A DNA stretch of 64,000 nt from contig NZ_LT699722.1 in NCBI RefSeq assembly GCF_900155395.1, positions 32,310-96,309 of the forward strand. Direction: 5' to 3'. The position numbers and the translations under genes are program-made. The DNA comes from Merdibacter massiliensis. Its GTDB lineage: Bacteria; Bacillota_I; Bacilli_A; Erysipelotrichales; Erysipelotrichaceae. The first letter of the stretch is position 1, and every line of letters begins with the position of its first letter. Under the pieces are notes generated by a model. The model made no database searches and had not been told where the DNA came from. It worked only from the letters and a program-made list of their open reading frames with translations. Below are positions 1-64,000 of the stretch, piece after piece.

Positions 1-1517
1 AACAGGAACTCCATTTCTACATTTTTGATGCTTCTCCTATGTAATCTGTCATAAGCATAATCTTCTTTTATCACTCCAAATGCTCCTTCGCTTTGTATGG
101 ATCTTTGCACTCGATGATGGATTCCTTCTTCGCTATTTAGTTTTTTTCTCGCTGTTCTTTCAAACTCCTCAAGTATCGGATTCACGCTTATCGTTCGATC
201 TCCCTTGGCTTTCGTACATTGAGATTTGAGTGGGCAATCCGTGCATTTGCCACAACTGTGCGTTTGATTGATTCGATAATATTTGCTTCTCTTATCAACC
301 GTTTCATTGATACAGCCAAATTCATGTCCTGCCGGGCAGATATATCTTCCATTTCCATTTCTGTTCCAGTTTGATTTGATGAATGTTTTTTTCTTGTAGC
401 TCGTTTCTTTTTCTTTTGAATACATCATATATTTGATATAGGCTTCCATATCATTTTCTAAACAGAAGAAATAATTATCATAGGATCCATATCCTGCATC
501 CGCTGCTACTGTTTTAGGCATCCTGTTATAAAGTGCTCTGAATGTTTCAAGAAATTTGATAAATGTCTTTTGATCGGTTCTATCCTGATAGATACAAGCC
601 AATTGGATATATTCGCTGCTTACTGCTATCTGTGCATTGTATCCTGCCTTGAAGATTCCTGTCTTCATATAATGGTCCTCTTTCATGTGCATCATCGTTG
701 CATCGTGGTCTGTTTTCGAACAGCTGTTTCTGTCAGGTCCGCATAGTTCAATTCTTTCCAAACAGTTTTGCAGTGTTTCTTTGTATTTCATCAATTCATC
801 ATAATAACGCTGGATCTGGCTTTTTCGCTTACCTTTTCCATAAATGAAAGTGATTCCCTCTTGTTCAACGATATGAAAAATTTGGTTAGCCATATTCTCT
901 ATGTCTTTTATTGTCCACTCCTCTTTTTGAGATGCTTCAATACGATCACCCAGTTTCTTGACCCATTCGTTTAATCGAGTGAATATTTTATCTCTTGTTT
1001 TGATTGCGGTCTTTTTCCAGATGAAAGTAAACTTGTTGGCATTGGCCTCAAGCTTGGTTCCATCAATATAAACCGTATCATGATCAATTGACGGATCTAA
1101 TATCTCAATTGATTCAAATATATCTCTAAAAATGAATTGGATGTCATATTTTAAATACTTTTGGATGAAACGATGAAATGCCATGTGACTTGGCGTTTCC
1201 TCCTGCATCAAGAACATGAAACGGATGTCTGTTCTACAGCTTTTTTCAATATCTCTTAGACTATAAATATGATTCATGAACGCAAACAGGATGACTTTGA
1301 TCATCTTGAAGGGATTATATTCTTCACGCCCTCTGTGAGCAGGGTGATCAAGATATTTGTTCCAGTTGACTCCTTCCATCACTTCAAGAAAACTGTACAC
1401 CGGATCAGAAGAATCGATCTTTTTTTCACAATCCAGTGGTAAAATCATCTGAAATGCGGTATAATTCCTATTGCTCAAATAGGAATGATTTAGCTCTAAC
1501 ACTTCGATGTTTTTCAT
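1..1517 (-). CDS. IS1182-family transposase, C-terminus beyond window
   Basis: I translated this frame by hand from the ATG at 1517 to the window edge; 505 codons are open with no stop or frameshift. The DDE catalytic triad is recognisable. The first Asp is D152 in YIDGTKLEANAN, the second is D340 in AADAGYGSYDNY, and the Glu is E477 in QRSIQSEGAFG. A cysteine cluster (CGKCTDCPLKSQC) lies between the last two, as is usual for IS1182 transposases. Only the extreme C-terminus and the far end of the element are missing, so the element may still be active. It lies directly beside broken genes at 1779-2456, which suggests an insertion and deletion hotspot. The family call is confident from motifs; activity is inference. 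Confidence 0.92.
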   Translation of the reverse strand, partial: MKNIEVLELNHSYLSNRNYTAFQMILPLDCEKKIDSSDPVYSFLEVMEGVNWNKYLDHPAHRGREEYNPFKMIKVILFAFMNHIYSLRDIEKSCRTDIRFMFLMQEETPSHMAFHRFIQKYLKYDIQFIFRDIFESIEILDPSIDHDTVYIDGTKLEANANKFTFIWKKTAIKTRDKIFTRLNEWVKKLGDRIEASQKEEWTIKDIENMANQIFHIVEQEGITFIYGKGKRKSQIQRYYDELMKYKETLQNCLERIELCGPDRNSCSKTDHDATMMHMKEDHYMKTGIFKAGYNAQIAVSSEYIQLACIYQDRTDQKTFIKFLETFRALYNRMPKTVAADAGYGSYDNYFFCLENDMEAYIKYMMYSKEKETSYKKKTFIKSNWNRNGNGRYICPAGHEFGCINETVDKRSKYYRINQTHSCGKCTDCPLKSQCTKAKGDRTISVNPILEEFERTARKKLNSEEGIHHRVQRSIQSEGAFGVIKEDYAYDRLHRRSIKNVEMEFL

Positions 1518-1531
1518 AGCTAAATTATACC

Positions 1532-1573
1532 AAAAAATGCATCCTTTCTCTTTCGAGATTAGATGCATTTTTT
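1532..1573. repeat. 12-bp inverted repeat upstream of transposase
   Basis: AAAAAATGCATC (1532-1543) is repeated in perfect inverse at 1562-1573 with an 18-nt loop. It lies 15 bp before the transposase start. It may be the subterminal hairpin of the IS, or a terminator that blocks read-through into the transposase gene. The IS boundary and target duplication cannot be set from one end. Confidence 0.6.
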
Positions 1574-1778
1574 ATTTTTGGCTATTCCTTATTCGTTACA
1601 GCCTCTTTTTATTTGCTATTTCAATGATACAAAAAGACTCCTCCTGATAAACAATTTTTATCTATTTCAAGGGAATCTTATTTTAATTGAAATAAATTAT
1701 GGCAGCATGTCCAAAGATACTTTTCTACACTTTTGCATTCATTGTATATACAATTCCATCTGCAAAAGCATCCAGTTC

Positions 1779-2303
1779 TTATTCTTTGCTGTTTTGCAGT
1801 GTGGAAACAACAGTCATCTCTGTATCCAATATGCTCATCTGCTTCATTTCTTCATCTAAGAACTGATGGATCAGTGAATCGGCTTTGGGCGTCCATGAAC
1901 CATTTTCAATGATATCACATATGCGGTTTTGCACATTCAATACTTTCATATCGATCAACAGGTTATGCATCAATGAGTAAATGCCCAAATTATACGTAAC
2001 CGAAGAAAATACAATATGGCTGTATTGAAATGTTTCTGCAATTAAAGTAGAGAAATGTGTATTTGATACATCATACACTGCCACATCCTGAATACCGCGT
2101 TCTGCTAGTTTACCAGCCAATGACTGTGCAACAGTTTCTGTATTGCCATACATGGAAGCATAAACGATCAATACTCCTTCTTTCTCTGGTGTATAGGTGC
2201 TCCAATGTTGATATTTATCAAACAGATAGTCAAAATCAAATTCATCGTTAAACAATTTACCCTCTAACGCTCCAAAAGAGCCAAAAGCATCTACGGAGAA
2301 ACA
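1779..2303 (-). pseudogene. Flavodiiron protein (FprA-like) fragment, C-terminal flavodoxin half
   Basis: The frame reads VDAFGSFGALEGKLFNDEFDFD, then VLIVYASMYGNTETVAQSL, and ends near IIENGSWTPKADSL. The first part is the end of a metallo-beta-lactamase-like diiron domain. The rest is the FMN-binding flavodoxin domain of flavodiiron proteins, which reduce O2 or NO in anaerobes. The N-terminal diiron domain of about 230 residues is absent, and the linker after FDFD looks shortened. The first in-frame ATG is at 2255, but homology continues upstream of it to about 2303. There the frame runs into an acyl-CoA dehydrogenase remnant. I read it as a deletion scar rather than a functional short flavodoxin; expression of the 158-residue remainder cannot be excluded. 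Confidence 0.75.
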
Positions 2304-2456
2304 ATGCTAGGTTTGCCAAACGTCATCGTATCGCCGCCCATTCCACCATATTCTTTTGGAAACAGATTATTCTGATCCATCATAAATGCAATTGGTTTGA
2401 TTTCTTTCTCAGCAAACGCGCGTACTTTCTTGCTCCTTGCTTATAGTAAACTTCAT
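2291..2456 (-). pseudogene. Acyl-CoA dehydrogenase N-terminal fragment, frameshifted
   Basis: A good Shine-Dalgarno (AAAGGAGG) precedes ATG 2456, which starts MKFTISKEQE, a typical acyl-CoA dehydrogenase N-terminus. The reading frame is then lost and resumes one frame over as KKVRAFAEKEIKPIA, followed by QNNLFPKEYGGMGGDTMTFGKPS and a stop at 2291. FAEKEIKPIA and PKEYGGMGG are typical of the family. The rest of the roughly 380-residue enzyme is missing, and the sequence passes straight into the flavodiiron remnant. Both remnants next to an IS element point to IS-mediated deletion. Confidence 0.7.
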
Positions 2457-2551
2457 GTTTTCCTCCTTTTGGCATATTTTACCTGCCTCTATGCTCAGCA
2501 TAGCAAAAGGAAATCGCTTACACAAAAGTAATGCCCAACTTTTTTTGCACT

Positions 2552-2586
2552 AAAAAAGCGAATATCTGCATCCGCAAATATTCGCT
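2552..2586 (-). terminator. Terminator of the ascorbate-type PTS operon
   Basis: On the minus strand AGCGAATAT and its inverse ATATTCGCT (2557-2565 and 2578-2586) form a stem followed by six T. It lies just after the stop codon of the SIS-domain gene. Confidence 0.85.
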
Positions 2587-2623
2587 GAAAGATCATCCTT
2601 TTCAAAGATGACTCTGATTTTTG

Positions 2624-3367
2624 TTAAAACTGATAATGAATGATCTCTTTATATTCATTAAATAATTTTTGATTCAGTTCATCACCGCCATCAATATTCG
2701 CACTATAGAAAATCGGAGGATTTTTCATACCGCAATCGACTAATTTTTGCGTTAAAGCTGCAACAATGGCATTTAACATCATTGCTCCAATTACCGTAGA
2801 AGTAGGAGATACCTTTTGATCCAATCCTTCGATTTCTACACAGGCATCGCCAACATCACCATGATTATCTAAGATGATATCTGCAAATTCATATAATTTC
2901 TTATTCGATGGATGTCTGGAAGTCACTTCTTTCGAATATGCCAGATTTGTAATGGCTATCACCTGGGCGCCTTTTTCTTTTGCGGCCATCGCTATTTCAA
3001 TAGAAACCGGATTCCTTCCAGATACAGAATGAATGATGACTACATCTCCTTCTTTGATATCTGCTTTACTGTTCGCTAAGATCGTTCCATAACCAACACA
3101 TCGTTCCATTTTGCTTGTCATAGTAATTGGTTTCGTGTCCACCATGATTTCTCTTCCAAAGATGGGATTGAACAACATTAATCCGCCAGCGCGATAAAAT
3201 AACTCTTCGCTTAAGATACCGGCATGGCTGGCTCCAAAAGTATAAATCGATTTTTTATTTAATACTGCTTCTGCCAGCAAGTCTACACATGCTTCCATGG
3301 CAGCACTTTCTTCTTTTTCAATAATATCCATTAACTCATGGATTCGCTGTAAATATTTAAATTCCAT
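2624..3367 (-). CDS. SIS-domain protein, UPF0309-like sugar-phosphate isomerase or binding protein
   Basis: 247 residues. The SIS fold is visible from YTFGASHAGILSEELFYRAGG (residues near 45-65) and DVVIIHSVSGRNPVSIEIA (near 110), the phosphosugar-binding loops. Family members bind or isomerise phosphorylated (amino) sugars in the cytoplasm. It is the last gene of a PTS operon, so it probably handles the imported sugar phosphate. I prefer ATG 3367, one base after the EIIC stop, over an in-frame TTG at 3376. Either way translation is coupled to EIIC. The exact substrate is unknown. Confidence 0.8.
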   Translation of the reverse strand: MEFKYLQRIHELMDIIEKEESAAMEACVDLLAEAVLNKKSIYTFGASHAGILSEELFYRAGGLMLFNPIFGREIMVDTKPITMTSKMERCVGYGTILANSKADIKEGDVVIIHSVSGRNPVSIEIAMAAKEKGAQVIAITNLAYSKEVTSRHPSNKKLYEFADIILDNHGDVGDACVEIEGLDQKVSPTSTVIGAMMLNAIVAALTQKLVDCGMKNPPIFYSANIDGGDELNQKLFNEYKEIIHYQF

Positions 3368-3368
3368 A

Positions 3369-4643
3369 CTATGCAATCAATCCTGCAATGAAGCCTTCTA
3401 CAATTCCCCATAAAGAGAAGTCTTGACCGCCATATACCAGCATCCATTGCTGGATTGTATTATTGAAGAAGTATGCTCCGAAACCAACTAAGAATACCAT
3501 AACAATACCACAAGCAGCTGCACCAATGATACATCCGCGAATTCCACCTTTTGCATTACCTATGATGGCAGCACATCCTGTTTCAAAGAAACAAGTCGAA
3601 ATTAACGGAATGACCACAGTTGGGAACATGCCTGATGTTAACAGCAAGGTAATGATGGACGTGATCATTGCAACAATAAATCCAATCAACAACGCATTTG
3701 GTGCATAAGGGAAAATAACCGGTACATCCAATGCAGGAATAGCATTTGGAACCACTTTATCGGCAATTCCTTTGAATGCAGGTACAATTTCAGCAATCAT
3801 CATACGTACACCTTGCAGCATAATGGTAATACCAACACCAAAGTATATTGCATGAGTAAAAATGTATGTGAAGACGCCAGTCGTACCTCCTGCATATCCC
3901 CAGATCTCGCCTGGATCTTTTCCATTCGCCACTAATATAAAGTAAAGCACGATATACGTAACGGCAATCGTAATAGATCCTGTGATCGAGATTTCACGCA
4001 AGAAGCCTAATGATTTTGGTACATTTAAATCTTCAGTAGAATGTTTCTTATTACCAAATACACTAGCTAATCCGGCAGATAACAGAGAAAGACAAGTTGT
4101 AGGATGACCAATCGTAAATGAATCCTCCCCTGTAACAGATCTTACTAATGGTCTCATCAAATTTGGTGAAATAATCATGTATAATGCTGTAAATACGGCT
4201 GCTAAACCAATTAATTTACCACCTGTCAGCCCTGCATCTACTCCTGCAGCGATAAATACAAACGGGAACCAATATAACATATGTCCTGTTAGGAAGATTG
4301 ATTTCCATTTAGTAAAACGAGCAACCAACAAGTTAATAGCAAACGCTACGATCATAACGATACCGATCTGTGTACCATACTCAGCACCAATATCGACCGT
4401 AGTTGATGGAATCGCACTAGGAGTAATCGCATTAAACGCCAGAGAAATTCCATCAATTGAATTTCCTGTAATCAAACCAGTACCACAAGAAAGAATGAAA
4501 AAACCAATCGCTGTCGTTAATGTACCGCGAACAATTTCAGAAAAAGACTTCTTTTGCAAGATCAACCCGATACAGGCAATCAATGCCAAAAAGATAGCCC
4601 CCTGGTTAAAGATTTCATTAATGATAAAATTCAAAATTCCCAT
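3369..4643 (-). CDS. PTS ascorbate-family EIIC (UlaA/SgaT-like permease)
   Basis: 424 residues with about ten to eleven hydrophobic segments. It starts MGILNFIINEIFNQGAIFLA and has the UlaA-like signatures TGHMLYWFPFVFIAAGVDAG and GHPTTCLSLLS. The family forms the membrane channel of a PTS that phosphorylates its substrate during uptake. A good Shine-Dalgarno (AGGAGAAAAG) precedes ATG 4643. It is encoded between EIIB and the SIS protein. UlaA homologues also carry other sugars, and no ascorbate catabolic genes (ulaG, ulaD, ulaE, ulaF) are nearby, so ascorbate is not assured as substrate. Confidence 0.88.
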   Translation of the reverse strand: MGILNFIINEIFNQGAIFLALIACIGLILQKKSFSEIVRGTLTTAIGFFILSCGTGLITGNSIDGISLAFNAITPSAIPSTTVDIGAEYGTQIGIVMIVAFAINLLVARFTKWKSIFLTGHMLYWFPFVFIAAGVDAGLTGGKLIGLAAVFTALYMIISPNLMRPLVRSVTGEDSFTIGHPTTCLSLLSAGLASVFGNKKHSTEDLNVPKSLGFLREISITGSITIAVTYIVLYFILVANGKDPGEIWGYAGGTTGVFTYIFTHAIYFGVGITIMLQGVRMMIAEIVPAFKGIADKVVPNAIPALDVPVIFPYAPNALLIGFIVAMITSIITLLLTSGMFPTVVIPLISTCFFETGCAAIIGNAKGGIRGCIIGAAACGIVMVFLVGFGAYFFNNTIQQWMLVYGGQDFSLWGIVEGFIAGLIA

Positions 4644-4659
4644 AATCTTTTCTCCTTTT

Positions 4660-4947
4660 TTACTTTAGTGATTCAAGATAAGCTAGTGTTTTCTCTTCTA
4701 CCTCGGCCTTGTTCATGAAGTTTTTCAATGCAATGACTGGTACAGGCGCACGATCTTTAATACGATCTGCCAGTTCTTCAGAAATAAAGATGACATCACA
4801 TTCATTTGCACAACAAGAACCAACGTCTCCACAGAATGCCTCAATTTCATAATTATGCTTTTTTGCAATTGATTCAATATTCATTCGCAACATTAGAGAC
4901 GATCCACATCCAAAACCACAAACTGTCTGAATTTTTGGAATTTTCAT
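4660..4947 (-). CDS. PTS EIIB, ascorbate/galactitol type
   Basis: 95 residues. The N-terminal VCGFGCGSSLML loop carries the phospho-cysteine of the P-loop-like EIIB active site. DVIFISEELADRI follows, as in UlaB-type EIIB. It receives phosphate from the EIIA encoded just upstream and passes it to the sugar bound by EIIC. It sits 16 bp before EIIC, after a strong ribosome site (AGGAGTGAGG). The second Cys in the loop (GFGCGSS where many homologues have GNGMGSS) is a small deviation. Confidence 0.88.
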   Translation of the reverse strand: MKIPKIQTVCGFGCGSSLMLRMNIESIAKKHNYEIEAFCGDVGSCCANECDVIFISEELADRIKDRAPVPVIALKNFMNKAEVEEKTLAYLESLK

Positions 4948-4967
4948 TTCAACCTCACTCCTTTCTC

Positions 4968-5405
4968 CTATTTATCCTGAAACAAAGAATACAATTCTTC
5001 TTCGTTTTTACAGGCAATCATTTTTTCTACGATATCTTGATCCATTAATATCTCTGCGATTTTCTGCAATTTGTTGATATGGCTTGTCTTATCAGTACAA
5101 GCTAAACACATAACGATTCGCACCGGATCATGCTTGCAATGAAATAAAATGTCATTTTTAAATGTAGCAATCGATATGTCACTTTGCTTAACTTCGGCAC
5201 ATGGTGCAGCATGTGCCAATGCAAACTGAGGCATTATGACGATATATGGTCCAAGAGTATTTACGCTGTCAATCATATTTTGTACATATTGCTTGCTGAT
5301 CGCTCCTTGTTTTACTAACGGCTGGGCTGCAATTTGAATTGCTTCTTCCCAGTCTTTTGCTGTCTTTCCTACTTGAATATTCTCCAATCGAATTCCTGTA
5401 CTCAT
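4968..5405 (-). CDS. PTS EIIA, mannitol/ascorbate (PTS_EIIA_2) type
   Basis: 145 residues from ATG 5405, which follows AGGAGAGGG with good spacing. A longer reading from 5423 overlaps the regulator gene and has no better start. The phospho-histidine is H65 in FALAHAAPC. The domain accepts phosphate from HPr and donates it to EIIB. It is nearly contiguous with the PRD regulator, whose own C-terminal EIIA-like domain resembles it, as expected for a matched PTS and PTS-regulator pair. Confidence 0.88.
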   Translation of the reverse strand: MSTGIRLENIQVGKTAKDWEEAIQIAAQPLVKQGAISKQYVQNMIDSVNTLGPYIVIMPQFALAHAAPCAEVKQSDISIATFKNDILFHCKHDPVRIVMCLACTDKTSHINKLQKIAEILMDQDIVEKMIACKNEEELYSLFQDK

Positions 5406-5415
5406 ATTCCCTCTC

Positions 5416-7344
5416 CTAATCATGTAAACCTAATATGGAACAAACATCAGATAATTCATTCATCTTTTGAACATTTTCTTTTTTATCAAGAATATTTGCA
5501 ATATTCATCATCTGGTTTTGCTCTTTATCATACACACCTAACACAACGATCATATTGATCTGTTTAATATTAAACGAACCAAATGGAAGTTCATTCTTTA
5601 ACACCAATAACGATACACAATTTTGACGAACACCATCTTCCTTGCTTGCATGTACATAGGCAACTTTTGGTGTAAACACCATATATGTGCCATAATCATT
5701 GACTGCATTGATCATTGCCTGTACATATTTTTGATTAATATAATTTTTCCTTATCAATGGTTTTGCTGCCATGCGAATAGCTTCTTCCCATGAAATATTT
5801 TTTTCAAAACAAATCTGTACATGATCATATGGGATATACTCTTTTAAAAAGTGCCTGTCTTGCTTTTGATCATTCTTTTTTGAAAAAAATAAAGAACACA
5901 TCTTTGAAAAAGACTTTTGAAATAATGTATCCCTGATAATTTCAATATCGCTTTGTTTCAAGAGCGGATGAATATACAACACGGATTCATCTTCTATTTC
6001 AAATTCATTTGTAGATAAAATCAGATCTACTGTATTCTGTTTTAGATATTCTTTCGCTTCTTCAATAGAATAAGGGCCAATGATGTCACAATCGCCAAAT
6101 ATTTGATACATCCTTGCTTTTAGTATGGAACTGGTTGCTAACCCAAAAGCACAAATGATCATGATGCGTACACGCAATGATTCCTGAATTCCCGTTTCAA
6201 AAATGGAGGCTAAGTACAATGCAATATAAGAAATTTCATTTTCATCAAAAGATAAATCATAATTTTCCTCAACAACTTTTATTTTTTTCTTTGTAAACTC
6301 ATAAATGACAGGAATCGTATAGTATACTTGTTCTATCAGTTCGTTCCGTATATGGATATTATTTTGACATCTATATATGGCTGCCTTCATGTGTAAATGC
6401 AATCCATGAATCGTATCCTGTAATGACTCCCGGTCAAAGTCATGAATATCCTGCAATTCATCAATCAAATATTCAGAAATAGCACGAGCTTCATGCAGAA
6501 TTTCATCTTCATCAGTCATCCGCCCTTCTATACGTTCCGATACCAGAATAGAACTAATATATTCTATTTCTAAATCTGCAGATATATACTGATGCAGGAT
6601 GCCTGCTATCTTTTCTACTTCTTCATTGGTCATTTTTAAATTGGAAGTTTCTTTTAAATAATGTTTATGATCGATCCGATCAAGTACAAATGCTAAAATT
6701 AACTCTACCCGCTTTTTATCCAAATATTTATAATGCAATACTGTCTGTATTTTGTTGATCATGGCATTGCATATATCTATATATTTTTTCATCACCTGAT
6801 TATGACAACAAACTTCCAATATTACACGCGAATGATCACTGCATAAAATCAAATCTAAGAAACGGCGCCGTATTTCTATTTCTTCTCCTTCAACATGCAG
6901 TCCAACTCCCTGCACCTTTTTTATTTGTATATGATTTTCATTTAAATTTCTTTTTATTTCTTCAAAATCATTTATGACCGTTTGCTTGCTGACATAACAA
7001 AAATTGGCAATTTTTTGAAAGGTTATGTTAGGAAAAATCAATAATAGAGTTTGCGCGATTGCTAACCTTTCGCTCTTGGAATAAACAATATTTTCCTGCT
7101 TATTCAAAATTGATCCCAATTTTTTTATTGCATCGCTTCCTGCTTGAATATAAACACCTTTTCCTTGTTTACGAATCAATAGAACATCATTCTCTTTTAA
7201 AAAAAGCTGTACATGATCCAGATCTTTTCGTATCGTTCGTGAACTAACTGCATAAAAGCTTGCTAACTCCTTACTTGTCACAAAAATGTTTTTTTCAAGC
7301 AGGAATTCAATGATCTCTTTTTGTCTTGTAGTTAATGTGATCAT
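5416..7344 (-). CDS. PRD-containing PTS-regulated transcriptional activator (MtlR/LicR type)
   Basis: 642 residues. Order: DeoR/HTH_11-like winged helix (residues 5-60), Mga-like second HTH (about 90-140), two PRDs (about 180-390, with candidate phospho-His near 316), an EIIB-like domain with C398 in CAFGLATSSI, and a C-terminal EIIA-like domain containing VAYVHASKEDGV. This is an MtlR/ManR/LicR-type DNA-binding activator rather than an RNA antiterminator, because the N-terminus is helix-turn-helix and not a CAT domain. Phosphorylation by HPr and the cognate EII would tune its activity. It is the first gene of the operon and probably also regulates it. Confidence 0.87.
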   Translation of the reverse strand: MITLTTRQKEIIEFLLEKNIFVTSKELASFYAVSSRTIRKDLDHVQLFLKENDVLLIRKQGKGVYIQAGSDAIKKLGSILNKQENIVYSKSERLAIAQTLLLIFPNITFQKIANFCYVSKQTVINDFEEIKRNLNENHIQIKKVQGVGLHVEGEEIEIRRRFLDLILCSDHSRVILEVCCHNQVMKKYIDICNAMINKIQTVLHYKYLDKKRVELILAFVLDRIDHKHYLKETSNLKMTNEEVEKIAGILHQYISADLEIEYISSILVSERIEGRMTDEDEILHEARAISEYLIDELQDIHDFDRESLQDTIHGLHLHMKAAIYRCQNNIHIRNELIEQVYYTIPVIYEFTKKKIKVVEENYDLSFDENEISYIALYLASIFETGIQESLRVRIMIICAFGLATSSILKARMYQIFGDCDIIGPYSIEEAKEYLKQNTVDLILSTNEFEIEDESVLYIHPLLKQSDIEIIRDTLFQKSFSKMCSLFFSKKNDQKQDRHFLKEYIPYDHVQICFEKNISWEEAIRMAAKPLIRKNYINQKYVQAMINAVNDYGTYMVFTPKVAYVHASKEDGVRQNCVSLLVLKNELPFGSFNIKQINMIVVLGVYDKEQNQMMNIANILDKKENVQKMNELSDVCSILGLHD

Positions 7345-7362
7345 ATTTCTTCTCCTAATAAC

Positions 7363-7391
7363 AAAATAAATTATTTACATTTATTTCTCAA
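7363..7391 (-). promoter_or_regulatory. Candidate promoter of the ascorbate-type PTS operon
   Basis: On the minus strand TTGAGA (7391-7386) and TATTTT (7368-7363) are spaced by 17 bp, upstream of the regulator start at 7344. A short dyad AGTTCC/GGAACT (7401-7406 and 7415-7420) lies just upstream and could be an activator site. Confidence 0.4.
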
Positions 7392-7463
7392 CAACAAATA
7401 AGTTCCCCTATTGTGGAACTTTTTTTAACATCTATGGATGATCTATCATCTATATTTCTATAT

Positions 7464-7512
7464 GAAAACAGATGCTTTTCTTCCTCTTTAAAACGAAAGA
7501 AAAGCATCTGTT
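7464..7512 (-). terminator. Terminator of the membrane-protein gene
   Basis: A perfect 16-bp stem (AACAGATGCTTTTCTT at 7467-7482 against 7497-7512) with a 14-nt loop, followed on the minus strand by a short T run. It separates the membrane-protein gene from the PTS operon. Confidence 0.75.
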
Positions 7513-7538
7513 AAGCACTCTGTATTGTTCTTTTTAAG

Positions 7539-9002
7539 TTAAGAATTATTTTTTTCTACCCTGGAATCTTTATAGACCTCATCCGAAAGATTCTCTTTTA
7601 CTGTCTGTAAATCGCTATAACAGCGAGAAAAATTCTCAATTGCTTTTGCATCTGTTTTTTCATCCTCATATGAATAAATTTCAGTAATATTCAGATCGTT
7701 TGATGTCGAACTCAAGTCTAATGTATATTCACTAGAAATCGGCGAAATACGCACACTGTAATAATCTGTATTTTGTTCTGTTTTGTATTCATCTTCTTCA
7801 CTTACATTCACACGATAAATGTAATACGCACTGCCTTCTCCAAAGTATTCACTATACTCATAATAGACAGCTATCATATCCATGCTGTTTATTGTGATCT
7901 TTTCTGGGCCGAATACATTTCCTTCTGCTTCCATGATCTTTTCGTTTAATGCATCCTTTGTAGATTGTTCGAACTGTTGTGAAATTTCGACAGGAATATC
8001 TGCAAAACTGCGGTACACTTCTGTCAAGCCTTCTACTTCGACCTCCCGTTGTGCATTTTCTACTTTTAATTTCAAGCTGCGTGCAGTTTCCTCACTATAG
8101 TTTGCTGTTATCGTAGTCGTATCTCCATTGGATAAAGCTCCGTCATTTTCTACGACATAATCGACATCATATACAAAGGAAGCAATCTCTGGATTATTGA
8201 TGTCATAATCGACATCACAGCTTACGTATGCGCTGCCTTCTCCATTATAGCCGTCAAAAGTGACCTCACAAGAGCTTGTCAAATCAATTGGCGTGGTACG
8301 GGTAGCCGACCAAATGGATACAGCTATGATGATGACGAATACGATTGCTGCAATCACACCAAAAATCTTGATATTCTTCTTCCCTTTTTCGCTCTTCGCG
8401 TACGTTCGCCATTTCTGTGATAATTTTGCTGTTCCCTGCGCCATCTCTTCAGCGGCTTTCTTGGCTGCAGTTGCTGCTGCATCGCCTGCTTGTTTAGCCG
8501 TAGCCTGCATTTGAGAAAGATCTTCCTGCGACAGTTCTTCTCCCTTTTTGATAAAGCATAAATAACCCGCCATCACACCGATCACCAGCTGCAACAAGAT
8601 CATCAAGATCAACCATACATCTGCATTTGCTCCAGAATACGCTAAAGACCAAATTGCAGAAAAATTACCGCTTAATAACTGCTGGATCGCTCTCACTGCC
8701 GAAAAGCTGAGCAATGCCATCAAAAGTGCAGCGACGCTGCAGCCTCCTAAAATATACAATGTCATATTCTTTTGCTTTAAATAGAAGATGACAAAAGCAT
8801 GGCACAAAACACCAAGCAAGAGCAGTACAAAATTTATGTAGAACAATGTACATAAAACGGATATCATGGAAAGAATGCTTTGATAGTTTCCGCTGCTCAT
8901 CGCAATAAAATAAATTGCCAACATGAGAACACCCAGAATACCATCAGCGAAAGATAGGTACAAACAACGTTTCCGTGTAATGTATTGTTTTAATTTTTCC
9001 AT
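7539..9002 (-). CDS. Hypothetical membrane protein with C-terminal extracytoplasmic domain
   Basis: 487 residues, family not recognised. Four hydrophobic segments (about 15-36, 45-75, 82-105, 127-150) are followed by an Ala/Lys-rich, probably coiled segment (160-200) and a fifth transmembrane helix (213-232). A soluble domain of about 250 residues comes last; it is rich in Asp, Glu and Tyr and has repeated GEGSAYVSCDVDYD and GEGSAYYIYRVN stretches. The C-terminal part is presumably outside the cell. The gene stands alone between two terminated sugar operons, with its own extended -10 promoter. Start ATG 9002 follows GGAGGAACAGGG. The architecture suggests an envelope sensor or anchoring protein; no function can be assigned. 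Confidence 0.75.
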   Translation of the reverse strand: MEKLKQYITRKRCLYLSFADGILGVLMLAIYFIAMSSGNYQSILSMISVLCTLFYINFVLLLLGVLCHAFVIFYLKQKNMTLYILGGCSVAALLMALLSFSAVRAIQQLLSGNFSAIWSLAYSGANADVWLILMILLQLVIGVMAGYLCFIKKGEELSQEDLSQMQATAKQAGDAAATAAKKAAEEMAQGTAKLSQKWRTYAKSEKGKKNIKIFGVIAAIVFVIIIAVSIWSATRTTPIDLTSSCEVTFDGYNGEGSAYVSCDVDYDINNPEIASFVYDVDYVVENDGALSNGDTTTITANYSEETARSLKLKVENAQREVEVEGLTEVYRSFADIPVEISQQFEQSTKDALNEKIMEAEGNVFGPEKITINSMDMIAVYYEYSEYFGEGSAYYIYRVNVSEEDEYKTEQNTDYYSVRISPISSEYTLDLSSTSNDLNITEIYSYEDEKTDAKAIENFSRCYSDLQTVKENLSDEVYKDSRVEKNNS

Positions 9003-9031
9003 CCCTGTTCCTCCTAAGTTTAATTGATTAT

Positions 9032-9040
9032 ATTATATCA
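9032..9040 (-). promoter_or_regulatory. Extended -10 promoter of the membrane-protein gene
   Basis: TGATATAAT reads on the minus strand at 9040-9032, about 30 bp before ATG 9002. The -35 region is weak, so the TG extension probably carries recognition. Confidence 0.5.
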
Positions 9041-9165
9041 CATAATTTCACACAGTCATTATTTGAGCTGGTTAAAAATGCAAGAAACAACTAAAAATGA
9101 TTGTCCTGTAAATATAGAAAAGATGTATTTATATCTTTACGAAATACCCGAAACTAAAATTTTAT

Positions 9166-9178
9166 GGAATCGGTACCA
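9166..9178. promoter_or_regulatory. Upstream sucrose operator, GGAATCGGTACCA
   Basis: This 13-mer recurs as its exact reverse complement at 9242-9254. The two copies bracket the promoter from above the -35 to below the -10, as expected for a repressor that binds both sites and loops. The identity of the repressor is unknown; no scrR or sacR gene lies in the window. Confidence 0.6.
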
Positions 9179-9196
9179 GATTTTTAGTGAAATCTA

Positions 9197-9225
9197 TTGA
9201 CATTCATTGTAAGCGGTTATAAAAT
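9197..9225 (+). promoter_or_regulatory. Sucrose operon promoter with overlapping cre-like box
   Basis: TTGACA (9197-9202), 17 bp, then TAAAAT (9220-9225): an almost perfect sigma-A promoter. TGTAAGCGGTTATA (9208-9221) lies in the spacer and overlaps the -10. It matches the CcpA cre consensus at all but one position, so glucose repression is likely. Confidence 0.8.
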
Positions 9226-9241
9226 AACAATGTAACTGATG

Positions 9242-9254
9242 TGGTACCGATTCC
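9242..9254. promoter_or_regulatory. Downstream sucrose operator, TGGTACCGATTCC
   Basis: Exact reverse complement of the upstream site at 9166-9178, placed just after the -10 and near the probable transcription start, 30 bp before the EIIBCA start codon. Confidence 0.6.
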
Positions 9255-9284
9255 ACATATGCCGCATAAGAGGAGGATACGATT

Positions 9285-11201
9285 ATGGATTATGCTGCAA
9301 TTGCTGCACAGATCATTGAACATGTCGGCGGAAAAGACAATATCCGTAGTGTTCAGCACTGTGCGACCCGACTACGTTTTCAATTAAAAAATGCAGATCT
9401 TCGTAATGAAGAAGCAATTACAGACATTGAAGCTGTCAAAGGTGTCTTCATGACAAACAGTCAGTTTCAGATCATCTTAGGCTCTGGTTTAGTAAATCTT
9501 GTTTGTGACGAGGTGCAAAAACAAATTGGCATGACAACCGACAGTGCACCTGTCGAAGAAGAAAAACAAGGTTCTGCCGTTCAGCGCTTTATTAAAATGT
9601 TCTCAGATATCTTTGTGCCGATCATTCCAGCCATCGTTGCGGGCGGTCTGCTCATGGGTATCAACAATGTATTGACTGCAGCAATGTTCGAAGGTGGAAA
9701 ATCGATCATCGACATGTTTCCGCAGTTTCGCGACTTGGCAAGTGCTATTAATATTTTTGCCAATGCGCCATTTACTTTCCTGCCTGTATTGATCGGCTTC
9801 TCTGCTACAAAGCGTTTTGGAGGCAACCCTTATTTAGGTGCTGCGATGGGAATGATCATGGTCCATCCTGACCTGTTAAATGCCTATTCGCTTGGTACCG
9901 GTGTAGAAGTCCCTACCTGGAATTTATTTGGTCTCAGTGTGCAGGCTGTCGGTTATCAAGGAACTGTCTTGCCAGTACTTGCGGTTTCCTGGATCTTGGC
10001 AAATATTGAAAAACGTTTGCATAAAGTAACACCTACCTGGTTAGATAATTTGACTACGCCGTTATTGTCCATCATGGTTACTGCATTCATCACCTTCTTG
10101 TTTGTTGGTCCAGTATTACGCGGTGCCGGCAACATCTTGGCGGATGGCATTACATGGCTGTATAACACATTAGGTCCAATTGGCGGCGGTTTATTCGGCT
10201 TAGTCTATGCTCCGATCACTTTGACTGGCATGCATCATTCTTTCATACCGATCGAAACACAGTTATTAGCTTCCATCGCTGTCACTGGCGGAAGTTTCAT
10301 CTTTATCACAGCTTCCATGAACAATGTTGCGCAAGGTGCTGCTGTATTGGCCGTTCTCTTTAAAACCAAAGATGTGAAGTTAAAATCTATCTGTAGTGCC
10401 GCTGGAGTCAGTGCTTTATTAGGTATCACAGAACCGGCGATGTTTGGTGTCACTTTAAAGCTTCGTTATCCATTTTATGCTGCCATGGCAGGATCTGCAG
10501 TCGGCAGCGCATGGTGTGCCTTGTTCCATATCTTGGCACAGGCATTAGGTGCTGCCGGATTGCCTGGTTTCATCTCTGTTTTGCCGCAGGATTGGGCAAT
10601 GTTTGGAATCGGATTGCTATTATCTATGCTGACATCTGCTATCGTAACTTTATTCTTCTGGAATAAAATAGAAGAAAGCAGCCAGACTGAGAAGAAACAA
10701 TCAAAGAAAGAAGAAACACCTGTTATCGATGAAGAACAGCCGTTGGTTTTATTGAGCGCAGTCAACGGTAAAGTACAAGATGTTACGAAATCAAGCGATG
10801 CAGCATTTGCAAGCGGGGGCATGGGCAAAGGTGTCTGCATCGATCCAACAGACAACATGATCTATGCGCCATGCGATGGCAAAATTGCCTTTACGTTTCC
10901 AACCAAACACGCGCTGGGTCTTGTCAGTGATCAAGGAGTAGAAATTATGATCCATTGCGGTATCGATACCGTGAATATGGAAGGGGAAGGATTTGAAACA
11001 CTTGTATCGCAAGGGGAACATGTACACGCGCACACACCTCTGATCCGCTTCGACAGCGAGAAGATCAAGGCTGCCGGCAACAGCGATCAAACGATGATGA
11101 TCATTACCAATAGTGATCAATATGATATAGAAATACATGAACATGAAGCCGCTGGTTTTGATGCACCAGCCATCACAGTTAGGAAGAAAGCAAATGATTA
11201 A
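9285..11201 (+). CDS. scrA: PTS sucrose-type EIIBCA
   Basis: 638 residues. The EIIB domain is first, with phospho-cysteine C26 in VQHCATRLRF. A ten-segment EIIC of the glucose-sucrose family follows, with GMHHSFIPIE and GITEPAMFGV. A C-terminal EIIA of the Crr type has H557 in EIMIHCGIDTV. It imports and phosphorylates sucrose to sucrose-6-phosphate. The substrate is assigned from the next two genes (GH32 hydrolase and fructokinase) rather than from the permease itself, so a closely related fructoside is possible. Start ATG 9285 follows AGAGGAGG. The stop overlaps the hydrolase start by 8 bp. Confidence 0.9.
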   Translation: MDYAAIAAQIIEHVGGKDNIRSVQHCATRLRFQLKNADLRNEEAITDIEAVKGVFMTNSQFQIILGSGLVNLVCDEVQKQIGMTTDSAPVEEEKQGSAVQRFIKMFSDIFVPIIPAIVAGGLLMGINNVLTAAMFEGGKSIIDMFPQFRDLASAINIFANAPFTFLPVLIGFSATKRFGGNPYLGAAMGMIMVHPDLLNAYSLGTGVEVPTWNLFGLSVQAVGYQGTVLPVLAVSWILANIEKRLHKVTPTWLDNLTTPLLSIMVTAFITFLFVGPVLRGAGNILADGITWLYNTLGPIGGGLFGLVYAPITLTGMHHSFIPIETQLLASIAVTGGSFIFITASMNNVAQGAAVLAVLFKTKDVKLKSICSAAGVSALLGITEPAMFGVTLKLRYPFYAAMAGSAVGSAWCALFHILAQALGAAGLPGFISVLPQDWAMFGIGLLLSMLTSAIVTLFFWNKIEESSQTEKKQSKKEETPVIDEEQPLVLLSAVNGKVQDVTKSSDAAFASGGMGKGVCIDPTDNMIYAPCDGKIAFTFPTKHALGLVSDQGVEIMIHCGIDTVNMEGEGFETLVSQGEHVHAHTPLIRFDSEKIKAAGNSDQTMMIITNSDQYDIEIHEHEAAGFDAPAITVRKKAND

Positions 11202-12642
11202 AAAATACCATCCCGTTTATAAAGAAGAATATGAACAATGGATTGCCGCACATCAACAAGAAATTGAAGAAGTAAGCAAAGATCCAAGACGATTGCATTA
11301 TCACTTAATGCCAAAGATCGGCTGGTTAAATGATCCAAACGGGCTTTGCCAATTGAAAGGTACCTATCACATTTATTACCAGTATGATCCTTTTGATGTC
11401 AGAGGAGAACTAAAACTCTGGCAGCATGTTACTACAAAAGATTTTATTCATTATGAAGAACAGGAACCATTTTTATTCCCGGACAGTGAATTAGATACAC
11501 ACGGCGCTTATTCAGGTTCAGCTTTTATTCAAGGAGATACGATTCATTACTTTTATACAGGCAATATCAAACTGTTTGATCGTGATGACTATGATTACAT
11601 TCACAATGGACGTGTTGCCAATACGATTCATTTAACAAGCAAAGACGGTGTCCACTTTGATGAAAAGCAGCTGGTCATGGGCATGCAAGATTATCCAAAA
11701 GGGTTTACACAGCATATTCGCGATCCCAAAATAATAGAAGAAGACGGAATATTCTATATGGTACAAGGTGCCCGCGATATGAAAGATCATGGTGCGATCT
11801 TGCTCTTTGCTTCCCAAGATCTGAATCATTGGCAGTATGTACGCAGTTTGCAAAGCGACGAGCCGTTTGGCTATATGTGGGAATGTCCGGATCTCTTTGA
11901 ATTAGAAGGACAAAAAATACTGATTACTTGCCCGCAAGGAGTAGATACGCAAGGCGTGGATTATGCCAATGTGCATTCTACTGTTTGGATGCAGGTAGAT
12001 GGTACAATAAAAGATTCCCTTCGCATTTCACAGATTCATCAGTTAGATCGCGGTTTTGATTTCTATGCACCGCAGTCTTTCCAAGACGAACAGGGAAGAC
12101 GGATCCTGATTGGCTGGATGGGCATTCCGGATGCGGATTATACAAATCCGACAACGGAAGACGGATGGCAGCATGCGCTGACGATTCCCCGCGAATTGCA
12201 CTGGAAAGACGGCAAATTATTTCAACAGCCATTGAGTGAATTAAAAGTATTGCGTAAAGAAACACTGCATTTTAATGCAAAAAGTTTATGTGAAAGACAA
12301 TACGATGGCGAATGCTATGAATTAGAAGCATTGTTCCAGGAATGTGAACAGATGACCCTTTCTTTGAATGAAGAAATACAGATTACTTATCAAGATCACT
12401 TGTTCACTCTTGATATCACAAAATGCGGTTACAAGCGCACTACCCGCAGTGTCTATCTCGATTCATTAAACAATATGCGTATTTTCTCAGATACTTCCTC
12501 ATTAGAAATATTTCTCAATGACGGCAGTGAAGTTTTTACGACAAGAATTTATCCAACACGTCCAAGATGTGTTACACTAAATACAAAAGAAGGGGATACA
12601 AAGATTACACTCTATCCTCTAACTGCACATCAAGTCAAATAA
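11194..12642 (+). CDS. scrB: Sucrose-6-phosphate hydrolase (GH32)
   Basis: 482 residues from ATG 11194, which follows AGGAAGAAAG. An upstream in-frame ATG at 11137 lies deep inside the EIIA coding region and is rejected. GH32 landmarks are in place: WLNDPNG with the nucleophilic Asp, HIRDPKI, and MWECPDLF with the acid/base Glu. The C-terminal beta-sandwich region is present and the length is normal. It splits sucrose-6-phosphate into glucose-6-phosphate and fructose in the cytoplasm; the fructose goes to the kinase encoded next. There is no signal peptide, as expected for the PTS-linked enzyme. Confidence 0.93.
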   Translation: MIKKYHPVYKEEYEQWIAAHQQEIEEVSKDPRRLHYHLMPKIGWLNDPNGLCQLKGTYHIYYQYDPFDVRGELKLWQHVTTKDFIHYEEQEPFLFPDSELDTHGAYSGSAFIQGDTIHYFYTGNIKLFDRDDYDYIHNGRVANTIHLTSKDGVHFDEKQLVMGMQDYPKGFTQHIRDPKIIEEDGIFYMVQGARDMKDHGAILLFASQDLNHWQYVRSLQSDEPFGYMWECPDLFELEGQKILITCPQGVDTQGVDYANVHSTVWMQVDGTIKDSLRISQIHQLDRGFDFYAPQSFQDEQGRRILIGWMGIPDADYTNPTTEDGWQHALTIPRELHWKDGKLFQQPLSELKVLRKETLHFNAKSLCERQYDGECYELEALFQECEQMTLSLNEEIQITYQDHLFTLDITKCGYKRTTRSVYLDSLNNMRIFSDTSSLEIFLNDGSEVFTTRIYPTRPRCVTLNTKEGDTKITLYPLTAHQVK

Positions 12643-12654
12643 AGGAGGCATTCC

Positions 12655-13635
12655 ATGAAACAGAAACTTTGTGTTATTGGTGAGGCATTAATTGATTTTA
12701 TTCCTGAGCGAAAAGGTTGTGATTTAAAAGATGTAGAAGGATTTCGCCGCGTTGCTGGCGGTGCACCTGCCAATGTGGCTGGTGCCGTTGCTAAACTGGG
12801 AGTTCCTGCAATGGTACTCACTCAGTTAGGAAAAGATGCATTTGGCGACCATATCATCCAATCATTAAAAGAAAGCGGTATTGACACATCCCATATTCTG
12901 CAGACAGCAGAATATGACACTTCTCTTTCTTTTGTGTCATTACGTGAAGACGGCAACCGTGATTTTAAATTCTATCGCCGCACAGCAGCAGACCTGCAAT
13001 ATGATCCAAATAATATTACCGAAGATTTATTAGATGACTGCGGGATGGTTCACTTTTGCAGCGTATCCTTAGTGGAATCTCCAATGAAAAAAGCACATCA
13101 AGCATTATTAGATCTCGCGATGAAAAAAGGGGTGCTCATTAGCTTTGATCCAAATTTGCGTTTCTCTTTATGGGAAGATCAAGATGCACTTTACCATACG
13201 ATACAAGAGTTTCTGCCTTATGCAGACATCATTAAATTATCTGATGAAGAACTAGAGTTTATCACAGGAAAAAAGACAATTGAAGAAGCATTGCCAATGC
13301 TGTTCTCCCATCGCTGCAAATGCGTGGTCTATACACAAGGAAAAGATGGAGCCACCCTATATCGCAAGAACGATCATATTTCTGCGAAAGGGCATCAAGT
13401 ACAAGTGGTTGATACGACCGGAGCTGGTGATTCTTTCATTGGTGCATTCTTATACTGTCTGTTGAAGGAAGGAACAGACAATCTGGAAGAGATTTCATTA
13501 GAATCAATGAAGCATCATTTAGAATTTGCAAATTTATATGCTGCCCACACGACTACGATCGCTGGCGCATTAGCTGCTATGGCTGATCACGAGCAATTAC
13601 GCAATTTCCAACACATGTTAGATGAAGATGAATAA
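12655..13635 (+). CDS. scrK: Fructokinase, PfkB family
   Basis: 326 residues. GGAPANVAGAVAKLG near residue 38 and DTTGAGDSFIGAFL near 254 are the two PfkB signatures; the Asp in GAGD is the catalytic base. It phosphorylates the fructose released by the hydrolase to fructose-6-phosphate. An excellent Shine-Dalgarno (AAAGGAGG) lies 12 bp after the hydrolase stop. A strong terminator follows, closing the operon. Confidence 0.92.
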   Translation: MKQKLCVIGEALIDFIPERKGCDLKDVEGFRRVAGGAPANVAGAVAKLGVPAMVLTQLGKDAFGDHIIQSLKESGIDTSHILQTAEYDTSLSFVSLREDGNRDFKFYRRTAADLQYDPNNITEDLLDDCGMVHFCSVSLVESPMKKAHQALLDLAMKKGVLISFDPNLRFSLWEDQDALYHTIQEFLPYADIIKLSDEELEFITGKKTIEEALPMLFSHRCKCVVYTQGKDGATLYRKNDHISAKGHQVQVVDTTGAGDSFIGAFLYCLLKEGTDNLEEISLESMKHHLEFANLYAAHTTTIAGALAAMADHEQLRNFQHMLDEDE

Positions 13636-13684
13636 GAATTAGAAACAGCATGTAAAAACAGTCATTTTTATGGAATGCTTCATC

Positions 13685-13711
13685 AGGCCTGACTTAAGTC
13701 AGGCCTTTTTT
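13685..13711 (+). terminator. Terminator of the sucrose operon
   Basis: The 22-bp palindrome AGGCCTGACTTAAGTCAGGCCT is written in two 10-bp arms at 13685-13694 and 13697-13706, then a T tract to 13711. It lies about 50 bp after the fructokinase stop. Confidence 0.92.
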
Positions 13712-13772
13712 GATCATTCTCTTTATGAAACAGCATTTAAGTTTCAAATTGCCGTGTTTAAGATAATTATTC

Positions 13773-13819
13773 AAAATAAAAACCCTCTCTGCTAGCTTTA
13801 TATATCCAGCAAAGAGGGT
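13773..13819 (-). terminator. Terminator of the lepB-mreB unit
   Basis: ACCCTCT-TGCT-type arms at 13782-13795 and 13806-13819 pair with minor mismatch. They are followed on the minus strand by TTTTTATTTT, directly after the mreB-like stop. Confidence 0.8.
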
Positions 13820-13832
13820 AACTATCATTTTT

Positions 13833-14804
13833 TTAATGTAATTGTTCCAGCATGATGCTGCAGCCGTCTACTACACAATGCAATGCATTTTCTGCAACAA
13901 ATACAGGAATTTTTAATTCGTTACGCAAACGGACATCAAAATTCTTCAACAAGGAACCTCCCCCTGTCATCACGATACCGCATTGTACGATATCTGCTGC
14001 TAATTCCGGCGGTGTAATTTCCAATACTGTGCGTACTGCACGTACGATTTCATCAACAGCGCCACGCAAAGCAGATTCAATTTCATTTGAGTTTACCTCA
14101 ATGGAAATTGGTAGACCGCTGTCTAATGCCAATCCGCTTACTTTCATTGTCAACGGTTCTTCCATCGGCAATGCCGAGCCGATGCGGATCTTTACTTCTT
14201 CCGCCATTTGTTCACCAATTGCCAATTTCCGATATTTACGCAAATAATCCATGATCAATTGCGTAAAGCGATTTCCAGCTACTTTCAGTGATGTAGAACA
14301 TACGATATCGCCCAATGAAAGAACGGCAATGTCACTGGTTCCTCCACCGATATCTAGTACCATGCTGCCGCAGGCTCTGCCGATATCTAATCCCGCTCCA
14401 ACAGCTGCAACTTTTGGCTCTTCTTCCAAATAGACACGTTTTGCTCCTGCACGATAGGCACAATCTCGTATAGCATTTTTCTCTACTGTTGTAATATTCG
14501 TCGGATGACAAATCAGGATAATATTTTTTCGAAACATACCTTGTAAATTGCACTGTTTGAAAAAATAATTCAGCAACATCTCTGTTGCTTCAAAATCAGC
14601 AATGACCCCATCTTTTAATGGACGAATACTGATCATGCTGCCCGGTGTACGTCCTAACATTTCTTTTGCTTCTTTTCCTGCAGCTATGCATTTTTTTGTT
14701 TGCGCATCAACTGTCAAGACAGAAGGTTCATCCACAATGACCCCTTCATTATCCACACAGATCAGTAAATTAGTCGTACCTAAATCAATCCCTACTTTAC
14801 GCAT
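13833..14804 (-). CDS. mreB: MreB/Mbl-family rod-shape actin homologue
   Basis: 323 residues from ATG 14804 (after GAGGAG); a GTG at 14813 is a poorer start. The actin fold shows as VGIDLGTTNLLICVDN (phosphate 1 loop), VLDIGGGTSDIAVLSL (phosphate 2) and GIVMTGGGSLL (adenosine loop). MreB filaments under the membrane guide the cell-wall elongation machinery. mreC and mreD are not adjacent, so it may be an Mbl or MreBH paralogue. It follows the signal peptidase gene by 20 bp on the same strand. Confidence 0.88.
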   Translation of the reverse strand: MRKVGIDLGTTNLLICVDNEGVIVDEPSVLTVDAQTKKCIAAGKEAKEMLGRTPGSMISIRPLKDGVIADFEATEMLLNYFFKQCNLQGMFRKNIILICHPTNITTVEKNAIRDCAYRAGAKRVYLEEEPKVAAVGAGLDIGRACGSMVLDIGGGTSDIAVLSLGDIVCSTSLKVAGNRFTQLIMDYLRKYRKLAIGEQMAEEVKIRIGSALPMEEPLTMKVSGLALDSGLPISIEVNSNEIESALRGAVDEIVRAVRTVLEITPPELAADIVQCGIVMTGGGSLLKNFDVRLRNELKIPVFVAENALHCVVDGCSIMLEQLH

Positions 14805-14824
14805 TCTACTCACTCCTCAATGTC

Positions 14825-15403
14825 CTATACCAGTTTGATTCGATTAAACGGGAAAAGAACTAGCATATCCTTAGATATAATTTCACTTCGATGAAAAGGT
14901 CCAAAATAACGGGAATCAGTTGATCCTGTCCGGTTATCTCCCATCAAAAAATATTCATCGACGCCTAACTTCACCTCATAAAAATCCATGTCTGCATGAT
15001 GTTTGGTTGGTTCATCGATGATATAATCCTCAATAACCGTTGTTCCATTTACAGTTAATACCCCATCTTGATAACTAATGACATCGCCTGGGATCCCAAC
15101 GACCCGTTTTACGATCTCACCTTCTTCGCTTTGTGCTACCACAATATCAAAGCGATCAATAGAACCACCCAAAACTATCGAAAGACGATTGGAAATACAG
15201 ATATCAAAGTTGTTGAGCGTTGGATTCATACTAGAGCCGCGTACAACAACCGGTTTCGCAATAAAGTTTGTAATAATCAAAATGATTGCGACACCAATGA
15301 CATAATATTTCAGCAGGGAAAAAATCTGTTTGGTTAATGGCATGATTGCTTCCAAATTCCGTCTGATTCGTGTCTGACCGGTATTCGACATTTTTCTTGC
15401 CAT
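14825..15403 (-). CDS. lepB: Type I signal peptidase
   Basis: 192 residues. One N-terminal transmembrane helix (about 29-48) is followed by VVRGSSMNPTL with the catalytic Ser, EIVKRVVGIPGD with the general-base Lys, and YFLMGDNRTGSTDSRYFGP (box E). It cleaves secretory signal peptides on the outer face of the membrane. Length and topology match Gram-positive SipS-type enzymes. Start ATG 15403 follows GGAAGGGGG. Confidence 0.92.
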   Translation of the reverse strand: MARKMSNTGQTRIRRNLEAIMPLTKQIFSLLKYYVIGVAIILIITNFIAKPVVVRGSSMNPTLNNFDICISNRLSIVLGGSIDRFDIVVAQSEEGEIVKRVVGIPGDVISYQDGVLTVNGTTVIEDYIIDEPTKHHADMDFYEVKLGVDEYFLMGDNRTGSTDSRYFGPFHRSEIISKDMLVLFPFNRIKLV

Positions 15404-15509
15404 AACCGAAAATCCCCCTTCCTATTACCGTCATTTCTAATGTGTACTCTGCTTTTGCGTATTTCCAACAATCACCCGCTTTCTGCTAACCACATTCTGA
15501 TTCTATCCT

Positions 15510-15518
15510 ATTATAGCA
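15510..15518 (-). promoter_or_regulatory. Extended -10 promoter of lepB
   Basis: TGCTATAAT on the minus strand (15518-15510), about 107 bp before the lepB start. No good -35 is visible at 17 bp. The remaining 15404-15689 intergenic sequence is pyrimidine-rich on the plus strand and shows no other feature I can support. Confidence 0.5.
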
Positions 15519-15689
15519 TAGAGCCCCTCATTTTTACCTACCTACTTATGATAATTTTATTTCATTTTTGTAAGTCGTTCACCACTTTTTCACCTGTCCA
15601 TGATATTTCTTCCTTTTTTCATCCCTATCTGTTTTTTTTCCTCTATTTGCGATACACTAAGAGGGGAAAAATCAAGGAGAAAAATTTAT

Positions 15690-16892
15690 ATGAATTCATT
15701 AAAAGAGTTATTTCGCATTGGACCTGGCCCTTCCAGTTCACATACAATGGGACCTCAACGCGCCTGCTTAGAAATGCTGCAGCGTGTTCCTTCAGCAGAT
15801 CATTTTTGTGTTACCTTATATGGATCGCTTGCCTTAACTGGAAAAGGCCATTTAAGTGATGTTATCATCCAAAAAACATTTGTGCCAAAACCATGTCAGA
15901 TCATCATGAATACAACAGACACCATGCCACATCCAAACACATTAAAGTTATGCGCATATGATGCCGATAATAATCTATTAAAGGAAATGATCGTTTATTC
16001 AATCGGCGGCGGTGCCATTGTGATCAAAGGGGAAGAAAGCAAAGAAGGAAATCATATCTACCCTCATCACTCATTAGACGAAATCAACGCCTACTGCAAA
16101 GAAAAACAAATGGATTACTGTCAATATGTTGATGAGATGGAAGGTGAAGAAATCAATACATATCTCAATGAGATTCTCATTCAGATGTGTAAAACGGTGG
16201 ATACCGGCCTGAATGCCACAGGGATCCTGCCCGGCAAACTAAAAATGGAACGGATCGCCCGCTCCTTATTAACAGAAGCCATTTCCTGTGACGGATCTGA
16301 AAAGGAAAAACTTTTATTAAGTGCCTATGCATATGCCGCCAGCGAGGAGAATGCTGCTGGGGGAATGACAGTCACTGCACCAACCTTAGGCAGCAGCGGC
16401 CTGCTTCCATCTCTTTTGTATTATTATTACTATGATTGTAAAATGCAAAGAGAACAGCTGGTCAATGGATTAAAGATTGCTGGTTTGATTGGCAATCTGA
16501 TCAAATACAATGCAACAATTTCAGGTGCACAAGGCGGCTGTCAGGCAGAGGTAGGTGCTGCCTGTTCCATGGGAGCTGCCATGGTTGCTTACTTAATGGG
16601 GCTCAGTATGGAACAAATTGAGTATGCGGCAGAAATGGGAATCGAGCATCACCTAGGTTTAACATGTGATCCGGTAGGAGGTTATGTCATGATTCCATGC
16701 ATCGAACGAAACGCTGTTTGTTCTCTGCGGGCCATTGATGCTGCCGTCTTGGCAAAACATTTACGAAAAGTACATAAAAATCGAGTTAGTTTTGATATGG
16801 TCGTAGAAACTATGAACAAAACAGGAATGAAATTGCCAATTGAATTAAAAGAAAGCGCACTAGGCGGTTTAGCCAGTGTCATCAAGATTTAA
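15690..16892 (+). CDS. sdaA: L-serine ammonia-lyase, iron-sulfur dependent, single chain
   Basis: 400 residues from ATG 15690, preceded by AAGGAG; in-frame ATGs from 15600 lack a ribosome site. The N-terminal beta domain starts with FRIGPGPSSSHTMGP, and the C-terminal alpha domain contains SGAQGGCQAEVGAACS and GLTCDPVGGYVMIPCIERN. The conserved cysteines there hold the labile [4Fe-4S] cluster. It deaminates L-serine to pyruvate and ammonia. The domain order is the fused, E. coli-like form rather than the split Bacillus form. It stands alone with its own terminator. Confidence 0.92.
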   Translation: MNSLKELFRIGPGPSSSHTMGPQRACLEMLQRVPSADHFCVTLYGSLALTGKGHLSDVIIQKTFVPKPCQIIMNTTDTMPHPNTLKLCAYDADNNLLKEMIVYSIGGGAIVIKGEESKEGNHIYPHHSLDEINAYCKEKQMDYCQYVDEMEGEEINTYLNEILIQMCKTVDTGLNATGILPGKLKMERIARSLLTEAISCDGSEKEKLLLSAYAYAASEENAAGGMTVTAPTLGSSGLLPSLLYYYYYDCKMQREQLVNGLKIAGLIGNLIKYNATISGAQGGCQAEVGAACSMGAAMVAYLMGLSMEQIEYAAEMGIEHHLGLTCDPVGGYVMIPCIERNAVCSLRAIDAAVLAKHLRKVHKNRVSFDMVVETMNKTGMKLPIELKESALGGLASVIKI

Positions 16893-16937
16893 AAAAAGAA
16901 ACTCTAAGAGAGACTTGTTTCTTCTTAGAGTTTCTTT
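16891..16937. terminator. Bidirectional terminator between sdaA and the P-loop kinase
   Basis: A perfect 14-bp stem (AAAGAAACTCTAAG at 16895-16908, inverse at 16924-16937) lies between convergent genes. T-rich tracts flank it in both directions (seven T on the minus strand). It overlaps the last codons of the minus-strand gene. Confidence 0.88.
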
Positions 16938-17449
16938 TCTATTAGCTTTCCACTTTTTTCATCAAAATATAAGCATCTTGTATGAGACTTTTCTTCTTCC
17001 GTTAGTTCTTCGAACCATTGATCGAAACGTTCTAGTTTTTCTTGATCGATGAGATATCCCTTCTCATGTTTTTTTACTAACGTTTCATTTCTTTTCTGCA
17101 ACCGCTGTAAGCGAATCCATTTTGGACAACGCAGCCAGATAAGCTCATAATTTATTTTATGTGCTTTACAAAATTGAATGACTTCTTTACGCGATTCCCT
17201 GCTCCAATGACCATGATCTAAGATACAATTCATTCCCTTATTGATCAGCTGCTGCATCAGCAGACAATCATAAGCACGAATATTTCTCTCTAAAGCTTGC
17301 AATGCCTGCGGTCCTTGACAATGATCTTGTAATCGTATTGCCAGATCATCAATAGACAAAATGACCGTTTGTTGATCATCACTATATTGTTGTGCAAACG
17401 TAGTTTTGCCCGCAGCCACTTTTCCACACAAGATCATTACCTTTGCCAT
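16925..17449 (-). CDS. P-loop kinase/ATPase, AAA_33 or zeta-like
   Basis: 174 residues from ATG 17449, after GGAAGGAGC. Upstream in-frame starts to 17593 run into the exporter gene and are rejected. Walker A is MILCGKVAAGKTTFAQQYS (GKVAAGKT, residues near 9-16). The mid region LDHGHWSRESRKEV and WLRCPKWIRLQRLQKRNE resemble small nucleotide or nucleoside kinases of the AAA_33 group, with a lid arginine helix. The substrate is unknown. It follows the exporter gene by 17 bp, suggesting co-transcription. The 3' end lies inside the shared terminator. Confidence 0.75.
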   Translation of the reverse strand: MAKVMILCGKVAAGKTTFAQQYSDDQQTVILSIDDLAIRLQDHCQGPQALQALERNIRAYDCLLMQQLINKGMNCILDHGHWSRESRKEVIQFCKAHKINYELIWLRCPKWIRLQRLQKRNETLVKKHEKGYLIDQEKLERFDQWFEELTEEEKSHTRCLYFDEKSGKLIEKKL

Positions 17450-17466
17450 AAAGTTTTGCTCCTTCC

Positions 17467-18237
17467 CTACAGCATTTCTGTAATGATCTTGATAAACAAA
17501 ATCACCAGGACAACAATGATCAATGGACGCACAATGCGAATTCCTCTTTTCATCACCAATGTGCTGCCAATATAATTTCCCGCAATGCTGCAAATAGCTG
17601 CGGCAATTCCTAAAGTAAACACAATCTGTCCATTGATCAGAAAAACAAGCAAAGACATGACATTGCTTGCCAAATTTATAAATTTACTGTTACCGTTAGC
17701 TGTAGCAACACGCATACCGGCAAATGTCGTAAATAACAAAATTAAAAATGTTCCCGTCCCAGGTCCATAAAATCCATCATAGATGCCGACAACAAACGAA
17801 CTCAGTGCAACGACTTTATACACATGTCGTTTTGGCAGATCGATTTCCGATTCACGCTCCTGCAGGCCTTTTCCGCGCAATACATGCCATGCAACAAAAG
17901 GCAATAACGGCAATAAAATGATGCGAATGATATCTTCACTTGCTAACAAAGATACATTCGATCCGATTGCGGCACCTAGCAATGCGCAACCCACACCAAT
18001 GAGAGCTGTATCTACTTCCACTAATCGTTTGCGATAAAAACGAACAGAGGATACCAATGTTCCCACCGAAGAAGACAGCTTGTTGGTCGCAATCGCCATA
18101 TGGGCAGGCAGGCCGGACAAGAAATAAGCAGGGAGCGAGATCAAACCGCCACCGCCTGCTATCGAATCTACCAAACCAGCTAAAAAAACAAATGGACAGA
18201 CAATCAAAAACATCTGTAATGAAACTTCCATATCCAT
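17467..18237 (-). CDS. TauE/SafE-family membrane exporter
   Basis: 256 residues with about eight hydrophobic segments. The family signature repeats are visible: FLAGLVDSIAGGGGLISLPAY near residue 18 and GIYDGFYGPGTGTFLILLF near 151. TauE/SafE (formerly DUF81) proteins export sulfonates, sulfite or related anions. No sulfur gene is nearby, so the substrate is open. ATG 18237 follows AGAGGGG. It diverges from the malic enzyme operon. Confidence 0.87.
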   Translation of the reverse strand: MDMEVSLQMFLIVCPFVFLAGLVDSIAGGGGLISLPAYFLSGLPAHMAIATNKLSSSVGTLVSSVRFYRKRLVEVDTALIGVGCALLGAAIGSNVSLLASEDIIRIILLPLLPFVAWHVLRGKGLQERESEIDLPKRHVYKVVALSSFVVGIYDGFYGPGTGTFLILLFTTFAGMRVATANGNSKFINLASNVMSLLVFLINGQIVFTLGIAAAICSIAGNYIGSTLVMKRGIRIVRPLIIVVLVILFIKIITEML

Positions 18238-18366
18238 AACCCCTCTTTATTCCCGTTTCATTATATTGATTTTCTATTCCTCACGCAAGAAATCCAATCA
18301 TCTTTTCAAAATAAAATATAATTTTGATTGGAAAACCAGTGTCTATGACAGATTATTTTACATTCG

Positions 18367-18375
18367 TGGTATAAT
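18367..18375 (+). promoter_or_regulatory. Extended -10 promoter of the malic enzyme-fumarase operon
   Basis: TGGTATAAT (18367-18375), consensus -10 with the TG extension, 28 bp before the malic enzyme ATG. ATGACA lies 19 bp upstream as a weak -35. Confidence 0.7.
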
Positions 18376-18403
18376 AAACCAGTAATCAATGGAGGAAGAT
18401 AGA

Positions 18404-19567
18404 ATGGCAGACGTATATGAACAATCATTAAAATTACACGAAGAACATCATGGAAAGATCCGTGTGGAATCAAAAGTAAAGGTAGAAACGATGCAGGACC
18501 TCTCGCTTGCTTATACTCCCGGTGTTGCACAACCATGTCGGGAGATCCACGCTAATGAAGAAGAAGTATATCGCTACAGTGCAAAAGGCAATCTAGTAGC
18601 CGTTGTATCCGATGGCAGCGCCGTATTGGGATTGGGAAACATCGGCCCAAAAGCAGCCATGCCTGTAATGGAAGGAAAAGCAATCTTATTCAAAGAATTT
18701 GCTGATATCGATGCTTTTCCAATCTGTTTGGATACACAGGACAGTGAAGAGATCATTAAAACCGTCAAATATCTAGCACCTACTTTTGGAGGCATCAATC
18801 TAGAAGATATCAGTGCACCTAGATGCTTTGAGATCGAACAGCGCCTAAGAAAAGAATTGGATATCCCTGTTTTTCACGATGATCAGCACGGCACAGCCAT
18901 CGTGGTCAGCGCAGGGATCTTAAATGCTCTTCGCCTAGTAAAAAAAGAGATTGCCTCAGCACGTTTTGTCATCAATGGTGCAGGCAGTGCAGGAATCAGC
19001 ATTGCGACCTTATTAATGGAAATCGGAGCAAAAAACATCATTATGGTCGATCGTCTTGGTATTTTATGTGAAGGGGAAGACTGGATGAATGATGCCCAAA
19101 AAGAAATGGCAAAAAAGACAAATCAAGAACATCTGCGAGGTGATCTGCGTGATGCGATAAAAGAAAGAGATGTTTTTATCGGTGTCAGTGCGCCAAATAT
19201 CGTAACAAGCGAAATGATAGCAACAATGCATTCAGATGCAATCGTCTTTGCAATGGCCAACCCTGTTCCGGAAATCATGCCGGATGAAGCAAAAAAAGGC
19301 GGAGCACGCATTGTTGCGACAGGACGCAGCGATTTTCCAAATCAGATCAATAATGTACTAGTTTTCCCAGGCATTTTCCGCGGTGCATTAGATGCGCGTG
19401 CCAAAGACATTACTGAAGAGATGAAGATTGCCGCCGCAAAAGCGATTGCATCCATCGTTTCAGATGAAGAACTAAATGAAGAATATATCATTCCCGATGC
19501 TTTTAATAAAAAAGTAGTGCAAGCTGTTGCACAAGCTGTCATGAAAGCAGCAGGAGAAAAGAAATGA
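18404..19567 (+). CDS. NAD(P)-dependent malic enzyme
   Basis: 387 residues from ATG 18404, eight bases after GGAGGA; an in-frame ATG at 18389 precedes the Shine-Dalgarno and is rejected. Motifs are LAYTPGVAQPC, GLGNIGPKAAMPVMEGKA with the metal and substrate loop, FHDDQHGTAIV, the Rossmann NGAGSAGISIA, and FAMANPVPEI. It decarboxylates malate to pyruvate. The short bacterial form lacks the phosphotransacetylase-like C-terminus. Together with the two fumarase subunits it would run fumarate to malate to pyruvate. Its stop overlaps the fumarase alpha start by 4 bp (ATGA). Confidence 0.93.
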   Translation: MADVYEQSLKLHEEHHGKIRVESKVKVETMQDLSLAYTPGVAQPCREIHANEEEVYRYSAKGNLVAVVSDGSAVLGLGNIGPKAAMPVMEGKAILFKEFADIDAFPICLDTQDSEEIIKTVKYLAPTFGGINLEDISAPRCFEIEQRLRKELDIPVFHDDQHGTAIVVSAGILNALRLVKKEIASARFVINGAGSAGISIATLLMEIGAKNIIMVDRLGILCEGEDWMNDAQKEMAKKTNQEHLRGDLRDAIKERDVFIGVSAPNIVTSEMIATMHSDAIVFAMANPVPEIMPDEAKKGGARIVATGRSDFPNQINNVLVFPGIFRGALDARAKDITEEMKIAAAKAIASIVSDEELNEEYIIPDAFNKKVVQAVAQAVMKAAGEKK

Positions 19568-20406
19568 GAGAAATTTCGGTAAATCAAATACGCGATATCA
19601 TTGCCCAGATGGTCATGAAGATCAATGTCGTTTATCCAGAGGATATCCAGACATGCATGCAACAAGCAGCAGAAACCGAAACACATCCGATTGCTCAATC
19701 TACGCTGCAGTTCTTATTAAAGAATGCTGCAATCGCAAAAGAAGAAAAATTGCCTATTTGCCAGGATACGGGCATGGCAATCGTTTTCCTCAGTATTGGT
19801 CAAGATGTTCACTTTGTTGATGGTTCCCTTTCAAAAGCAGTAAATAAAGGCGTTGCTCTTGGCTACCAGAAAGGATACTTGCGTAAATCTGTCGTTGATG
19901 ATCCTTTGTTTGACCGCATCAATACCAAAGATAATACTCCTGCGATCCTTTATACTAATATCATAGAAGGTGAACATGTAGAAATTTTAGTAGGCGCAAA
20001 AGGATTTGGCAGTGAAAATATGTCTACGATCACTATGTTAAAGCCTGCACAAGGAATACAGGGCGTAAAAGAAACAGTAATCAATGCCATACGTCAGGCA
20101 GGTCCAAATGCATGTCCTCCGATGGTCGTAGGTGTTGGTATCGGAGGTACATTTGACTATGCAGCTATGCTGGCAAAAAAAGCAACACTGCGTGCAGACT
20201 TGCATAACCCAGATCCTCGTTATGCGCAACTGGAAGAAGAATTGCTTGCAGAAGCAAATAAACTTGGTATCGGACCGCAAGGGATGGGTGGAAATACGAC
20301 CGTTTTTCGTATCAATGTCGAACAATTCCCAACACATATTGCCGGTTTGCCTTGTGCGGTCAATATTTCCTGTCATGTAACACGGCATGCAAAGGAGGTA
20401 TTATAA
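19564..20406 (+). CDS. fumA: Class I fumarate hydratase, alpha subunit
   Basis: 280 residues. LPICQDTGMAIVF carries cluster ligand C66. FGSENMSTITML, NACPPMVVGVGIGG and LPCAVNISCHVTRHA supply the other conserved residues of the oxygen-sensitive [4Fe-4S] fumarase. The two-subunit layout (TtdA/TtdB-like) also occurs in L-tartrate dehydratase; the malic enzyme partner favours fumarase. Translation is coupled at both ends: 4-bp overlap upstream and a 1-bp stop-start overlap downstream. Confidence 0.88.
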   Translation: MREISVNQIRDIIAQMVMKINVVYPEDIQTCMQQAAETETHPIAQSTLQFLLKNAAIAKEEKLPICQDTGMAIVFLSIGQDVHFVDGSLSKAVNKGVALGYQKGYLRKSVVDDPLFDRINTKDNTPAILYTNIIEGEHVEILVGAKGFGSENMSTITMLKPAQGIQGVKETVINAIRQAGPNACPPMVVGVGIGGTFDYAAMLAKKATLRADLHNPDPRYAQLEEELLAEANKLGIGPQGMGGNTTVFRINVEQFPTHIAGLPCAVNISCHVTRHAKEVL

Positions 20407-20930
20407 TGAAACATATGCAATTACCTCTTTCTATGGAAGAAAGAATGCAGCTCAAAGCTGGGGATCTCCTTTTATTGACTGGAACGATCTATACAGCAAG
20501 AGATGCAGCTCATAAACGGTTAAACGATTTACTAGACCAAGGAAAGCCCTTGCCGCTTCCTTTGCAAGACCAAGTCATTTATTATGTAGGTCCCACACCT
20601 GCCCCTCCAGGACATATTTATGGAAGTGCCGGTCCAACGACCAGCATGCGTATGGATGCCTATGCGCCCCGCTTATATGATCTAGGTTTGGCCGCAACGA
20701 TCGGCAAAGGCTATCGTACACAACCCGTTACAGATGCCTGCATTCGAAATCATTCTCTTTATTTGGTCGCAATCGGCGGAGCAGGTGCATTATTAGGAAA
20801 ATGTGTAAAAAAAGTGGAACCAGTTGCATTTGAAGATCTTGGTGCCGAAGCCATCACAAAATTAGAAGTTGAAGATTTCCCTGTAACGGTTGCCATTGAT
20901 GCACAAGGGAATAATGTATATCGAAAATAA
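20406..20930 (+). CDS. fumB: Class I fumarate hydratase, beta subunit
   Basis: 174 residues from ATG 20406, which shares its A with the TAA stop of the alpha subunit and follows AAGGAGG. The Fumerase_C signatures are LTGTIYTARDAAHKRL, YVGPTPAPPGHIYGSAGPTT and TIGKGYR. It completes the active site made with the alpha subunit. It ends the operon ahead of a strong terminator. Confidence 0.88.
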   Translation: MKHMQLPLSMEERMQLKAGDLLLLTGTIYTARDAAHKRLNDLLDQGKPLPLPLQDQVIYYVGPTPAPPGHIYGSAGPTTSMRMDAYAPRLYDLGLAATIGKGYRTQPVTDACIRNHSLYLVAIGGAGALLGKCVKKVEPVAFEDLGAEAITKLEVEDFPVTVAIDAQGNNVYRK

Positions 20931-20976
20931 AAAGTACTCTAATATGAAATGAACACAATTTAAGTATTCGTAGATC

Positions 20977-21017
20977 AAAAGGAATAATTCCTGAATTAAA
21001 TAGGAATTATTCCTTTT
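20977..21017 (+). terminator. Terminator of the malic enzyme-fumarase operon
   Basis: A perfect 16-bp stem (AAAAGGAATAATTCCT at 20977-20992, inverse at 21002-21017) followed by a T-rich tract. An additional 9-bp inverted repeat, GCATCTTTG/CAAAGATGC, lies at 21087-21117 without a T tract and is unexplained. Confidence 0.88.
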
Positions 21018-21140
21018 ATTGTTATCGTGATTCTATGCATAAATTTCCTGTATTCTCTACACGCATGATATATATTTGTTTAGCTTGCATCTTTGATGCT
21101 CAACAAACCAAAGATGCCTATTCACAATTCTATGAATAGT

Positions 21141-21177
21141 AAAAAATCCACTTGTCTATACAAAGACAAATGGATTT
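21141..21177 (-). terminator. Terminator of the polyamine transporter operon
   Basis: Arms AAATCCACTTGTCT (21144-21157) and AGACAAATGGATTT (21164-21177) pair with one G-U. Six T follow on the minus strand, directly after the potD stop. Confidence 0.88.
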
Positions 21178-21181
21178 CACG

Positions 21182-22264
21182 TTAAGCATTGCTTGCAGCA
21201 ACTTTTACTTTACTGAAGAGTTCGGCAATGATCGTACGTGTTTCTGCATCATATTTGAACACTTCATCATTCTTGTTATCCGTACGTGGGATATAGGCAT
21301 TGATTCCTTCATACATACCGCCTTCACCGCTTAGTTCATCCATTACTTCCTTATTTGGAGAAGTGTATCCTACATAACTGGAGTTATCCATTGCGGCATC
21401 ATATGTACAGACATAATCAATAAATGCATGTGCTAATTCTGGATTTTCCGCATTCTTAGGAATGACCATTGCATCTGTCCACAAGTTTGTACCTGTTTCC
21501 GGCATATAGAATCCCATATTTTCATTCTCGCTCATAACGTAAGCTGCATCCCCAGAATAAATCAATCCAAGTGCTTTTCTGCCTTGCGCCATGTTATCGA
21601 TGATCTCATCGGTTACGATTTCTGGTTCCATTGTTTCTACACATTGCAATAACCACTCATATGCTTCATTCAGCTCATCCCGGTTGGTCGTATTCATAGA
21701 ATAGCCTAATGCTTTTAACGCCATCATAAAACTGTCACGCTCTGAATCATATAAGTAAATATCCCCTTTATACTTTGTATCTAAGAAGATATTAAATCCT
21801 TCTTTTTCAAGATCAGCTTCATCTACTTTTGTTTTATCATATACGATACCAACTGTTCCCCAGAAATATGGAACAGAGTACTCATTTTCCGGATCATATG
21901 ATAATCCCATAACGCCATCATATAGCTGATCTAAATTCGACAATTTACTTTTGTCCAGCGGTTGTAACAAATCTTCCTGAATCAGGCGTTCGATCATATA
22001 GTCACTTGGCACCAGCACATCAAATGATTCTCCATTTGCTACTTTAATGTACATCTGTTCATTTGAATCAAAATAGTCTACTTTGACCGTTGCTCCTGTT
22101 TCCTGTTCAAATCCAGAAATTAAGTTTTCGCCCATGTATTCGCCCCAATTGTATAGGTGCAGTGTTTGTCCTTCAAATGGACGATCTCCTCCACCTGAGC
22201 TTCCGCATCCGCTCATAGTCAGCACCATTGCCCCTGCTAGTGCACTAGTCAACAATTTTTTCAT
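21182..22264 (-). CDS. potD: Spermidine/putrescine-binding lipoprotein
   Basis: 360 residues. Lipoprotein signal with lipobox MSGC, Cys20 lipidated. The mature protein starts with TLHLYNWGEYMGENLISGFEQETG, typical of PotD/PotF. DVLVPSDYMIERLI, YWGTVGIVYD and IPKNAENPELAHAFIDYV follow. It captures polyamines outside the membrane for the PotABC transporter. It overlaps potC by 20 bp and is last in the operon. Confidence 0.92.
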   Translation of the reverse strand: MKKLLTSALAGAMVLTMSGCGSSGGGDRPFEGQTLHLYNWGEYMGENLISGFEQETGATVKVDYFDSNEQMYIKVANGESFDVLVPSDYMIERLIQEDLLQPLDKSKLSNLDQLYDGVMGLSYDPENEYSVPYFWGTVGIVYDKTKVDEADLEKEGFNIFLDTKYKGDIYLYDSERDSFMMALKALGYSMNTTNRDELNEAYEWLLQCVETMEPEIVTDEIIDNMAQGRKALGLIYSGDAAYVMSENENMGFYMPETGTNLWTDAMVIPKNAENPELAHAFIDYVCTYDAAMDNSSYVGYTSPNKEVMDELSGEGGMYEGINAYIPRTDNKNDEVFKYDAETRTIIAELFSKVKVAASNA

Positions 22265-23051
22265 GTCTTTTCTCCCTTCTTTGCCGAATGATCGGTATTA
22301 CATTGATAATCACAAGGACTACCGTTATCAATACTACTACTAAAGTAGATATTGCATTGATGCTCGGGTTCACCCGCTTGCTCATGGTATAGACCATGAT
22401 GCTCAAGTTTTTGACTCCTCCTCCTGTAACGAAGTAAGAGATGATGAAATCGTCAAATGACATTGTAAATGCGATCAAAGCTCCGGAAACGATACCCGGC
22501 ATGATCTGCGGTACCAATACCTTTGTTAATGCCTGCCAAGGTGTTGCCCCTAGATCCATGGCAGCATCTGCTAAATTAGGATCCAAAGAACGGATCTTTG
22601 GCATGACACTTAAGATAACATACGGTGTACAGAATGCTATATGTGCTAATAACATCGTTAAATATCCACGTTCAATATGAAATGTGATAAATAACAGCAT
22701 TAATCCAATTGCAGTAACAATTTCTGGATTCATGATTGGAAAGTCATTGAGCTGCATGACCAGCTTACGTAAAAATTTCCGGCTTTTAGAAAGGCCGATT
22801 GCACTGATCGTACCTAACAAGGTGGACACGATCGTCGCAATCAAAGCGATGCTGATCGTCGTGTACAATGACTGCATCATATCCCGATTGTGATACATGC
22901 GTTCATACCAGATGAAGCTGAAGCCTTCAAAATTCGTTAATGATCTCCCTGAGTTAAAAGAGAAGATCACCATAAAGACAATTGGAAGATAGAAGAACAG
23001 CAGAATCAGTGCCATCAGCACTTTTCCAACTACACGATTATTTTTTTTCAT
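22245..23051 (-). CDS. potC: Polyamine ABC transporter permease PotC
   Basis: 268 residues, six predicted membrane helices. The EAA loop reads AAMDLGATPWQALTKVLVPQIMPGI (positions about 160-185), which contacts the PotA ATPase. It forms the channel together with PotB. Start ATG 23051 overlaps potB by 4 bp and follows GAGGAGGGAAG. Confidence 0.92.
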   Translation of the reverse strand: MKKNNRVVGKVLMALILLFFYLPIVFMVIFSFNSGRSLTNFEGFSFIWYERMYHNRDMMQSLYTTISIALIATIVSTLLGTISAIGLSKSRKFLRKLVMQLNDFPIMNPEIVTAIGLMLLFITFHIERGYLTMLLAHIAFCTPYVILSVMPKIRSLDPNLADAAMDLGATPWQALTKVLVPQIMPGIVSGALIAFTMSFDDFIISYFVTGGGVKNLSIMVYTMSKRVNPSINAISTLVVVLITVVLVIINVIPIIRQRREKRHEKIVD

Positions 23052-23890
23052 GCGCGTTTCTTCCCTCCTCCCGTATTATGCTCATCTACACGGCGGATCA
23101 GATACATGCAGAGCATCATGATCACTGCCATGATCATCGAAATGGCAGAACCAAAATTCCATTCTCCTACTGTAATGAATTGATTTTCAATGACATTACC
23201 TATCAAGAAGAAAGAACCGCCGCCTAATAATTTAGGAATGAAGAAAGAGCTGACAGCCGGTAAGAATACCAATGCAATTCCGCTGATGACACCTGAAAGA
23301 GAAAGTGGAAAGGTGACGCGCAAAAATGTCTGCACTTTATTTGCCCCCAGATCCGCACTTGCCTCTAACAGCGAATTGTCCATCTTGCATAAAGAAGTAT
23401 TGATCTGCAAGATCATAAAAGGAATGAAGTTATAAACCATGCCGATCAGCACAGCTCCTTCGCTATAAAGCAACTCTGTATCACCCATTCCAAAAAAGCT
23501 TAGGATACTGGAAACCACACCGCCTTTCGTCAATAAACCGATCCATGCATATGTACGAACCAGCATATTGATCCATGTTGGCAGCGTGATAGCTAAAACC
23601 AGGATATTGCGCATGCGATCTGAACTGCGTGCGATAAAATAAGCAATTGGATAGCCTAACAAGACACAGATCACCGTTGTCTTAAAAGCAATCACCAAAG
23701 AACGCCATAAAATCAATAAAAAATCTTGGTCGGTAAAAAAACGAATAAAATGATCAAAAGTGAAAGTAAAGTTCACAATGCCATTGCCGCTGTCCGTCAA
23801 TGCATAAAAGAGGATCAGCAGCATTGGCAGCAAGATCATTAAAATTGTCCAGATCACATATGGAGCAGCTAACTGAGAAAATCGTTTCAT
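23048..23890 (-). CDS. potB: Polyamine ABC transporter permease PotB
   Basis: 280 residues, six predicted helices, starting [14 protein letters not shown]. The EAA loop is ASADLGANKVQTFLRVTFPLSLSGV near residues 175-200. The start overlaps the potA stop (TGATG), so the genes are translationally coupled. Confidence 0.92.
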   Translation of the reverse strand: MKRFSQLAAPYVIWTILMILLPMLLILFYALTDSGNGIVNFTFTFDHFIRFFTDQDFLLILWRSLVIAFKTTVICVLLGYPIAYFIARSSDRMRNILVLAITLPTWINMLVRTYAWIGLLTKGGVVSSILSFFGMGDTELLYSEGAVLIGMVYNFIPFMILQINTSLCKMDNSLLEASADLGANKVQTFLRVTFPLSLSGVISGIALVFLPAVSSFFIPKLLGGGSFFLIGNVIENQFITVGEWNFGSAISMIMAVIMMLCMYLIRRVDEHNTGGGKKRA

Positions 23891-25467
23891 CAGAATCCCA
23901 TCTTCTCCATTACATGGATATCTTCTGGGAAGAAAGTCAAGCCGACCTCTTTGCCTTCTTCTACATAATCCGTTGTATGTATCTTGAACTCACGTCCTGT
24001 TGTAGAGAACGTGATCTGATAAACACCTTCGCTTATATTTTCATCATCAAAATCATAATCAACATTGATATCGATGGATTGACTTTCATCACTCAATTTC
24101 CATCCTTGTGCATTGGCCCATGTCTTCAGGTCTGTGTCCAAAGCAACGGATTCTTTGATCTCGTCTACCGTTTTAAAGAAGTTAAACGCCATTACTGCTT
24201 CATTCGCCCGCTCATTCTTTACGAATGGTTGGTTTACAACAAAGATCCGTCTTTGCACACTAGTTCCTGCGGAAGTGGAGAAGGTAACCGGGTATTGTCC
24301 CAATTCCTCTTTCAGATCATATTCAATCTTCGAGATGGAAATATATTCATCTGTTTCTGGATCCCAAGCCTGTGCATCTGCACGTGCAACGATTTCTTTA
24401 TCATCCAGATCTTTTAGATCTTCAATATCCACATAAAAATCATTAGCGCTGATTTTTTCTTTCCCATTGTCGCCTGTTACATCCTGATTGCGGATCACAT
24501 GCATGTTGACCGTAACCGAAGTACCCGGCAGCGTTTCTACCATGACCTCATAATGCACGCCTTTAAACAATACGCTCAGCACTTCACCTGTTAATTTGCC
24601 TTTATCAACCTCAACGATATCAATATCCTCCGGTCGAATGACAACATCTACCGGTTCATTCTGTTTAAAGTCACGATCTACACAATCAAATACGATATCA
24701 TCAAATTTCACCTTGTAATCTTCCAGCATCACACCTGAAATGATATTGCTTTCGCCGATAAAGTTGGCAACATAGCGATTGATAGGTTCATTGTATATTT
24801 CTCGCGGACTGCCGGCCTGCTGGATTTCTCCATCTTTCATGACAACGATTTTGTCGGACATTGTCAATGCTTCTTCCTGATCATGCGTAACATAGATAAA
24901 AGTGATGCCGACCTCTTGCTGAATGCGTTTTAATTCATACTGCATTTCTTTTCGCAATTTCAGATCCAATGCTCCTAATGGTTCATCCAGCAACAGCACT
25001 TTTGGTTCATTGACAAGGGCACGTGCGATTGCCACACGCTGTTGTTGTCCTCCACTCAATAAAGTTACATTTTTATCCTCATATCCTTCCAAGCCAATCA
25101 GTTTTAACATTTTCATGACTTTTTGCTCGATGACATCTTTGCTCATTTTTTTGATCTTCAAGCCAAATGCAATATTCTGATATACGCTCATATGTGGAAA
25201 TAATGCATATTTTTGGAATACAGTATTTAATTCTCTTTTATGCGGCGGCACTTTCGCAATATCTTCGCCATCAAAGATGATCGCACCTTCATTTGCCTCT
25301 AGAAAACCGCCTAATATACGAAGCAGCGTTGTTTTTCCACATCCGCTTGGGCCTAACAACGTAACAAACTCATTTTCATAAATGTCTAAATTAATGCCTT
25401 TCAGCACGATCTGGCCATCGAAATCTTTCACGATATTTCGAAACTGAATCAGTTTTTTCTGTTCCAT
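23890..25467 (-). CDS. potA: Polyamine ABC transporter ATPase PotA with large insertion in the TOBE region
   Basis: 525 residues from ATG 25467, after GGAGGAAGG; a longer reading from 25509 overlaps the regulator gene. Nucleotide-binding domain: Walker [10 protein letters not shown] (39-47), signature LSGGQQQR (137-144), Walker B LLLDEP (158-163), switch H195. A TOBE-like segment begins near 276 ([13 protein letters not shown]) and appears to resume only near 493 ([27 protein letters not shown]). Between them lie about 170 extra residues with two related units, [14 protein letters not shown]...[14 protein letters not shown] and [15 protein letters not shown]...[11 protein letters not shown]. 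These resemble bacterial Ig-like beta-sandwich repeats, which are odd in a cytoplasmic ATPase. Usual PotA length is 350-380. First transport gene after the regulator. Confidence 0.9.
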
Positions 25468-25481
25468 GCTTCCTTCCTCCC

Positions 25482-26015
25482 CTAAAACATCGGCGGTGTC
25501 GTGATCCATAGGATTCTTGCTTCTACACTGCCCGGATTACTTAAATAATGGCTTTCGGTCCCTTCGATATAGAAGGTTTCTTTCGCTTTGATACGATAAC
25601 TTCGATTCCCTTTTACTAATAAGATGCTTCCTTTGAGCACATACCCAAACTCTTCTCCACTGTGGCTTGACATCTCCATGCTTTTTGCCCCTGGACGCAA
25701 AGTCAATAGGATAGGCTCCATGTCATTTTTCTGTGCATTGGGAACGATCCATTCGATCTTATATTCATCACGCTCATCCTCAAAAAAATCAGAAGTATGA
25801 AACACGATCTTCTGTTGTTTTTCCTGCTGAAAAAAATGGGAAAGATCCGTACCTAGTGCTTCCAGTATATCTTCCAAAGTCGAGATACTGGGACTGGTAA
25901 GATTGCGTTCTACCTGTGAAAGAAATCCTTTGGTCAGCTCGCTGCGGCTTGCCAGTTCTTCCAATGTCAGATCATTGGAAAGACGAAGCTCTTTGATCTT
26001 CTTTCCTATATCCAT
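25482..26015 (-). CDS. XRE-family HTH regulator with C-terminal cupin domain
   Basis: 177 residues from ATG 26015, eight bases after AAGGAGG; a GTG at 26024 is too close to the Shine-Dalgarno. The HTH (residues 4-58) contains [29 protein letters not shown] cupin_2 domain (about 105-170) contains [18 protein letters not shown]. This architecture is shared with PuuR, the putrescine-responsive repressor of E. coli. It lies 14 bp before potA in the same direction, so it probably senses polyamines and controls its own operon. Confidence 0.85.
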
Positions 26016-26075
26016 TGCACGCACCTCCTTGTTTTGTAATCCTAAACTTTTCGTTCAATAAAACCAAACAAGAAT

Positions 26076-26104
26076 ATTATACACGCTGTCATTGCAATTG
26101 CAAT
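26076..26104 (-). promoter_or_regulatory. Promoter and palindromic candidate operator of the polyamine operon
   Basis: TATAAT (26081-26076, minus) has TTGCAA 16 bp upstream (26103-26098). The -35 lies inside a perfect palindrome, ATTGCAATTGCAAT (26091-26104), well placed for autorepression by the cupin-HTH regulator. The rest of 26105-26230 is very AT-rich with no other feature I can support. Confidence 0.55.
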
Positions 26105-26230
26105 ATAAATTTCAATATTATTAAATTTTTTGTTTGAAATTACTAAACTTTCCAACTGTATGCCTATTTTGATTTTTATATTTCGAATACACATGCACTA
26201 TTAGGATAGATCAATATATGCATCTTTAAA

Positions 26231-26268
26231 CAAAAAAAGCTTTGCCTTTTTTCACATTGACAAAGCTT
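26231..26268 (-). terminator. Terminator of niaX
   Basis: Arms AAGCTTTG (26237-26244) and CAAAGCTT (26261-26268), followed on the minus strand by seven T. Confidence 0.75.
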
Positions 26269-26291
26269 ATATTGCTGATATTACCATGTTG

Positions 26292-26867
26292 TTAGTGATT
26301 TGGGGAAAGATACACTTCTTTGATCACCGCTAAATTTTGCATAGCGCTGCTTTTCGCGATTACTTTCCAAGCGAGCAAGGAAATGGTGAAATCAACCATG
26401 CTGTGTACAAGCGATCCAATCCCTACCAATACAAACAATAAATAAAATAAAGAAGATGCATCATAGCCTCCATACATCGGGAATACGATCAACACCTCGC
26501 ATACCGCATGAACGACACCGATCACAAAATTAAACACAACGATCTTCCACGGACTATGAAAAAGATCCGGATGTTTTTGTAAGTAAAGTGCTCCTCCATA
26601 CGCCCAGATAACATGGGTAAGTGCCCGCAATACAACAGGCAGCGTAAACCCTGCCAGATAGAAACCAACGGTTGTACCAAGCGCAACTCCTAATGCTGTC
26701 ATCGGTGAAACGAACATTGCGGCCATGATTGCCACATGGGAACCTAAAGTAAAAGACATCGGCTCTAACAAGATCTTGATTGGCGAGATCATAGGAATTA
26801 AAATGCCGATAGCAATCAACATTGCTGTAATGCACATTAACTGCACGTGCTTTTTTGACTGACTCAT
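26292..26867 (-). CDS. niaX: Niacin transporter S-component of ECF type
   Basis: 191 residues, about six membrane helices. MCITAMLIAIGILIPMISPIK and EPMSFTLGSHVAIMAAMFVSP match the NiaX family: an N-terminal helix, then the conserved SFTLGSH loop. LRALTHVIWAYGGALYLQK follows. NiaX binds nicotinate or nicotinamide and works with the shared EcfAAT energising module, which is not in this window. A long perfect palindrome over its promoter, and a niaR gene 12 kb away, support a niacin-responsive role. Confidence 0.82.
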   Translation of the reverse strand: MSQSKKHVQLMCITAMLIAIGILIPMISPIKILLEPMSFTLGSHVAIMAAMFVSPMTALGVALGTTVGFYLAGFTLPVVLRALTHVIWAYGGALYLQKHPDLFHSPWKIVVFNFVIGVVHAVCEVLIVFPMYGGYDASSLFYLLFVLVGIGSLVHSMVDFTISLLAWKVIAKSSAMQNLAVIKEVYLSPNH

Positions 26868-26880
26868 AAAACAACCCCCT

Positions 26881-26916
26881 TAGTATAGATATGTGTCAAG
26901 ACACATATCTATACTA
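26881..26916. promoter_or_regulatory. 34-bp perfect palindrome, probable NiaR operator of niaX
   Basis: Two 17-bp arms (26881-26897 and 26900-26916) are exact inverses around a 2-bp centre; the core reads ATGTGTC-TT-GACACAT. It starts at the -10 of the niaX promoter and covers the transcription start. NiaR operators in Firmicutes are palindromes with a TGTC/GACA core as I recall them, so NiaR is the likely ligand. Confidence 0.65.
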
Positions 26917-26941
26917 TACTTTTTGAATGAGCAAAAGTCAA
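26913..26941 (-). promoter_or_regulatory. niaX promoter
   Basis: TTGACT (26941-26936), 17 bp, TATAGT (26918-26913) on the minus strand. The -10 overlaps the palindromic operator, so bound repressor would block RNA polymerase. Confidence 0.75.
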
Positions 26942-26966
26942 TAAAAAACACAGAATACTCTGTGCT

Positions 26967-27470
26967 TTAATGTTTGATTGGCAATCGTTGAACGATCAAC
27001 GGCACAAGGATAAGTCCTACGATACAAGTAGCAATCATATATGGTGCATTGTAAATAATGGATCCCCATAACGTTGTTTCCCATACCAATACTCCACCAA
27101 TCATGTGTGAAACAAAACGCAGAAAGTTTGTAATAAGCACCCCTGTATAAAAATAACCAATATTCGGGAACAAACTTGCAATGCCGTAAATTGAAAATGC
27201 AAATAAATAGTCCAGGAAGAATCCTAGTAAGTTGGACATATACATTGGACCTGTTACAAATTGAATCAATACCGATACAACACCGGAAATCATCGCTTTC
27301 TTCCATCCCAGATGGTAACTGCAGACCAGCAACACAACTGTTGAAATACCGATGCTTCCGCCATTAGGCATTTTTAAGAAAGGAATAAACGAATTGGAAA
27401 TCACATCCAGCACCGCAAATAAAGCAGCATACATTGCCATAAAAACCAGATCTTTTACATTTTTGTTCAT
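26967..27470 (-). CDS. thiT: Thiamine transporter S-component ThiT
   Basis: 167 residues with six hydrophobic segments. Conserved ThiT residues are seen in NGGSIGISTVVLLVCSYHLG, GFFLDYLFAFSIYGIASLF and RFVSHMIGGVLVW. It binds thiamine and docks on the shared ECF ATPase module. The TPP riboswitch directly upstream confirms the assignment. The Shine-Dalgarno GGAGGTG lies before ATG 27470. Confidence 0.93.
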   Translation of the reverse strand: MNKNVKDLVFMAMYAALFAVLDVISNSFIPFLKMPNGGSIGISTVVLLVCSYHLGWKKAMISGVVSVLIQFVTGPMYMSNLLGFFLDYLFAFSIYGIASLFPNIGYFYTGVLITNFLRFVSHMIGGVLVWETTLWGSIIYNAPYMIATCIVGLILVPLIVQRLPIKH

Positions 27471-27520
27471 AAAAAAACACCTCCATCAACGAGGCGTAAG
27501 GATACTGAAAAAAATACAGA

Positions 27521-27608
27521 CTCCCTACGCTGGCATTACCCAGATCAGGTCATGAGGGACCGGCGATTTGCTCATCTCAGCATTTTCTTTAAAAATGCGC
27601 CCCTGTCT
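27521..27608 (-). promoter_or_regulatory. TPP (THI-box) riboswitch of thiT
   Basis: On the minus strand the aptamer shows GGGGCGC, GCTGAGATGAG, then ACCTGATCTGGGTAATGCC and AGCGTAGGGA, the canonical THI-box elements. After the aptamer, CCTTACGC can pair with GCGTAGGG of its 3' end. CCTC (about 27492-27495) can pair with the GAGG of the ribosome site, so control is probably translational. No T-tracted terminator is seen. A TATAAT at 27625-27620 with TTGCAT 15 bp upstream is the likely promoter. Confidence 0.95.
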
Positions 27609-27646
27609 TTGACAGTTTTATTATACGTTTTTTCGCATAAATGCAA

Positions 27647-27669
27647 GAAAAAAAGGTGATTGCCCACCT
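27647..27669 (-). terminator. Terminator of the ABC exporter operon
   Basis: AGGTG (27654-27658) and CACCT (27665-27669) form a short stem followed by seven to eight T on the minus strand, directly after the exporter membrane-subunit stop. Confidence 0.75.
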
Positions 27670-27670
27670 C

Positions 27671-29233
27671 TTAGTGCCGCAAGCGAAAGGTCTTAGAAGC
27701 ATGCTTGCCGATCAAATAATAAGCAATCACCGCATAAAGAAAAGAGAATACGATCATTAAGATACCGAATAAGAATGCATCTACACGAAGATAGATAAAT
27801 GCAAAGCACAGTATATAAGTGATCCCCATAACCATGCCATAGGTAGCACTTTTCGTTTCTGTTGCTGCATTATACGGCTGTAACAAATAATAACAAGTTA
27901 AATAATGAATAGAGAATAATACACTGGATGCAAGCACGCTGATGATGACAACCAGAGAAGTCCATGCAAGGGTTGGATCACATACAAGCAATATTCCGGC
28001 ATATCCTGCCCCTAATATCAAGGCCGGCAATAAATTGATACGAATGACGGCAAACAAACGAAGCCGAAACAAAGACAGGATCGTTTCTTTTCTTCGATAA
28101 AACGAATACGTCAACATACTGTGATCACAATTGCGAAACATTGCCTGCACAACAGATTTTCCTGAATGGAACGAATAAACCAAAAAAATCAAATATGGCA
28201 AATACACCAATAATACATCTCTTCCTTCAGCTTTTGCTTGAGGAAAATACAATAACGCTAGAAACAATACCAGCCATACAAGCAAAGTAATCAATGAGAT
28301 CCGCTTTGCATAACGCCACAACAGCCGTTGATGCCGTTTAATAAAAAGCTCATTGAAATAAGCATACCCATGCTTGTTGCTTGTAATCAAATGATCATCG
28401 CTGATCTTGTTTTGATAATTTTCATTTGTGACCGTATTCAAACTTACATGTACTGCCGTATTCTTTTGTTGAAAAAGTTGTTGAGCCAAAGAACGATAAT
28501 GAGCAAACTTCCATAAATAAGGAAATACGAATAAGCCAAATACGAAACTGCATGATGCCGCTGTCATGATACAGAAAGCGGGAAGAAACAGTTTAGGTAT
28601 AATAGCACCATAAGCCAGAAAGAAACAGATCGCAATCGTGCCCCACACCCATTTGACAGGGGAATTCTCATTGCGTACAATGCCTTTCTGTTCATAGTGA
28701 TAGAGCGATACAGCTACACTGATCGTTTTTGCGCCGGCAACGCCAAAAGGCAATAAACCAAGCCAAACAGGTGCCTGCCATCGTATAATCAAGAACAACA
28801 AAAACGCCTGTGTTCCCACAAATACACGAGCTATTGAATATAGGTGTTGTGTGACAGAATAAGATCGGGCATTCATTCGCATCAAAATAATTGCATAATA
28901 AGTATCTTTTCTGGGATCAAAAACTCGACAATTACAAACTGCTCCGGCAATGGTCAAAAACAAATAGATATGCGCAAATGCATCATAGGAAAAAGCAAAA
29001 TATTGCATTGGAAGAAACACACAGATAAACAAGTACAAGCCATTATTCAAAAACATGGAGAGAAATTCCCAGATGATCGAACATATCAGAGCAAATCTCT
29101 TTAATCCTTTGGAAGCATATAAAGAGATTGGCAATAACCGTTTGATCAAAGGGAGTTGTTTCAATGAATATAGGATCGTATTAACACGATAAGCAATGCG
29201 TAAACGCATAGAGATCCAAAATGTATCAATCAT
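27671..29233 (-). CDS. ABC transporter membrane subunit, multi-TM, substrate unknown
   Basis: 520 residues from ATG 29233, after GGGAGGAG; a longer reading to 29284 would run into the ATPase gene. About ten or more hydrophobic segments are spread over the whole length, with a basic cytoplasmic loop near residues 260-320. I recognise no substrate signature. Size and pairing with a single-domain ATPase resemble ABC-2-type exporters of unknown cargo. It overlaps the ATPase gene by 8 bp. Expression may be phase-variable because of the G tract in the operon promoter. Confidence 0.75.
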   Translation of the reverse strand: MIDTFWISMRLRIAYRVNTILYSLKQLPLIKRLLPISLYASKGLKRFALICSIIWEFLSMFLNNGLYLFICVFLPMQYFAFSYDAFAHIYLFLTIAGAVCNCRVFDPRKDTYYAIILMRMNARSYSVTQHLYSIARVFVGTQAFLLFLIIRWQAPVWLGLLPFGVAGAKTISVAVSLYHYEQKGIVRNENSPVKWVWGTIAICFFLAYGAIIPKLFLPAFCIMTAASCSFVFGLFVFPYLWKFAHYRSLAQQLFQQKNTAVHVSLNTVTNENYQNKISDDHLITSNKHGYAYFNELFIKRHQRLLWRYAKRISLITLLVWLVLFLALLYFPQAKAEGRDVLLVYLPYLIFLVYSFHSGKSVVQAMFRNCDHSMLTYSFYRRKETILSLFRLRLFAVIRINLLPALILGAGYAGILLVCDPTLAWTSLVVIISVLASSVLFSIHYLTCYYLLQPYNAATETKSATYGMVMGITYILCFAFIYLRVDAFLFGILMIVFSFLYAVIAYYLIGKHASKTFRLRH

Positions 29234-29930
29234 GTGACTCCTCCCGTAATGCAGATAAAATAGAGTGACGGAAAGTTTCTTCATCCTCTATCTTCTCTAT
29301 TTGTGTCAATGTTCCTTGATTTAATACTACGATTTCATCACACAGATCTAATGCGAGTTCCATGATATGCGTAGACAAGATCAAGATACAGTCTTTTTTC
29401 AATTCCCGCAAGATGTCTTTCATTTCTTCTGCAACAACTACATCCAGCGATGTCAATGGTTCATCCAGCAGCAGCACTTTAGGATGAGCAATGATATTGA
29501 TCAACATCTGCATCTTGTTTTTCATTCCATGCGAATAATCTTTTAACAATCGATCTCGATCTTCCGTCTCGATATTGATAAAATCAAAATACGAATCGAT
29601 TGATTTTAGATCCGATATCTGATCTGCATGAATTTCAATAAAAAACTTTAAAAATTCCCTCGCTGTTAGAAACTCCGGTACTTGCGGGGTGGAGAGCACA
29701 TAGCCAATTTGTTCCATAGTTAACGGCATTACTTGTCCTTTCTCCTCTAAATAAAAAGAGCCTCCATCAATTATCAGATCCTGATTCAAACAGTTGAACA
29801 AAGTTGTCTTGCCTGCTCCGTTGCGTCCAAGCAATCCATAGATCTTTCCTTGTGAAAAAGTAAAATGGATATCTTTCAGCACTTTCTTTTCTTCAAAATT
29901 CTTTTGTAAATGTTCAATTCTTAATTGCAT
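29226..29930 (-). CDS. ABC transporter ATP-binding subunit
   Basis: 234 residues. Walker A GLLGRNGAGKTTLFN near residue 34; the signature region reads LLKDYSHGMKNKMQML, an ABC-2-type variant with YSHGMKNK instead of LSGGQ. Walker B is [13 protein letters not shown], with the switch His in ILILSTHIM. The HGMK variant is common in drug, bacteriocin and lipid ABC-2 exporters. It powers the membrane subunit encoded next. Start ATG 29930 follows GGCGGAGG. Confidence 0.9.
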   Translation of the reverse strand: MQLRIEHLQKNFEEKKVLKDIHFTFSQGKIYGLLGRNGAGKTTLFNCLNQDLIIDGGSFYLEEKGQVMPLTMEQIGYVLSTPQVPEFLTAREFLKFFIEIHADQISDLKSIDSYFDFINIETEDRDRLLKDYSHGMKNKMQMLINIIAHPKVLLLDEPLTSLDVVVAEEMKDILRELKKDCILILSTHIMELALDLCDEIVVLNQGTLTQIEKIEDEETFRHSILSALREESHD

Positions 29931-29977
29931 AACGACCTCCGCCCAATTGTCCTCATCATACCATGAAAGATGCTTCT

Positions 29978-30010
29978 ATCATACCCCCCCCCCCCACGAT
30001 TTTTTGTCAA
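29978..30010 (-). promoter_or_regulatory. ABC exporter promoter with a 12-bp G tract in the spacer
   Basis: On the minus strand TTGACA (30010-30005) and TATGAT (29983-29978) are separated by 21 bp, of which 12 are a run of G (29995-29984). Seventeen is the usual spacing, so loss of about four G would give a near-consensus promoter. A second TATGAT lies closer to the gene. Slipped-strand change of the tract would be expected to alter expression. Confidence 0.6.
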
Positions 30011-30039
30011 TAAAAAAGAAGTGTGGATTCTACACTTCT
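30011..30039 (-). terminator. Terminator of dusB
   Basis: Arms AGAAGTGT (30017-30024) and ACACTTCT (30032-30039), then six T on the minus strand. It overlaps the end of dusB and abuts the -35 of the exporter promoter. Confidence 0.85.
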
Positions 30040-31058
30040 CTTTCATGCGCCTGTATTTGCTTTTCATATTCTGTCAATATTTCATCGAATCGCGCATATG
30101 TAGAAACACGGGCCAAACGCTCTTTAACCGGATGGCTTCCCGGCAATCCTTTTATATACCACGCGGCATGTCCGCGCATCTCTTTCATTGCGACATTTTC
30201 ACCTTTTAAATCAATGAGGCGATGTGCATGTTCTCTTGCGATAGCAAAGCGCTCTTGATAGCTCACTTCTGGCAGCTGTTCTCCAGTCTTCAAGTAATGC
30301 ACGCATTGGCGAATCAGCCAGGGATCTCCTAATACGCCCCGTCCAATCGCAACAGCATCCACACCGGTCTCATCAAACATTCGCTGCATATCCTGCACGC
30401 TGCGCACATCTCCATTTCCGATCACCGGAACGGAAACAGCCTGTTTGACCTGCTGAATGATCTTCCAATCAGCCTTTCCCTCATACATCTGTGCACGAGT
30501 GCGGCCATGGATACAGATCGCACTGGCCCCTGCTTCTTCCATATATTGCGCAAACATCACTGCATTGATATGTTCACTGTCAAATCCTGAACGAAACTTT
30601 ACGGTCACTGGTTTTTTTACTGCTTGAACGATTTCCTTGACCAAAGAACGCGCATATTCCGGTTCTCGCATCAATGCACTTCCTGCATGCGCTTTGATCA
30701 CTTTATTAACAGGACACCCCATATTGATATCGATGATGTCGCATTGTGTTTGCGTATCCAACAGCTTTGCAGCATATACCATGCTTTCGATATCATGTCC
30801 AAATATCTGCAGACTCATAGGATGTTCCTCTTCCAGCACTTGGGTCATATTCAACGTTTTTCCATTATCATAATATAAAGCTTTGTCACTGACCATCTCT
30901 GCACAGACCAGCCCAGCACCAAACTGTTTACAGATACTGCGAAATGCAATATTAGAAACGCCCGCCATTGGCGCAATCACTAAACGATTAGGAATAGATA
31001 CATCCTTGATCTGCCAGCTACTGCTTGCTGAAAGTGTCGATGAATTTTTCGAGTTCAC
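30030..31058 (-). CDS. dusB: tRNA-dihydrouridine synthase
   Basis: 342 residues from GTG 31058, six bases after GAGGAGG and inside the end of hslO (41-bp overlap). An ATG at 31091 lacks this ribosome site. FMN-barrel motifs are LVIAPMAGVSNIAF near residue 27, DINMGCPVNK with catalytic C115, FRSGFD, and GNGDVRS. The family reduces uridines in the tRNA D-loop. Its place after hslO matches the Firmicute gene order. Confidence 0.9.
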   Translation of the reverse strand: MNSKNSSTLSASSSWQIKDVSIPNRLVIAPMAGVSNIAFRSICKQFGAGLVCAEMVSDKALYYDNGKTLNMTQVLEEEHPMSLQIFGHDIESMVYAAKLLDTQTQCDIIDINMGCPVNKVIKAHAGSALMREPEYARSLVKEIVQAVKKPVTVKFRSGFDSEHINAVMFAQYMEEAGASAICIHGRTRAQMYEGKADWKIIQQVKQAVSVPVIGNGDVRSVQDMQRMFDETGVDAVAIGRGVLGDPWLIRQCVHYLKTGEQLPEVSYQERFAIAREHAHRLIDLKGENVAMKEMRGHAAWYIKGLPGSHPVKERLARVSTYARFDEILTEYEKQIQAHEREV

Positions 31059-31908
31059 GCAGTTCCTCCTCACTGAAATGGTAATGTTCATTACAAAAAT
31101 TGCAAGTAATATCGCAACCGTGATCTTCTTCGATCATCGCTTTTCGCTCTTCTTTTGACAATGTAGTCAACACTCTTTTCATCGTTGCTTTTGAACAATG
31201 ACATTTAAAGCAGATATCTTGTGACGACAGGATCTTTACATCCGGAAATGCCTCTTTCAGTATCGTTTCCAGTGAGTCTTTTTCTTTGATCAATGTGGAC
31301 ATCGGCGCTAACTGTGACAGTACCTTTTCACAGAAGGCAATATCTTCTTCCGTAGCATCCGGCATCATTTGCACGATCATTCCTCCAGCAGAAATGATAT
31401 GGTTATCTGTATCCACCAATACTCCTACGCTGACAGCACTTGGCGTCTGTTCGCTTACTGTAAAATAATAAGCGAAATCATCACCTATCTCCCCGCTTTG
31501 CAAGGCAACGGCTCCTGACCAGTTTTCTTTCATGCCCATATCCTTGATGACTTCCAATGTTCCTTCTTTGCCCACGGCAATGCCTACTGCCAATTTGCCA
31601 GTATCATTGTATTGATAATGTACATGCGGGTTTGATACAAAACCACGAACATGACCATCACTATAAGCATCTACTAAAACGGTACCGATCGGACCGCCGC
31701 CGTTGATGCGGATAGTCAATTGTTCTTTTTCACTTTTTAACATACTGCCCATCATGGACCCAACGCTCAAAGTTCTGCCTAATGCGGCAGAAGCTGTCGG
31801 CCATAAATCAAAGCGCTGTCTTGCTTCTTCTACAAGATGTGTAGAAGAACAAATATAAATGCGTACATGTTCCTCGCATGCGACTGCTTTTAACAAATAA
31901 TCCTTCAT
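31018..31908 (-). CDS. hslO: Redox-regulated chaperone Hsp33
   Basis: 296 residues from ATG 31908, after GGAGGG; an earlier start at 31944 has no ribosome site. The N-terminal domain has NGGGPIGTVLVDAYSDG and GFVSNPH. The C-terminal zinc switch is CFKCHCS followed about 27 residues later by CDITCNFC (CxC...CxxC), which releases zinc on oxidation and activates the chaperone. It protects unfolding proteins under oxidative heat stress. Confidence 0.93.
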   Translation of the reverse strand: MKDYLLKAVACEEHVRIYICSSTHLVEEARQRFDLWPTASAALGRTLSVGSMMGSMLKSEKEQLTIRINGGGPIGTVLVDAYSDGHVRGFVSNPHVHYQYNDTGKLAVGIAVGKEGTLEVIKDMGMKENWSGAVALQSGEIGDDFAYYFTVSEQTPSAVSVGVLVDTDNHIISAGGMIVQMMPDATEEDIAFCEKVLSQLAPMSTLIKEKDSLETILKEAFPDVKILSSQDICFKCHCSKATMKRVLTTLSKEERKAMIEEDHGCDITCNFCNEHYHFSEEELRELEKFIDTFSKQ

Positions 31909-31986
31909 AAAACACCCTCCTTTGGAGCTTTTCAAGTATAGCATAACTCCGTATGCCGTGCATATTTATTTTACCACGAAAATAGA

Positions 31987-32008
31987 AAGCAGGACGTCTG
32001 TCCTGCTT
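31987..32008 (-). terminator. Weak terminator after ftsH
   Basis: AAGCAGGAC and its inverse GTCCTGCTT (31987-31995, 32000-32008) form a tight stem. The T tract on the minus strand is poor, so partial read-through into hslO is likely. Confidence 0.55.
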
Positions 32009-32015
32009 CTCCTGC

Positions 32016-34001
32016 TTATTGTTTTTTTGATAACTCTTTTACTGCTTCATCCAATTCATCTTGCGAAACTTCCGGCTGTGTCGGCACATCCTCTGTACCC
32101 TCAGCATCGGTTGACGTTTCTTCTTCTGAACTGGTTTGTATATCAGCAGCATCTTGCGTTTCTTCTGTTTGTTCTTCCTGCTGTTGCGGAGATGTCAATG
32201 TTCCATATTCCACCAAATTATTGATCTGTTCTTTTGTCAAAGTTTCTTCCTCAAACAATGAATTTGCGATCAAATCTAATAAATCGCGGTTTTCGGAAAG
32301 GATTCGCTTACAGTCAGCATAACATTCATCTACGATCTTGCGGACTTCCTTATCAATTTCTGCCGCAACACCTGCAGAATAATTATTTCCGTTATTGTAA
32401 TCCCTTCCCAAGAACACATTGCCTTGCGGGTCTGCATATTGAATAGGTCCTAAAGACGACATACCAAATACACGAACCATGTTTTTCGCAATCTTTGTAA
32501 TCTTCTCGATATCATTGACTGCACCTGCGCTGATTTCGCCAAAGACCAATTCTTCCGCTACGCGTCCGCCCAGCAGGCCTGTAATTTGCGCCATGTACTC
32601 GCGTTTGCGATGAAAATACTTTTCTTCCCGCGGTGTCATCAAGTTATAGCCGCCAGCATCCCCGCGTGGAATGATCGTTACTTTTTGTACCATATCTGCA
32701 TCTTCCAGCTTGATACCGATCACCGCATGCCCAGCTTCATGATAAGATACCAGATGTTTATCATCTTCATTGTATTTTTTCGATTTTTTGGCCGGTCCCA
32801 TCATAACGCGGTCGATTGCTTCATCCAGATCATCCATCGTAATCATCTTACGGTGATCGCGGACTGCCAGGATGGCACCTTCATTCAATACATTTTCCAG
32901 ATCAGCACCCGAGAATCCCGGTGTTCTTTGTGCCAAATTTTCTAATGAAATATCTTTTGACAGTTTCTTATTGCGCGCATGTACACGCAAAATAGCTTCT
33001 CGTCCTTTTTTATCCGGCAGGTTGACTGTGATCTGACGGTCAAATCGTCCACTACGCAACAATGCCGGGTCCAATACGTCCGGACGGTTCGTTGCCGCAA
33101 TGATCACGATTCCTTTGTTCTCGCCCATGCCATCCATTTCAACCAATAATTGGTTCAATGTCTGCTCACGTTCATCATTGCCGCCGCCCATACCGGCACC
33201 GCGCTGACGGCCAACGGCATCGATTTCATCAATAAACACGATGCAAGGAGCTGCCTGCTGTGCTTTTTTAAACATATCGCGCACACGGCTGGCACCAGTA
33301 CCGACAAACATTTCTACGAAATCAGATCCACTGATGGAGAAGAAAGGAACATCTGCTTCTCCGGCAACTGCTTTCGCCAATAAAGTCTTACCTGTACCAG
33401 GAGGGCCCACCATCAATAATCCCTTTGGAATACGTGCCCCCATATCCGTAAACTGTTTTGGATTTTTTAAATAATCGATGATTTCTCTTACTTCTTCTTT
33501 TTCCTCATCACATCCGGCTACATCCTTAAAGCGCACTTTTACATTTGATTGAATCTTCGCCCTTGATTTTGCAAAATCAAATGCCTTATTATTTCCGCCT
33601 GCATTCATCTTAGAGAAGAAAAAGAGAAAAACACCAACCATGATCAAGACTGGAAGCAGGCTTCCAATAATGTTCATAAATTGATTTTCACGATTAGGGT
33701 CTGTAACTGCAATTTTTCCTTCACCTAGTATTTTTGTCAGCCATTGAATATTTTCGTCTGTATTCGGTACGCTGACCGTAAAGCTTTGTGTAACTCCATC
33801 TTTATCCTTATACGTACCTTGTACATCAATGACCGTAGATCCTACAGAAAGCGAGGATTGCTGGAAATTCATCGTTTCTGCTTCACTTACAAATGTTGAG
33901 TAATCATAATTTTTTGTCCGGCTATCATTGCTGAAAATGATCAGCGAAGCCAGAATGATAATCACCAAGGCATAAGGCAGGTAATTCATCCATTTTTTCA
34001 T
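32016..34001 (-). CDS. ftsH: Membrane ATP-dependent zinc metalloprotease FtsH
   Basis: 661 residues. Two N-terminal membrane helices (7-25 and about 108-130) flank an external domain. AAA module: Walker A GPPGTGKT (199-206), Walker B IVFIDEID (254-261), and the SRH region with [12 protein letters not shown]. The protease site is HEAGH (421-425). The C-terminal tail is acidic and Gln/Thr-rich. It degrades membrane and regulatory proteins. It sits between hpt and hslO as in Bacillus. Confidence 0.96.
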
Positions 34002-34034
34002 TATTTCAACCTCCTCTGCGGCGAATAGTCAAAT

Positions 34035-34580
34035 TTACTTTTTCTCGTAAACTGACGGTTTTAATACACCGATATATGGCAGATTACGATACATTTGGTT
34101 ATAATCCAAACCATAACCAACCACAAATTCATTTGGAATCTCAAAGCCGACATAATCTGCCTGGATCTCAATCACACGACGATCCGGCTTATCGAGTAGC
34201 GATACGATTTTCACTTCTGCTGCTCCTTTATTAAACAGCAGCTGTTTTACTTCTTTTAAGGTCCGTCCTGTATCTACGATATCTTCAACCAACAAGATAG
34301 ACTCTCCTTTTATGGATGTATCTAAATCCTTATTGATCTTTACATCTCCAACAGATTCTGCGCCATCATAACTGGATACATCCATAAAATCGATTGTGAT
34401 ATCTAAATCGATATGTTTCATGATTTCCGCTAAAAAAGGGACACTTCCTTTCAATAAACCAACTACGATCGGAGTTACTCCTTTTCTTTGGTAATCTTCA
34501 CTAATTTGTTTTCCTAATTCCTTACTGCGTTTTACAATTTCTTCTTCACTTACTAAAATACGATCTATTGCGTCTATCAC
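34035..34580 (-). CDS. hpt: Hypoxanthine-guanine phosphoribosyltransferase
   Basis: 181 residues. The PRPP-binding motif is [13 protein letters not shown] near residue 97. [17 protein letters not shown] and [28 protein letters not shown] complete the type I PRT fold. It salvages hypoxanthine and guanine. It lies between tilS and ftsH, the usual position. Confidence 0.95.
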
Positions 34581-34609
34581 TTCAAAATCCTCCCAATGTA
34601 GAACAATCT

Positions 34610-35833
34610 TTATTTTATCATAAATATGGTAGGATTGTTAGAGAAATGTGTAACATCACACCCAATTTTCGGCACAAATATCACATCCCCCTTGGCATTG
34701 ACCATGACCGGCCAGCATAGACGTTCATCCATCGGAATATGACGATCTACAAACCAGCGATGAATCTTCTTTGTCCCAAAACGCAAACGAATGGCATCGC
34801 CGGCTTGAACAGGGCGAATCGTAATCGGAAAATCTTCTTTTGTCAAAGTAATGCCTTCAATTTTTTCCCCATGGGCACTCAGCATAAAATGAGGGGTTTC
34901 CATATAACATATCTCATCATATGTGTACAAATAATCACACATCTCTAGTTTATCCACAGATAGCCGCTCATATTCCTTTTTTAATGCCCAATGTACATCT
35001 AAAGACTGTGTCCACTGTGCTTTTCCATCCTTCATGCGTCTTAGCAGATCTTTTTGTGCTGCTTGCGAAAGAGAAAGATTGCATTCCTTACGGATCCAAT
35101 GCTGCAGAAAATAAGCACGATGCGGCTGTGATAACAACATTTGACAAGTTCCATCCCAAGCTGCCAAGAAGGTATCGGCTTGTTCTTGTAATACGCAAAG
35201 ATTTTCGTTTGCTTTTTTTATTTCCTCTAACAGTGCTTCCCGCTGTATTTGATTCATTTTTTCCAATTGGTGATGCCGTACTCGATTACGCTCATAATCG
35301 TCACTAAAATTGGATTCATCATCCTCATAAGGAACGCCCTCTTGATGACAATAGGTACGTAATTGCTGCCTGGAATAAGATAACAACGGCCGTACCACAC
35401 GAACACCGTAAATGATGCTTTCTTTTTTCAGGCCATAATACGCGGGTAGTGAGCCGCGCTGTTTTTGCATCAAGTAAGTCTCCAGCACATCATCTTGCTG
35501 ATGCGCCACTAGTACGCCTTCACATTGATATTGCACACACAATTGCTGATAAAATGCATATCTTTCTTTTCTGGCATTTGCTTGAAAATTGCCTTTTTCT
35601 TCATTTTTAGCATACAGTACATGAATCGGAATGGACCATTGTTTACAATAACGTTCGCACAATCGCTGATCACGATCTGCCGTATCACGATGATGATAAT
35701 TAACATGTGCACAACATAATGCAATATGATTTCGTCTGCAGATATCTAATAATGCCATGGAATCGCCGCCACCACTGACACCAATCACCCAACGGCCTTT
35801 TTCAAGCATTTTTTGATCTTCCAATTTTTCCAT
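34610..35833 (-). CDS. tilS: tRNA(Ile)-lysidine synthase
   Basis: 407 residues from ATG 35833. The PP-loop is [31 protein letters not shown] and [15 protein letters not shown] follow, with a C-terminal substrate-recognition domain. It converts C34 of the AUA-reading tRNA to lysidine and is essential. No Shine-Dalgarno precedes this ATG. A consensus TATAAT ends 6 bp upstream, so the mRNA may be leaderless. A TTG at 35872 is also without ribosome site. Confidence 0.9.
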
Positions 35834-35839
35834 GAACGT

Positions 35840-35845
35840 ATTATA
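35840..35845 (-). promoter_or_regulatory. -10 element immediately before tilS
   Basis: TATAAT on the minus strand (35845-35840), six bases from the tilS ATG, with TTGCGT 17 bp upstream. Transcription would start at or next to the start codon. Confidence 0.6.
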
Positions 35846-35910
35846 GTACACAGTTTTTAAATACGCAATCAATTAACCTGAAAACAATGATTTACTTCTA
35901 TATCGAAAGA

Positions 35911-35930
35911 AAAAGACAGAATACTCTGCC
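35911..35930 (-). terminator. Terminator of the spoIIE-like gene
   Basis: A short stem GGCAGA-GTAT-TCTGTC on the minus strand (arms 35915-35920 and 35925-35930, one G-U), then TTTTTCTTTC. It overlaps the spacer before tilS. Confidence 0.65.
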
Positions 35931-35935
35931 TTTAT

Positions 35936-37786
35936 TTAATTAAGAAACGGTTCTAAACGTAATAAAAGTGCTGTTGAATCATCATCTCGGACTCGTCTAT
36001 TTAATATTTGCATCAGTTGTTTCAGCTCGTCATGTACATCGCCTTTTTTTCTTGTCTGCATCCAATACTGTACCTCTTGTAAATGTATACCGTCGCTGAT
36101 CATCAATATCTCATCCTCTGGTTCTAATTGCAGCTCTATGCAGTCCGGTTCTATTTCCTCTATGATCCCTACAGGAAGAGAATGACCATCTAATTGTAAT
36201 AAATGTCCTTTGCGGATCAAAAAAGTAGGACATGCCGCAGACTTTACTAAATATGCTTTTTTTGTATGAGCATTCATGCAAATGATATCCAATGTGGCAA
36301 AAACATCGCTATGAATAAGAGAGTTGATCGTTTTTACCGCTTGTACTGCTTCCATATCACTGGCAATCATGCGCTGCAGGATGCCGCTGATCAAAACCGA
36401 GCTCCTCGCAGCCTCTTCTCCGCACCCCATTCCATCTGACAATGCACAAATCGTCAACATCTCATGACGAAAAATCGAACAAGTGTCTCCATTTTCCTTC
36501 TCATTCACGCTGATGGAGTCATAATATGCCTCCACTCGCCATTTAGGAGAACTGTCAAAAAGAAAGGAAGTTGAACGGTAAAACAAATGTGAATCTTGCA
36601 AATATGCAATATGGAAATCACTCATATATAACGTATTCAACAAGGGCAATAAGGTTCCTTCTATCTCTTGCTTCGATACTTGATCGATCTCGCCTTTGAT
36701 CCGAATATGCACATCTTGTTGTTCCACTTGCAATGAATGAACATTAAATTGATAACCTTCCAATATTTCTTGTAACATATGGGTATCCATACGAGCAGAT
36801 TTTGTATTAAACAATAAAGCCATCTGTTCTACCCCGTCTGCCATTTGAAATAATAAGCCGCTTTCCTGCTGATGCAGATGCTCATAAAATTTTCCCAACG
36901 AATAAAAAATACCTGAAAAGTTTTGCAAGCGCCGTTTGATCCTTCGAATTTCCTCATCTTGTTCCTGTATCGGCAACAACGTTGCCGTTTGCACATTTCT
37001 TTGCCAGATAAGAAACTGTAATAAAAGAAAGACAATCATAATGGTGCACTGTAAAACATCTGGGTGCAGCATCCAGTTGGAACACACATATAACAATACA
37101 GCCAGGCTGTTCGGTTTTGCCAGACGCAGAAATAAAACGGTGAAGCAAACAAGGATGGGGAGATGAGAAACATACATGCTCATCAACAGGATCAATATGC
37201 CGCCATTCAATGGCCGACATAAAAACAGAATCAGAGAAGAAAAGATGATCGTAATGACATCCGCATCCTGCGGCAAATAATACAGCAGCAACAAGCAGAG
37301 AGAAACTAGCATCGCCCCTTTCCATAAGTCATTTTGCTGCAGATCATTGTGCATCCATGCATCACTATGCAGCTGCTCTATATACAATGCACTTAAAAGT
37401 CCCATGGCTAATACGATCTTTTCAATATCCTGTAACTGAATGACATAGGTGAGCTGAATCGCTAAATTAATCACGGTCACCCAGCGCGGCATGGAAGCAT
37501 GGGCAATGCTCACACAAGAAACAAGCACAAAATAAATAAGGATTCCCAATATGGTCAGATATGCAGTAGAAACAGACAGAGCCAATAAAAAAAGCGATAA
37601 TGAGAAGAAAAAAAATAACAGTGCTTTTCGATTATGCAGATATCCATACGTTAATATGGGAAACAATGCAATATATTGAAAGCGCAGCGGAAAAACAGCT
37701 ACGATTATCCCTGCGCCCAGATATAAAAGGATCTCTAAATTTGTATGTAAGCGAATCCCCTCATTATTTCTAACAATCTTTTCCAC
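35936..37786 (-). CDS. spoIIE: SpoIIE-family PP2C phosphatase with multi-TM N-terminus
   Basis: 616 residues. The N-terminal half (about 15-265) holds eight to ten membrane helices. A linker region follows, and the C-terminal PP2C domain shows ICALSDGMGCGEEAARSS (metal-binding Asp) and ILMISDGIHL. In Bacillus SpoIIE activates sigma-F in the forespore by dephosphorylating SpoIIAA. The protein here is about 200 residues shorter, mostly in the central region. Position next to tilS matches Bacillus. The GTG start at 37786 follows GAGGTGAT. It suggests sporulation capacity, present or past. Confidence 0.88.
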   Translation of the reverse strand: MEKIVRNNEGIRLHTNLEILLYLGAGIIVAVFPLRFQYIALFPILTYGYLHNRKALLFFFFSLSLFLLALSVSTAYLTILGILIYFVLVSCVSIAHASMPRWVTVINLAIQLTYVIQLQDIEKIVLAMGLLSALYIEQLHSDAWMHNDLQQNDLWKGAMLVSLCLLLLYYLPQDADVITIIFSSLILFLCRPLNGGILILLMSMYVSHLPILVCFTVLFLRLAKPNSLAVLLYVCSNWMLHPDVLQCTIMIVFLLLQFLIWQRNVQTATLLPIQEQDEEIRRIKRRLQNFSGIFYSLGKFYEHLHQQESGLLFQMADGVEQMALLFNTKSARMDTHMLQEILEGYQFNVHSLQVEQQDVHIRIKGEIDQVSKQEIEGTLLPLLNTLYMSDFHIAYLQDSHLFYRSTSFLFDSSPKWRVEAYYDSISVNEKENGDTCSIFRHEMLTICALSDGMGCGEEAARSSVLISGILQRMIASDMEAVQAVKTINSLIHSDVFATLDIICMNAHTKKAYLVKSAACPTFLIRKGHLLQLDGHSLPVGIIEEIEPDCIELQLEPEDEILMISDGIHLQEVQYWMQTRKKGDVHDELKQLMQILNRRVRDDDSTALLLRLEPFLN

Positions 37787-37866
37787 AGCATCACCTCACG
37801 GATTTATTGTATTGAGCATGTGCGTGAAAAATTGTCATTTTCTGCGGTTACTTTCAAAAAGATGCA

Positions 37867-38433
37867 TCAACCGATCACCTGTTGCATACGATGATAAATT
37901 TCCGTAAAAAGCGGACTGTCTTTTTCTAAATGAGCTTTGATATCTATGATACGTGCCGTATTGATAAATTTACAGTCATTTAAAAATAAAGTGGATGGTT
38001 TACGCAAACCGGGAAGAAGACCTAACCGCATCAAATGTCTTTTTCCATTCGGATTTTCATAGCGATCATACGCCTGTTGAAATGCAAGCGGATTCCCGCT
38101 CATCGGAATGACAAACGCTTTCCCATGAAACAATTTCATGATAATGCCGAAATGTTGAAATCCAATCTCACATTGATAAGCATCTGCACCGAAATCGATA
38201 AAACAAATATCTCCCACATGAACTTCGATTCCCACATCTTCGCAGGAAAACAAAGCACAGCGTTCACTATGATTTGCCTCTGAGATCAAATGTTCAGCTT
38301 TTTCTTTCCGATTCATTTTTGAAAACAAAACTTGTTTTTCGCGCAATAGTTCATCCATAAGATTTTGCCATTGCAGAAGCGTCTCTTTTGAGAAAGATCC
38401 TTTTCCTTGTGTATATAATGTCCGAACATCCAT
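37867..38433 (-). CDS. Conserved hypothetical protein, possibly MazF/PemK-like
   Basis: 188 residues with a helical N-terminus (1-60). A beta-rich part follows: VHVGDICFIDFGADAYQCEIGFQHFGIIMKL, then FVIPMSGN, and STLFLNDCKFINTARIIDIKAHL. GDIxxxDFG...G.QH/RP...VIPMS is reminiscent of the PemK/MazF toxin fold, but the similarity is partial and no antitoxin gene is beside it. It may instead be a chromosomal domesticated relative. ATG 38433 follows AAAGGAGG. It lies between niaR and spoIIE, all minus strand. Confidence 0.5.
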   Translation of the reverse strand: MDVRTLYTQGKGSFSKETLLQWQNLMDELLREKQVLFSKMNRKEKAEHLISEANHSERCALFSCEDVGIEVHVGDICFIDFGADAYQCEIGFQHFGIIMKLFHGKAFVIPMSGNPLAFQQAYDRYENPNGKRHLMRLGLLPGLRKPSTLFLNDCKFINTARIIDIKAHLEKDSPLFTEIYHRMQQVIG

Positions 38434-38526
38434 ACGATTCCTCCTTTCATCCCTTATATACGTAATGATTCATTTTTCCCCTGTTGTTTTCATTCAAAGT
38501 ATGTCCAGACATTCTCATTTTCATAC

Positions 38527-38552
38527 AAAAAAAGCATTGATTCCAATGCTTT
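38527..38552 (-). terminator. Terminator of niaR
   Basis: AAAGCATTG (38531-38539) and CAATGCTTT (38544-38552) form a stem followed by about seven T on the minus strand, directly after the niaR stop. Confidence 0.88.
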
Positions 38553-38556
38553 CATG

Positions 38557-39060
38557 TTATGTTTCCGGCCGGTATAACAACCCTTTTTCTTGTAAGGAAG
38601 CCTGCACTCTTTGAAACATTTCTTCATCTTTACAACGGATCGTATGCAAATGTACGCCATGTGTCAGCTCACTTAGCGGCTCATTCCCTTCAATTTTAGA
38701 AATAAACTGATCTACTTCATAGCGAGAAGATAATTGCAATGACGCAACAATCTGTCCATATGTCGGATGTTCAACGATCACATCCAATACCTCGGCTCCC
38801 TGATCAACGATTGCATATAATTCTTCCTGCATCCGTTCTCTTGTATGGGATACCGCCACTTTTTTCTCTAGTCCGTTCGCTTTTCTTTCTAATACATAGC
38901 CCCGCGGAGTAGCTAATATTTTCATACCGCTTGCCCGCAATAAAGCAATATCTCCAACAATGATCTGTCGGGAAACGTGCAGTAACTTAGCTAAGGTGGA
39001 TGCGGAAATGGGTCGCTGACTATTTTGAATTTCTTCTATGATACGCTCTTTTCGATCCAT
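38557..39060 (-). CDS. niaR: Niacin-responsive repressor NiaR (HTH_11 plus 3H domain)
   Basis: 167 residues. The winged HTH (1-58) has ISASTLAKLLHVSRQIIVGDIALLRASG. The 3H domain has VIVEHPTYGQI and LTHGVHLHTIRC, supplying the conserved histidines that bind nicotinate with a metal. NiaR represses NAD biosynthesis and niacin uptake genes when nicotinate is plentiful. The niaX promoter in this window carries a matching palindromic site. No such site is seen upstream of niaR itself. Confidence 0.9.
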   Translation of the reverse strand: MDRKERIIEEIQNSQRPISASTLAKLLHVSRQIIVGDIALLRASGMKILATPRGYVLERKANGLEKKVAVSHTRERMQEELYAIVDQGAEVLDVIVEHPTYGQIVASLQLSSRYEVDQFISKIEGNEPLSELTHGVHLHTIRCKDEEMFQRVQASLQEKGLLYRPET

Positions 39061-39116
39061 CTTTCATCCTCCTTTATCACCACTATCTGCATTATAACAG
39101 AAAAGTAAAATAACTG

Positions 39117-39653
39117 TCATAGAAACTGAAATAAGATTGCAAAAACGATCCATGGCGCAAATGGCAGCCTCGTCTGTAAATTGACTCTTTTAGTCAATAA
39201 AATAAACAACGCAAATACACCGCCGACCAGGATGCTATAGCGCATGGCCGATAAAAAAGCGTATCCATAAGCAAAGGCTGCTGCCATGCATAATTTAACA
39301 TCACCCCAGCCAAAACTGCCTTTCCAAAAGAAATAAAGCAAAATCACGATACCCACAATAATGATACAGGCATGGATCCTCTCCGAAAGAGGCACTTCTG
39401 ATTGAAAACTGCTAAATATGAGAAAAGAAATTGTCAAGGTATCTGGAATGATCATAAAATATACATCGATCAAAAAAATGAATGCCAAAAGCAGAAGAAG
39501 AAAATATTCATACAGTGATTCAGAAAGAAGATAGAGAACAGCAGAGAGCATAAAATAAGCAAATATATGATACCAGTGCGTCGTATGAGGCATGAACGCA
39601 AACACTAACCACAGAATGCCGCTCGCAAACAAGATCCATAAAATAATTACCAC
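39117..39653 (-). CDS. Prepilin peptidase-like A24 aspartic protease (short form)
   Basis: 178 residues, almost entirely hydrophobic with six to seven helices. The two catalytic aspartates of the A24 family are in DVYFMIIPD and GSFGWGDVKLCMAAAFAYG. The N-terminal methyltransferase domain of PilD is absent, as in TadV/CpaA and ComC-like short forms. It would cleave leaders of pilin-like proteins; no pilus genes are in the window. GTG 39653 follows AGGAGAAGGG. Confidence 0.8.
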   Translation of the reverse strand: MVIILWILFASGILWLVFAFMPHTTHWYHIFAYFMLSAVLYLLSESLYEYFLLLLLAFIFLIDVYFMIIPDTLTISFLIFSSFQSEVPLSERIHACIIIVGIVILLYFFWKGSFGWGDVKLCMAAAFAYGYAFLSAMRYSILVGGVFALFILLTKRVNLQTRLPFAPWIVFAILFQFL

Positions 39654-39673
39654 CCTTTCCCTTCTCCTATACG

Positions 39674-39697
39674 AAAAAAAGAAGGATTTCTCCTTCT
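39674..39697 (-). terminator. Terminator of the nitroreductase gene
   Basis: Stem AGAAGGA-TT-TCCTTCT (39680-39697) followed on the minus strand by seven T. Confidence 0.75.
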
Positions 39698-39699
39698 CT

Positions 39700-40236
39700 C
39701 TAATGATAAGTAATGATATCTGATGCTATTTTTCTTTTTGGCTTTAACGGGTCAATATCTGCATACCCAACTGCGATGACGCTCACGATTGTTTCTTCTG
39801 GCGGAATACTTACTATTTCACGCAGACGTTCTTCGCTGCGAATCCCCATTACTAAGGTGCCTAAACCAAGTTCAGTAGCTTTTAACAATAAATTCATTGT
39901 CTGTAATCCGAGATCATAACAACCCCAGCCATTTCCTAATTCATTGCTTGGTTCCCCAGTCTTTTCAAAACCGCTGCGATTTTTTACAAAAGTCTCAACG
40001 ATCAATACAGGGGCATCTTCTACGTTTTCGCCATTAAAACGAGCAAGACCCTCCCATTTCACTTTCTCCAGCATCTCTTGTGATGTAATCACATGGTAAC
40101 GGCCAGTTTGTGAATTTTTCCATGTAGGAGCTAGGATTGCTGCTTCAATGATCTGTTCGATCAATTCCTTTGCAACTTCTTTTTTTTGATATTTACGAAT
40201 ACTTCTTCTCTTTTCCATAACATCTTGTAATTCCAT
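39700..40236 (-). CDS. Nitroreductase-family FMN oxidoreductase
   Basis: 178 residues from ATG 40236, after GGAGGAGAT; an upstream reading to 40305 lacks a ribosome site. It starts ELQDVMEKRRSIRKYQKKEV, the FMN phosphate-binding Arg motif. AAILAPTWKNSQTGRYHVI, ATELGLGTLVMGIRSEE and IAVGYAD are typical of the family. It probably uses NAD(P)H to reduce nitro or quinone-like compounds; the physiological substrate is unknown. Single-gene unit. Confidence 0.88.
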   Translation of the reverse strand: MELQDVMEKRRSIRKYQKKEVAKELIEQIIEAAILAPTWKNSQTGRYHVITSQEMLEKVKWEGLARFNGENVEDAPVLIVETFVKNRSGFEKTGEPSNELGNGWGCYDLGLQTMNLLLKATELGLGTLVMGIRSEERLREIVSIPPEETIVSVIAVGYADIDPLKPKRKIASDIITYH

Positions 40237-40327
40237 CTGTATCTCCTCCTGCTCTTTTATCTTCTTTCCTTCAGTATACCCTCTTTTCATACAAAAGAAA
40301 ATCACCTTTTTCGACAGACCAATAAAT

Positions 40328-40361
40328 AAAAATGAGCATCGCTCATTTATCGCTCATTTTT
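40328..40361 (-). terminator. Terminator of the M14 peptidase gene
   Basis: AAAAATGAGC (40328-40337) and GCTCATTTTT (40352-40361) pair perfectly. A nested GCTCATT copy at 40341-40347 allows an alternative shorter stem. T-rich on the minus strand. Confidence 0.75.
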
Positions 40362-42036
40362 ATTTTAATATAATTTCTTTTTGTACTTTTCCTGCTTTTT
40401 CACTTTGTACCTGTAAAAGTACAGTCTGGCCTTTTTTTCCTTTTACGATCCATGTGATCTTTTTCATCAAAGGCGCATTATTACCCGTCTCAATACCATC
40501 GTAACCATATTCCGTATTGATATTAAAGAAACCTGCTAATTCTTCCACTGTACTACTTTGTGTCAGAATTTCTGCATTTTTCAAACTGATTTCCAAAGGC
40601 TGGTTTACTTGTGCTTTCTTTGCCTCTTCACAAATATAGGTTGGTAAATAACCTTTATTGGCAATCACTGCATCGATCTGGAAAATATCTTCACTTTGTT
40701 GCGTCACTTTCACATCATCAATGATCAGTTTCGGTAAAACTTTTGCATGACGCAATGCAAATGCCGTTGTCTTCTCCATCTCTTGCAGCAAATAATCTGG
40801 CGGACAATTCTGACAAGTAAATTTAAAATCAATGCCTCCGATCTCAACATCTCCTAATTGCGGATGTGTGCAATGTGTCCAAGGTAAAATGCCGGAAGGA
40901 CAATGCTCTTTTACCCATGCTGTTACTTTGAAGAATTCTTCTTCTTTTTTTGCATCGCTCTTATCTCTTTCAATCGGCCATTGTTGCGGACATCCAGCTC
41001 TTTCTTTCACATTCCAAAGCTCCACTGTATAAGCAGGGATCCCCTGTGTATGATAACACCAGTCATCAAATGCTCCAGAAGAATAGTTAACTGTATCTTG
41101 TAAAAAATTATCAAAGATATTTACAACAGGATAGTGCATTTCCTGAGTTGCCATCACGCCAATTTCTTTATACATGCGCATGTCTTCCTGAGAAGCTTCT
41201 TTACTAGGCATCGTTCCCGGAGGGTAAACAAGCACTCCGCCTGTCGTATGCATCGTCAATACACTGCCAATATTTTTGTGAGCAATAACAAAATCGGCAA
41301 CCGCTTTATTTTCTGGATTCGATAAAGGATATTTCCCGGCACCCGGCTGTCTGGCTTCGATAAACCATCCGAATGGATAATTTCTATTAAAATCTAATCC
41401 CCATTTTTCTGTACCAATTTTGATATTTACACCATCAAAATTTACGATCGTTCCTTCTGTATAAATATTATAAAATTCACCTTCCTGATCATCAGGCAAG
41501 CGCTTAGTCATGACAAAATCATCGCCATCGCGCTTCTTCCATGCACCAAACGGAGTCTTTACACGCATCATTGCAATAATACCGTCCTCATTGATATCCT
41601 GCGCATGCAGTCCGTCATCTAATGCTGCTTTTGGATAGGGACGATTGACAGAACGAAGCTTGTTAGCGGTATGCAAATACTCATCGCTGCCGTCCGGTGA
41701 AATCTTAGGGATCACATAGATCGTTGTTTCTGCTAATAACTTTGCCATGGATGGCTCTGCATGGTTTGTCAAGATTGCATCGATAAAATGCATACATGCC
41801 ATAGAACCGGTTACTTCCCCCGCATGATGATTCCCGTCCATGTAGTAAGCCGGTTTATCCATAGCGTCGCCTGTCGTTTTATCTGTCAGTGTCACCGCCC
41901 AGACGTTTTTACCCTCTTCGCTTACACAAATACTTTCCAGTTTCATGATTGTAGGATATGTTTCCTGCAATGTTTGTAAACAAGCGGTCAATTCTGCATA
42001 GTCATAATAATGATCATATTGAAATGTCGTTTTCAT
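40360..42036 (-). CDS. M14-family zinc carboxypeptidase
   Basis: 558 residues. The zinc site HxxE is H71-A-G-E74 in YYMDGNHHAGEVTG. NRNYPFGW binds the substrate carboxylate, LTMHTTGGVLVYPPG holds the third zinc ligand, and a catalytic Glu is likely in AYTVELWNVKERAG. There is no signal peptide, so it probably acts in the cytoplasm on imported peptides. The C-terminal 150 residues form an extra beta-rich domain. ATG 42036 follows AAAGGAGGAG. It lies just downstream of the amino-acid ABC transporter on the same strand (13 bp) and may be co-transcribed. Confidence 0.87.
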   Translation of the reverse strand: MKTTFQYDHYYDYAELTACLQTLQETYPTIMKLESICVSEEGKNVWAVTLTDKTTGDAMDKPAYYMDGNHHAGEVTGSMACMHFIDAILTNHAEPSMAKLLAETTIYVIPKISPDGSDEYLHTANKLRSVNRPYPKAALDDGLHAQDINEDGIIAMMRVKTPFGAWKKRDGDDFVMTKRLPDDQEGEFYNIYTEGTIVNFDGVNIKIGTEKWGLDFNRNYPFGWFIEARQPGAGKYPLSNPENKAVADFVIAHKNIGSVLTMHTTGGVLVYPPGTMPSKEASQEDMRMYKEIGVMATQEMHYPVVNIFDNFLQDTVNYSSGAFDDWCYHTQGIPAYTVELWNVKERAGCPQQWPIERDKSDAKKEEEFFKVTAWVKEHCPSGILPWTHCTHPQLGDVEIGGIDFKFTCQNCPPDYLLQEMEKTTAFALRHAKVLPKLIIDDVKVTQQSEDIFQIDAVIANKGYLPTYICEEAKKAQVNQPLEISLKNAEILTQSSTVEELAGFFNINTEYGYDGIETGNNAPLMKKITWIVKGKKGQTVLLQVQSEKAGKVQKEIILK

Positions 42037-42049
42037 TTAACTCCTCCTT

Positions 42050-42793
42050 TTACAAAACCTTGCTCAAAAAGTCAATCGTACGTGGATTCTTAGGGTGTTC
42101 AAAAACTTCCTGCGGCGTTCCTTTTTCTTGAATGATACCTTGATCCATAAAGAATACACGATCACTGATTTGTTTTGCAAATGCCATCTCATGTGTCACA
42201 ATAACAATGGTCATTCCTTGATCTGCTAATTCTTTGATAACATCCAGTACATCTTTAACCATTTCCGGATCCAATGCACTTGTCGGTTCATCCATTAAAA
42301 TGACATCTGGATTCATGGCAAGCGCACGAACAATTGCTAAACGTTGTTTCTGCCCGCCTGATAATTTACGCGGATACTCATCTTTCTTATCTAAGAGTCC
42401 TACTTTCTCTAACAAAGCACAAGCATTTTTTTCTGCTTCAGCTTTGCTGACACCCAATTCCAATGTAGGTGCCAAGGTAATATTCTCTAATACGGTCAAA
42501 TGTGGAAATACATTAAAGTGCTGAAAGATCATACCCATTTTTTGACGATGCTTGTCAATATCGATATTTTTATCTGTAATGTCCACACCTTCAAAAATAA
42601 CTTGGCCCTTGTCTGGTGTTTCCAGCAAATTTAAACAACGTAAGAAAGTTGATTTTCCACTTCCGCTAGGTCCGATGATCGAAACGACTTCTCCTTTATG
42701 AATTTCTTCACTTACCCCTTTCAGGACCTCTAAATCATTAAAACTTTTATGCAGGTTTACGACCTGAATCAATGCATCATTAGTCACTGACAC
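42050..42793 (-). CDS. Polar amino-acid ABC transporter ATPase (GlnQ type)
   Basis: 247 residues. Walker [18 protein letters not shown], signature [16 protein letters not shown], Walker [18 protein letters not shown]-loop VTHEMAFA: all intact and typical of GlnQ/ArtP/HisP. GTG 42793 follows AAAGGAG within the end of the permease gene (14-bp overlap). It energises the fused binding-protein permease encoded upstream. The T-box specifier of the operon suggests arginine as substrate. Confidence 0.93.
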
Positions 42794-44312
42794 TCAATCT
42801 CCTTTCCATGAATTTCACACCTTTTGACAATGTGAATGTAACAATGAAGTAAATCAAACCAACGATCACTAATGGTTCGATCGATTTATACGTTGCTGAT
42901 TTGATCACGGTATTGACCGTCATCAATTCTCCAATAAAGAAGGTAGATGCCAAAGAAGTTTCCTTTACCATCATAACAAATTCATTACCTAACGCCGGCA
43001 ATATATTCTTGACTGCCTGTGGAAGGATGATCTTTGTCATTGTATTGCGATTGCTCATACCTAATGACTTAGCTGCTTCTCTTTGTCCTTTATCTACAGA
43101 CTGGATACCGCTACGAATGATCTCTGCAACATATGCACTACTGTTAATGATCAATGCAATGATAACACTGACTAACATCGGCATATTGCCGCCGGACAAT
43201 GTAGAGAAGACAGTAATAAATAACCATAATTGCAATAACAATGGTGTACCACGAATCAATTCTACATAAGCAGTGCAGATTGCCTGTACGAGCTTATTCT
43301 TGCTCATTTTGATCAATGCAAAGACAGCGCCGATCAAGGTTCCGCAAAGTACAGTAATTGCAGCTAATCCCAAAGTAATCAATAGACCTTGCAATAACTG
43401 CGGCCAGAATGCTTCTACGATTTGAACGATCGTTCCAAAAAAATTCGTTGCAGTAATCGAAGTCATATTGTTATTCAATTCGATTGCCTCTTCATACCAT
43501 TGTTCATAGAGTCCCTGTTCATTGACATCTTCTAGGATCTTATTGACTTCTTCGATCAGTTCTTTTTCACCTAACGGTGCCCCGACACGCGTACCAGCAT
43601 ATTCAGCACTGATATCGAACTCCTGTTCCATCATCATCAGTTCACTGTTATTTTCTGCATATTGGATACCAGTCGGTTCTGATGTCGCTACCGCATCTAC
43701 ACTGCCATTTTTTAATAAAGCAACACCATCATCAATGGAAGAGATACTTTGCAGCTGTGTATTCGGCAACTGATCTTTTACATACTGTTCTTGAATGGAA
43801 CCAGATTGAGCAGCAATCTTAATACCATCTAAATTATCAAATGTCTTATATTTTTCAGCATCTGCGCTTCGAATCAATACGCCCTGCCCTGCTGATTCTG
43901 AATCAGCTTCCATATTATAACCAATGGACATCTCCATAGACTGTGCTCTGGCAGGTGTATAAGCTAGTCCTGTAATTGCCAGATCAATTTGTCCAGTAGA
44001 TAAATTAGCAAGAACCGTATCAAAATTGGAAGCTTCAATACGCAGATCTACTCCCATACGTTGTGCGATATATTTTGCTAACTCTATATCGCTGCCGACA
44101 TATTGATCTTGTCCGCTTTTTGTTGAATCAATAAATTCATTCGGCGGGAAGTCAGGAGAAGTTCCTACGATCAACACGCCTCTTTCTTTGATTTCATCTA
44201 GTAATGACTGCTTACCATCCTGTGTTTCTTCAGCAAAAATATGGATCGGCATCCAAGCAAATGTCAATGCAACAGCCATCATGCACGCAAATAATTTCTT
44301 TAGTTTCTTCAT
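42780..44312 (-). CDS. Fused amino-acid-binding protein and permease
   Basis: 510 residues. A signal-like hydrophobic N-terminus (1-27) is followed by a solute-binding domain of the polar amino-acid family (about 38-275; [36 protein letters not shown]). A membrane permease follows (about 300-505) with five helices and the EAA loop [26 protein letters not shown]. Fusion tethers the receptor to its own channel, as in Lactococcus GlnP. The tandem T-box leader makes arginine the best substrate guess. ATG 44312 follows GAAAGGGG. Confidence 0.9.
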
Positions 44313-44332
44313 TATTTCGTCCCCTTTCTATC

Positions 44333-44555
44333 AAAAAAGTCCTTGTCATCAGACAAGGACGTTCATCACGCGGTACCACCTTACTTCCCATATGGCTCTC
44401 CCATATGGACCCTCGACCTTTAACGCAGGTTTTACGGCCATTCCCTCACTTTGTTTCGAGAATGCAACTCCAAGACACGTTCATCATCTTTGTTTACCTG
44501 CTTCCACCACCCGCAGGCTCTCTAGCAAACGCTGTATGATTACTTCTTCTCTTCC
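44333..44555 (-). promoter_or_regulatory. T-box leader A (gene-proximal), arginine specifier
   Basis: Read on the minus strand: stem I with AGAGAGCC...GGTGGTGGAAGC, the specifier region GATGAACGTGTCTTGGAG, the T-box AAGGTGGTACCGCG (44382-44369), then a terminator GTCCTTGTC/GACAAGGAC with six T (44360-44333). By analogy with other T-boxes, the triplet after GAA, CGT (44479-44477), is the specifier and means Arg. Uncharged tRNA-Arg would favour the antiterminator and switch on the transporter. It is nearly identical to leader B. Confidence 0.92.
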
Positions 44556-44562
44556 TTGTTTT
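44339..44562. repeat. Direct repeat copy 1 (T-box duplication)
   Basis: About 224 bp, repeated at 44577-44800 with an exact offset of 238 bp and only a handful of substitutions, for example GTCATC versus GTTATC in the terminator loop and CATCATC versus CATCACC beside the specifier. It indicates a recent tandem duplication of the whole leader. Confidence 0.9.
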
Positions 44563-44570
44563 TTTTATAT

Positions 44571-44795
44571 AAAAACGTCCTTGTTATCAGACAAGGACGT
44601 TCAATACGCGGTACCACCTTACTTCCCATATGGCTCTCCCATATGGACCCTCGACCTTTAACGCAGGTTTTACGGCCATTCCCTCACTTTGTTTCGAGAA
44701 TGCAACTCCAAGACACGTTCATCACCTTTGTTTACCTGCTTCCACCACCCGCAGGCTCTCTAGCAAACGCCGTATGATTACTTCTTCTCTTCTTT
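44571..44795 (-). promoter_or_regulatory. T-box leader B (promoter-proximal), arginine specifier
   Basis: Same layout as leader A. Stem I starts near 44795, specifier CGT at 44717-44715, T-box AAGGTGGTACCGCG at 44620-44607. The terminator is AACGTCCTTGT/ACAAGGACGTT (44574-44584 and 44591-44601) with a short T run. Transcription must escape this terminator before meeting that of leader A. Confidence 0.92.
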
Positions 44796-44800
44796 GTTTC
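44577..44800. repeat. Direct repeat copy 2 (T-box duplication)
   Basis: Second copy of the 224-bp direct repeat at 44339-44562. The 14 bp between the copies form the junction. Confidence 0.9.
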
Positions 44801-44808
44801 TTGTTAGT

Positions 44809-44837
44809 ATTATACGTGCCTTTTTTATAAAATGCAA
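44809..44837 (-). promoter_or_regulatory. Promoter of the amino-acid transporter operon
   Basis: TTGCAT (44837-44832), 17 bp, TATAAT (44814-44809) on the minus strand, just upstream of leader B. No promoter is evident between the two leaders, so both lie in series on one transcript. Confidence 0.75.
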
Positions 44838-44879
44838 CTAATTTTTTGAAAAAATATCAATTTGTTTCTGAAAATGTTT

Positions 44880-45353
44880 TCATTCATTGGCATGATCATA
44901 GTCCATCTGCTCAACTGTCCAATCTTTTAAAACTGCTGCATACTCTTTTGCGTAGTAATTTGCCTTGTGCAGATCATGATCTAAATAATTTCCACATTCT
45001 TTGCTGCAGGAAGCGCCTGGAATCTCTCCTTTGAATTCTGCAATAAAAGCTAAAGTCTCTTTTACCAACAAGAGAGCTTGTTCCTTGGACATAGTATCCC
45101 TTGTTAATAAATAAAAACCTGTCCGGCATCCCATTGGACCAACATAAATGATCTGTTCACTCATTTTTGAATTTCGCACATAAGTAGCAAACAAATGTTC
45201 AAACGTATGCAATCCCGCATTTTCTAAATATCCGCCTTGATTTGGTTTCACCATACGCAAATCATACGTTATGACATCTCCATCTATCCGCGAAACATAC
45301 ATGCCCTTTTCTAAACGATCATGATCTACACAAAAACTTTTTATTTTTTCCAT
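44880..45353 (-). CDS. luxS: S-ribosylhomocysteine lyase LuxS
   Basis: 157 residues from ATG 45353, placed after AAGGAG; the ATG at 45371 precedes that site. Metal ligands H49 and H53 are in HTFEH and C120 in KECGNY; catalytic Cys C76 is in GPMGCRTGFYL. It splits S-ribosylhomocysteine to homocysteine and the AI-2 precursor DPD in the methyl cycle. The next gene upstream is separated by a terminator, so luxS probably relies on its own promoter or on read-through. Confidence 0.95.
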   Translation of the reverse strand: MEKIKSFCVDHDRLEKGMYVSRIDGDVITYDLRMVKPNQGGYLENAGLHTFEHLFATYVRNSKMSEQIIYVGPMGCRTGFYLLTRDTMSKEQALLLVKETLAFIAEFKGEIPGASCSKECGNYLDHDLHKANYYAKEYAAVLKDWTVEQMDYDHANE

Positions 45354-45371
45354 CTTCTTTTGCTCCTTCAT

Positions 45372-45397
45372 AAAAAGATCCGCAACTGCGGATCTTT
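45372..45397 (-). terminator. Terminator between the small unknown gene and luxS
   Basis: A perfect 10-bp stem AAAGATCCGC (45374-45383) and GCGGATCTTT (45388-45397) with an AACT loop, followed by five T on the minus strand. Confidence 0.88.
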
Positions 45398-45403
45398 ACA
45401 TAC

Positions 45404-45709
45404 CTAATTTTGATCAGCCATCGCCTGTGCATATGTACGGCGTTCTGGACTCAAATTATCTACATAATAGCGAACCGTCAATGTACCTGCACATTTGCTT
45501 CGATTTTTTGGTTCAACGATAAAATTATCGCCTTCCAACATCTTTGACAACATTGCTTTGCAGCATGCATTTAAATTTTTTACCCCCGGTTCACATTCAT
45601 TCATAAAATCTTTTGCATTCACTTCGATATAAAGCCACAATTTATCGTGTGCCTCACACTTCATGGCTTGTAGACGTTCACAGTATTTTTCAACACTCCA
45701 TTTCTCCAT
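45404..45709 (-). CDS. Small conserved-looking hypothetical protein
   Basis: 101 residues from ATG 45709, after AAAAGGAG; a start at 45769 has no ribosome site. I do not recognise the family. It is soluble, mixed alpha/beta, with five Cys spread over the sequence (YCERL, MKCEAH, NECEPG, ACCKAM, SKCAG counts two in ACC). RSKCAGTLTVRYYVDNLSPERR looks like a folded C-terminal strand region. Its own terminator follows. Coding evidence is the ribosome site, length and terminator context. Confidence 0.6.
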   Translation of the reverse strand: MEKWSVEKYCERLQAMKCEAHDKLWLYIEVNAKDFMNECEPGVKNLNACCKAMLSKMLEGDNFIVEPKNRSKCAGTLTVRYYVDNLSPERRTYAQAMADQN

Positions 45710-45824
45710 AATGCAAAACTCCTTTTCGTTTTCTCTTACGATTATAGCATGTTTACAATACAATGACAAATCGCCGTTGTTTTTTCATCTTCTTTCATTG
45801 TCTTACAAATCTTCTTTTTATATC

Positions 45825-45852
45825 AAAAAAGAAGAGAACAGATTCTCTTCTT
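45825..45852 (-). terminator. Terminator of map
   Basis: AAGAAGAGAA (45829-45838) and TTCTCTTCTT (45843-45852), 10-bp perfect stem with a 4-nt loop, then T-rich sequence on the minus strand. Confidence 0.85.
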
Positions 45853-45866
45853 AACAACTATAAACA

Positions 45867-46736
45867 TTAATAGGCAATGATTTCAACACCATGTTCTCCG
45901 ATATAGATCGTATGTTCCCATTGTGCACTTAATGATCCATCACAAGTATAGGCCGTCCAGCCGTTGTCTTCATCGATGAACAATTCCCATCCTCCGGCAT
46001 TGATCATCGGTTCTACCGTGATCACCATGCCAGGTGCTAATACCATACCTGTACCCCTCATTCCTATATGCGGAACGATCGGATCTTCATGAAACCCGTT
46101 GCCTACACCGTGCCCTGCAAAATCACGAACGACGGTATAACCGTTTTTATGTGCATGTTCCATGATTGCTGCACCAATGTCGCCAACATGGCCCCAAGGT
46201 TTGATTGCATCTAATCCGATCTGCAAACATTCCTTTGTTACTTCTACTAAACGTTTTGCCTCCGGCGAAACATCTCCGATCATGAACATACGGGATGCAT
46301 CTGCGTAATGCCCTTTATAGATCGTTGTAACATCTACATTGACGATATCTCCTTCTTGCAAGATCACATCTTTGCTTGGAATACCGTGACATACTTCATC
46401 ATTAACAGAAGTACAAACGCTTTTAGGAAATCCTTCATAATTTAATGGAGCCGGAATACCGCCATGCTCTATGGTGTAATTATGCACCAGTGTATTGATA
46501 TCCTCTGTTGTCATTCCTACATGGATTCGCTCGCTCACCATATCCAATACACCATTATTGATATCCGCTGCTTTTTTTATCAATCGCAGATCTTCCGGAC
46601 TCTTGATCAAGGAACGAGCCGGCATGGAATGCCCTTCTAATTTCAAGATATTATATCGGTCATCCCATTTTTCATGGCAGTGTTTATATTTCTTTCCACT
46701 TCCACACCAGCAACGAGAATTTCTCTGTATTTTCAT
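45867..46736 (-). CDS. map: Type I methionine aminopeptidase with N-terminal SEC-C zinc motif
   Basis: 289 residues. Residues 1-35 carry NSRCWCGSGKKYKHCH, a SEC-C zinc knuckle seen in longer MetAPs and thought to aid ribosome docking. The peptidase domain has NYEGFPKSVCTSVNDEVCHGIP, DVTTIYKGHYADASRMF with the metal Asp residues, DFAGHGVGNGFHEDPIVPH and VITVEPM. It removes the initiator Met. ATG 46736 follows GAGGGTGA. Confidence 0.95.
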   Translation of the reverse strand: MKIQRNSRCWCGSGKKYKHCHEKWDDRYNILKLEGHSMPARSLIKSPEDLRLIKKAADINNGVLDMVSERIHVGMTTEDINTLVHNYTIEHGGIPAPLNYEGFPKSVCTSVNDEVCHGIPSKDVILQEGDIVNVDVTTIYKGHYADASRMFMIGDVSPEAKRLVEVTKECLQIGLDAIKPWGHVGDIGAAIMEHAHKNGYTVVRDFAGHGVGNGFHEDPIVPHIGMRGTGMVLAPGMVITVEPMINAGGWELFIDEDNGWTAYTCDGSLSAQWEHTIYIGEHGVEIIAY

Positions 46737-46756
46737 ATTATCACCCTCATTTTATG

Positions 46757-46765
46757 ATTATAACA
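46757..46765 (-). promoter_or_regulatory. Extended -10 promoter of map
   Basis: TGTTATAAT on the minus strand (46765-46757), 20 bp before the map start; the -35 is not convincing. Confidence 0.5.
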
Positions 46766-46814
46766 CAAAGTTGAAATAAACGCTTCCCTTTCAACTCTCC
46801 TTCGCATGCAAAGC

Positions 46815-46961
46815 AAAAAAGAAGCCATATGGTGGGTGCATATGGCTTCTCTGCTACAGGATGAAATGAAAAAGTTGATATTAGGGATAGAGGTCCATCC
46901 TGCAACAAGCTTTGCAACAGCATGCTCTTTTGACAAAGACAAGACAGATACACACTGTTGC
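46815..46961 (-). ncRNA. Candidate small RNA or structured prmC 3' UTR
   Basis: On the minus strand, three stems follow one another. GCAACAG (46961-46955) pairs with CTGTTGC (46920-46914). CAGGATG (46902-46896) pairs with CATCCTG (46863-46857). A perfect 12-bp terminator stem AGAAGCCATATG/CATATGGCTTCT (46850-46839, 46831-46820) ends in six T. A possible extended -10, TGCTATGCT (46976-46968), would start transcription at the first stem, giving about 147 nt. No protein frame here has a ribosome site. It could also be the structured 3' end of the prfA-prmC transcript. Confidence 0.4.
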
Positions 46962-47014
46962 TATTTAAGCATAGCATTCGATTGTGTTGTTTTTGTGACA
47001 GTTCTGTGAATTTT

Positions 47015-47866
47015 TTAAAGGCCGCAATATATAAACAACATTCGATTTTTCCCGCTAAGATCTTTTATGATTTCAATTCTGGCTTGTGGAAAAAACTGTT
47101 TGGCCAGAGCGGACAAACGTTCCCCTTGATCATATCCCATTTCGAAAGCTAAGATTGCTTTTTCTTTCAATACACGATGTGCATTTGCAAAAATCTCCCG
47201 ATAAAATTTCAATCCGTCTTCACCGCCAAACAAAGCAACATGCGGTTCATAATCTACAACACTATGCTCCATCTGTTCATGTGCAGGAATATAAGGCGGA
47301 TTTGAAACTAAGATATCGCAGTGTATCGCATGATCGATAAACGGCTGCAGCATATCCCCAACCAAAAATTGAACATCCGCTTCATTGGATATTGCATTTT
47401 CTTTTGCAACTTTAATTGCTGCCTCACTAATATCGCTTGCCGTCACATGCAGATTGCTTTCTTCCTTGCACAAAGATATCGCAATGGCACCGCTGCCTGT
47501 ACCTACATCGATCACATCGATTTCCTGATCAGGAAAATATTCATCATATGCAGCCAAAATATTCGCTACCAATTCCTCTGTTTCCGGACGAGGGATCAAT
47601 ACATCGCCATTCACTTTAAAACGGTATCCGTAAAACCATTCAAATCCTAAAACATGTCCCAAAGGCTCCCCTTGTTCCATGCGCCGAATGCCCTCTTCAA
47701 AAGATGCCAAGAGATCATCTGGCACTTCTTCATCATATTCCATATAGAGATTGTGTGCCTGCATATTTGCCAGCTCTAGCATCAATAACTGTGCAGCTTG
47801 TTCTCCCTGGTTTGCTTCATACAAGCGTTCTTTGGCATCTCGTAATACTTGTCGATAACTTGCCAT
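47015..47866 (-). CDS. prmC: Release factor glutamine methyltransferase
   Basis: 283 residues. SAM motif IDVGTGSGAIAISL and the catalytic NPPY in DILVSNPPYIPAHE. It methylates the Gln of the GGQ motif in release factors. The start overlaps the prfA stop by one base, the standard prfA-prmC pair. The C-terminus ends KNRMLFIYCGL. Confidence 0.95.
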   Translation of the reverse strand: MASYRQVLRDAKERLYEANQGEQAAQLLMLELANMQAHNLYMEYDEEVPDDLLASFEEGIRRMEQGEPLGHVLGFEWFYGYRFKVNGDVLIPRPETEELVANILAAYDEYFPDQEIDVIDVGTGSGAIAISLCKEESNLHVTASDISEAAIKVAKENAISNEADVQFLVGDMLQPFIDHAIHCDILVSNPPYIPAHEQMEHSVVDYEPHVALFGGEDGLKFYREIFANAHRVLKEKAILAFEMGYDQGERLSALAKQFFPQARIEIIKDLSGKNRMLFIYCGL

Positions 47867-48939
47867 TACTTTTCTCCTGCCAATTTTGCCTGTTGATCTG
47901 CTTCGATCAAAGCATCTAAGATATCATCCAAACGGCCTTCCATCACACGGTCTAGTTGTTGGATCGTAAAGCCGATTCGATGATCTGTCACACGATTTTG
48001 TGGATAGTTGTACGTACGAATTTTTTCTGCACGATCGCCTGTTCCGATTTTTGAACGGCGTTCGATACCTTGTTCTTCTTCTAACTTTCTTTGGTGTTCT
48101 TCATAAACACGGGAACGAATCGTCATGAGTGCAGTAGCTCTGTTTTCGTGTTGTGAACGTCCATCCTGGCATTTGACAACGATTCCTGTCGGTTTATGCA
48201 CGATACGTACAGCAGAGTCAGTTTTGTTGATGTGCTGCCCTCCGGCACCGCTGGAACGCATGGTTTCAATTTCTAGATCATTCATATCAATTTCGAAATC
48301 TTCCGCTTCTACTTCTGGTGTTACCAAAACTGTTGCTGTAGAAGTATGAATACGTCCCTGGCTTTCTGTCTTAGGCACACGTTGTACACGATGACTGCCG
48401 GATTCAAATTTCAAACGCCCATAGACCCCATCTCCGCTGATCTTACAGGAAACCAGCGCAAAGCCGCCAGCTTCACTTTCGTCCATTTCGATCGTTTCGA
48501 CACGCCATCCTTTGGATTCAGCATATTTTGTGTACATGCGGTATAGATCTCCCGCAAAGATGTTTCCTTCATCTCCTCCAGCAGCACCGCGGATCTCTAA
48601 GAACGCATTATGTGAATCGTTTGGATCTTTTGGAATCAATAATACTTCCAAACGGGAAAGAAGCTGTTCTTGTTTAGGTTCTAATTCTTCTACTTCCAAT
48701 TTTGCCATTTCACGTAATTCTTTATCATCTTCATTTAACAACGCTTTCGCTTGTTCCAATGCTTCTGCTGTTTTCTTATATTCCGTGTATGCTTCTACTA
48801 CCTGCGTCAATTCTGCCTGTTCACGTCCTAATTTTGCAAGTTGTTTACTATCTGAGGTAATCTCTGGCATCATCATCAAATCGGTGATCTCATTATAGCG
48901 GTTGACCATGCCTTCTAATCGTTCAATCATTACACTCAT
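47866..48939 (-). CDS. prfA: Peptide chain release factor 1
   Basis: 357 residues. GGQ at 233-235 in SGAGGQHINKT, and the stop-codon reading tripeptide at 189-191 in RVPKTESQGRIHTS (PKT in the place of the usual P-x-T), which marks RF1 rather than RF2. It recognises UAA and UAG. ATG 48939 follows AAAGGAGG. Substrate of the PrmC encoded next. Confidence 0.96.
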   Translation of the reverse strand: MSVMIERLEGMVNRYNEITDLMMMPEITSDSKQLAKLGREQAELTQVVEAYTEYKKTAEALEQAKALLNEDDKELREMAKLEVEELEPKQEQLLSRLEVLLIPKDPNDSHNAFLEIRGAAGGDEGNIFAGDLYRMYTKYAESKGWRVETIEMDESEAGGFALVSCKISGDGVYGRLKFESGSHRVQRVPKTESQGRIHTSTATVLVTPEVEAEDFEIDMNDLEIETMRSSGAGGQHINKTDSAVRIVHKPTGIVVKCQDGRSQHENRATALMTIRSRVYEEHQRKLEEEQGIERRSKIGTGDRAEKIRTYNYPQNRVTDHRIGFTIQQLDRVMEGRLDDILDALIEADQQAKLAGEK

Positions 48940-49025
48940 CTTACTACCTCCTTTAAAAAACCATAATTTCGCTTTTATACTATATCATGCCTCAGCACTT
49001 TGGAAAAGAGGATTTTCTGATGATT

Positions 49026-49853
49026 CTATGCTTTTTTCGCATTTAACAAGGCCTGAAATAAAGACAGACATCCTTCTTCCCGGTAGGAAGGAACAATTTG
49101 TTTTGCATATTGTTTACAAAGTGCACTTCCATTCTCCAAAGTCACCCCATAAGCGCTGTGCTGAATCATCTTTGCATCGCTATTGCCATCTCCGATAGCC
49201 GCTGTTGTCGCAAAACTTTGACCGGTCAAAGCAAACAATTCTTGTAAACCGTTTTCCTTGGTGCATTTTTCCTTCACGATATCAATGATCGTATCCGTAC
49301 TGCGAACAAGTTGATATGGATATCTCCCGTTTACTTCTTGTTGAAAAGGTATAAAAGCTGTATCCAGTATCTCTTTCTTTTGTGAAGCAGCACATTTCCA
49401 AATTTCATCTTTTACATAAATAGACGGCCGGTCGGTGATCAAATAATCGATCTCACAATTTTTATGGTCTAAATAAAAACCTTCGCTATAGCCACTGGCA
49501 ATCATATAAGATGGCTGTGCAATAGCAAAATCAAGTCGAAGCTGTACAGCTGTATTCCAAAGAAACAAACTATCTTCTTTCTTTATGTCATGTAGAAACA
49601 ACACTTTTTTATTTGCTACATCATATCCCATCGTCCCATTTTGAGCAATGATATATCCCTGATAATGATCCATCTGCAATTGCAATGCAATCGGAAGGAT
49701 GCCTTGAAAAATACGTGCAGATGCTAAAACAAGAGTAACTCCTTTTTTTTGTAAAGAGATTAATGCATCAGCAACTGTATCGCTCAGACGAATGCCCCCT
49801 CCCGGGGCAAGCAAAGTACCATCCAAATCACAAACAAGTGTCTTGATGTGCAT
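49026..49853 (-). CDS. HAD-superfamily Cof-type phosphatase
   Basis: 275 residues from ATG 49853, after GGATGGAGG; upstream in-frame starts lack that spacing. Motif I is VCDLDGTLL (D9, D11), motif II LVLASAR near residue 46, and motif IV AAIGDGNSDAKMI. The C2 cap between them marks a Cof/YidA-type phosphatase acting on sugar phosphates or phosphorylated cofactors. Substrate unknown. It diverges from gatZ. Confidence 0.88.
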   Translation of the reverse strand: MHIKTLVCDLDGTLLAPGGGIRLSDTVADALISLQKKGVTLVLASARIFQGILPIALQLQMDHYQGYIIAQNGTMGYDVANKKVLFLHDIKKEDSLFLWNTAVQLRLDFAIAQPSYMIASGYSEGFYLDHKNCEIDYLITDRPSIYVKDEIWKCAASQKKEILDTAFIPFQQEVNGRYPYQLVRSTDTIIDIVKEKCTKENGLQELFALTGQSFATTAAIGDGNSDAKMIQHSAYGVTLENGSALCKQYAKQIVPSYREEGCLSLFQALLNAKKA

Positions 49854-49997
49854 AATTATGACCTCCATCCTTTTCACACAAAAATCGTAGCATATTTTTA
49901 CTTGATTTTCTATCGATCCCTCTAACCATGACAAGCACAGATCTATTCGTTTTCCCGTTTCTTTTCTTCTTTCTATCGTAAAAAAATGCTATACTAT

Positions 49998-50213
49998 TAT
50001 TGATTCCCAAATATCGGAAGATCCAGGGAAATCAGCCGTACAGCGTTTTCTTTCATACACCCAATTAAGAAAACTTATCCTTTTTTATAGCTATGCTTGG
50101 AGATTTCCACTCTCCAGAACTAGAAAACGACTGTTGGCTTCTAATAAAAAGAAAGGATAGATGTTTTATTCAAAAGAAGTGGAACTTTTTGAATAAAACA
50201 AAGAGGTATTCAT
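49998..50213 (+). promoter_or_regulatory. Structured 5' leader of gatZ, unassigned
   Basis: An extended -10 (TGCTATACT, 49987-49995) precedes a leader of about 200 nt without a coding frame. It holds GTTTTCTT/AAGAAAAC (50045-50052, 50067-50074) and a longer-range pair GGAAATC/GATTTCC (50027-50033, 50102-50108). A perfect 13-bp hairpin, GTTTTATTCAAAA with its inverse (50163-50175, 50187-50199), ends just before the Shine-Dalgarno. No T tract follows the last hairpin. It may be a riboswitch, a protein-bound leader or an mRNA stabiliser; I recognise no known class. Confidence 0.45.
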
Positions 50214-51533
50214 ATGAACGAAAACCCTTTAAAGCAAATTATCGCAAAGCAAAAAGCAGGTGAAGCTGTTGGAATCTATTCTGCCTGCAGTGCAAACAGC
50301 TATGTAATTGAAGCTGCAATCGAATGTGCAAAACGTGACAATTCCTGTGTCCTGATCGAATCTACAGCTAATCAGGTCGATCAAAATGGCGGATACACAG
50401 GAATGAAACCAGTTGATTTCCGCAACTTCGTGCATGAGATTGCTGAAAAAGTTGGATTCCCTACTAATCGCATCTTCTTAGGCGGAGATCATTTAGGTCC
50501 TTTAACTTTTGCATCCAAACCAGAAGCAGAAGCAATGGCAGATGCACGTGAATTGGTACGTTGCTATGTCGCAGCTGGATTTACCAAAATTCATATCGAT
50601 ACAAGCATGAAAGTTGCTGATGATGATCCAAATGTTCGTTTAAGCGATGAAACGATCGCCCGCCGCGGTGCAGAATTGGCTCGTGTCTGCGAAGATACAT
50701 ATCAGGAACTGCTGAAAACGGATCCTGCAGCCATTCGTCCTGTTTACATCGTAGGTAGTGAAGTTCCAATTCCAGGCGGTGCACAAGATCCAAATGCCGG
50801 TATGCAGGTTACACGTGTAGAAGATTTTAAAGCAACAGTTGCAGCCTTTGAAAAAGCATTTAAAAATGAAGGTCTTGAAGAAACTTGGAAAGATGTGATC
50901 GCTTGCGTCGTACAGCCTGGTGTAGAAGAAAAAGATGCCGGATGTACAGAATATGATCGAGCAAAAGCAGCAGAATTGATGGCCAGCATCAAAGAATTCC
51001 CAAATCTTGTATTTGAAGGACATTCAACAGATTATCAGACGAAATACAAATTAAAAGAGCTGATCGAAGATGGTGTCGGCATCTTAAAAGTTGGACCAGC
51101 ATTGACTTATGCAATGCGTGAAGCTTTATTTGCCCTTGCTTATATGGAAGAAATGATCATGCACGGAAAAGAAGAAGAACAGTCTCATTTTATTGATGTA
51201 TTGGATCAAGCTATGTTAGCAGAACCAAAGAACTGGAAAAAGCATTACCATGGAGATGATGATGAATTATGGTTCAAACGCAAGTTCTCTTTCTCTGACC
51301 GCAGCCGTTATTATATGCCGGTACCTGAAGTAGAAGCAGCAAAAGACAAACTATTAAGCAACTTACGTAAATATGGTGTTTCACTTGCTGTTTTATCTCA
51401 ATTCATGCCGCTGCAATACACAAAAGTGCGCGAAGGTGTCTTAGAGAATGATCCGGAAGCATTGATCAAAGATCGTATCAAATACACTATTGATGAATAT
51501 TTGTACGCTTCCCACCAGGAAAAGTTGTTTTAA
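50214..51533 (+). CDS. gatZ: Tagatose-bisphosphate aldolase non-catalytic subunit (GatZ/KbaZ family)
   Basis: 439 residues. NPLKQIIAKQKAGEAVGIYSACSANSYVIEAA and LIESTANQVDQNGGYTGM are hallmark GatZ/KbaZ sequences, as are GGDHLGPLTF and EGHSTDYQT. In enteric bacteria the protein stabilises the catalytic aldolase GatY/KbaY, which splits tagatose-1,6-bisphosphate. No aldolase partner or galactitol PTS is nearby, so here it may act alone or with a distant partner. ATG 50214 follows AAAGAGG. Single-gene unit between the leader and a terminator. Confidence 0.9.
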   Translation: MNENPLKQIIAKQKAGEAVGIYSACSANSYVIEAAIECAKRDNSCVLIESTANQVDQNGGYTGMKPVDFRNFVHEIAEKVGFPTNRIFLGGDHLGPLTFASKPEAEAMADARELVRCYVAAGFTKIHIDTSMKVADDDPNVRLSDETIARRGAELARVCEDTYQELLKTDPAAIRPVYIVGSEVPIPGGAQDPNAGMQVTRVEDFKATVAAFEKAFKNEGLEETWKDVIACVVQPGVEEKDAGCTEYDRAKAAELMASIKEFPNLVFEGHSTDYQTKYKLKELIEDGVGILKVGPALTYAMREALFALAYMEEMIMHGKEEEQSHFIDVLDQAMLAEPKNWKKHYHGDDDELWFKRKFSFSDRSRYYMPVPEVEAAKDKLLSNLRKYGVSLAVLSQFMPLQYTKVREGVLENDPEALIKDRIKYTIDEYLYASHQEKLF

Positions 51534-51540
51534 TGATTAG

Positions 51541-51568
51541 AATGCCGGTATGCACCGGCATTTTTTTA
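51541..51568 (+). terminator. Terminator of gatZ
   Basis: AATGCCGGT (51541-51549) and ACCGGCATT (51554-51562) then a T tract. Confidence 0.92.
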
Positions 51569-51620
51569 TATACAACGAAAAGAAATTCATTTGTTTCCTT
51601 CTCACAAACACTTCTTTTCA

Positions 51621-51651
51621 TGTTATATTGTAGTTAGTGTAAACGCTATCA
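51621..51651 (+). promoter_or_regulatory. Hydrogenase operon promoter and CcpA cre box
   Basis: An extended -10, TGTTATATT (51621-51629), is followed by TGTAAACGCTATCA (51638-51651), which fits the cre consensus TGWAANCGNTNWCA at every position. The box lies just after the expected transcription start, a position that usually gives repression. Confidence 0.75.
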
Positions 51652-51672
51652 TAGAATGATTAGGAGGGAGAT

Positions 51673-53505
51673 ATGAGCAGACTCACGATCATGACCGCTA
51701 CGAAAGCTCAGCGTGTCATTGAAGATCTTTATAAAGATCTCGAAAGAAGAATCATAGCCAGTCCACCGGGGCTGTGTCCGGTGGATATGGCCAGTGCTTT
51801 TTTAAAACTTTGCCATGCGCAAACTTGTGGAAAATGCGTGCCCTGCCGTGTTGGACTTGCACAGCTGCAGTCACTATTGGAAGATGTCTTAGAAGGCAGA
51901 GCATCGCTTGATACAATTGATCTTATTGAAAAAACAGCCCAATCGATTTCATGGAGTGCAGACTGTGCCATCGGCTATGAAGCAGCAGAGATGATATTAA
52001 AAGGTGTCAGAGGATTTCGCGATGATTATGAGGAACACATATTATATGGAAGATGTACGGCCAGCCTGAATCAGCCTGTACCTTGTGTCTCCTTATGTCC
52101 TGCGGGCGTTGATGTCCCGGGATACATCGCTTTGGTAAAAGAAGGAAGAAATGCAGATGCTGTCCGTTTGATTCGAAAAGACAATCCGTTTCCTGCCGTA
52201 TGTGCCTTCATTTGTGAACATCCTTGTGAAGCACGCTGCCGTAGAAACATGTTAGATGATCCCATCAATATACGCGGTATCAAACGTTATGCCGTTGACC
52301 ACGCAAGAAATGTACCAGCAGAAAAATGTGCGCCTGCTACAGGTAAACGCGTTGCCATCGTCGGAGGCGGACCAGGAGGTTTGAGCGCAGCCTATTATCT
52401 GCAGCTGATGGGCCATCAAAGCGTCGTATTTGAAAAAAGAAAACAATTAGGCGGCATGCTGCGCTATGGTATTCCGAATTATCGTTTACCAAGACAACGG
52501 TTAGATGAAGAAATTCAAATCATCCTATCTACCGGTGTTGAGACGCATACCGAAATCGATATTGGAAAAGATATTACGCTGGCCCAGCTAGATAAGCAAT
52601 ACGATGCTGTCTATCTGGCAATTGGAGCACAGAACGATAAAAAGGTCGGTATTCCTGGTGAAGAAGGTGAAAATGTCATATCTGCCGTTACCATGCTGCG
52701 AAATATTGGTGATGATCAGTTGCCAGACTTTACAGATAAGCGCGTACTTGTAATTGGCGGCGGAAATGTTGCAATGGATGTTGCCAGAAGCAGTCTTCGA
52801 CTAGGAGCAAGTTATGTCGGCATTGCTTATCGAAGAAGAAAAGAAGACATGACTGCTTTACCTGAAGAAGTAGAAGGAGCTTTGGCTGAAGGTTGTGAAT
52901 TATTGCAACTACAGGCACCAAAACGCATCGAATTGGATCACGAAAATCGTGTATGTGCACTTTGGGTGCAGCCGCAAGTCATCTCCACTTATCGTGGAGG
53001 AAGACCTGCCCCAAAAGATGCCGAAACGAGCGAACAGCGGATAGCCTGCGATATTGTCATCGTTGCCATCGGACAGGGGATCGAGTCTCAGCATTTTGAA
53101 GAACAAGGTGTCCCGATCCGTCACGGAGCCATTGATGCTTTAGATTCTTCCGGAGTAGAAAATAAAGCGGGAATCTTTGCAGGAGGGGATTGTGTTACTG
53201 GTCCCGCTACTGTCATTCGTGCCATTGCAGCCGGTAAAGTAGCTGCAGCCAATATCGATGAATATCTAGGCTTTCATCATATCATCGCTTGCGATGTAGC
53301 CATTCCGGCAGCAAACTATGCAGACCGTCCAAAATGCGGACGTGTCCAATTAAAAGAAAGAGGATCCACGCAAAGAAACGAAGATTTCGATTTGATCGAA
53401 CATGGTATGAGTCAACAAGAAGTCCAGCAGGAATGCGGGCGCTGCTTGCGGTGCGATCACTTTGGCTTTGGCATATTCAAAGGAGGTCGAACAACCAAAT
53501 GGTAA
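51673..53505 (+). CDS. Hydrogenase partner: NuoF-type 4Fe-4S domain fused to GltD-type NAD(P)H oxidoreductase
   Basis: 610 residues. The N-terminal part (about 40-115) is the C-terminal 4Fe-4S domain of NuoF/HydB, with C52, C55, C58 (TCGKCVPCRVG) and C98. It is followed by a GltD-like region: cysteine sites at 138/142 and 177/181/185/189, an FAD Rossmann loop VGGGPGGLSAA near 230, and an NAD(P)H loop VIGGGNVAMDVARSS near 353. CGRCLRC closes the C-terminus. It would pass electrons between NAD(P)H and the [FeFe]-hydrogenase encoded next (7-bp overlap). The NuoF flavin and NADH domains are missing. ATG 51673 follows GGAGGGAG. Confidence 0.88.
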   Translation: MSRLTIMTATKAQRVIEDLYKDLERRIIASPPGLCPVDMASAFLKLCHAQTCGKCVPCRVGLAQLQSLLEDVLEGRASLDTIDLIEKTAQSISWSADCAIGYEAAEMILKGVRGFRDDYEEHILYGRCTASLNQPVPCVSLCPAGVDVPGYIALVKEGRNADAVRLIRKDNPFPAVCAFICEHPCEARCRRNMLDDPINIRGIKRYAVDHARNVPAEKCAPATGKRVAIVGGGPGGLSAAYYLQLMGHQSVVFEKRKQLGGMLRYGIPNYRLPRQRLDEEIQIILSTGVETHTEIDIGKDITLAQLDKQYDAVYLAIGAQNDKKVGIPGEEGENVISAVTMLRNIGDDQLPDFTDKRVLVIGGGNVAMDVARSSLRLGASYVGIAYRRRKEDMTALPEEVEGALAEGCELLQLQAPKRIELDHENRVCALWVQPQVISTYRGGRPAPKDAETSEQRIACDIVIVAIGQGIESQHFEEQGVPIRHGAIDALDSSGVENKAGIFAGGDCVTGPATVIRAIAAGKVAAANIDEYLGFHHIIACDVAIPAANYADRPKCGRVQLKERGSTQRNEDFDLIEHGMSQQEVQQECGRCLRCDHFGFGIFKGGRTTKW

Positions 53506-55229
53506 CCATTACGATCGATCAACAAAAAATAACAGCGGAAGAGTCTGTCACGATTTTGGAAGCTGCTCAAAAAGCGCATATCCAAATACCGCATTTATGC
53601 TATTTGAAAGATATCAACGAGATTGGTGCCTGCCGCATCTGCGTGGTCGAACTAGAGGGGAAAGACAAACTTGTTACTGCGTGCAACACCATTGTACAGG
53701 ATGGAATGGTCATTTATACAAACTCTCCTAAAGTACGCGCAACAAGAAAATGCAATGTACAATTATTATTGTCCCAGCACGATTGTGAATGTGCTTATTG
53801 TTCCCGAAGCGGCAACTGTGAATTACAAAAAATCAGCAATGACCTGGGAATTACTTCTCTTCCTTTTGAAAAAAAAGTTACGTATATCCCTTGGAACAAG
53901 AACTTTCCTTTGATTAGAGAAAGCAACAAATGCATCAAATGTATGCGTTGTATCCAGATTTGTGATAAAGTGCAGGATCTGCAGGTTTGGGATGTTCAAA
54001 AAACCGGATCCAGGACAACGGTCAATGTTTCTTTCAACCGCAATATTGAAGAAGCACAATGCAGTTTGTGTGGGCAATGCATCACGCATTGTCCTGTCAA
54101 TGCCTTACACGTGCGTGAGGACAGCGAACGCGTTTTTGATGCTTTCAGCGATCCAGATAAAATCACGATCGTACAGATTGCACCGGCTGTACGCGCTGCA
54201 TGGGGAGAATCACTTGGTTTGCCTAGGGAAGAAGCAACCATTGGAAAATTAGCAGATGCTCTACGGAAGATGGGGGCAGACTATGTATTTGATACAGACT
54301 TTGCGGCAGATTTAACTATCATGGAAGAAGCTAGTGAATTCCTGGAGCGGTTCAAACAGCAACAACACCTGCCAATGTTTACTTCTTGTTGTCCAGGATG
54401 GGTGCGGTTTCTTAAATCACAATACCCTGATATGGCAGATCATTTGTCATCTGCAAAATCACCCCATCAAATGTTTGGAACGATCACGAAAACCTGGTTT
54501 GCAGAAAAGATCGGGGTCGATCCTTCTAAGATCTACAATATTTCGATCATGCCTTGTGTAGCCAAAAAACAGGAAATCGATCTTCCAAATATGAATGATT
54601 CCGGTTATCGCGATGTTGATGTCGTTTTGACCACAAGAGAAATCAGCAGAATGATCAAAGCTGAACACATTGATGTAAATTATTTAAAAGATGATCCGCT
54701 CGATGACCCGCTTGGTACCGCCAGCGGTGCCGGCGTGATCTTTGGAGCCAGCGGCGGTGTAATGGAAGCAGCGTTGCGCAGTGCATATTACTTTGCGACC
54801 AATCAAAATGCAGATCCGGACGCTTTCTCCCATGTACGCGGCATGAAAGGATGGAAAGAAGCTACTTTTCAGATGGATGGCAAAGAAATACGCTGTGCTA
54901 TAGTGAGCGGATTAGGCAATACACGAAAACTCATGCAGGCATTACGCCGTAAAGAAGTTGCCTATGATTTCATAGAAGTCATGGCCTGTCCAGGAGGATG
55001 CAGCGGAGGCGGCGGACAGCCAATTCATGAAGGCGTGGAACTGGCAAAGGACCGTGCACAGGTTTTATATCATTTAGATGGAAATTCGAAGTTGCGCTTC
55101 TCTCATGAAAACCCGGCTATTCAAATTCTTTATTCAGAGTTTCTAGGTAAGCCGTTGTCGCCATTAGCAAAACAGCTGCTGCACACAGATCATGATGCTT
55201 GGCAAATGCCGTTGTATCAAACAAAGTAA
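53499..55229 (+). CDS. hydA: [FeFe]-hydrogenase catalytic subunit
   Basis: 576 residues from ATG 53499, after AAAGGAGG; the frame is open upstream but without a start in context. Domains: plant-type 2Fe-2S (C34, C45, C48, C62), His-ligated 4Fe-4S (H94, C98, C101, C107), and two ferredoxin clusters (C145, 148, 151, 155 and C188, 191, 194, 198). The H-cluster follows: TSCCPGW (C297, C298), MPCVAKKQE (C353), and MACPGGCSGGGGQP (C497, C501). A small-subunit-like tail ends the protein (YSEFLGKPL). It makes or consumes H2 in the cytoplasm with electrons from the partner oxidoreductase. Maturases HydEFG are not in the window. Confidence 0.96.
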   Translation: MVTITIDQQKITAEESVTILEAAQKAHIQIPHLCYLKDINEIGACRICVVELEGKDKLVTACNTIVQDGMVIYTNSPKVRATRKCNVQLLLSQHDCECAYCSRSGNCELQKISNDLGITSLPFEKKVTYIPWNKNFPLIRESNKCIKCMRCIQICDKVQDLQVWDVQKTGSRTTVNVSFNRNIEEAQCSLCGQCITHCPVNALHVREDSERVFDAFSDPDKITIVQIAPAVRAAWGESLGLPREEATIGKLADALRKMGADYVFDTDFAADLTIMEEASEFLERFKQQQHLPMFTSCCPGWVRFLKSQYPDMADHLSSAKSPHQMFGTITKTWFAEKIGVDPSKIYNISIMPCVAKKQEIDLPNMNDSGYRDVDVVLTTREISRMIKAEHIDVNYLKDDPLDDPLGTASGAGVIFGASGGVMEAALRSAYYFATNQNADPDAFSHVRGMKGWKEATFQMDGKEIRCAIVSGLGNTRKLMQALRRKEVAYDFIEVMACPGGCSGGGGQPIHEGVELAKDRAQVLYHLDGNSKLRFSHENPAIQILYSEFLGKPLSPLAKQLLHTDHDAWQMPLYQTK

Positions 55230-55241
55230 TCTTGGAAATAT

Positions 55242-55297
55242 GAAAATACCTATCTGATCATAGTAAAAACTAGAATTAGATAGGTATTTTCTTTTTT
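55242..55297 (+). terminator. Terminator of the hydrogenase operon
   Basis: A perfect 14-bp stem, GAAAATACCTATCT (55242-55255) with its inverse at 55278-55291, followed by TTTTTT. Confidence 0.9.
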
Positions 55298-55314
55298 CAT
55301 TTAATGCAGGCTCC

Positions 55315-55812
55315 TTATCGATTAATTCTTTGTCCGCTGACAACTGGTCCACAATCAATATAATCTACTTTGTAATCATCAACTGCTTTTTCTGTCACGA
55401 CTAGCATCGTTGTCATTGAATAGCCTTGTTTACGGATAAAATCAGCATCCACTTTTACAGCAGTCTGCCCTGCATAAACAAAGTCTCCCTGCTTAATATA
55501 AGGATGAAAACCTTTCCCTTGCAAATTAACTGTATCGATGCCTATGTGGACCAAAAAGCCATTTCCTTCTTTTGTTGTTACGCCAAATGCATGTCCGCTT
55601 GGAAACAGGGCCGTTACCGTTCCATTTACAGGAACCACTACTGTATCATTGGACGGTTCAAATCCAATGGTCTGTCCCATGCATTCAGTACTGAAAACAG
55701 GATCAGCGATATTGCTTGCAGGAATCATTTCTCCCGTAACAGGTGCGCAAACGGCATCATCTGGCATCCTTTTTATTTTTTCATCCGGTTGTTTCCTTTT
55801 AAATAAACGCAT
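55315..55812 (-). CDS. PTS glucose-type EIIA (Crr-like), stand-alone
   Basis: 165 residues. The two active-site histidines are H74 (SGHAFGV) and H89 (FLVHIGIDTVNLQGKGF); H89 is the phospho-acceptor. VCAPVTGEMIPASN opens the domain. It is the third gene of the beta-glucoside operon and supplies the EIIA domain missing from the EIIBC permease. A basic N-terminus (MRLFKRKQPDEK) may aid membrane contact. Confidence 0.92.
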   Translation of the reverse strand: MRLFKRKQPDEKIKRMPDDAVCAPVTGEMIPASNIADPVFSTECMGQTIGFEPSNDTVVVPVNGTVTALFPSGHAFGVTTKEGNGFLVHIGIDTVNLQGKGFHPYIKQGDFVYAGQTAVKVDADFIRKQGYSMTTMLVVTEKAVDDYKVDYIDCGPVVSGQRINR

Positions 55813-55813
55813 A

Positions 55814-58602
<2,789 letters not shown>

Positions 58603-58647
58603 AATAATCTCCTTTTCCTCGAGGACTGCAGTTCCTTTACATGCCTT

Positions 58648-58676
58648 ATTTTAGTGAGTTAAGCCCTTTCATACAA
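58648..58676 (-). promoter_or_regulatory. Promoter of the beta-glucoside operon
   Basis: TTGTAT (58676-58671), 17 bp, TAAAAT (58653-58648) on the minus strand, about 46 bp before bglP. No antiterminator hairpin is evident in the leader, in keeping with control by the divergent AraC-type protein. Confidence 0.6.
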
Positions 58677-58745
58677 TTACGAAAAGGCTATCATTTTCGA
58701 TTGCTTAGTTACCTATTCCGACTTCATATATGATAAAATATAAAC

Positions 58746-59795
58746 ATGAAAATGCTTGATGAAATAAAAAGTGAATATTCATCCTGTAGAAATATTCATT
58801 TTGTAAATGAAAACGAAATGCTGCATGCAAAATATGATGTAGGTAGAAAAACGATTCTAAAAGAAGGATATTACATCTTTCAAACGCAGGAAAAGTTTTC
58901 TACCTCAGTTTGTTTTTTTCATAATAAACAAATGTCTGCTTTGCAGTTTTCCAATGGCTCTCCTTCACTCTATCATTTTTCCGATAAAATATTTTCTCCA
59001 TTTAAAACAAATTATATGGAGATCCGTTATATTTTAGAAGGATTTTTACAAGTAGAAATCAATGGAGAAACTTTATGCATGCAAGAAGGGGATCTGTTAA
59101 TTGTTTCAGAAGATGCGATTCATCGCGATTTACCAAGTCAATCTGAAGGTATCGTATTAAATATTTCCTGCATCAACGATGTATTTACTCCTGTTTTCTT
59201 TGAAAAAATTGATACAAGTCCATTAAAAGAGTTTTTAAGAAAAAGTATCCTTTTTTACAATCAGGATAATAAATATATCTATTTACAAAGCACTTCCAAA
59301 TCACAGTCAGAAGAAATGCAATGGTATTGTTACAACTTTTATCGAGAAGCAAAGAATCAATACCCCGGCTATGCTGATATTTGTGTTGGACATTTAGTCC
59401 GCCTTTTTTCCTTATGCATCACCAGTTATCATTTTCATTTTTCAAAAAGTGATCATGCCCTTTATTTAGAGACTTTATTTCATTCCGTCAGCGAATATAT
59501 GAAGGAAAATTTAATTTCTGTCAAACTAAAAGACTTAACAGAAATCTTTCATCACAACCCGGATTTCTTCAACCGGCTGATAAAAAAACACACTGGAATG
59601 ACGTATTCGCAGTATCTAATATCTTTACGTATGGATCGTGCAAAAACACTTTTAATTACGACCGGTCTTTCGATCGAAACGATCGTATTTCAATGCGGAT
59701 ATAATAATAAGGGGTTCTTTTTCCGGAAGTTTAAAGAATATACCGGCTATTATCCAAAAGAATATCGACTATCCACTGTCATCAAAAACAGGTAA
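58746..59795 (+). CDS. AraC-family transcriptional regulator with N-terminal cupin
   Basis: 349 residues. A cupin-like sensor (about 85-140, YILEGFLQVEINGETLCMQEGDLL) and a C-terminal double HTH (about 245-345). LTEIFHHNPDFFNRLIKKHTGMTYSQYLISLRMDRAKTLL and ETIVFQCGYNNKGFFFRKFKEYTGYYPKEYR are classic AraC motifs. Divergent from the beta-glucoside operon, of which it is the likely activator. No Shine-Dalgarno precedes ATG 58746; TATGAT lies about 11 bp upstream, so the 5' leader is very short. Confidence 0.9.
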   Translation: MKMLDEIKSEYSSCRNIHFVNENEMLHAKYDVGRKTILKEGYYIFQTQEKFSTSVCFFHNKQMSALQFSNGSPSLYHFSDKIFSPFKTNYMEIRYILEGFLQVEINGETLCMQEGDLLIVSEDAIHRDLPSQSEGIVLNISCINDVFTPVFFEKIDTSPLKEFLRKSILFYNQDNKYIYLQSTSKSQSEEMQWYCYNFYREAKNQYPGYADICVGHLVRLFSLCITSYHFHFSKSDHALYLETLFHSVSEYMKENLISVKLKDLTEIFHHNPDFFNRLIKKHTGMTYSQYLISLRMDRAKTLLITTGLSIETIVFQCGYNNKGFFFRKFKEYTGYYPKEYRLSTVIKNR

Positions 59796-59828
59796 CACTT
59801 CATAAGAAAACTGATGTACTGAACCATC

Positions 59829-59857
59829 TTGTCCTTTCTTAAAAGTTTCTGTAAAAT
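59829..59857 (+). promoter_or_regulatory. Promoter of the Gfo/Idh gene
   Basis: TTGTCC (59829-59834), 17 bp, TAAAAT (59852-59857), with AAAGGAGG eight bases before the ATG at 59882. Confidence 0.65.
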
Positions 59858-59881
59858 AGCCATGTAAAGGAGGATTACGAT

Positions 59882-60856
59882 ATGAAAATCGGTATTTTAG
59901 GAGCAGGAAAAATTGCACATACAATGGCAGCGACACTCATCCAGATGAAAAACAGCAATATTGAACTGTATGCTGTTGCCTCTTCTTCTTACGAGAAAAG
60001 CAGACCTTTTGCACAAGAATATCATATTGCAAAAGCCTATGGTTCTTATGAGGAATTAGTAAAAGATCCTGATGTAGAATTGATTTATATTGCGACCATT
60101 CATACTATGCATTATGCACATGCGCTGTTATGCATAGAAAACCACAAACATGTATTAGTGGAAAAACCGCTGACTATTTGTCATCAGCAAGCACAGAAAT
60201 TATTTGCAAAGGCAAAAGAGAACAATGTTTTTATTAGTGAAGCCATGTGGACCAGGTTCATGCCTTCAGCAGCATTTCTGCAAAATATACAAACCTCTCA
60301 ACTGATTGGAGATGTCAACAGCATCGATGCACATATCGGTTATCGCCTGAATGATGTACAGCGCATGGTCGATCCTTCCTGCGGTGGAGGTGCATTGCTA
60401 GATATCGGTATCTATTTATTGCATTTCGCGATGATGGTATTTTCGAACAATGTGCGATCTGTTGAAGGCAGCTGCCTTCCTCTTTCAACAGGTGTAGATG
60501 CAATCGATTCCATCACCATGCAATGGGATAATCATTTAGCTACTCTGCAAGCAACCATGCTATCAGACAGTGACAATCACGGTTATATTTATGGTTCTCA
60601 AGGTTATTTAAAAGTAGATAACATCAATAACCCTCACAAGATCGAACACTTTGACCGTTCTAACCAGCTGATCGATACTTATGATTTTTCAGATCAAATT
60701 ACTGGATATGAATATGAAATGATCGCAGCTGTGCAAGCCATTCAGGAACATCAACTAGAATCTTCTTTCATTCCTCATACACTGACGCTGCAAGTATTGC
60801 AGTATATGGATCAATTACGTCAGCAATGGTCGATCCATTATCCGCAAGAACAATAA
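59882..60856 (+). CDS. Gfo/Idh/MocA-family NAD(P)-dependent oxidoreductase
   Basis: 324 residues. Rossmann loop MKIGILGAGKIAHTM at the N-terminus, EKPLTICHQQA with the catalytic Lys (about residue 94), and CGGGALLDIGIYLLHFAM in the C-terminal substrate domain. The family oxidises sugars, inositols or sugar derivatives. Next to a beta-glucoside operon and behind an AraC regulator, a sugar-derived substrate is plausible but not shown. Own promoter and terminator. Confidence 0.9.
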   Translation: MKIGILGAGKIAHTMAATLIQMKNSNIELYAVASSSYEKSRPFAQEYHIAKAYGSYEELVKDPDVELIYIATIHTMHYAHALLCIENHKHVLVEKPLTICHQQAQKLFAKAKENNVFISEAMWTRFMPSAAFLQNIQTSQLIGDVNSIDAHIGYRLNDVQRMVDPSCGGGALLDIGIYLLHFAMMVFSNNVRSVEGSCLPLSTGVDAIDSITMQWDNHLATLQATMLSDSDNHGYIYGSQGYLKVDNINNPHKIEHFDRSNQLIDTYDFSDQITGYEYEMIAAVQAIQEHQLESSFIPHTLTLQVLQYMDQLRQQWSIHYPQEQ

Positions 60857-60862
60857 AAATAC

Positions 60863-60898
60863 AAAGACGCAACTCCCTAAAAGTTTGCGTCTTTTTTT
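60863..60898 (+). terminator. Terminator of the Gfo/Idh gene
   Basis: AAAGACGCAA (60863-60872) and TTGCGTCTTT (60885-60894) followed by a T tract. Confidence 0.88.
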
Positions 60899-60900
60899 GC

Positions 60901-61158
60901 TTATTTCATTATATATCTTCCCATACGATGCAGTACAAATATAATAACCTGCGTAATGAGATATACAAACAGGGTTTTAAACAGATCTATATGTGCAATT
61001 GACGTATAAATAATGAAACACAAGATAAATATAGGAGCAAAGATAAGAATACGAACTGGCAATGACTGACAAATATGCTTCTTTTCCAAAAACATATTTA
61101 AAACATATACTGCGCCAATGATGACACCCGTACTGCAGACAACGAATAAAGTTTCCAT
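60901..61158 (-). CDS. Small integral membrane protein, unknown
   Basis: 85 residues with three hydrophobic segments (about 3-23, 35-55, 60-79) separated by short basic loops; the last residues are HRMGRYIMK. Family not recognised. ATG 61158 follows AAGAGGAAA. Convergent with the Gfo/Idh gene, whose terminator ends at its stop. Gene status rests on the ribosome site and the strong membrane-protein composition. Confidence 0.6.
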   Translation of the reverse strand: METLFVVCSTGVIIGAVYVLNMFLEKKHICQSLPVRILIFAPIFILCFIIYTSIAHIDLFKTLFVYLITQVIIFVLHRMGRYIMK

Positions 61159-61285
61159 AATGATTTCCTCTTATATGCATTACATTGTGATTATAGCATT
61201 TTATTAATTAATAGGAATATTTATCTTACATAGTTTTGTTAGAATATTATAACTTATTATTTTCTCACAACGTTAACTTTTTGGG

Positions 61286-61894
61286 CTATACTTTATCCGG
61301 CTGCTGTCCGTCATGAGCTTTCCATCTGCACTCTGTAAGCTGCATATTGGAAAAAACTGCTTTAAACGAAGAATTCTCAGGTGAACAAGCATAAATGCCA
61401 AAGCGTATCGTTTCATTGCCTTTGTGCATATGACAAATCCGCATTTGTTGAAAGACAATTCCGTCATAGGAGCATTCTATACAATAGTCATCCTCTCTTC
61501 GGCTGAAACGATACCATATGGAGCGAATGCCTGCATCTATTTCAGTGGTTGCCCAATCAGAATATCCTAGATTGGTAACAACACTGCCTAAATGCTGAAA
61601 CTGAGCATTCTCATATTCAACAGATGCTTTTAACCAATTCTCGCTGTCCAGATACATCACGATTCCACACTGATCAAAACGGCAATGACTATCTTGAAAA
61701 TCTGTTTTTACAATAAAACTAAAGAATTTTTCATCTGTCTCCATTTGAAAAACAGGCGCATTGTCATTTCGAAAATGATAATACGTTCTTTGCCACAAAT
61801 CTGTATAGGGCTTTGTTATCACTTCAACTGAATGCTCATTTACTTCATATTGTTTTGGCTGTCGTATCCAATAAAATCGGTTTAGATCCATCAT
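61286..61894 (-). CDS. DUF1349 concanavalin-like beta-sandwich protein
   Basis: 202 residues, no signal peptide. FYWIRQPKQY near the start, FFSFIVKTDFQDSHCRFDQCGIVMYLDSENWLKASVEYE, and YRFSRREDDYCIECSYDG with IRFGIYACSPENSSFKAVFSNM are typical of DUF1349 proteins, a laminin-G/concanavalin fold related to yeast Ree1-type proteins. Possible sugar binding; function unknown. ATG 61894 follows GGGAG. About 390 bp of spacer and the small membrane protein separate it from the Gfo/Idh gene. No terminator is evident in 61159-61285. Confidence 0.82.
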   Translation of the reverse strand: MMDLNRFYWIRQPKQYEVNEHSVEVITKPYTDLWQRTYYHFRNDNAPVFQMETDEKFFSFIVKTDFQDSHCRFDQCGIVMYLDSENWLKASVEYENAQFQHLGSVVTNLGYSDWATTEIDAGIRSIWYRFSRREDDYCIECSYDGIVFQQMRICHMHKGNETIRFGIYACSPENSSFKAVFSNMQLTECRWKAHDGQQPDKV

Positions 61895-62005
61895 TTCTCA
61901 ACTCCCCTATCTACTATATTACAACAATGCACCTGCAAATAGATGCACTTTTATCAAAAATATCTTATGTATCGGGCAAAACAGCAGAAATAATTCATAC
62001 TTTAT

Positions 62006-62518
62006 TTATAGTGTTGATAAAACAAAATGAACGATCCATGCGATGAAAGAAAGGGCCATCAGTCCGCAAGACACTAGCAATATTCTTTCTTTATTTAATC
62101 GATATTTCGCATAAAAGGTGAATGCACTAAACCCGGATAATAATGCCTTATAACCTGCGGTTTCTTCTCCTACGACCATTGAGTAAATCATTAATAAGGC
62201 AATGACACAAAGCAAAAAAATCGCACCCATAAAAACTGCTTTATACTGGTTATAATTTGACAGCTTTATAAAATTTTGTTCCGCCTGCTGCATATATTTT
62301 TCTTTTGAAATATGTTCACCAGATAATATTTCATTCACAGTAACTTCTAATATTTCACTCAAAGGCTTTAAAAGCCGAATATCCATCAAACAGATACCAC
62401 GTTCCCATTTACTGACAGCATTTTTACTGATATTCAATCTTTCAGCCAGCTGTTCCTGTGTGATATGTTTTTCTTTTCGACAGCTGCTAATAAACTTGCC
62501 AATTTTGATTTGATCCAT
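62006..62518 (-). CDS. XRE-family HTH protein with C-terminal membrane helices
   Basis: 170 residues from ATG 62518, eight bases after GGGAGG; the GTG at 62521 is adjacent. The HTH (3-60) reads IGKFISSCRKEKHITQEQLAERLNISKNAVSKWERG. Three hydrophobic segments follow (about 92-112, 118-137, 147-168). Membrane-anchored XRE proteins of this kind are common in Firmicutes, often near transporters, with unknown signals. The spacer 61895-62005 holds nothing I can support. Confidence 0.85.
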   Translation of the reverse strand: MDQIKIGKFISSCRKEKHITQEQLAERLNISKNAVSKWERGICLMDIRLLKPLSEILEVTVNEILSGEHISKEKYMQQAEQNFIKLSNYNQYKAVFMGAIFLLCVIALLMIYSMVVGEETAGYKALLSGFSAFTFYAKYRLNKERILLVSCGLMALSFIAWIVHFVLSTL

Positions 62519-62662
62519 CACTCACGCCTCCCTGTCATCAAAGTAACATATTTCTTAGGTCAATTCCACACACCTCAGGTTTACTTTGCCATTTCTGTGT
62601 TGACATGATTTGATGAGAGGCCTGTTTTCTATTTACTGCATTCTCGTATGCAAATGAAAAAG

Positions 62663-63559
62663 CTACTCTTTTTTCTTCATGACTAATTGAAAATTGGAAT
62701 CATAGTACAATCCCAATTCTTCACAAATTTTTTTATTAACAGCTTCAACAGCATCATGATATTCTTTATACTTTGGAGATAGTTTGATCATATTTGGTAT
62801 AAAAATATCATTATAACCTTTATTTTGTAATTCTTTCATCAATCTTCGCTGAGTGAATCCTGCTAAACTATATTTGTATAGAATGCTGTTTCGTATTTTC
62901 ACACCTTTCACAACTCTGTTTTTCAGTTTCTCATATTTTTCTGGTGTCATATCTTTATAGTATGCCATATTCTGATCTATTTTTTTGATCATCTCATTCA
63001 TAGCTGGTCTGGGAATCCATTTATATAATAAAAATCCCATCACTTTGTAACTGAATGGCAATCGAATGGTTGTTGTATCCCAAAAATCAACGATATTATC
63101 GAACGCTTCCTGCTGTTCTTTTGTTTCTATGCTTATTTGTAAATAAGGCAGAAAATGATTGATAAAATAATATCCGACAAATCCCGGAACAGCATCCTGC
63201 ATCGCATCTGCTATTGTTTGATAATCCAATAGTTGATATATCTCATCCACATTATGCGTTTGGATAAAAGTTTGTAATGCTTTTACTTCATCTGCTTTTT
63301 CTGATAATTCCATTTTCCTCTTTTTAAGAATATCCAAAAGAATCTGATCCTGATTTTTCTTTTGCAGTTCCTTGATGTCTTGGATAGAGATGCCCAACTT
63401 TCGATAGACGGAAATCTCTTTCAGTGTCTCAATATTTTCTTTCGAATAATTTCTATACCCATTACTGTCACGTTGTACCTTTAGCAAACCCTCTTCTTCA
63501 TAATATTTTATTGCACGTTTGCTTAGCTTTACTTCTTTGATCACTTCATTTATCTTCAT
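62663..63559 (-). CDS. MerR-family transcriptional regulator
   Basis: 298 residues from ATG 63559, after GAAGGAGAGAAGG; a TTG at 63577 overlaps the ribosome site. The N-terminal winged HTH is MKINEVIKEVKLSKRAIKYYEEEGLLKVQRDSNGYRNYS, followed by the dimerisation helix (about 75-112). The remaining 185-residue C-terminal domain is unrecognised and probably binds the effector. The gene's own promoter has the 19-bp spacer typical of MerR-controlled promoters. The partial ABC ATPase just upstream is a candidate target. Confidence 0.88.
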   Translation of the reverse strand: MKINEVIKEVKLSKRAIKYYEEEGLLKVQRDSNGYRNYSKENIETLKEISVYRKLGISIQDIKELQKKNQDQILLDILKKRKMELSEKADEVKALQTFIQTHNVDEIYQLLDYQTIADAMQDAVPGFVGYYFINHFLPYLQISIETKEQQEAFDNIVDFWDTTTIRLPFSYKVMGFLLYKWIPRPAMNEMIKKIDQNMAYYKDMTPEKYEKLKNRVVKGVKIRNSILYKYSLAGFTQRRLMKELQNKGYNDIFIPNMIKLSPKYKEYHDAVEAVNKKICEELGLYYDSNFQLVMKKKE

Positions 63560-63581
63560 ATTCCTTCTCTCCTTCAATAAA

Positions 63582-63612
63582 AGTGTAATCTTATACGTAA
63601 CGTGCAGGTCAA
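63582..63612 (-). promoter_or_regulatory. Candidate MerR-type promoter with 19-bp spacer
   Basis: TTGACC (63612-63607) and TACACT (63587-63582) on the minus strand are 19 bp apart. Over-long spacers are untwisted by MerR-family activators, which suggests autoregulation. A TATAAG in the spacer is too close to serve as the -10. Confidence 0.45.
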
Positions 63613-63756
63613 CAAAAATTCTATTTTTCTACGTTCAAATATATACAGTCAAGAACTATTCATTTGAATCAGACAGTTACTTTCTATAAAAAAATAGAAG
63701 CACTGATGAAAACGGCACAAAAGATTGATTTTGCTGAAAAAAAGATTTCTATGGTA

Positions 63757-63812
63757 AAGTGCACTCTATAATTTGTGTTGGGAATTCCAGGTACATATTA
63801 TAGAGTGCACTT
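63757..63812. repeat. Perfect 16-bp inverted repeat with TATAAT in both arms
   Basis: AAGTGCACTCTATAAT (63757-63772) is exactly mirrored at 63797-63812, with a 24-nt loop that contains the palindrome GGAATTCC. No T tract follows on either strand, so it is not a standard terminator. Each arm reads TATAAT outward to inward. It may be an operator, a small mobile repeat or a regulatory hairpin. Confidence 0.6.
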
Positions 63813-63835
63813 CATGGAAAGAATATTTTACATTT

Positions 63836-64000
63836 TTAGGATTCACACATTATCAATTTTCCATCTTCCAATCGATAATGCATCTTACATCTTTCTGCTA
63901 GTTGATTATCATGTGTAACCATTATAATCGTTTTCCCTTTATTATTTAATTCTGATAATAACTTAAATACCAATTCTTTATTCTTCGGATCCAAATTCCC
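63836..64000 (-). CDS. ABC transporter ATP-binding protein, C-terminal 54 residues only
   Basis: I translated this frame by hand. It enters from the window edge as GNLDPKNKELVFKLL, continues KTIIMVTHDNQLAERC and ends KLIMCES with a TAA at 63836. GNLDP is the D-loop after Walker B, and MVTHD is the H-loop of LolD/MacB/FtsE-like ATPases. The N-terminal part lies beyond 64000. It is upstream of the MerR regulator on the same strand, separated by a large inverted repeat. Confidence 0.88.
   Translation of the reverse strand, partial: GNLDPKNKELVFKLLSELNNKGKTIIMVTHDNQLAERCKMHYRLEDGKLIMCES

Follow-up and report, generated by a model that had tools for sequence, protein, structure and literature searches.

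Control of transcription through the length of a poly-G spacer is established for the porA promoter of Neisseria meningitidis, where the tract lies between the -35 and -10 elements, expression is graded, and the product is exposed at the cell surface (PMC3639595). The tp0126 gene of Treponema pallidum, a spirochaete, encodes an OmpW homologue and likewise has poly-G between the two elements, with transcription being best at a total spacing of 17 nt (PMC7864442). In the same broad lineage as the bacterium considered here, simple repeats in the promoter or spacer control the surface proteins encoded by vlp of Mycoplasma hyorhinis and vmm of M. mycoides, although these repeats are a poly-A tract or a dinucleotide repeat instead of poly-G, and both species are pathogens (PMC10502178). 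The opc promoter of N. meningitidis is also under homopolymer control, but via poly-C over the -35 region (PMC7864442), and poly-C versions are nearly absent from the promoter class described below (a poly-C control in 34 genomes of the order returned 4 rows from 3 places).

The locus described here lies in a 64,000-nucleotide stretch of the Merdibacter massiliensis genome (hereafter the window) and resembles porA in its anatomy, having between recognisable hexamers a homopolymer that varies in length from one close relative to another around unchanged hexamers; the coexistence of several lengths in one population and length-dependent expression, which also define the porA type, are only inferred here. 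Whereas porA belongs to a Gram-negative pathogen, the tract here precedes an operon for an ABC transporter in an Erysipelotrichales bacterium of the gut, follows a class-wide layout, and shows a class spacer peak of 18–19 bp. A search of the open-access literature for poly-G spacer promoters returned none described from Erysipelotrichales or from related Bacilli of the gut; most subscription papers were outside its scope, and novelty is unproven. The promoter class in these gut Bacilli is apparently undescribed, while the principle of a repeat in the spacer is already known from porA and tp0126. An initial impression of few cases in gut Firmicutes agrees with this literature, yet it underestimates the architecture, which recurs often among Erysipelotrichales and related Bacilli and precedes cargo of the kind that is typically phase-variable.

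We consider it likely that the site is a sigma-A promoter with a strength set by a slipping G-tract, and that it is one member of a multi-locus class; promoter activity, length dependence, slippage within a population, and transporter function are all inferred. In this model, the promoter would drive the two-gene transporter operon, and slipped-strand mispairing would add or drop Gs in its spacer, shifting both the distance and the rotational phase between the -35 and -10 elements and altering transcription initiation. The outcome would be high or low expression that is heritable and reversible, and a conserved extended -10 element ~23 bp downstream may supply basal expression.

Anatomy of the putative G12 promoter and its operon

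Read along the minus strand, the site comprises a perfect -35 hexamer (TTGACA, 30010-30005), a fixed 9-nt spacer part (AAAAATCGT, 30004-29996), the G12 homopolymer proposed as the variable element (29995-29984), and a near-perfect -10 hexamer (TATGAT, 29983-29978), with the tract sitting exactly between the two hexamers in a spacer of 21 bp. This sequence is shown. The G12 tract is the sole run of G or C of at least 6 in the window. Genome-wide (G000, 2.47 Mb), no other such run is as long, and just two reach at least 9; by a first-order Markov estimate, 0.0004 runs of at least 12 would be expected in 64 kb and 0.014 in the whole genome. The other run, a G10 preceded by T10 (C12:140719-140728, L001), is intergenic and lacks promoter elements, and near it lie what we take to be, from our own reading of the ORFs, AbiE-like genes.

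The upstream gene, dusB, ends in a Rho-independent terminator on the minus strand (30011-30045; 14-bp stem, T-rich tail), which folds at -14.4 kcal/mol (z -4.1), stops just short of the -35 hexamer, and insulates the promoter. On the other side, the ATPase start codon (ATG, 29930) comes 53 bp after the end of the tract and is served by a GGAGG Shine-Dalgarno sequence (29936-29940, minus strand). A second TATGAT (29960-29955) has TGG just before it, forming a candidate extended -10 on the same strand (TGGTATGAT, 29955-29963).

The operon, also on the minus strand, begins with an ABC transporter ATPase of 234 a.a. (29226-29930; Pfam ABC_tran, 1.2e-21), adjoined and overlapped by the ORF of a polytopic membrane subunit of up to 537 a.a. 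(27671-29284). No substrate-binding protein is present, and a terminator-like hairpin past the membrane subunit gene (27651-27672) suggests a two-gene operon. The membrane subunit matched no Pfam or NCBIfam family, exporter families included, and a PDB sequence search with it returned no convincing relative. Its AlphaFold model was set aside as unusable (pLDDT 53.6).

The sequence-only reading had described a TTGACA and a TATGAT around a 21-bp spacer containing 12 Gs on the minus strand, which held exactly. Its proposal of a phase-variable promoter for an ABC operon is supported in that promoter, spacer tract, and operon are present; the switching itself was not observed. The label of exporter held only in part, given that the ATPase is assigned to a family and its 537-a.a. 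partner is not; it remains an inference made from sequence alone, and neither the cargo nor the direction of the transporter is established. The second TATGAT, suggested as a source of basal expression, is present as part of an extended -10 whose TGnTAnGAT motif is kept in the sister species described next, with the basal role only a candidate.

Conservation among relatives of the operon

In a sister species (G002, contig CASFOT010000056.1), the promoter keeps all 23 non-tract bases of the core, including both hexamers and the fixed 9-nt part, and ATTGACAAAAAATCGT and TATGATA are the same in both genomes. The tract there is G10 and the spacer 19 bp. By comparison, the two ATPase genes share 74% identity in their coding DNA (79% in the protein), the flanks of the core have diverged, and G002 has one additional gene upstream. 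A hairpin-like stretch with a terminal T-run occupies the place equivalent to the dusB terminator, with a different sequence. Both the conservation and the between-species difference in length are shown, and a core that is kept around a tract of 12 versus 10 is what slippage under promoter selection predicts.

The downstream element offers a rival reading, in which the tract does slip while the extended -10 mainly sets expression, leaving slippage with little effect. In its favor, a TGnTAnGAT motif is kept at an equal 17-nt distance in both species (TGTTAGGAT in G002). Against it, the upstream -35 and -10 hexamers are conserved even better than this motif, and we regard the rival as very improbable compared with the tract-dependent promoter.

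Of 273 genomes in the family, 44 encode relatives of the membrane subunit, and an ATPase homologue adjoins the subunit in those loci examined. Among these relatives, only G002 shares the full promoter; upstream of the more distant ones (L038, L042, L045, and others), the sequence is ordinary and has no tract, so the switch may have been gained by the operon in this genus or lost outside it. The membrane subunit was not matched in G001, the third genome of the genus (86% complete). The arrangement TTGAAA-TGGGGGTG-TATGTT in the Faecalicoccus pleomorphus orthologue contains a five-G stretch that is perhaps a remnant; its spacing is unfit, and we did not count it as evidence. A scan of IMG/VR for variants of the same locus found no exact match to the core, and its 19 mixed phage hits gave no useful variants. 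Separately, two IMG/VR contigs (L247 and L254) share TTGACA-AACA-G12-TAAAAT, with equal tract length in two samples.

A recurring promoter layout and its cargo

The layout of the class is TTGACA-(8-9 nt)-G8 to G16-TAnnnT. Across the order, the pattern TTGA..G8..TAnnnT matched 34 of 316 Erysipelotrichales genomes (17 of 80 genera), against 8 matches for the reversed pattern, and a stricter pattern in a wider Bacilli-type group matched 34 of 392 high-quality genomes (25 of 155 genera; reversed, 1 match). Another family yielded ~173 matches in 28 of 145 genomes and none with the reversed pattern, the top counts per genome being 47, 20, 15, 13, and 11. When the 34 genomes of the order, preselected for having at least one such site, were considered, 51 of 91 fetched tracts of G8 or longer lay between -35-like and -10-like hexamers. 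The 104 distinct sites are markedly uniform, with an exact TTGACA in 94, a tract abutting the -10 in 91, and a 9-nt prefix, the commonest length and that of the present site, in 53. The recurrence of the architecture is shown, within a sample in which many genomes are fragmented assemblies, each species is represented by one genome, genes were called by simple ORF rules, and taxa beyond the group were left out. The gut habitat of the class genomes is inferred from their Erysipelotrichaceae relatives.

Two-colour sequencing chemistry is known to produce spurious poly-G, and chance or an artefact of sequencing or assembly, such as poly-G base calls, could in principle account for such tracts. 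This explanation is virtually ruled out because the promoter is conserved across species, in an independent assembly and with unique flanks on both sides, and hundreds of sites stand against almost none for the reversed patterns. The class also occurs in G273, a 2.93 Mb assembly consisting of one contig, which excludes a poly-G artefact of read ends.

Proteins encoded downstream of class sites carried an N-terminal signal or transmembrane segment in 63 of 99 cases, compared to 10 of 56 ORFs in the window (p = 4e-8), as called by a simple hydrophobicity rule against a control set that is small and from one genome. This bias is shown, and the cargo is mostly secreted or surface proteins, capsule genes, lipoproteins, and transporters. 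Families downstream include List_Bact_rpt, BspA leucine-rich repeats, Big_2, Polysacc_synt_2, SPFH, and bacterial PH, along with SIS, radical SAM/SPASM, NusG-like, and ABC ATPases, and five genomes (G774, G667, G740, G762, and G597) have many of their sites in front of genes from paralogous families of secreted proteins. The strong surface bias holds for the class; at the G12 site itself, the cargo is an ABC ATPase and an unclassified membrane subunit. The layout offers a sequence rule by which putatively switchable surface genes of these lineages can be sought, and metagenome reads already available would allow an immediate test of the dozens of putative slippage promoters in gut-type Bacilli genomes.

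Several further observations were made in these genomes. Five genomes of one family (G774, G762, G680, G740, and G667; loci L347-L386) each contain between 8 and 47 promoters with a poly-G spacer, located ahead of genes for paralogous secreted proteins, and many of these sites lie <100 bp from contig ends, which suggests repeats that break assembly. In G192, a G9 poly-G promoter (L076) precedes zinc-ribbon/TM2-like and SPFH-type genes. Clustered G9 tracts without the promoter layout, about 500 to 3,600 bp apart and in one orientation, were seen at L142 (G277 C3) and L151 (G284 C24). Six other genomes (G625, G571, G498, G550, G469, and G554) hold 23 to 75 tracts of G8 or longer and did not match the promoter pattern; phase variation within coding sequences is one possibility for these.

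Tract length and spacer length

The sequence-only reading had proposed counting tract lengths across related genomes, and this comparison was made between species. Besides the G12 and G10 of G000 and G002, tract lengths differ in the ortholog pairs G107/G137 (11 and 10, with proteins 98% identical), G489/G485 (10 and 9), G191/G194 (8 and 11), and G192/G194 (12 and 10), making 5 of 9 pairs. The remaining four (G108/G114, G449/G457, and two in G629/G653), which were matched by promoter sequence and not by protein comparison, are of equal length, indicating that not every tract is hypervariable. Near-identical promoters inside one genome also range from G9 to G14 in G667 and from G8 to G13 in G740. 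Given these differences between species and between paralogs, the tracts do change length over evolutionary time; switching within a population is inferred only.

Over the 104 sites, the spacer has a mean of 18.2 bp (sd 1.6) and a peak at 18–19 bp, which is shown, and the 49 further sites of a second family peak at 19–20 bp. Ordinary TTGACA/TATAAT pairs at the same loci peak at 16–17 bp (n = 11 only). The lengths of prefix and tract compensate for one another, giving narrower spacers than shuffled combinations (permutation, p = 0.0002; 0.018 with outliers trimmed). The earlier assumption of an optimum near 17 bp was adjusted to this empirical class peak. A compact G-tract helix is one possible, and purely inferential, explanation for the longer optimum. 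Spacers of at least 21 bp occur at 5 of 104 sites, placing the present promoter at the long end, and its allele may be nothing more than a weak one. Because the class peak is 18–19 bp, we predict that the G12 allele here (21 bp) is weak or off, and that a G10 state (19 bp, as in G002), or G9-G10 more broadly (18–19 bp), would be on, the dependence of transcription on length being inferred.

Long spacers of this kind raise a second rival, a MerR-type regulator that activates an overlong promoter by untwisting spacers of 19–20 bp. Spacers of 19–21 bp between near-consensus hexamers fit this idea, as such an arrangement is found in MerR-family promoters. Against it, the spacer lacks dyad symmetry, a homopolymer is not a MerR operator, and the operon has no MerR-like gene, leaving this explanation with very little to recommend it. 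A third rival holds that the G-tract is a fixed binding site or structural element (an A-like helix, quadruplex-prone) of a regulated promoter, with length changes being neutral noise. The wholly conserved core, including the 9-nt part, and the four ortholog pairs that keep their length speak for it. Set against these, prefix sequence varies freely in the class while total length is held near 18–19 bp, the cargo is varied yet surface-biased, and tract lengths diverge in five ortholog pairs and among many paralogs; we consider a fixed element unlikely, and a strength-setting, slipping tract remains our preferred reading.

A bolder form of the slippage reading, towards which we lean by a narrow margin, credits commensal Bacilli of the gut (Erysipelotrichales and related families with small genomes) with a promoter phasome that is modular and extends across the lineage. 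Here, single genes for surface proteins would each be preceded by a standard cassette (TTGACA, 8–9 nt, G-tract, -10), with as many as 47 copies in a 1.4 Mb genome; every copy would slip and switch independently, and the 18–19 bp optimum would arise from the compact G-tract helix.

At this site and likewise across the class, the tract directly abuts a T of the -10 hexamer (29983-29984). In Gammaproteobacteria, GnT motifs are hotspots of T-to-G mutation (PMC12344412), and on that basis one-way loss of the -10 with extension of the tract could possibly occur besides slippage.
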